The notes below the pieces were generated by a model, which was given only the letters and a program-made list of their open reading frames with translations, was not told the DNA's origin and made no database searches. This document shows, one piece after another, positions 1 to 25,871 of a stretch of 25,871 nt of DNA. Source of the stretch: a virus; IMG/VR virus record IMGVR_UViG_3300030060_005195, positions 1-25,871 of that record; one strand, written 5' to 3'. A program made the position numbers and the translations under genes. Numbering within the stretch: position 1 is the first letter of the stretch; each line of letters begins with the position of its first letter.

Positions 1-788
1 ACTTAGATGCAATTAGACGCAAACTCGGAGATTTACAATCTCAAACAACAAGGACTTCCCACTTATGGAAACCAAGTCCAGGAAAAAATCAAGTAAGAAT
101 AGTACCTTATCAGTATAATAAAGATAACCCTTTCCAAGAGTTATATTTTCATTACGACTTAGGCAAGAAGAATTATCTTTCACCTGTAACATTTGGTGAA
201 TCTGACCCAGTGTTAGAATTTTCTGAAAAACTAAAATCAACTGGAAATAGTGACGATTGGAAACTCTCTAAAAAACTTGAACCAAAATTAAGAACATATG
301 TTCCTGTATTGGTAAGAGGTGAAGAAGGAGAAGGTGTTAAACTATGGGGATTTGGTAAACAAGTATATACTGAATTACTAGGATTTATTACAGACCCAGA
401 TTATGGTGATATAACAGATCCTTCTACAGGTAGAGATATCGTAGTAGAATTTACACCATCTGAAGGTGCAGGTAGTTATCCAAAAACTACTATTAGAGTA
501 AAACCTAATCAAACTCCAGCTACTACTGATAAAACTATAGCTGAAAAGATTATGACAGGTCAAGAAGATATTTTTAATATTTTTAAGAAGGTATCTTATG
601 ATGACTTGAAAAAGGCATTAGAAGAGTGGTTAGATCCAAGTACTGATGGTGAACAACCAGCTGGAGATTTACCTTGGGAAACTAAAACAGAAACAAAATC
701 ACAACCTACTGCACAAGCTGCAGCAACAACAAAGGTTAAAAGTACAGACGATATTTCTGCAGCCTTTGATGATTTATTTAACCAATAG
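1..788 (+). CDS. 32: Single-stranded DNA-binding protein, T4 gp32-like (5' partial)
   Basis: The reading frame is open from base 3 and enters from outside the window; 261 residues are visible, so only a short N-terminal part is missing compared with T4 gp32 (301 residues). The core is gp32-like: LWKPSPGKNQVRIVPY near the start, then FQELYFHYDLG and YLSPVTFG, the OB-fold part that covers single-stranded DNA during replication and recombination. A Thr/Gln/Ala-rich linker leads to an acidic end (DDISAAFDDLFNQ), the expected site for partner-protein binding. There is no cysteine in the visible part, so the structural zinc site of T4 gp32 (one His, three Cys) is absent. A GTG at 210 is an internal codon, not the start. 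uvsX lies just downstream, a partner in strand exchange in T4. Confidence 0.9.
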   Translation, partial: LDAIRRKLGDLQSQTTRTSHLWKPSPGKNQVRIVPYQYNKDNPFQELYFHYDLGKKNYLSPVTFGESDPVLEFSEKLKSTGNSDDWKLSKKLEPKLRTYVPVLVRGEEGEGVKLWGFGKQVYTELLGFITDPDYGDITDPSTGRDIVVEFTPSEGAGSYPKTTIRVKPNQTPATTDKTIAEKIMTGQEDIFNIFKKVSYDDLKKALEEWLDPSTDGEQPAGDLPWETKTETKSQPTAQAAATTKVKSTDDISAAFDDLFNQ

Positions 789-799
789 GAGAGATTAAA

Positions 800-949
800 A
801 TGGATAAAGAATTATTAAAAAGAAAGATTGAAAATCCAGTTAGAGCTTTAGCAAAAGAATTGGAAGGTAGAGGACAAATGGAAGGTATTATTGCTGAATT
901 AGTTCGTGTACTTTTAGCTAATGTTAAAGAATTAAATGGAGAAAAATAG
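800..949 (+). CDS. Small helical protein of unknown function (49 aa)
   Basis: This short gene starts with ATG 11 bases after the gp32-like stop and is preceded by AGGAGAG, a good ribosome binding site. It ends one base before the uvsX start, so it fills the gap exactly. The product is 49 residues, charged and probably all-helical (MDKELLKRKIENPVRAL..., then MEGIIAELVRVLLANVKEL), with no cysteine and no membrane segment. I do not recognise a family. Its position between the single-strand binding protein and the recombinase suggests a role in replication or recombination, but that is inference from position only. Confidence 0.75.
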   Translation: MDKELLKRKIENPVRALAKELEGRGQMEGIIAELVRVLLANVKELNGEK

Positions 950-950
950 T

Positions 951-2069
951 ATGGGTAATCAAGAGAAAGACCAATTAGCACAAATCCTTGCAACATCTCT
1001 GAATAAAAAATTCAAAGACTATAAGGTTGCATATTTTTTAGATGGATCTGAAGAAACACCTACAGATTTATCAGAGTGGATAAGTACTGGTTCTTCAATG
1101 CTTGATTTAGCTATATCGAATAGACCTGATGGTGGAATACCAGTTGGTAGAATTACCGAAATAACTGGTCTAGAGGCTTCTGGAAAGTCTCTAATAGCTG
1201 CACAAATACTAGCTAACACTCAGAAAATGGGAGGTTTAGCAGTCTATATTGATACTGAAAATGCAATCAACGAAGAATTTTTACAAGCTCTTGGTATAGA
1301 TATTTCAAAACTATTATATGTACAATTGGAAACAGTTGAAGATATATTTGAAGTTATGGAGAATATTATACTAACAGTAAGAGAAGGTGAAAAAGATAGA
1401 TTAGTTACTATTGCAGTAGATTCAGTAGCAGCAGCCACAACCAAAGTAGAACAGTCTGCAGACTATAGTAAAGATGGTTGGGCAACTAGTAAAGCCATAG
1501 TTCTTTCGAAAGCAATGCGTAAGATAACTCAAATGATTGGTAGACAGAGAATAGCTCTAATATTTACAAATCAATTGAGACAAAAAATGGGAGTTATGTT
1601 TGGAGACCCTTGGACAACAAGTGGTGGTAAAGCAATTGCATTTCACTCCAGCTGTAGATTAAGATTGAAAGCTGCAGGTCAGATAAAAGCAACTGTAAAT
1701 GGACAAGCACAAACCATTGGTATAAAAACAAAGGCGCAAGTAGTTAAGAATAGAATGGGACCACCTTTAAGAACTGCTGAATTTGATATTTACTTTGATA
1801 GTGGAATTGATGATTTTGGTGGATGGTTACAGGTTTTGAAAGCGTATAAGCTTATTAAACAAGGTGGATCTTGGTATACCTTTACTCGAGCGGATGGAAC
1901 TGAATTGAAATGCACGTCAAAAACTTGGAAAGATAAGTTAGCCGAAGATGAAGAACTTAGAACAGAAGTTTATGACCTTATATGCAAAACCCTGGTTATG
2001 GATTACAAGACAGAGAATTTGGGTATTGATGATGTAGAGCATTCTGATGAACCAGTTCCTGAAGGCTAG
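951..2069 (+). CDS. uvsX: UvsX-like recombinase (RecA/Rad51 family)
   Basis: The product is 372 residues, close to T4 UvsX (391). It would form filaments on single-stranded DNA and catalyse strand exchange for recombination-dependent replication and repair. The Walker A motif GLEASGKS is at residues 73-80 and the Walker B strand LVTIAVDS ends in Asp157; TNQLRQKMG and TTSGGKAIAFHSS fit the DNA-binding loops and core of the family. An in-frame ATG at 936 exists, but 951 is preferred because GGAG at 938-941 is correctly spaced for it and the upstream small gene ends at 949. Order gp32, small gene, uvsX suggests one transcript. The 3' end is followed by a non-coding stretch and a terminator. Confidence 0.93.
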   Translation: MGNQEKDQLAQILATSLNKKFKDYKVAYFLDGSEETPTDLSEWISTGSSMLDLAISNRPDGGIPVGRITEITGLEASGKSLIAAQILANTQKMGGLAVYIDTENAINEEFLQALGIDISKLLYVQLETVEDIFEVMENIILTVREGEKDRLVTIAVDSVAAATTKVEQSADYSKDGWATSKAIVLSKAMRKITQMIGRQRIALIFTNQLRQKMGVMFGDPWTTSGGKAIAFHSSCRLRLKAAGQIKATVNGQAQTIGIKTKAQVVKNRMGPPLRTAEFDIYFDSGIDDFGGWLQVLKAYKLIKQGGSWYTFTRADGTELKCTSKTWKDKLAEDEELRTEVYDLICKTLVMDYKTENLGIDDVEHSDEPVPEG

Positions 2070-2078
2070 CAGTTGAAG

Positions 2079-2200
2079 ATGGCGTGGTGACCCCATTAAC
2101 AACAAATAATAGTGAGACTTTTGTCATCGTGTGAAGCTGATACCAACGTTTTTGGAGCGTCACCGTAAGAAAACTAGAAAACACACTACACTATTAGCTA
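2079..2200 (+). ncRNA. Candidate structured RNA between uvsX and the exonuclease gene
   Basis: The stretch from the uvsX stop to the terminator at 2203 has no convincing open frame on the + strand and is richer in G+C than its surroundings (about 44% in 2081-2170 by hand count). It contains two long-range complementary pairs: GGTGAC at 2086-2091 with GTCACC at 2159-2164, and TAATAGTG at 2107-2114 with CACTATTA at 2189-2196. A local hairpin CCAA-cgttt-TTGG lies at 2143-2155. The two long-range pairings cross, so they would form a pseudoknot or be alternatives. A terminator hairpin follows directly. It may be a small RNA or the structured 3' end of the uvsX transcript. It matches no RNA family known to me. 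Confidence 0.25.
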
Positions 2201-2202
2201 TT

Positions 2203-2240
2203 GCAAGGGCTTCTGAGAAATTAGAAGTCCTTGCTTTTTG
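2203..2240 (+). terminator. Rho-independent terminator after uvsX
   Basis: A 12-base stem, GCAAGGGCTTCT at 2203-2214 and AGAAGTCCTTGC at 2223-2234, pairs fully apart from one G-U pair, with an 8-base loop. Five T residues follow at 2235-2239. It lies 134 bases after the uvsX stop and just ahead of the next promoter, so it separates two transcription units. Confidence 0.85.
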
Positions 2241-2254
2241 TTAACAACTTTTTT

Positions 2255-2303
2255 ACCCAGAATTTTACCATGTCAAAAAAATTGGTTATATTTAACATAT
2301 AAA
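2255..2303 (+). promoter_or_regulatory. Promoter-like motif, copy A (upstream of exonuclease gene)
   Basis: This segment reads ACCCAGAATTTTACC, then ATGTCA at 2270-2275, an A-run, TTGG, TTATATT and an AT-rich box (TAACAT at 2293-2298, or TATAAA at 2298-2303). It is nearly identical to the segment before the DNA polymerase gene (copy B) over about 45 bases, and its ATGTCA and TTATATT elements recur at 15944 and 25297. The two longer copies also share TTGTTAAYAACTTTT just upstream (2238 and 10686). The distance to the ATG at 2313 suits a short leader. It is either a sigma-70-like promoter or a phage-activator promoter. Confidence 0.65.
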
Positions 2304-2312
2304 AACAAAAAT

Positions 2313-3347
2313 ATGAAAGACAGATATAAAGAAATACTAGAAGGTCTAAGTGAAGATACTGCACCTAAAGATAAGAATGATAGAATTCTAATAATAGATG
2401 GACTAAATACATTTATTAGAAGTTTTGCAGTTAATCCAAGTGTAAATGAAGATGGTATACATGTTGGTGGTATGACTGGCTTTTTACATTCGATAGGATA
2501 TGCAATTAGAAATATTAAACCTACTAGAGTTATTATATGTTTTGATGGTAAAGGTGGTAGTCAAAGACGTAGAAAAATATATCCAGAATATAAGCAAAAT
2601 AGAAGAGTTAGAAAGCACTTAACAAGAGCAAATACATTTCAGTCTATAGATGATGAAAGAATATCTATGGGTCAGCAAATAAATAGACTAACTGAATACT
2701 TAGAAACTCTTCCAATAACTGTACTAGCCACAGAAAATATAGAAGCAGATGATGCAATGGCATATATTTGCCAACAAGTGTATCCTACAAGTCAATGTAT
2801 TTTAATGTCTACAGATAGAGACTTTTTACAACTTGTAGATAGTAGAGTACAAGTTTGGTCACCAACTAAGAAAAAGTTTTACGATTCAGAATCAGTACAA
2901 CAAGAATTCTTAATAAATTCTAAGAACTTTATTTTATTAAAATGTATAACTGGTGATGGCTCAGATAATATTCCTGGTATAAGAGGTGCAGGAATAAAAT
3001 CTTTACAAAAAAGACTTCCATTATTATTTGAAGACAGAAAGATTGAATTATCAGAAGTTATTGATTATGTAAAAAATAATAGTGACGCAACAAAATTAGG
3101 ACAAGCACTTAAAGACTCAGAAGATTTACTAAATACAAATTATAGATTGATGCAATTAGAAGATGTAGAAATATCTGGTCATGCTAAAGAATCTATTATG
3201 AATATTGTACATGCAGATATTAGTAGATTAAATAAAAGAAAATTTGAACAAATGGTATTAGAAGATAATATAAATGGAATATTTAAGAATCCATCTCTAT
3301 GGTTAAGAGAATCTTTTTTACCTTTAGATAATATTATAGGACAATAG
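2313..3347 (+). CDS. 5'-3' exonuclease / flap nuclease, T4 RNase H-like
   Basis: The product is 344 residues and belongs to the PIN-domain 5' nucleases that remove RNA primers and flaps on the lagging strand, the role of T4 RNase H. Metal-binding acidic residues appear in the expected order: IIDGLN (Asp29), CFDGKGG (Asp78), ENIEADDAMAY (Glu144, Asp146, Asp147), STDRDF (Asp168, Asp170) and TGDGSDNIPG (Asp215, Asp218). The last motif leads into the helix-three-turn-helix DNA-binding element (IRGAGIKSL). The frame is open from a TTG at 2238, but that lies in the terminator tract and upstream of the promoter, so the ATG at 2313 is chosen. The helicase gene follows with no gap. T4 RNase H has 305 residues, so this one is slightly longer. 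Confidence 0.88.
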   Translation: MKDRYKEILEGLSEDTAPKDKNDRILIIDGLNTFIRSFAVNPSVNEDGIHVGGMTGFLHSIGYAIRNIKPTRVIICFDGKGGSQRRRKIYPEYKQNRRVRKHLTRANTFQSIDDERISMGQQINRLTEYLETLPITVLATENIEADDAMAYICQQVYPTSQCILMSTDRDFLQLVDSRVQVWSPTKKKFYDSESVQQEFLINSKNFILLKCITGDGSDNIPGIRGAGIKSLQKRLPLLFEDRKIELSEVIDYVKNNSDATKLGQALKDSEDLLNTNYRLMQLEDVEISGHAKESIMNIVHADISRLNKRKFEQMVLEDNINGIFKNPSLWLRESFLPLDNIIGQ

Positions 3348-4685
3348 ATGCAAGAAAAATTTCAATATGGTTATAGCTTTCAAACTAAGTTAATAGCATG
3401 TCTATTTAAGGATAGAGCATTTTTACAACAAATTATGGATATTCTAGATCCAGTTTACTTTGAATCAGAAGCTAATATAACTATTGTAGAAAGTATCAAA
3501 GACTATTTTCAAGAATATAAGCAACCACCGACTATGGAAGTTATGTCTGTTAAGGTGAAAGAACTTGACAATGATATGTTAAAAACTCAAGTTGTAGAAC
3601 ACTTAAAAGATTCATATAAACAGTTAGATGCACCAGACTTAGACTTTGTAAAAGAACAAACAATTAAATTTTGTAAAAACCAAGTACTAAAGTCAGCAAT
3701 TATGGAATCAGTTCAACTTCTTGAAAGAGGAGAATATGACCAGATAAAAATGACAATTGATGATGCAATGAAAGCTGGTCTAGAAAGAGCTATTGGTCAT
3801 GAGTATATAGAAGAAATAGATGCGCGATATCTAGAATCAGTTCGAAATACAGTTACAACTGGTTGGGATATAGTAGATGATATTGCAGATGGTGGATTAG
3901 GTAAAGGTGAACTTGGAGTATTTGTTGCACCATCTGGTATTGGTAAGTCTTGGGCACTAGTAAATGTAGGTGCAGCTGCAGTTAAAGCAGGTTTGAATGT
4001 AATTCATTACACTTTAGAATTAAATGAATCTTATGTAGGACTAAGATATGACGCAGTACTTAGTGGAATACAAGCTCAAGAATTAAAATATCACATAGAA
4101 GAAGTAAAAGATATAGTTGGTAAGTTAGAAGGTAAACTTATTGTAAAGTATTATCCAACGAAAGGTGGAACTGTAAATACTTTGGCTAGTCACATAGAAA
4201 AATGTAGACTACAAGGCTTTGACCCTGATTTAATAATCGTAGATTATGCAGATTTATTACGTGGTCATGGTAAAGAAGTAAGACACGAACTTGGTAATAT
4301 TTATGAAGACTTAAGAGGACTAGCTGGTGAACATGAAATACCAGTTTGGACAGCATCACAAGCAAATAGATCTGCGTTAAGTGATGATATTATTGGAGCA
4401 GAGAAAATTGCAGAATCTTATGCTAAAATTATGACGGCTGATTTTGTAGTTTCATTAAGTAGAAAGATAGAAGATAAGTTGGCAAATACAGGTAGATGGC
4501 ATATAATTAAAAATAGATTTGGTCAAGATGGTATAACATTCCCTAGTAAAATGAATGCTAGTAATGGTCAAATAGAAATATATGCACCTAACTCGTTAGA
4601 TGGCCAAGATGTTCAGCAAGATATGGATAATCATTCTGAATATTTAAGAAAAGTTTTGAAACAAAAATATAATAAAGAATCTTAA
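3348..4685 (+). CDS. 41: Replicative DNA helicase, DnaB/T4 gp41-like
   Basis: The product is 445 residues (T4 gp41 has 475) and should be the hexameric 5'-3' helicase that opens the replication fork. The N-terminal part is helical, as in the primase-interacting domain of DnaB. The RecA-like motor domain starts near residue 170: Walker A APSGIGKS (Lys200, Ser201), DnaB-type YTLELNES, Walker B DLIIVDYADLL (Asp299), and TASQANRSA, the DnaB motif 4 region. The ATG follows the exonuclease stop directly, and AGGA in the last codons of that gene gives the ribosome binding site. No primase (gp61) is visible in the window. Confidence 0.9.
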   Translation: MQEKFQYGYSFQTKLIACLFKDRAFLQQIMDILDPVYFESEANITIVESIKDYFQEYKQPPTMEVMSVKVKELDNDMLKTQVVEHLKDSYKQLDAPDLDFVKEQTIKFCKNQVLKSAIMESVQLLERGEYDQIKMTIDDAMKAGLERAIGHEYIEEIDARYLESVRNTVTTGWDIVDDIADGGLGKGELGVFVAPSGIGKSWALVNVGAAAVKAGLNVIHYTLELNESYVGLRYDAVLSGIQAQELKYHIEEVKDIVGKLEGKLIVKYYPTKGGTVNTLASHIEKCRLQGFDPDLIIVDYADLLRGHGKEVRHELGNIYEDLRGLAGEHEIPVWTASQANRSALSDDIIGAEKIAESYAKIMTADFVVSLSRKIEDKLANTGRWHIIKNRFGQDGITFPSKMNASNGQIEIYAPNSLDGQDVQQDMDNHSEYLRKVLKQKYNKES

Positions 4686-4776
4686 ATATGTATATATCGA
4701 TATTTATTATAGACTGGCTCGATCCAGTCATTGTTTTCAACGGAGAAATTTAGTACATAATAAAGGAGAAAGAAAT
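4686..4776 (+). promoter_or_regulatory. Leader of the reductase operon with hairpin and strong ribosome binding site
   Basis: This 91-base gap holds an AT-rich stretch with GATATTTATTATAG at 4699-4712 that could serve as a -10 region, and a hairpin with a 6-base stem, GACTGG at 4712-4717 and CCAGTC at 4724-4729, loop CTCGAT. The run after the hairpin (ATTGTTTTC) has few T residues, so it would be a weak terminator; it may instead be a structured 5' leader. AAGGAG at 4763-4768 is a strong ribosome binding site for the ATG at 4777. I see no cobalamin riboswitch; the space is too short. Confidence 0.45.
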
Positions 4777-6636
4777 ATGGAAGTATCAAATCAAATTTTA
4801 TCAGAAATTACGGTTTACATGAAGTACGCAAAGTTCGTACCAGAATTAAATAGAAGAGAAACTTGGGAAGAGTTGGTGACAAGAAATAAAGAAATGCACC
4901 AAAAGAAATTTCCAATGTTAAAGGACGAAATAGAAGAAAAATATAAATTAGTGTATGACAAAAAAGTACTTCCATCTATGAGAAGCTTGCAGTTTGGTGG
5001 TAAGCCTATAGAAATATCTCCTAATAGAATATACAATTGTGCCTATCTTCCTATAGACTCTATTGATGCTTTTAGTGAAACTATGTTTTTACTATTAGGT
5101 GGAACAGGAGTAGGATACTCAGTACAAAGACACCATGTTGCAAAATTACCAGCAATACAAAAGCCATGGCCAAAAAGAACAAAGAGATTCTTAATTGGTG
5201 ATAGTATAGAAGGTTGGGCAGATGCAGTTAAAGTTCTTATGAAATCTTATATGAATGGTGGTGGAAGTAGAATAGAGTTTGACTTTTCAGATATTAGACC
5301 AAAAGGTGCACAATTAGTAACTTCTGGTGGTAAAGCTCCAGGACCACAGCCATTAAAAGAATGTATCTTAAAAGTAAAAGGTATATTAGAATCAAAAGAA
5401 ACAGGAGAAAAATTAACTACTCTAGAAGCTCATGATATTGTTTGCCATATTGCAGATGCAGTTCTTGCAGGTGGTATTAGAAGAGCAGCACTAATTAGCT
5501 TATTTAATGCTGATGATGACCAAATGATTAGTTGTAAAAGTGGTAATTGGTGGGAATTGAATCCACAAAGAGGTAGAGCAAACAATTCTGCAGTTTTAAT
5601 GAGACACAAAATTACTAAAGAGTTCTTTTTAGACCTTTGGAAACGTGTAGAATTATCAGGAGCTGGTGAACCAGGTATTTATCTAAATAATGACAAAGAT
5701 TGGGGTACAAATCCATGTTGTGAAATTGCATTAAGACCTCATCAATTTTGTAATCTTTGTGAAGTAAATGTAAGTAATATAGAAGACCAAGATGACTTAA
5801 ATGAAAGAGTTAAAGTTGCATCTTTTATAGGAACTTTACAGGCTGGATATACAGACTTTCATTATCTTAGAGATGTATGGAGAGAAACAACTGAAAAAGA
5901 TGCCTTAATAGGAGTATCTATGACCGGTATCGGTAGTGGTAGAGTACTTGGATATGATATGAAAAAAGCTGCAAGTTTAGTTAAAAGAGAAAATACTAGA
6001 GTTGCAAAAATTATAGGTATAAACCAGTCTGCAAGAACAACAACTGTAAAACCTGCAGGTACTACAAGTCTTGTTTTAGGTACAAGTTCAGGTATCCATG
6101 CATGGCATAATGACTACTATATTCGTAGAATAAGAGTTGGTAAAAACGAATCTATATATCAACACTTAGTAACTAATCACCCAGAATTAGTTGAAGATGA
6201 ATATTTCAGACCACATGATACTGCAGTAATTCAAGTACCTCAAAAGTCACCTGAAGGTTCTATTTTAAGAACAGAATCTCCTTTTCAACTATTAGAAAGA
6301 GTTAAAAAGGTAGCTACAGAATGGGTAAAATCTGGCCATAGAGCTGGTTCAAACTCTCATAATGTTTCTGCAACTATTAGTCTTAAACAAGAAGACTGGC
6401 CGTTAGCAGGTGAATGGATGTGGGAAAATAGAAATTACTATAATGGATTATCAGTATTACCTTATGATGGTGGAACATATACACAAGCACCATTTGAAGA
6501 TATTACTGAAGAAAAATATAATGAAATGATGAAGTCTCTTTCAGAAGTAGATTTATCAAATGTTATGGAAGTAGAAGACAATACAGATTTAAGTGGAGAA
6601 TTAGCATGTGCAGGAGGAAGTTGTGAAATCACATGA
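4777..6636 (+). CDS. nrdJ: Adenosylcobalamin-dependent ribonucleotide reductase (class II)
   Basis: The 619-residue product reduces ribonucleotides to deoxyribonucleotides using a B12-derived radical. It resembles the monomeric class II enzyme of Lactobacillus leichmannii: YNCAYLP (Cys88) and FCNLC (Cys325) would form the redox pair, NPCCEI supplies the thiyl-radical cysteine (Cys314) and the general-acid glutamate (Glu316), and CAGGSC at the extreme C-terminus (Cys611, Cys616) is the shuttle pair. The 11-residue distance from Cys314 to Cys325 is that of the Lactobacillus enzyme. GGTGVGYSVQ and GGIRRAALIS are further family motifs. It is shorter than the Lactobacillus protein (739 residues). 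No small radical subunit gene is present, consistent with class II. It opens a long operon that continues to the dUTPase. Confidence 0.93.
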   Translation: MEVSNQILSEITVYMKYAKFVPELNRRETWEELVTRNKEMHQKKFPMLKDEIEEKYKLVYDKKVLPSMRSLQFGGKPIEISPNRIYNCAYLPIDSIDAFSETMFLLLGGTGVGYSVQRHHVAKLPAIQKPWPKRTKRFLIGDSIEGWADAVKVLMKSYMNGGGSRIEFDFSDIRPKGAQLVTSGGKAPGPQPLKECILKVKGILESKETGEKLTTLEAHDIVCHIADAVLAGGIRRAALISLFNADDDQMISCKSGNWWELNPQRGRANNSAVLMRHKITKEFFLDLWKRVELSGAGEPGIYLNNDKDWGTNPCCEIALRPHQFCNLCEVNVSNIEDQDDLNERVKVASFIGTLQAGYTDFHYLRDVWRETTEKDALIGVSMTGIGSGRVLGYDMKKAASLVKRENTRVAKIIGINQSARTTTVKPAGTTSLVLGTSSGIHAWHNDYYIRRIRVGKNESIYQHLVTNHPELVEDEYFRPHDTAVIQVPQKSPEGSILRTESPFQLLERVKKVATEWVKSGHRAGSNSHNVSATISLKQEDWPLAGEWMWENRNYYNGLSVLPYDGGTYTQAPFEDITEEKYNEMMKSLSEVDLSNVMEVEDNTDLSGELACAGGSCEIT

Positions 6637-6802
6637 TGATTGGATAGTAGATCTGTATTATAAGGAAATGGTTGCTCAAAAAAATATGGAGAAAAACCAT
6701 GACCAGCATTCACAGCCTACAGAACAAACTCAAAAAAATACAGAAAGAGATAGAAGACTATCAAGAAAACTGCAAACACAAGAGTCAGCACATAAAGTTT
6801 GA
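6623..6802 (+). CDS. Possible small protein overlapping both neighbours (59 aa)
   Basis: A GTG at 6623 lies five bases after GGAGG (6613-6617), which is itself part of the codons for the reductase C-terminal CAGGSC motif. The frame encodes a 59-residue protein that starts MKSHDDWIVDLYYKEM, which looks like ordinary protein, and then becomes Gln/Lys/Arg-rich (HSQPTEQTQKN...) where it runs in another frame over the zinc-ribbon gene. Without it, 6637-6698 would be uncovered. An alternative start is ATG at 6668 behind AAGGAA. The second half may be only a run-on, or the gene may not be real. No family is recognised. Confidence 0.35.
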   Translation: MKSHDDWIVDLYYKEMVAQKNMEKNHDQHSQPTEQTQKNTERDRRLSRKLQTQESAHKV

Positions 6803-6896
6803 CCATAATAAAAATGCAAGATGGTTCTGTATCAGATGTGATAAAATGGTCAGAATACCTAGTTATAGTGAATTACAAGATTGGATTAAAAAATGA
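6699..6896 (+). CDS. Small zinc-ribbon protein with N-terminal coiled coil
   Basis: The 65-residue product begins with a helix likely to form a coiled coil (SLQNKLKKIQKEIEDYQEN) followed by a putative metal site made of Cys25, His27, Cys44 and Cys47 (CKH ... RWFCIRC) and the ending PSYSELQDWIKK. Short proteins of this pattern are common in T4-like marine phages near nucleotide-metabolism genes; their role is not known to me. The ATG at 6699 has GGAG at 6688-6691 in front of it and is preferred over a TTG at 6672. The stop overlaps the next start (ATGA), suggesting translational coupling. Confidence 0.75.
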   Translation: MTSIHSLQNKLKKIQKEIEDYQENCKHKSQHIKFDHNKNARWFCIRCDKMVRIPSYSELQDWIKK

Positions 6897-7882
6897 AATA
6901 TGTTATAGGAAATAATTTAGTGGCCACAATGGCAGCTTATCTTTTACCAAATGTAAAACATATAAAGCCAATCGACAAAGATCTTGATAGTTGGAATATC
7001 GAGACTTTTTATATTCCCTATTATTGTTTAGATTTTGTAAAGTTAGTTTTTCCTGGTGCAAATATTACAAAATATGAAATGAGAACAATGTATGATATGA
7101 GAGAGACTCTATCTGCTGTAAAGCCTAAAAACTTTGACCAAATATATACTCTATATACAAGAGGAAAAACAAACGTAGAAAAAGAATATCTTAGAACAAT
7201 ATCAGAAACATTAGAAGTTATATCTATAAATGGTGAATCACCGTTAAATTCATTGATAATATTATATGAAGAGCTAGAAAAGTTGACTTCTAACAAGTGT
7301 GAAAATATAGATGTAACAGGTATTGATGTAAAAAATAAACTAATCAAACTTAGTGACGATAAAGAATATGTGTATGATAAATTATTATTTACCTCTGGTT
7401 TACCTAAGTTAATCAGTCTTGACTCAAGCAAATCAGTTAAAGTTATTATAGAACAAAACTATACACCAGGTGAAAAATTTACCTTACCAGTTATAGACAA
7501 ATATATTTATAGGTGTAAGTTAGAGAATGAAAATGATATTGAAATATCTAAACTTTTCGACCAAATCGCAACAGTTGGAAAACCATGGTTTAGAAAAATA
7601 TTCTATAATGGTAGTGTAGTTTATGAGTCACTAAAGCAAATTTTTGAAGATAAAATAGAAAATAATACAGTTAATGAATATATCGAAGAGTCTCAAATAA
7701 CAGATACTCTAGGTATACAAAAGGTTTCAGGAATAGATTTACTTGGAAAATGTTCAGAGTGGAACAATTCTATTGGTTTTGGTCACGTAATTCGTAGATG
7801 TAATTCATTGTTAGAATATTATAGTGATGATGAAAAAAACCACAAAATAATTTTTCCAGGTCAAGAAAATTTATTATATTAG
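6893..7882 (+). CDS. Flavoprotein-like protein of unknown function (amine oxidase / UDP-galactopyranose mutase-like fold)
   Basis: The product is 329 residues. The start, MKYVIGNNLVATMAAYLL, has the strand-turn-helix shape of a dinucleotide-binding fold, but the usual GxGxxG is degenerate (GNNLVA). Near residue 160 there is YVYDKLLFTSGLPKLI, like the 'YD-hydrophobic-T-P' step found before the end of the substrate domain in FAD oxidases. Near the C-terminus GIDLLGKCSEWNNSIGFG resembles the 'GR-x-x-W' FAD-contact segment of amine oxidases and UDP-galactopyranose mutases. Identification is by pattern only. It lies immediately upstream of the predicted hydroxymethylase and is probably co-translated with the zinc-ribbon gene, so a role in nucleotide or base modification is possible. 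The degenerate glycine motif leaves open that it no longer binds FAD. Confidence 0.55.
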   Translation: MKYVIGNNLVATMAAYLLPNVKHIKPIDKDLDSWNIETFYIPYYCLDFVKLVFPGANITKYEMRTMYDMRETLSAVKPKNFDQIYTLYTRGKTNVEKEYLRTISETLEVISINGESPLNSLIILYEELEKLTSNKCENIDVTGIDVKNKLIKLSDDKEYVYDKLLFTSGLPKLISLDSSKSVKVIIEQNYTPGEKFTLPVIDKYIYRCKLENENDIEISKLFDQIATVGKPWFRKIFYNGSVVYESLKQIFEDKIENNTVNEYIEESQITDTLGIQKVSGIDLLGKCSEWNNSIGFGHVIRRCNSLLEYYSDDEKNHKIIFPGQENLLY

Positions 7883-7886
7883 TTAT

Positions 7887-8756
7887 ATGAATGAATTTAA
7901 CAATTTACATAGTTGCTTCCAATCAGAATTGCAAGCACTAACAGCTTTCGGTAAAGAAGTAAGTAGTAATGGTACTAATCAAACAGAATTATTATTTAGA
8001 TCTGTTTGTATAAATAATCCAACACACTTAGCAATTAAGCATCCTTCTAGAAAATTTAATCCAGCATACTCAGTACTAGAGTTTTTATGGTATCTATCAG
8101 GTCACAGAAAAACAAACAATATTGGTAAGTGTGCAAATATATGGTTAAAAATACAAGATGAACAGAATGAAGTAGAATCAAACTACGGTAGTTATATTCT
8201 TGGCCAACAATGGGATTGGATATTAAAAGAACTAGAAAATGATAAAGATTCTAGAAGATGTACAATAGTAATCCATCAACCACATCATAAAACTAAAAAT
8301 GAAAAAGATCTACCTTGTACACAGTATTTACAGTTTTTCATTAGAGAAAATAAATTACATTTAGGTGTAAACATGCGTTCTAATGATATTATTTTTGGCT
8401 TTTGTAATGATGTATTTAACTTTGCTCTATTTCAGCAACTAATGTTAAATGAGTTGAGATCTGTATATCCTGACTTAAAATTAGGTTCTTATTACCATCA
8501 TGCTGGTAGTTTACATTTATATGATATGCACTATGATATGAAAGATAATATTATGATGGATATTGCCAAGTTAAGTAAAGAAACTCTATGGACAGAAGAA
8601 AGATATGAACTACAGCCATGGATAACTAGAAAACATATTGCAGAAAATAATATGCAATTACCTATAGAAGATTTACCAAAATTAGAGCTAATGGCTTTTA
8701 CAAAGGCACAAATGCAAAAGTTATTTAGACCAAAATCAAGATTATATCATATATGA
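7887..8756 (+). CDS. 42: Deoxycytidylate 5-hydroxymethyltransferase (T4 gp42-like, thymidylate synthase fold)
   Basis: The 289-residue product has the thymidylate-synthase fold. The catalytic cysteine is Cys144 in LPCTQYLQF. The segment VNMRSNDIIFGFCNDVF matches what I recall of T4 dCMP hydroxymethylase (VNMRSNDVVFGFRNDY), and GSLHLYDMH replaces the thymidylate-synthase form GDAHIYxNH. Asp175 stands where thymidylate synthases have the Asn that selects dUMP; T4 gp42 has Asp there (Asp179), and the distance from the catalytic Cys (Cys148) is 31 residues in both. The expected reaction is dCMP plus methylenetetrahydrofolate to 5-hydroxymethyl-dCMP. A DNA beta-glucosyltransferase one gene downstream supports this, as the two genes are neighbours in T4. 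An automatic label of thymidylate synthase is the main alternative. No clear ribosome binding site; probably coupled to the upstream gene. Confidence 0.8.
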   Translation: MNEFNNLHSCFQSELQALTAFGKEVSSNGTNQTELLFRSVCINNPTHLAIKHPSRKFNPAYSVLEFLWYLSGHRKTNNIGKCANIWLKIQDEQNEVESNYGSYILGQQWDWILKELENDKDSRRCTIVIHQPHHKTKNEKDLPCTQYLQFFIRENKLHLGVNMRSNDIIFGFCNDVFNFALFQQLMLNELRSVYPDLKLGSYYHHAGSLHLYDMHYDMKDNIMMDIAKLSKETLWTEERYELQPWITRKHIAENNMQLPIEDLPKLELMAFTKAQMQKLFRPKSRLYHI

Positions 8757-9079
8757 AAGATAAGTTAAACAAAGAATATAAGTTACGTATGTCAAAGAAA
8801 AGTAAAAAAGAATCAATATTGAAAAGAGCTGATGATGTTGTAAACCATCGATCAGAAGAAAAAGAAAGAATGTATGGTCCTTTTAGTGAAGGTATGCAAA
8901 GAGCTGCAAAAATAGCTAGTGGTATGACTGGTAAAGATTTTGAAGCTGAAGATATGTATGCAGCACTAATTGCATTAAAGTTATCTCGTCATTCATACAA
9001 TTATAGAGAAGATAATTTGTTAGATTGTGTAGCTTATTTAGGTGCACTTGATAATTACATAAAGGAGAATAAACAATGA
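8753..9079 (+). CDS. Small all-helical phage protein (DUF6378-like), possible nucleotide-pool enzyme
   Basis: The product is 108 residues and overlaps both neighbours by ATGA, so it sits as a coupled gene between the hydroxymethylase and the glucosyltransferase. After a basic N-terminus it reads ILKRADDVVNHRSEEKERMYGPFSEGM, then EAEDMYAALIALKLSR and REDNLLDCVAYLGALD. This layout resembles short phage proteins I know as DUF6378; the assignment is from memory. The spaced acidic residues in helices (ED...K..R, then ED...D) recall all-alpha NTP pyrophosphatases of the MazG/dimeric-dUTPase type, to which T4 dCTPase gp56 is related, but a match is not shown. An alternative start is ATG at 8789. Confidence 0.7.
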   Translation: MKDKLNKEYKLRMSKKSKKESILKRADDVVNHRSEEKERMYGPFSEGMQRAAKIASGMTGKDFEAEDMYAALIALKLSRHSYNYREDNLLDCVAYLGALDNYIKENKQ

Positions 9080-10251
9080 AAATAAATGTTATGAAAATAG
9101 GTGCTACCATAAATGCCAACAATGGTAGTATTCTTACGGATGAAATAAATGTTGTAACAAAAATGTTGGCAGACCAAGGCCATGATGTTCACTATCATAC
9201 TACTAGAACTAGAAGCATGATACCTTTACCTCATGCAACTTTTCATGACCTAGCTGAAGTTACAGACCAATCATTTAGTGATTATGACGCTTTAATAGTA
9301 TTTAATGGCAATGCAAACTTTTATGGTGGACAAGAAGCAAGAGGTGATCTGATGGCATATAAGTTCATCAATAAGTCTACATGTCCTGTATTTTACTTTT
9401 TAACAGATTGGCTATTACCACTTCAACAACTTTGGCCAAATGTAGAAAAGAAACAAGTACAATACCATTGGGAAAGACAATATACTAGAGATGAAATAGA
9501 AGTTACTAGAGAAGATATTATTATGATATCTCAAATATATAATATGGAAACTCTACAAGCAAAGTATTTAGATAAAAGAGGAATAAATTACGCAGATATT
9601 GTTTACTTTCCGCTACAAGACTTTATTATTCATGAATATGAACCAATTGCAAAAGTAGAACAACAAGATAGATGGTTAGATTTAATTTATGGTGGTACAT
9701 TTAGAGGTGGCCACAGACAAGATAAGATGATAGAATATTATTTTGACTATCCACAAGATATAAACGTACAAATGTTTGGTAATATAAAACCAGATCATTT
9801 TAGTAAGAAGAAAACAGCAGATATGAGGTTTCCAGACTTTATCAGTAAAAAGGTAAAGCATAGAGAATTCTTTGATAGAATGCAAACTTCAAAAGCTACA
9901 GTTACAATTAGTGATAAACTGTATGAAGGATGTGCAATATCAAATAGAACAAATGAATCTATTATTGGAAACGTAGTATCTTTTATAGATAGAGGTTATG
10001 ACCCTGAAATGAGAATATTTAGTGATGATTTACTTCGTAAATTTAATTATGTAGATAAAAAGTCAGACGTTATAGCTAGATTAAAATATTTGAAAGATAA
10101 CCCTAGTGCATTTGATGAAATAATAAAAAGACAGTATGAAGATGCAACAGGAAAAATGTCAAAAGAACAATATTACAAGTCTTTTGTAAATATAGTAGAA
10201 TCTAAATTAGAAAATAAGCAAGTAGAGGAAATACAATGGTTTCAGAACTAA
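9076..10251 (+). CDS. bgt: DNA beta-glucosyltransferase (T4 BGT-like)
   Basis: The 391-residue product aligns along its length with T4 DNA beta-glucosyltransferase (351 residues), which moves glucose from UDP-glucose onto 5-hydroxymethylcytosine in duplex DNA. Matching blocks include SDYDALIVFNGNANFYGG, FLTDWLLPLQQLWPNV, LDLIYGGTFRGGHRQDKM and MFGN. Residues equivalent to T4 active-site residues are kept: Glu23 (T4 Glu22), Asp111 (catalytic base Asp100), Arg210 and Arg214 (Arg191, Arg195), Asp280 (Asp258), Arg291 and Glu294 (Arg269, Glu272). T4 Glu163 appears to align with Gln181. AAGGAG precedes the ATG, and the start overlaps the upstream stop. It overlaps the dUTPase gene by 16 bases. The extra 40 residues are mostly loop insertions, for example around residues 44-60. 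Confidence 0.9.
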   Translation: MKINVMKIGATINANNGSILTDEINVVTKMLADQGHDVHYHTTRTRSMIPLPHATFHDLAEVTDQSFSDYDALIVFNGNANFYGGQEARGDLMAYKFINKSTCPVFYFLTDWLLPLQQLWPNVEKKQVQYHWERQYTRDEIEVTREDIIMISQIYNMETLQAKYLDKRGINYADIVYFPLQDFIIHEYEPIAKVEQQDRWLDLIYGGTFRGGHRQDKMIEYYFDYPQDINVQMFGNIKPDHFSKKKTADMRFPDFISKKVKHREFFDRMQTSKATVTISDKLYEGCAISNRTNESIIGNVVSFIDRGYDPEMRIFSDDLLRKFNYVDKKSDVIARLKYLKDNPSAFDEIIKRQYEDATGKMSKEQYYKSFVNIVESKLENKQVEEIQWFQN

Positions 10252-10685
10252 AATTTATTAGAGTTAAAAATGTTAAACAACCACAAAGAGGTACACCAGA
10301 AAGTGCAGGTATAGATTTTTTTGTACCAGATGAGTTTGAAACTTTAGGTCTTTTACCTGGAGAATCTTGTTTTATTCCAAGTGGTATAAAGGTTAATGTA
10401 CCAGCAGGTCATGCACTTGTAGCATTCAATAAGAGTGGCGTAGCTGTTAAGAAAAATTTACATGTAGGTGCATGTGTAGTGGATGAAGATTATCAAGGAG
10501 AAGTTCACTTAAACTTAACAAACACTGGTAATCAATTACAGATAATAGAAAGAGGAGATAAGATAGTACAATTTATTTTATTACCTGTTAATTATGCAAA
10601 TCCAGTAGAAGTTGAACCAAAAGACTTATATGATAAAACTTCTAAGCGTGGAGAAGGTGGTTTCGGAAGTACAGGAACAAAATAA
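10236..10685 (+). CDS. dut: dUTP diphosphatase (trimeric type)
   Basis: The 149-residue product carries the five motifs of trimeric dUTPases in order: PESAGIDFFVP (21-31), NKSGVAVKKN (65-74), VGACVVDEDYQGEVHLNL with catalytic Asp83, GDKIVQFILLPV (107-118), and the C-terminal arm RGEGGFGSTG that closes over the nucleotide. It converts dUTP to dUMP and pyrophosphate and keeps uracil out of DNA. Motif 2 has NKSG instead of the usual RSG. In a phage predicted to replace cytosine it is worth asking whether it also takes dCTP, as T4 gp56 does with an unrelated fold. Start ATG lies within the end of bgt behind AGAGGAA. It ends the operon, 92 bases before the polymerase start. Confidence 0.92.
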   Translation: MVSELKFIRVKNVKQPQRGTPESAGIDFFVPDEFETLGLLPGESCFIPSGIKVNVPAGHALVAFNKSGVAVKKNLHVGACVVDEDYQGEVHLNLTNTGNQLQIIERGDKIVQFILLPVNYANPVEVEPKDLYDKTSKRGEGGFGSTGTK

Positions 10686-10713
10686 TTGTTAATAACTTTT
10701 GTTAAAAATAATT

Positions 10714-10764
10714 ACCCAGGATTTTTCCATGTCAAAAAAATTGGTTATATTTATACTATAAATA
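10714..10764 (+). promoter_or_regulatory. Promoter-like motif, copy B (upstream of DNA polymerase)
   Basis: The segment reads ACCCAGGATTTTTCC, ATGTCA at 10729-10734, an A-run, TTGG, TTATATT and TATACT at 10752-10757, 17 bases after ATGTCA. It matches copy A at 2255 almost base for base and shares the two boxes with copies C and D. The sequence TATAAATA (10757-10764), the T4 late-promoter octamer, overlaps the end of TATACT. The ATG of the polymerase gene is at 10778. The spacing of the boxes is that of a sigma-70 promoter. Confidence 0.7.
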
Positions 10765-10777
10765 AAGAAAAAGTTAT

Positions 10778-13228
10778 ATGAAATTATCAAGGTTATCAAG
10801 CAAGTTCGACAAAGGTTTCTTCAATATGTATCAGTTTGGATATGATGGAGATAAATTAGGTGTAAAAGTAGATAGAATAAAAGACTATTTTTATTATTCA
10901 GCAGAACATATTCAAGATATATTAGATATTAGACAGTTTGACTGTAAACACACAGATCTATATACAACATTATATGGTGATAAAGTTTACAAGGTTTATT
11001 ATTCAGCAATAAAAGCTAAGAATGAACTAGTAAAGAAATATCCAGATAGAATATATCAAGCTGACGTAACACCTGAATTTAAGTATATGTTAGATCGAAA
11101 GTTAGAATGGTCTAGTAAACGTCATATTATGTATTTTGATATTGAGACTTGGTTTGACCCTGAACAGCCAAAAGCAAACATGCCTCATAAAGCAATGATG
11201 CCTGTTACTTCAGTAGTCTGTTATTCTAATTTTCACAAAAAGTATTGGGTAATATCTTGGCATCCAGAACATACTAAAGATTTTGATGAACCAAAAATAA
11301 CTGAAAAAGACAATGTTAATTATATGCTTTGTAAAGATGAAAAAACAGTTTTATTAAGTTTCATTGAATTGCTAGGCATAATGAAAACAGATGTTCTTAC
11401 AGGATGGTATTCTGCAGGTTATGACCTTCCATATATCATAAATAGATGTAAAAGACTTGGCCTACCTTATGAGAATCTTTCGCCATTAAAAGATGTTTAT
11501 ATTAAAAAGCGTGGTGAATATTGGAGAATAAACATAAAAGGTTTAGACCATGTTGATATGATGGAAGCAGTTCAAGATATGGGATATAATCTTCCTAATT
11601 GGAAACTAACAACTGCAGTAAAAGAAATTATTGGTGATGAAGATCTAGATAAACTTACTGAAGTTACATGGAGAGATTGGATAGATAACTATAAAGGATT
11701 TATTGAGTATGGTATTCGAGATGTAGAGATACTTGCAGAATTAGATAAGAAAATACAGATATTTGACTTATATACTACACTTCAGCAGATCGCACATACT
11801 GACACATTAGGTGGTACATTCCACAAATCAATGGTTGTTGATAACTATATATTAAAAGAAAACCATGGTAAGATTGTATTTCCAACTAGACACACAAGAG
11901 CAAAACAACAATATGCTGGTGCTATAGTTTTTAATCCTAGAGAACCTGGTCGTCATAAAGACGTAACAGTAATGGATTATACTTCACTATATCCAACTTC
12001 AATTATGGCATTCAATATTAGTCCTGAAACATTTATTGTATCAGAAAAATCTTGCAAAAAGATGGGTATTAAGATTGAAGATGTAATTGAAAAGCTAAAA
12101 GCAGATGGTATAGGTTATATAGACACTGGTTCACCTAAAACTAATGGTGTACCAGAACTATTTGGTGAAAGATATCTCTTTTACGACCATAAATATAAAC
12201 TAGGACTTCTACCACAAGTATTAAGAAAATTATTCTTACAGAGAGTTGAAGTAAATAGAGGATTAAAAGCTGGTGAATATAGTGGTGATGAAATTGTAGC
12301 AATGGATAAAAGACAACAAGCATATAAACTAGTTCTTAACTCAGCTTATGGTGCTATGGGCTTTAACTTTTTCAGATTATACAGACCAGAATGTGCAGAT
12401 GGTATTACATTTTTTGCTAGACAAGCTCTTAAATTTGCATCACTAAAGTTTCAACAACTAGACCATTATGTTTTATATGGTGATACTGATTCAATATTTG
12501 TTAAGTCAAATGGAAAGTCAGAAGAACAAATGAAAGAAACTCTAGTTGACTTTAATGATATGTTAAGAAAAGAGTTAGTTGAAAAATATAATCCTGGTGT
12601 AGATGATGATTATATGTTGATGGACTTAAAGTTTGAGTATGACTTAGAATACATATACTTTGGTGATTCTAAGAAAAGATATTATTCAATCATACGAGAT
12701 ACAGGTAAAAAGTATATTAGAGGTATGAATATTATTCGTAAAGATACACCAGAATTTATGAAAGGTGCTCTAAACAAAATAGCAGAATTGGCTGTTAGAG
12801 GTACTTTAACTATGGAACATTTACATGCATTGAGACAGAAGATTGAAACTGTAGACTATAAGCTTATAGGTATAAATAAAAAGTTTACAAAGTCTTTTGA
12901 CCAATACGTTAAGACAATGCCACAACATGTTAAAGCTTCGTTTTGGGCAAATGAAAAACTCAATACTACTATAACACATAGTGATACTCCACTTCTTTTT
13001 TATATAAATAGTAAGTGTGAAGATGACTTAAAAATAAAACAGAGACAGCAAGCTATTTGTCTTAATGAAGAAGATCTACATTTAGTAGATGAAAGAAAAG
13101 ATGTATTTGAAATAGACTATGATACATTTTTCAAAAAGCAAGTTCTAGACCAATTAGAAGAATTTGACAAGATTGACGAAGTTAAGGCTTTAGTAAAAAA
13201 TTATACAACAGCTGAGGTATTATCTTAA
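10778..13228 (+). CDS. 43: DNA polymerase, family B (T4 gp43-like)
   Basis: The 816-residue product (T4 gp43: 898) is the replicative polymerase with proofreading. Exonuclease motifs: MYFDIETW (Asp121, Glu123), GWYSAGYDLPYI (Asp216) and YGIRDVEIL (Tyr311, Asp315). Polymerase motifs: A, DYTSLYPTSIM (Asp400); B, KLVLNSAYG (Lys517 to Gly525); C, YGDTDS (Asp569, Asp571). All catalytic aspartates are present. In exonuclease motif II the Asn that I recall in T4 gp43 (GWNIEGFD) appears as Tyr211, an unusual change. The gene stands alone behind promoter copy B and is followed by a 60-base gap before groES. A phage with modified cytosine would need this enzyme to accept hydroxymethyl-dCTP, as T4 polymerase does. 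Confidence 0.95.
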   Translation: MKLSRLSSKFDKGFFNMYQFGYDGDKLGVKVDRIKDYFYYSAEHIQDILDIRQFDCKHTDLYTTLYGDKVYKVYYSAIKAKNELVKKYPDRIYQADVTPEFKYMLDRKLEWSSKRHIMYFDIETWFDPEQPKANMPHKAMMPVTSVVCYSNFHKKYWVISWHPEHTKDFDEPKITEKDNVNYMLCKDEKTVLLSFIELLGIMKTDVLTGWYSAGYDLPYIINRCKRLGLPYENLSPLKDVYIKKRGEYWRINIKGLDHVDMMEAVQDMGYNLPNWKLTTAVKEIIGDEDLDKLTEVTWRDWIDNYKGFIEYGIRDVEILAELDKKIQIFDLYTTLQQIAHTDTLGGTFHKSMVVDNYILKENHGKIVFPTRHTRAKQQYAGAIVFNPREPGRHKDVTVMDYTSLYPTSIMAFNISPETFIVSEKSCKKMGIKIEDVIEKLKADGIGYIDTGSPKTNGVPELFGERYLFYDHKYKLGLLPQVLRKLFLQRVEVNRGLKAGEYSGDEIVAMDKRQQAYKLVLNSAYGAMGFNFFRLYRPECADGITFFARQALKFASLKFQQLDHYVLYGDTDSIFVKSNGKSEEQMKETLVDFNDMLRKELVEKYNPGVDDDYMLMDLKFEYDLEYIYFGDSKKRYYSIIRDTGKKYIRGMNIIRKDTPEFMKGALNKIAELAVRGTLTMEHLHALRQKIETVDYKLIGINKKFTKSFDQYVKTMPQHVKASFWANEKLNTTITHSDTPLLFYINSKCEDDLKIKQRQQAICLNEEDLHLVDERKDVFEIDYDTFFKKQVLDQLEEFDKIDEVKALVKNYTTAEVLS

Positions 13229-13288
13229 GCTAATATGATATTTATATATTGAAAGGTTATTAAATAAAACAATAGGAGAATAAAGGTT
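13229..13288 (+). promoter_or_regulatory. Leader of the chaperonin operon
   Basis: The 60-base gap contains GATATTTATATATT at 13238-13251, a possible -10 region similar to sequences before the reductase and ribbon-helix-helix genes, and a double ribosome binding site (AGGAGAA and AAAGGTT) directly before the ATG at 13289. The AAAGGTT heptamer adjacent to ATG occurs before three other genes in the window. I see no terminator for the polymerase gene here. Confidence 0.4.
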
Positions 13289-15252
<1,964 letters not shown>

Positions 15253-15262
15253 GAGGAAAAAT

Positions 15263-15502
15263 ATGGACTTATCAAATTTAATACTTAATGCGTTACTAAA
15301 AGACGCTCAAGCACAAGAAGCTAAAGCAATTGCAATCTTACAAAACTATATGGCTAATTCAGCTGGTATTGGGGAACACCCTGATATAGTAGAAGAATGT
15401 AAAAAACAGGTAAAAGATATTGCAGATGCAAGAGAAACTATTGATATACTAAATTCAATGGTACCACCTGCACCAACTGGAGAGACAAAAGATGGACAAT
15501 AA
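15263..15502 (+). CDS. Small helical protein of unknown function (79 aa)
   Basis: The 79-residue product is helical and Ala-rich in its first half (MDLSNLILNALLKDAQ ... AKAIAILQNYM) with a second helix (VKDIADARETIDILNSM) and a Pro-rich tail. The ATG at 15263 follows AAGAGG, and lies 10 bases after the groEL stop; an earlier in-frame start inside groEL (15203) is less likely. I recognise no family. It overlaps the next gene by 11 bases. Its position suggests co-expression with the chaperonins. Confidence 0.75.
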   Translation: MDLSNLILNALLKDAQAQEAKAIAILQNYMANSAGIGEHPDIVEECKKQVKDIADARETIDILNSMVPPAPTGETKDGQ

Positions 15503-15737
15503 TCTAGGAAATGCATTAAAAGGAATGTCACCTTCAGATTTACCAGATGTTGTATGCGACAAATGTGGAAATCCAACATTTAGACAAGTAGTATTACTAA
15601 AGAAAGTATCTGCAGCGTTATCACCATCAGGAAATACAAGTTTTCTACCAATGCCTGTTTTTGAATGTAGTAATTGTGGCCATGTAAATGATGACTTATT
15701 ACCTAAAACTGGTGGATCTCCTTTATCTAAAGCATAA
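15492..15737 (+). CDS. Small zinc-ribbon protein (81 aa)
   Basis: The 81-residue product has two CxxC knuckles, VCDKCGNPTF (Cys22, Cys25) and FECSNCGHVN (Cys59, Cys62), separated by a 33-residue hydrophobic stretch, the layout of a zinc ribbon. The ATG is 10 bases upstream of the previous stop, behind GGAG. Proteins of this pattern occur in T4-like marine phages; the function is unknown to me. The metal site may be structural. Confidence 0.8.
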   Translation: MDNNLGNALKGMSPSDLPDVVCDKCGNPTFRQVVLLKKVSAALSPSGNTSFLPMPVFECSNCGHVNDDLLPKTGGSPLSKA

Positions 15738-15739
15738 TT

Positions 15740-15928
15740 ATGAGTAAGATAGAAGATTCAGTTTGCAAAAAAATTCAAGATAGAGCAAGCGTTGGTAAAA
15801 AGAAATATGGAGTCACAATGGAGAGAAATGACTTATCATTCAAAGAATGGATGATACATTTACAAGAAGAACTCATGGATGCCATAGTTTACATTGAAAA
15901 AAATTTAGAAGAATCTGGTAAAAAATAA
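15740..15928 (+). CDS. Small MazG-like helical protein (62 aa)
   Basis: The 62-residue product reads RASVGKKKYGVTMERNDLSF followed by EWMIHLQEELMDAIVYIEK. The pattern 'R-x-G-x-x-KYG ... EE-x-x-D-x-x-x-Y-x-E' is seen in many small phage proteins and resembles the metal-binding helices of MazG-type nucleotide pyrophosphatases (EExxD), but the chain is only half a normal MazG domain. A role in the nucleotide pool is inference. It is the last gene of the chaperonin operon; its final codons form the left arm of the terminator. Confidence 0.75.
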   Translation: MSKIEDSVCKKIQDRASVGKKKYGVTMERNDLSFKEWMIHLQEELMDAIVYIEKNLEESGKK

Positions 15929-15943
15929 CTACCAGATTTTTTT
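15912..15943 (+). terminator. Rho-independent terminator of the chaperonin operon
   Basis: The arms AATCTGGTA (15912-15920) and TACCAGATT (15930-15938) are perfectly complementary with a 9-base loop, followed by a run of T residues to 15943. The left arm lies within the last codons of the preceding gene. The right arm and T-run run straight into promoter copy C. Confidence 0.85.
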
Positions 15944-15971
15944 ATGTCAATTATTTTTATTATATTATACT
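15944..15971 (+). promoter_or_regulatory. Promoter-like motif, copy C (upstream of nuclease gene)
   Basis: ATGTCA at 15944-15949 is followed after 16 bases by TATACT at 15966-15971, with TTATATT between, as in copies A, B and D. The nuclease ATG at 15972 touches the last base of TATACT. If transcription begins at the usual distance, about 7 bases downstream, that ATG would be outside the message, or the message would be leaderless and the real start would be further in (see the nuclease entry). Confidence 0.6.
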
Positions 15972-16898
15972 ATGCAATTAAAAACACCCAAAGATTTAGC
16001 CATCAAGGCTCGTATGTTAGGCAAGAAAACAATCTCATACAGCCAATTTTCAAGGTATAAAACATGCCCAAAATCATGGAAGCTTGCGTATATTGATAAA
16101 GAAACTTCTTGGGATCCATCAATATACTTAATATTCGGTACAGCTTTTCATGAAACTTTACAAACATATCTAGATACAATGTATAAAGAAACTGCCGTAA
16201 AAGCAAATGAACTAGATGTAAATAAAATTCTGTTGGAATCAATGAAGAGAGAATATAAAGCCGTTGTAGATGATTATGGCCAAGATTTTTCAACACCAAA
16301 AGAACTGGGAGAATTTTATCAAGATGGTGTAGCAATTATGGAATGGTTCAAAAAGAAAAGAGGTGCATACTTTAGCAAGAAAAATACAAAGCTTGTTGGT
16401 ATAGAAATGCCAATATTATGTGAAGTAGATTCTAATCCAAATATTATGATTATGGGCTTTATGGATATTGTTATGAAAGAACATGATAAGATTGTAATCT
16501 ATGATATTAAGACTTCAACAAGAGGTTGGAAAGCTGCACAGAAAAAAGCAAATGGTGACCAACTAAGACTATATAAAAAGTTTTTCTCTAAGCAATATAA
16601 TGTAGACGAAAAAGATATTATTGTCGAGTATTTTATTGTAAAAAGAAAGTTATGGGAAAACTGTGATTTTCCACAAAAAAGAATACAGCAAGTACGACCT
16701 GCTGCAGGTAAACCTTCACTAAATAAAGTAATTAGAGAGCTAGACCATTTTGTGGCAAATGCATTCACTCCTGAAGGTAAACACAATAAAGAAGCCAACT
16801 ATCCAGCAATAGCAGGTCTTAAAAACGTAAATTGTAAATGGTGTGAATATAGAGATAGGGAAGATCTTTGTCCTAAAAAAGAAAGAATAAAAGCATGA
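15972..16898 (+). CDS. PD-(D/E)XK nuclease, Cas4/RecB-like with iron-sulfur cysteines
   Basis: The product is 308 residues. SYSQFSRYKTCPKSW at residues 22-36 and GTAFHETL with His60 are typical of the RecB/Cas4 nuclease family. The catalytic core is GFMDIV (Asp165), IYDIKTS (Asp178, Lys180) and DQLRLYKKFF (Gln197, Tyr201). Four cysteines, Cys32, Cys288, Cys291 and Cys300 (CKWCEYRDREDLC), match the four ligands of the Cas4-type 4Fe-4S cluster. It probably acts as an exonuclease in recombination or DNA end processing; no CRISPR genes are nearby. Because the ATG at 15972 directly follows the -10 box, the in-frame ATG at 16014 with AAGG in front may be the real start; both retain all motifs. The stop overlaps the next gene's ATG. 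Confidence 0.88.
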   Translation: MQLKTPKDLAIKARMLGKKTISYSQFSRYKTCPKSWKLAYIDKETSWDPSIYLIFGTAFHETLQTYLDTMYKETAVKANELDVNKILLESMKREYKAVVDDYGQDFSTPKELGEFYQDGVAIMEWFKKKRGAYFSKKNTKLVGIEMPILCEVDSNPNIMIMGFMDIVMKEHDKIVIYDIKTSTRGWKAAQKKANGDQLRLYKKFFSKQYNVDEKDIIVEYFIVKRKLWENCDFPQKRIQQVRPAAGKPSLNKVIRELDHFVANAFTPEGKHNKEANYPAIAGLKNVNCKWCEYRDREDLCPKKERIKA

Positions 16899-17296
16899 AA
16901 GTAGGAATAGTTGGAAGCAGACAATATGAGAATAAAAGAAAGATTAAAGAGATGATTTTCAGGCTTAAACAAACTTTTGGAGATGATTTAACAATAATCG
17001 GCGGTGGATGTCTAGATGGAGCAGATAGATATGCTAAAAAGTATGCTCTAGAATTAGGATGTAATTATGTTGAAGTAAACCCTGCTCATACACCTAAAAA
17101 TTTATATTCGTATATGAGAGAAGAATGGTATAATAAGCCATTTTCGGTAAGAAATTTTCATATAAGAAATAAAATATTGGCAAGTATAGTTGATAGGCTA
17201 GTAGCCTTTATTCCTAGAGGCCATAGATCTGACAGCACAGATAGTACACTTAAATATGCTGAAAAATTTGATAAAAAATGTATCATAATAACGTAA
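16895..17296 (+). CDS. SLOG/DUF2493-like nucleotide-binding protein
   Basis: The 133-residue product starts MKVGIVGSRQYENK, continues with TIIGGGCLDGADRYAKKYA and ends with a RNKILASIVDRLVAF segment. This is the layout of the small Rossmann-like SLOG proteins (DUF2493, DprA/YspA relatives), which are thought to bind nucleotides or nucleotide-derived ligands. The biochemical role in phages is not established. It is coupled by ATGA to the nuclease gene, so the two may act together in DNA handling, which is inference. Confidence 0.75.
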   Translation: MKVGIVGSRQYENKRKIKEMIFRLKQTFGDDLTIIGGGCLDGADRYAKKYALELGCNYVEVNPAHTPKNLYSYMREEWYNKPFSVRNFHIRNKILASIVDRLVAFIPRGHRSDSTDSTLKYAEKFDKKCIIIT

Positions 17297-17349
17297 CTTT
17301 CTAAATATATCTATATATTTATATATGTATATACTTAGGAGAGAATGTT
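17297..17349 (+). promoter_or_regulatory. AT-rich leader of the ribbon-helix-helix gene
   Basis: The 53-base gap is nearly pure A+T, with TATATATTTATATATG at 17312-17327 and TATACT at 17330-17335, followed by AGGAGAG, a strong ribosome binding site for the ATG at 17350. A promoter is likely here, but the exact -10 box cannot be chosen: TATACT would leave no room for the ribosome binding site on the message, so the upstream box is preferred. Confidence 0.4.
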
Positions 17350-17538
17350 ATGAAACATAAAACAAAATTAACTTCGGTTAAAGTTGATATAGAAGCTCAA
17401 AATAAGTTTAAGTACATTTGTTTAGAAAATGGAATGAACTTCCAAAAGCTAGTAAATAGATGTCTTATCTTATATATTGAAGATGACAAGTTTAAGAAGA
17501 GAATCGACAAGTTTGAGTTATATATAACAACAAAATAA
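17350..17538 (+). CDS. Ribbon-helix-helix DNA-binding protein (62 aa)
   Basis: The 62-residue product fits the Arc/MetJ ribbon-helix-helix pattern: a short strand with alternating residues (KLTSVKVDIE), helix A (AQNKFKYICLENG), a turn containing Asn-Phe, and helix B (QKLVNRCLILYIED), then a charged tail. Such proteins bind DNA as dimers and usually repress transcription. It is the first gene behind its own AT-rich leader and stands just upstream of the glycan cluster, so it may regulate itself or that cluster. The assignment rests on pattern only. Confidence 0.65.
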   Translation: MKHKTKLTSVKVDIEAQNKFKYICLENGMNFQKLVNRCLILYIEDDKFKKRIDKFELYITTK

Positions 17539-17553
17539 TTTAGAGGAAAGGTT

Positions 17554-19041
17554 ATGAATGGTATCGAGCTGCCAAAGCTTAAAAAACTGAGCCCTAACGG
17601 GGTAAAAAAGAAAAAGATTTTATTATTATCAGATGATATGAGACTTCATTCTGGTGTAGGAACTATGTCAAAAGAAATTGCTGTAGGTTCTGCTCATTTA
17701 TTTGATTGGGTACAAATAGGTGGAGCTATCAATCATCCTGATGCAGGAAAAGTTTTTGATGTTTCTGATGATATAAATAAAGAGTTAGGAATAGACCATG
17801 CAAGTGTTAAGATTTATCCAGTCAATGATTATGGAAATGCTGAAATATTAAGACAAGTAATGAGTATAGAAAAACCAGATGCTATTATGCACTTTACAGA
17901 TCCAAGATTTTGGGGTTGGTTATATCAAATGGAACATGAACTAAGACAACATATTCCATTAACATACTTGAATATATGGGATGATTTACCTTATCCTCAT
18001 TGGAATGAAAATTTCTATGAATCTTGTGACCTCTTGATGGCAATTTCAAAACAAACATATAATATAAATAACCAAGTTTGTAGAAGAAAGCCTAGAAGAG
18101 AAGGTATAGATTTAACTTACGTTCAACATGGTATAAGTAAACATAAGCACTATCCAATTGATGAAGATTCAGCTGACTTTAGTGAATATTTTGATTTTAT
18201 ATCAAAGAGAGGATATGATAAGTTTGATACTATATTCTTCTTTAATAGTAGAAACATTAGAAGAAAGTCTACAAGTGATTTAGTTTTAGCATATAGACTT
18301 ATGTGCGATACTCTACCTAAAAAAGAAGCTGACAAATGTTTACTATTATTACATACAGATCCAGTAGACCAAAATGGTACTGATTTACCAGCAGTGATAC
18401 GTGCTCTATGTCCTAATTACAATGTAGCATTTTCAAACGGAAAAGTTCAATCTAAAGAATTAAATTATCTATATAACGTGGCTTCAGCAACTTGTCAACC
18501 TTCATCTGCAGAAGGATTTGGTTTAAGTGTTATGGAATCAATAATGTCAGGAACTCCTATATTAGGAACAGTTATTGGAGGTATACAAGACCAAATGGGA
18601 TTCAAAAAAGATGATGGTACTCCAGTTGAATTATCAGATTTTTCAGCTGAATGGCCTAGTAATAGTGATAAAAAATATACAAAGCATGGTGAATGGGCAT
18701 TTCCATGTTGGCCACAAATAAATTTACAAGGTTCACCAATGACACCATATATTTATGATAGTAGACCTTCAGTAAAAGATATGGCAAAACAACTTAAAAA
18801 TATTCAAAAATTAGGTAGAAAAGAACTAAAAAGACGAGGAAAGATTGGTAGAAAATGGGCAATTGAAAATGGTTTCGATGCAAAAGGCATGTGTGAAGCT
18901 TTTATTAAGTCTATGAATGCATGTTTTGATAATTTTGAACCTAGAAAGAGATTCACATTATTGAGTGCAGATAGTAAAGCACCTAATTATGATGATGGAG
19001 TTATTTTCGATAGTAAACAAATATTTGGGGAGAGTATATAA
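17554..19041 (+). CDS. Glycosyltransferase, GT-B fold (GT4-like)
   Basis: The 495-residue product has the two-domain GT-B layout. The N-terminal domain starts near residue 21 (KILLLSDDMRLHSGVGTMS), where the Gly-rich loop normally contacts the acceptor or donor. The C-terminal domain includes FFFNSRNIRRKS, LLLLHTD and the GT4 signature SSAEGFGLSVMESIMSGTPIL with the EX7E pair Glu320 and Glu328. It transfers a sugar from a nucleotide donor with retention of configuration; donor and acceptor cannot be told. The start has GAGGAAAGGTT directly before ATG. Its stop shares a base with the next start (TAATG). No membrane segment is apparent, so it should be cytoplasmic. Confidence 0.88.
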   Translation: MNGIELPKLKKLSPNGVKKKKILLLSDDMRLHSGVGTMSKEIAVGSAHLFDWVQIGGAINHPDAGKVFDVSDDINKELGIDHASVKIYPVNDYGNAEILRQVMSIEKPDAIMHFTDPRFWGWLYQMEHELRQHIPLTYLNIWDDLPYPHWNENFYESCDLLMAISKQTYNINNQVCRRKPRREGIDLTYVQHGISKHKHYPIDEDSADFSEYFDFISKRGYDKFDTIFFFNSRNIRRKSTSDLVLAYRLMCDTLPKKEADKCLLLLHTDPVDQNGTDLPAVIRALCPNYNVAFSNGKVQSKELNYLYNVASATCQPSSAEGFGLSVMESIMSGTPILGTVIGGIQDQMGFKKDDGTPVELSDFSAEWPSNSDKKYTKHGEWAFPCWPQINLQGSPMTPYIYDSRPSVKDMAKQLKNIQKLGRKELKRRGKIGRKWAIENGFDAKGMCEAFIKSMNACFDNFEPRKRFTLLSADSKAPNYDDGVIFDSKQIFGESI

Positions 19042-20303
19042 TGAAAGAATTATTAGTTTTTCAAGGACCTTGTAGCTCTAGATCAGGTTATGGAGACCAT
19101 GCTAGAGACTTAGTTAGAGCTTTAATTTCAATGGATAGATTTGAAATTCAAATTATAGATTTAAGATGGGGTGATTGTCCTAGAAATGCACTAACAACAA
19201 AGGACAATGATATAACAAGTAGAATTGCTGTAGGAAATATCAATAGACAGCCTGATGTTTTTGTTCAATTGAGTGTACCTAATGAATTTACTCCACATGG
19301 AAAATTCAACATTGGAATAACTGCTGGAATAGAAACAACTCTATGTGCAGCACCATGGATAGAAGGTCTAAATAGAATGGACTTAAATATTGTACCTAGT
19401 GAGCATTCAAAAAATGTTTTCTTAAATACAAGCTATGATAGGATGGATAATAGAACTCAACAAAAGGTCGGAGTATTAAAATGTGAAAAACCAATTGAAG
19501 TTTTATTTGAAGGAGCAGATTTGAATATATGGAAAAAGACAGATGAAATAGCAAAAACAGTTCATGAAGATTTATCAACTATTCCTGAAAGCTTTTGCTT
19601 CTTACATGTAGGCCATTGGCTTCAAGGAGTAGAAGGAGAAAGTAGAAAAGATACAGGAGGAATGATAAGAACTTTTTGTAATACATTTAAGTCAGGAACA
19701 AAAAAACCTGCTCTTATATTAAAAACCAGTAGTGCAACATTTAGTGTAATAGATAGAGAACAAACTCTAGCAAAAATTCAGTCAATAAGAAATCAAATAC
19801 CTAATGCTCCAAATGTTTATTTATTACATGGAGATATGACACCTACAGAACTTAATTCGTTATATAACCATCCAAAGGTAAAGGCACATTTGAGTTTTAC
19901 TAAAGGTGAAGGTTTTGGTAGACCACTATTAGAGGCCAGTCTAAGTGGTAAACCAGTTATAGCGTCCAATTGGTCAGGACAGGTTGACTTTTTGAAACAT
20001 TCAGTTATGTTACCAGGCGAAGTTAAACAGGTACACCCTTCAGTTCATTGGAAGGACGTAATTTTACCTGAATCTGGATGGTTCTCTGTGAACTATAACT
20101 ACGCATCTAAAGTTCTTAAAGATGTATTTAAGAAATATAAAGACTATATTCCAAATGCAAGAAAGCAGAGAAGATATAGTATAGATAACTTTAGTCTAGA
20201 AAAAATGAATAGTGATTTTAAGACGATGGTTGATACTCACGTAAAAAGAACAGAACAGGTACAAATAAAATTACCTACATTACCACAATTAAAAGAGGTT
20301 TAA
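19041..20303 (+). CDS. Glycosyltransferase, GT-B fold (GT4-like), second copy
   Basis: The 420-residue product begins MKELLVFQGPCSSRSGYGDHARDL, an N-terminal Gly loop like that of the upstream enzyme, and carries the GT4 signature TKGEGFGRPLLEASLSGKPVIAS with Glu290 and Glu298. NIGITAGIETT and LNIVPSEHSKN are typical of the same family. The two adjacent GT4 genes differ in length and in most of their sequence, so they are not a recent duplication and probably add different sugars. Donor and acceptor are unknown. Translation is probably coupled to the upstream gene. Confidence 0.87.
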   Translation: MKELLVFQGPCSSRSGYGDHARDLVRALISMDRFEIQIIDLRWGDCPRNALTTKDNDITSRIAVGNINRQPDVFVQLSVPNEFTPHGKFNIGITAGIETTLCAAPWIEGLNRMDLNIVPSEHSKNVFLNTSYDRMDNRTQQKVGVLKCEKPIEVLFEGADLNIWKKTDEIAKTVHEDLSTIPESFCFLHVGHWLQGVEGESRKDTGGMIRTFCNTFKSGTKKPALILKTSSATFSVIDREQTLAKIQSIRNQIPNAPNVYLLHGDMTPTELNSLYNHPKVKAHLSFTKGEGFGRPLLEASLSGKPVIASNWSGQVDFLKHSVMLPGEVKQVHPSVHWKDVILPESGWFSVNYNYASKVLKDVFKKYKDYIPNARKQRRYSIDNFSLEKMNSDFKTMVDTHVKRTEQVQIKLPTLPQLKEV

Positions 20304-20305
20304 TT

Positions 20306-20785
20306 ATGAACGATAACGTAAAAATACCAGAAAATTTAGAAGTTTCTCCAATATCAGGCAAAGAGTCTGTAATAGTTGAGACTGTAAACGAAAAAATTTC
20401 TAGAATATGTATGGATAGTGGATATATGACAAATGATGATTTTTCATTTGACAATATAGAATTGATTGAAAAATACGAAGAGTCTATGCCACAGATTATT
20501 ATAGATAATAAATATAAAGATGAAGATTTACAACAATGGTGGTATTTAACCACTGTTCAATTCACAACTGGTATGATTTATCCTATGCCAAATAGTACTA
20601 AAGGATATGATTGGGCATTTAGTCCTGTTGTTCAAATACCAGAATCAGAACAATCTAAATTTCCTATACCTGGAAAAGAAGGAGAATTCTATAAAACTAG
20701 GTTAGATACAGAAGCAACCGAAAGATATACAAATTCAGATTTTAGAGGTGTTTGTAAGAGAGCAGGAGCAGTCGTAGGTATATAA
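20306..20785 (+). CDS. Conserved-looking phage protein of unknown function (159 aa)
   Basis: The 159-residue product has an acidic N-terminal half (SFDNIELIEKYEESMPQIII) and a C-terminal half rich in aromatic and proline residues (QQWWYLTTVQFTTGMIYPMP, KGYDWAFSPVV), ending YTNSDFRGVCKRAGAVVGI. No cysteine pair, membrane segment or signal peptide is seen. I do not recognise the family. The ATG lies 3 bases after the GT4 stop and one base separates its stop from the next start, so it is co-translated with an otherwise glycan-related operon. It might be an accessory to a glycosyltransferase or a virion protein. Confidence 0.75.
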   Translation: MNDNVKIPENLEVSPISGKESVIVETVNEKISRICMDSGYMTNDDFSFDNIELIEKYEESMPQIIIDNKYKDEDLQQWWYLTTVQFTTGMIYPMPNSTKGYDWAFSPVVQIPESEQSKFPIPGKEGEFYKTRLDTEATERYTNSDFRGVCKRAGAVVGI

Positions 20786-20786
20786 C

Positions 20787-21368
20787 ATGAGCTATTTAAC
20801 TCAGCATAGAACTAGGATTAGAAAGAGGTATAATTACTCTAAAGGTGCCCTTGAAGCTGGTATGATTGTAGAAATGACCTATAAGAAACGAGCTAAAAAG
20901 GGAGATCCTACTAAGCTAATAACTGAAAAGTATATGGTAGTAGTTTTAGATGCTTCATACAATGGTTATATGCATGCAATGAGTTTGACAGATATATCTT
21001 CAGTTCAATTAAATAAACTTGCATTGGATTGGGGTTTAACTTTAGTTGAAAGAGGATCCGCAAAGGTAACATTTGGTATACTAACAGGAGAAGGTATACC
21101 TAAAATACTAGTTGAATCTTCAGCAACGTCTGCATATAATAACCAATTTTCTAAATTAAAAGGTAATTTATTAAATTCATATAAAACTTTTAATATTAAA
21201 AATATAGGTAATGTTGCAGTAGTTGATTACGAATGGGATAAACAGGCATTTAATACTTTAGCTATATTGGAAGTTAAAAAAGCCGAATTAGAAATAGAAT
21301 CAGAAAAAGATAAAAAAGAAAAACAAAAGAAGGCTGAAGCAGAAGCTAAAAAGCCAACTAATAAGTAG
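20787..21368 (+). CDS. Phage protein with possible small beta-barrel domain and charged tail (193 aa)
   Basis: The 193-residue product starts with a basic stretch (LTQHRTRIRKRYNYSKG) followed by GMIVEMTYKKRAKKGDP and YMVVVLDASYNGYMHAMSLTDI, a strand-rich pattern like an SH3 or KOW-type barrel. The last 35 residues are a lysine/glutamate-rich helix (EIESEKDKKEKQKKAEAEAK). Proteins with a similar start seem familiar from T4-like marine phages, but I cannot give a function. It sits between glycosyltransferase genes with strong coupling. Confidence 0.75.
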   Translation: MSYLTQHRTRIRKRYNYSKGALEAGMIVEMTYKKRAKKGDPTKLITEKYMVVVLDASYNGYMHAMSLTDISSVQLNKLALDWGLTLVERGSAKVTFGILTGEGIPKILVESSATSAYNNQFSKLKGNLLNSYKTFNIKNIGNVAVVDYEWDKQAFNTLAILEVKKAELEIESEKDKKEKQKKAEAEAKKPTNK

Positions 21369-21379
21369 GAGAAAAGGTT

Positions 21380-22009
21380 ATGAGAATTAGTTATGCAATT
21401 ACAGTGTGTAATGAGCACAAAGAATTAAGAACTTTATTAGACTTTTTATTCAAGCATAAGAGAAAGAAAGATGAAGTTGTAGTTCAAAAAGATAATGGAA
21501 ATGCTACTGACGAAGTATGGGATGTTTGTGAAAGGTTTGAATCTAAACAAGCTGTAGAATATAAGCACATATCTCACGCTCTAAACAAGAACTTTGCTCA
21601 GTATAAAAACAATTTGAATAAAGCTTGTAGTGGAGATTGGATATTTCAAATAGATGCAGATGAAATACCTAATGAATATCTTATCCAAGCTCTACCTTAT
21701 ATTTTAGAAGCTAATGATGGAGTTGAAGCGTACTGGGTACCAAGAGTAAATACTGTAGCAGGAATTACTGATGAACATATTGCAAAATGGGGTTGGAGAT
21801 TAAATGAACAAGGTTGGGTAAACTTTCCAGACTGGCAAATGAGATTATATAAGAATGACGAAAATATTTATTGGATGAAGCCTGTACATGAACAGTTAAA
21901 GGGTTATACCAAATTTGCAAACTTACCACCAGAAGAAAAATTTGCATTATACCATCCAAAAGATATTGGAAGACAAGAGAAACAAAACGCATTTTACGAA
22001 ACTATTTAA
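21380..22009 (+). CDS. Glycosyltransferase family 2-like (GT-A)
   Basis: The 209-residue product is a short GT-A enzyme. MRISYAITVCNEHKELRTLLDFL is the usual GT2 opening, DEVVVQKDNGNATDEVWDV follows, and CSGDWIFQIDADEIPNEYL holds the metal- and nucleotide-binding DAD motif at residues 92-94. Near the end, RLYKNDENIYWMKPVHEQL resembles the acceptor-side segment of the lipopolysaccharide core glucosyltransferase-like GT2 group. Length is at the low end for a complete GT2. The start has GGAGAAAAGGTT directly before ATG. Confidence 0.85.
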   Translation: MRISYAITVCNEHKELRTLLDFLFKHKRKKDEVVVQKDNGNATDEVWDVCERFESKQAVEYKHISHALNKNFAQYKNNLNKACSGDWIFQIDADEIPNEYLIQALPYILEANDGVEAYWVPRVNTVAGITDEHIAKWGWRLNEQGWVNFPDWQMRLYKNDENIYWMKPVHEQLKGYTKFANLPPEEKFALYHPKDIGRQEKQNAFYETI

Positions 22010-22024
22010 TTATTAGGAAAGGTT

Positions 22025-22879
22025 ATGAACAAGAAAGTATTGGTTACGGGCGGTGCCGGCTTTATAGGCAGTAATTTAATTAAAACACTCATAAGTAAAG
22101 GATATAATGTATCTTCAATAGACAATTACGATAGTGGAACTGAAGATAATCATGTAGATGGATGTGTATACTATAAAGGAGATGTGATTGATTGGTTAAC
22201 AAGTAGTAATAGAAGTTTTGATATTTGTTTCCACCTAGCAGGACTTAGTCGTATTCAACCTTCTTTTTCAAACCCTGATGAAACACTAAGGGTAAATACC
22301 ATAGGTACTCAAAAAGTACTAGAATTTGCTAGAAAAACTGGTGCAAAGATGGTATATGCAGGTTCATCTTCTAGATGGCACGACCCATATCAATCACCTT
22401 ATGCAACATCAAAATATTTAGGTGAAGAACTATGTAAAATGTACAGAAAAACATATAATTTACATATAGAAATCGCAAGATTCTATAACGTATATGGACC
22501 TGGTGAAATAATAGATGGTGATTGGGCTGCAGTAACTGGTATTTGGAGAAGACAAGTTAGAGATGGTAATAAAATTACAATAGTTGGAGATGGTAATCAA
22601 AGAAGAGATTTTACCTATGTTGGTGATATTGTTGATGGACTAATTAAAATTGTAGAATCAGGTGAAAAACATGAAGATGCATGGGAGTTTGGAACAGGTA
22701 TGAATTATTCCATAAATGAAGTATATGAAATGTTTAGAAGCAGATTTGGTGTAGAAAAAATACATTTACCAGACCAAGCAGGAAATTATAGAGAAACATT
22801 AAGAGAAAATAATGACTCTTTAGAAAGATTAGGATGGACGCCTACAGATAGACTTAATAAATATATTAGTGAGTTGTAA
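22025..22879 (+). CDS. NAD-dependent sugar epimerase/dehydratase (extended SDR)
   Basis: The 284-residue product has the extended short-chain dehydrogenase fold: TGGAGFIGSN at residues 8-17 binds NAD, HLAGLSRIQPSF is the usual third strand segment, Ser114-116 with Tyr126 and Lys130 (YATSK) form the catalytic set, and RFYNVYGPGE and GDGNQRRDFTYVGDIV are typical of UDP-glucose 4-epimerase and related nucleotide-sugar enzymes. It should interconvert a nucleotide sugar for the neighbouring glycosyltransferases. The exact substrate cannot be read off; the family also includes dehydratases and decarboxylases. Ribosome binding site AGGAAAGGTT touches the ATG. Confidence 0.88.
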   Translation: MNKKVLVTGGAGFIGSNLIKTLISKGYNVSSIDNYDSGTEDNHVDGCVYYKGDVIDWLTSSNRSFDICFHLAGLSRIQPSFSNPDETLRVNTIGTQKVLEFARKTGAKMVYAGSSSRWHDPYQSPYATSKYLGEELCKMYRKTYNLHIEIARFYNVYGPGEIIDGDWAAVTGIWRRQVRDGNKITIVGDGNQRRDFTYVGDIVDGLIKIVESGEKHEDAWEFGTGMNYSINEVYEMFRSRFGVEKIHLPDQAGNYRETLRENNDSLERLGWTPTDRLNKYISEL

Positions 22880-22880
22880 T

Positions 22881-25295
22881 ATGAGTAAACAAAATAAATT
22901 TAAGATAGTAATACCTTCATATAATAATGAAAAGTGGGTAGAATATAATACTGCAAGTATAATTAGTCAAACATATAAAAATTATGACGTATTATATATC
23001 AACGACAAATCAACTGATAATACACCTGAACTAATAAAAAACATTAAGGAAAAATACAATCTAGAAAATTGGACAATATTAAATAATCCTGAAAACATGC
23101 AGAGAGGATATAATGTTAATCCTAACGCTCCACATATTATTGATTTTATGGATAGTGAAGATGATATTTTGATGTTTGTAGATGGAGATGATTGGTTAAT
23201 AAATGATAAGGTGTTAGAAAACTTAAATAATTACTACAATCAAAACGATCCATGGATGACGTATGGTGGAATGTATTGTTGGCCAAGTAATCAAAAGGCT
23301 CATCCACAAAATACAGAATATAGTGACCATGTTCATAACAATAAATTGTACAGGCAAGATATTTGGAGAGCAAGTCATTTAAGAAGTTTTAAGTGGTTCT
23401 TATATAAGCAGATAAAAAAAGAAGACCTTATTTGGAGTAAAACAGGAGAATATTACTATAATGCAGAGGACTTGGCAGTTTCTTATTTTTGCCTAGAGAT
23501 GTGTCCTAAACATAAAATTGGAGTAGTTGACTTTCCAACTTATGCCTACAATGAAGATCCAGAAATTGTAGCAAGAGGATTAGCTAGACAAGACAAGGAT
23601 ATTCAAAATCCTGAAGGACAAGAGGCAGAGATTAGAGCTAAAACTCCATACGAAACCTTACCATTTGAAGATGAAGAATACTTTTTAGTACCTCAACTTG
23701 CTGGTGGATTAGGTAATATGATGTTTCAAATAGCGTCAGCTAAAGGTATATCTGCAAATAATAGCCATACTGTCGCAACAGATTTTACGCATTTAGGAAC
23801 AATACATAGACTTCCAACTGAATATAAAGGTAATATATTTAGAAATGTAAAACAATTATCTGAACATCTAAAAGGAGAAAGAATAGACGTAGCAAAATTT
23901 GAATATTCTGATGTTAAACTAAATAGAGTTCACACACAACTAACAGGTTACTATCAATCTCCTAAATACTTTGACCACATAAGAGATGAAATAATAAACT
24001 TTTTCTCTCCAACTGAAGAAATAAATTCATACATTGAAGATAAGTATGGTAAAATTGATGACTTTGTTTCAATACATATTAGAAGAGGAGACTACACAAA
24101 ATTATCACAGTATCACCATAATTTAGATATATCTTATTATGAAAATGCAATAGATTATTTTTCAGGTCATAATTTTATGGTGTTTAGTGATGATATAGAA
24201 TGGTGTAAAGAAAATTTTGATTTTTCACCTGATTCTAAATTTATTGAAGGAGAAGAAGATTATATAGATTTATATATGATGTCAAAATGCCAGCACAATA
24301 TAATAGCAAACTCAACTTTTAGTTGGTGGGCAGCATACTTAAATACAAATTCTAATAAAAGTGTAGTTTATCCTGATAAATGGTTTGGACCTGCAAATGC
24401 AGATAAATTTTCAACTCAAGATTTATTTCCAAATGATTGGGTATGTTTAAGTGAAAATTTACCAGTAAAGTGTATGAATATGTTTGATGATGCATGTGCA
24501 CACTTAGCTAAAGAAAATGGAAGATATTCTTCAGTACATGGTAAAATATCAAAGCATGTTAAATTTACAAGGGGAAACACTGATACACAATGGCCATCTA
24601 TATTTACTGACGAGCATCTATATAGTAATGTAAAAGTCGGAGGTAAAAGGATAGGATGGTTGATGGAAACTAGAGAAGTTTATCCACAACGATATGTAGA
24701 CTTTGAAAAATATAAAGATAATTTTGAATTTGTAATGACTCATGACCAAGAGTTATTAGACAAATATCCAAATAATACAAAGTTCGTTCCCTTTGGAGGT
24801 TGTTGGATAAAGGATAATAATTTTAGAGTTTCTGAAAAAAGTAAGGATATATCGATGATTTATTCCAATAAGACTTTTTTAGAAGGACACAAACTTAGAC
24901 ACGAAGTAGCAAATAAAATATCAGGAATAGATTTATTTGGTAGAGGTACAAGTAATCCTGTTGAAATAAAAGAAGATGCAACTATAGATTATAGATTCTC
25001 TATTGTAATAGAAAACTCTAAATGTAAAAATTACTTTACGGAAAAATTAGTAGACTGTTTAGCAGTCGGTACAGTACCAATATATTGGGGTTGTCCTAAT
25101 ATAGGTGATTTTTTCAATAAGGAAGGAATACTTTCGTTTAATTCATTTGATGAGTTAAAAGGCATAATTGATATGGGTAATTTTGAGACAAAATATAATA
25201 GTATGATGAATGCAATTTTAGAAAACGTAGAATTAGCAAAAAAGTATAATGTCACAGAAGATTGGATGTATGAAAATATTAGTGAATTGTTTTAG
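22881..25295 (+). CDS. Three-domain glycosyltransferase fusion: GT2, GT11-type and GT10-type fucosyltransferase
   Basis: The 804-residue product joins three enzyme domains. Residues about 7-226: GT2, with KIVIPSYNNEKWVEYNT and FVDGDDW. Residues about 267-525: GT11 alpha-1,2-fucosyltransferase-like, with LAGGLGNMMFQ, SIHIRRGDYT and IIANSTFSWWAAYLN. Residues about 590-760: GT10 alpha-1,3/4-fucosyltransferase-like, with SIVIENSKCKNYFTEKLVDC and GTVPIYWGCPNIGDFF. All three hallmark motif sets are present, so the domains may all be active; the likely activity is successive addition of a sugar and of two fucoses to a cytoplasmic or membrane-linked acceptor. No membrane segment is apparent. GTG at 22869 would add four residues, but ATG at 22881 directly after the epimerase stop is preferred. 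I see no internal stop or frameshift. Confidence 0.88.
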   Translation: MSKQNKFKIVIPSYNNEKWVEYNTASIISQTYKNYDVLYINDKSTDNTPELIKNIKEKYNLENWTILNNPENMQRGYNVNPNAPHIIDFMDSEDDILMFVDGDDWLINDKVLENLNNYYNQNDPWMTYGGMYCWPSNQKAHPQNTEYSDHVHNNKLYRQDIWRASHLRSFKWFLYKQIKKEDLIWSKTGEYYYNAEDLAVSYFCLEMCPKHKIGVVDFPTYAYNEDPEIVARGLARQDKDIQNPEGQEAEIRAKTPYETLPFEDEEYFLVPQLAGGLGNMMFQIASAKGISANNSHTVATDFTHLGTIHRLPTEYKGNIFRNVKQLSEHLKGERIDVAKFEYSDVKLNRVHTQLTGYYQSPKYFDHIRDEIINFFSPTEEINSYIEDKYGKIDDFVSIHIRRGDYTKLSQYHHNLDISYYENAIDYFSGHNFMVFSDDIEWCKENFDFSPDSKFIEGEEDYIDLYMMSKCQHNIIANSTFSWWAAYLNTNSNKSVVYPDKWFGPANADKFSTQDLFPNDWVCLSENLPVKCMNMFDDACAHLAKENGRYSSVHGKISKHVKFTRGNTDTQWPSIFTDEHLYSNVKVGGKRIGWLMETREVYPQRYVDFEKYKDNFEFVMTHDQELLDKYPNNTKFVPFGGCWIKDNNFRVSEKSKDISMIYSNKTFLEGHKLRHEVANKISGIDLFGRGTSNPVEIKEDATIDYRFSIVIENSKCKNYFTEKLVDCLAVGTVPIYWGCPNIGDFFNKEGILSFNSFDELKGIIDMGNFETKYNSMMNAILENVELAKKYNVTEDWMYENISELF

Positions 25296-25296
25296 C

Positions 25297-25324
25297 ATGT
25301 CGAATAATTTTATTATATTATAGT
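25297..25324 (+). promoter_or_regulatory. Promoter-like motif, copy D (upstream of carbamoyltransferase gene)
   Basis: ATGTCG at 25297-25302 is followed after 16 bases by TATAGT at 25319-25324, and the bases between include TTATATT, as in copies A, B and C. It is most like copy C. The -10-like box is 12 bases ahead of the chosen ATG at 25337. Confidence 0.6.
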
Positions 25325-25336
25325 ATGGAGAACAAA

Positions 25337-25871
25337 ATGATGAATACTTTGAGTTTATATGGATCTCACGATGCAGGAGCAGTTTTTGTAGATTATACTG
25401 GAAAATTAAAGATTTTAGAGTATGAGAGATTTGTACAAAAAAGATACGCAATGTACTCTGATATGTTTGATTCAAGAGAAAAAGACTTAGGTACAAATCA
25501 GAAGTCACGAGAAATGTTCATAGATTATATAGTTTCACAGATAGCAAACCCAAATAACCTAAACATAGTTTACGCAGGTTTATCAGAAACAGATATAGAA
25601 TATCTAAAATTAAGGTTTCCAAATTCTACCTTTAAGATGTGCGGTCATCATATATCTCATGCAGCATCAGGCTTTTTTACTTCTAATTATGATGAAGCTA
25701 TAATATTTTCTGTTGATGGTGGAGGTGTAGATAATGGAATGGTTGCCTTCACTAAAGTATTTAAGGGAAGTGGAAAAAATATAGAACTACTTGAAACTCC
25801 TGATATAAATTTAGGTGTAGCGTATGGTAGAATAGGATGTCCTATATCTGAAATAAAACCTGGACCAGACT
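25337..25871 (+). CDS. Carbamoyltransferase, NodU/CmcH family (3' partial)
   Basis: The frame is open to the window end; 178 residues are visible. YGSHDAGAVFVDYTG near the start and GHHISHAASGFFTS followed by DEAIIFSVDGGGVDNG match the N-terminal kinase-like fold of carbamoyltransferases, with the HHxxHA carbamoyl-phosphate/metal site. The family transfers carbamoyl groups to sugars or antibiotics, consistent with decoration of the glycan made by the upstream cluster. Whole proteins of this family are about 550-600 residues, so most of the gene is outside. In-frame ATGs are at 25325, 25337 and 25340; GGAG at 25327-25330 favours 25337 or 25340, and the first abuts the -10 box. Confidence 0.85.
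   Translation, partial: MMNTLSLYGSHDAGAVFVDYTGKLKILEYERFVQKRYAMYSDMFDSREKDLGTNQKSREMFIDYIVSQIANPNNLNIVYAGLSETDIEYLKLRFPNSTFKMCGHHISHAASGFFTSNYDEAIIFSVDGGGVDNGMVAFTKVFKGSGKNIELLETPDINLGVAYGRIGCPISEIKPGPD

Follow-up and report, generated by a model that had tools for sequence, protein, structure and literature searches.

Three glycosyltransferases in one viral reading frame

A contig of 25,871 nucleotides from IMG/VR (record IMGVR_UViG_3300030060_005195, analysed over its whole length and called the window below) carries a viral gene that appears to encode three glycosyltransferases in a single polypeptide, which raises the questions of whether such a protein is real, what it would make and on which acceptor it would act. 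Translation of positions 22881-25295 on the plus strand gives a stop-free product of 804 residues and about 94 kDa, and all the motifs on which the original prediction was based are present in it, namely DGDDW of GT2 (residues 101-105), GGLGNMMFQ (275-283), HIRRGDY (399-405) and STFSWWAAYLN (478-488) of GT11, and ENSKCKNYFTEK (711-722) and VPIYWGCPNIGDFF (732-745) of GT10. A Pfam search of the whole protein likewise agrees with the predicted order of families, since it places GT2 (PF00535; 7.1e-17, 62.3 bits against a gathering cut-off of 23.3) at residues 9-166, GT11 (PF01531; 3.3e-32, 112.4 bits against 23.9) at 354-522 and GT10 (PF00852; 1.8e-11, 44.5 bits against 23.9) at 651-762, all above the curated cut-offs. 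PHROG 2644 matches residues 275-522 at 4e-56 and is thereby longer than the Pfam GT11 match. The ATG at 22881 is preferred as start codon because just one base separates it from the stop of the upstream epimerase gene (22877-22879) and because it aligns with the starts of relatives, an alternative GTG at 22869 adding four residues. The modules and the surrounding genes are collected in Table 1.

Table 1. Modules of the fusion gene and neighbouring genes in the window
Feature	Position	Strand	Evidence
GT4-type glycosyltransferase, cassette core	17554..19041	+	Pfam Glycos_transf_1; 17/19 loci; two adjacent Mel-JY01 ORFs
GT4-type glycosyltransferase, cassette core	19041..20303	+	Pfam Glycos_transf_1; 17/19 loci; 47% to Mel-JY01
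Small GT2-like glycosyltransferase, cassette core	21380..22009	+	Pfam; 17/19 loci; 40% to Mel-JY01
NAD-dependent sugar epimerase/dehydratase	22025..22879	+	Pfam Epimerase 4e-45
GT2-GT11-GT10 fusion gene	22881..25295	+	Open frame, Pfam, same architecture in 17 other contigs, hydropathy
GT2 module, residues 1-262, exchangeable head	22881..23666	+	Pfam PF00535, fold match, GT2 tree
Linker, about residues 245-265, site of GT2 head exchange	23613..23675	+	Jump in windowed identity, pairs L057/L067 and L059/L050
GT11 module, residues 263-530	23667..24470	+	Pfam PF01531, PHROG 2644, fold match to NodZ/FUT8/POFUT1
GT10 module, residues 531-804	24471..25292	+	Pfam PF00852, alignment to 2nzw, FUT9 fold match, invariant columns
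NodU-like carbamoyltransferase start, cut by contig end	25325..25870	+	PHROG 1601; Carbam_trans_N below Pfam cut-off

Predicted folds and active sites

The AlphaFold model of the fusion, computed from a 48-row alignment, has three confident folds (mean pLDDT 92.2, pTM 0.72). Structure comparison relates residues 1-261 to the GT2 enzymes K4CP (Z 21), TarS (Z 20) and WrtF, and residues 529-804 to human FUT9 (Z 16.2, rmsd 4.0 over 245 residues). No solved structure was found to match the GT11 module by sequence; modelled alone (pLDDT 90.7), its GT-B fold matches NodZ, FUT8 and POFUT1, which are GDP-fucose enzymes. The idea of an assembly line, as first proposed for this gene, is thus upheld as far as three transferase modules are concerned, two of them from unrelated fucosyltransferase families, but the supposed initiating role of the GT2 module is not supported, since the module is a soluble GT-A domain like those of the elongating or decorating enzymes K4CP, TarS and WrtF, no membrane segment is predicted by hydropathy anywhere in the fusion protein and no polyprenyl-phosphate initiating enzyme was seen.

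D101, D103, D104 and W105 of the DXD-type motif in GT2 are invariant across nine aligned fusions, and the HxRRxD-type motif of GT11 is present in the window fusion, with RRGN replacing RRGD in some others (L008, L053). In the GT10 signature EN...Y.TEK, residues N712, Y718, E721 and K722 align with N240, Y246, E249 and K250 of the Helicobacter pylori FucT 2nzw, which we take to be donor-site residues, and Glu596, upstream of ENSKCKNYFTEK, is invariant as well. Furthermore, Nei-Gojobori dN/dS is well below 1 for each module in most pairs (0.05 for GT2, 0.18 for GT11 and 0.15 for GT10 in L049/L050), which argues against any of the modules being a dead passenger; the GT2 value is inflated in the pair L057/L059, where the heads are non-orthologous.

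Occurrence of the fusion and its partial relatives

A further 17 IMG/VR contigs, drawn from 16 metagenomes, carry the same single-frame GT2-GT11-GT10 architecture, their best segments being 45-72% identical to the window protein, and together with the window they hold 14 distinct sequences; a third IMG/VR scan seeded on the GT11-GT10 part gave no additional triples. That assembly or sequencing joined three genes by mistake, a possibility raised along with the original prediction, deserves practically no credence and was rejected, since nothing but the rarity of the architecture speaks for it, whereas independent contigs carry the same fusion and each module has a low dN/dS. Chance is ruled out by the E-values of the domains and by the low dN/dS of the modules taken separately. 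We can conclude that the architecture is rare but real. It also appears to be as new to phages as had been suggested, since none of 50,697 phage records covers 80% of the fusion protein, and the same is true of 72,556 plasmid records. In cells, short peptide seeds, patterns that could miss a diverged cellular triple, were run against 84,980 species genomes and gave 28 loci with the families only as separate genes. Searches of an open-access literature library likewise gave no phage GT2-GT11-GT10 protein.

The relatives form a graded series of separate genes, pairs, triples and a four-part protein. In L045, GT2, GT11 and GT10 are separate, overlapping adjacent genes in the order of the fusion; a GT2-GT11 fusion is accompanied by a separate GT10 gene in seven contigs (L013, L014, L065, L068, L069, L071 and L075); L063 and, from a different lineage, L168-L170 and L177 combine a GT11-GT10 fusion with an unfused GT2. 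Further modules are added at either end, such as an FkbM methyltransferase before GT2 (L065, L068) or after GT10 (L075, L103) and a 235-residue N-terminal extension in L010/L061 that gave no Pfam match. In L053 (region 12401-14334), L054 and L058 the triple continues into a tail resembling GT29 sialyltransferases, with a Pfam score of 24.2 bits that is barely above the cut-off of 23, giving a four-transferase phage protein of 1078 residues. The gene directly 3' of this tail is of the CMP-sugar synthetase type and matches the pseudaminic acid cytidylyltransferase PseF (7e-24), an adjacency which suggests that donor synthesis and the GT29-like transferase belong together in these contigs.

Exchange of the GT2 head

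Identity between fusions differs strongly from module to module, the window protein being 94, 69 and 54% identical to that of L001 in GT2, GT11 and GT10, respectively, and 33, 52 and 62% identical to that of L007. In the pair L057/L067 identity is about 30% up to the domain border at residues 245-265 and about 70% beyond it, and the windowed identity of L059/L050 also jumps at about these residues, while dN between L057 and L059 is 0.40 in GT2 against 0.04 in GT11. The GT2 tree rejects a single clade for the heads of the 13 triple fusions (p-AU 8e-90) and places those of L007, L008 and L010 among the free-standing GT2 genes L112, L114 and L117. These alignments and trees show that GT2 heads have been exchanged at the domain border.

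A single origin of the triple was considered and rejected. The first GT11 and GT10 trees placed the triples on one side of a single branch with modest SH-aLRT values of 78 and 82, but in the enlarged trees the unfused L171-L173 fall inside the triples, at positions that differ between the two trees, so that fission or reassortment must be allowed; in addition, the GT2 heads are not one clade.

The cassette and the donor sugar

The core upstream of the fusion, consisting of the two GT4 genes and the GT2-like gene, is found in 17 of the 19 loci compared. Downstream genes in relatives include GDP-fucose-synthase-like genes, GMD, dehydratases, aminotransferases, transketolase-like halves and a NodU-like carbamoyltransferase, which lies directly 3' of the fusion in several relatives and is full-length in L050. 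Directly before the fusion many relatives, among them L116 (9025-10008), have a conserved protein of 325-330 residues with no Pfam match; it is absent from the window and is possibly an unrecognised transferase. In L048 a sugar cassette contains an RfbH-type 3-dehydratase (17017-18429) that is above the NCBIfam cut-off and has the PAHH motif, implying 3,6-dideoxyhexose synthesis by that phage.

We infer, with a probability of roughly 60%, that the fusion is a soluble three-module glycosyltransferase which adds a sugar by its GT2 module and two fucose-type caps by the others, using GDP-L-fucose made by the phage and a virion protein as acceptor. The cassette core enzymes would build an acceptor glycan, onto which the GT2 head would put one sugar, and GT11 and then GT10 would each add a fucose-type sugar as a cap at the growing end, the order of modules being that of the reactions. 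By being joined, the modules would hold the intermediate on one protein and fix the order. A fucose-capped branch is a reasonable expectation in view of the GMD and GDP-fucose-synthase-like genes near the fusion in relatives, a difucosylated branch is a plausible product, and the products may resemble Lewis b/Y.

The donor is probably GDP-fucose, and most likely GDP-L-fucose supplied by phage enzymes. The evidence on its synthesis comes from relatives only, as the window stops 576 bases past the fusion, and consists of GMD genes that reach E-values of 1e-122 and about 371-403 bits, just under the curated cut-off of 415, and of GDP-fucose-synthase-like genes with 161-239 bits, far under their cut-off of 500. 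The latter scores may be taken to suggest that the donor for GT11, GT10 or both is instead a relative of GDP-fucose, for example GDP-colitose or the nucleotide of a different 6-deoxyhexose, a notion in keeping with the RfbH-type 3-dehydratases with PAHH motif in four relatives and with the existence of colitosyltransferases resembling alpha1,2-fucosyltransferases. We nonetheless regard this as fairly improbable, since both modules retain the GDP-fucose motifs of their families, GMD is strong in relatives and the PAHH motif, searched for with a narrow pattern, was not found in most of the contigs examined.

The acceptor and the phage

The cultured Microcystis phage Mel-JY01 has kept the core glycosyltransferases and the preceding PD-(D/E)XK nuclease in the same order as in the window, although its DNA polymerase is only 25% identical to that of the window phage, and GT11 and GT10 are absent from the corresponding region of its cassette. 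Since the core is thus kept in a diverged phage that lacks the two capping families there, we take this to mean that the core of the glycan is conserved while its outer sugars are changeable and may be varied through module swaps. The window GT4 gene at 17554-19041 corresponds in Mel-JY01 (L237, PP395634.1) to two adjacent ORFs at 31442-32933, either a split gene or a frameshift.

A virion glycan is our best guess for the acceptor, most likely one carried by a phage virion protein and made in the cytoplasm, and it is preferred since the cassette looks soluble and since the core is common to diverged phages. Host surface polysaccharide or a lipid-linked precursor of it, altered by the infecting phage so as to keep out others, as has been proposed for cyanophage LPS genes, is a less likely acceptor, though one to be taken seriously, since cyanophage sets of single GDP-fucose and fucosyltransferase genes, of which S-SRM01 carries one, have been read as serving cell-surface modification (PMC9602691). 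Such a role is in poor agreement with the genes of the window, among which neither a flippase, an initiating transferase nor a membrane protein was found, hydropathy giving no membrane segment in any gene product of at least 80 residues, and with the conservation of the core between phages whose DNA polymerases have diverged so far.

The window also has a T4 beta-glucosyltransferase-like gene (9076-10251; PF09198, 1.9e-20) and, near it, a gene of the thymidylate synthase family (7887-8756), possibly coding for a dCMP hydroxymethylase, which together suggest glucosylated hydroxymethylcytosine in the DNA of this phage. The glycan might accordingly be built on modified DNA, with the glucose extended by further sugars, but we find this very improbable, as among 18 contigs that carry the fusion in whole or in part, several of at least 60 kb and all possibly fragments, either gene was seen only in the nearest relative and not in the 17 others.

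As to the phage itself, a search of the triple-fusion contigs, possibly incomplete ones, gave no T4-type Gp23 capsid. The clues to the host differ: the window encodes GroES-like and GroEL proteins (13289-15252), and its GroEL is nearest to that of Bacteroidota among the phyla and genomes tried (56-57% in the best two genomes), whereas its RecA and RNR are nearest to those of Mel-JY01.

Comparison with known systems

Two chlorovirus proteins are among the closest parallels. A111/114R of PBCV-1 has 860 residues in the order GalT-XylT-FucT (PMC7826918); like the fusion it is virus-coded and has three transferase domains, each about 260-300 residues long, and it has been proposed to build part of a capsid glycan. 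Its C-terminal domain, for which the GT10 enzyme 2NZW served as modelling template, is the only module of the same type as in the fusion, whose order is instead GT2, GT11, GT10; it belongs to a virus of eukaryotic algae, begins with an LgtC-like GalT and a XylT and has a single fucosyltransferase. In A064R of PBCV-1, two rhamnosyltransferases and a methyltransferase make three successive transfers onto one glycan end in vitro (PMC9614988), so here too a single viral protein carries three such activities for the end of a capsid glycan, but the families are others and the third domain is a methyltransferase, comparable to the FkbM-fused proteins of L065, L068, L075 and L103.

PgtA of Dictyostelium and Toxoplasma joins a GT2 beta1,3-GalT to a GT74 alpha1,2-FucT, its fucose transfer needing UDP-Gal and its domain order varying between species (PMC6939170). 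It shares with the fusion the combination of GT2 and an alpha1,2-FucT-type module in one cytosolic protein, but it has two modules, acts on eukaryotic Skp1 and uses GT74, while the second module of the fusion matches GT11 at 112 bits. Together, PgtA and A064R show that the modules of a fused transferase can act one after the other. K4CP and heparosan synthase likewise have tandem modules with a GT2-type fold in one protein, but they are polymerases with two glycosyltransferase domains and no fucosyltransferase module. Finally, in the unfused cassettes of the cyanophages S-SRM01 and S-SCSM1 (for the latter, PMC9602691), genes for GDP-fucose synthesis lie next to GT2, GT10-like, GT11 and FkbM genes, which differs from the fusion in that there is one gene per function.

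Implications

Proteins with several transferases are thus already known from chloroviruses, and in cyanophages each of the three functions is known as a gene of its own (PMC9602691), whereas the libraries and papers searched contained neither the GT2-GT11-GT10 order in one phage protein nor its partial-fusion relatives, its exchangeable head or the form with four modules. A wider reading, which we put forward only tentatively, is that phage glycans may come from modular assembly lines on one polypeptide, made up of a sugar-adding head, two fucosyl caps and GT29-like or methyltransferase tails, whose parts would be swapped at domain borders along with donor-sugar genes, giving fast variation of the outer sugars around a conserved core. 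The gradation from unfused genes through proteins of two and three modules to one of four shows which steps of phage glycan synthesis belong together and in what order, and the fusion would make the target of a phage fucosylation machinery directly testable. Soluble fused enzymes of this kind could moreover be one-pot tools for fucosylated glycans.
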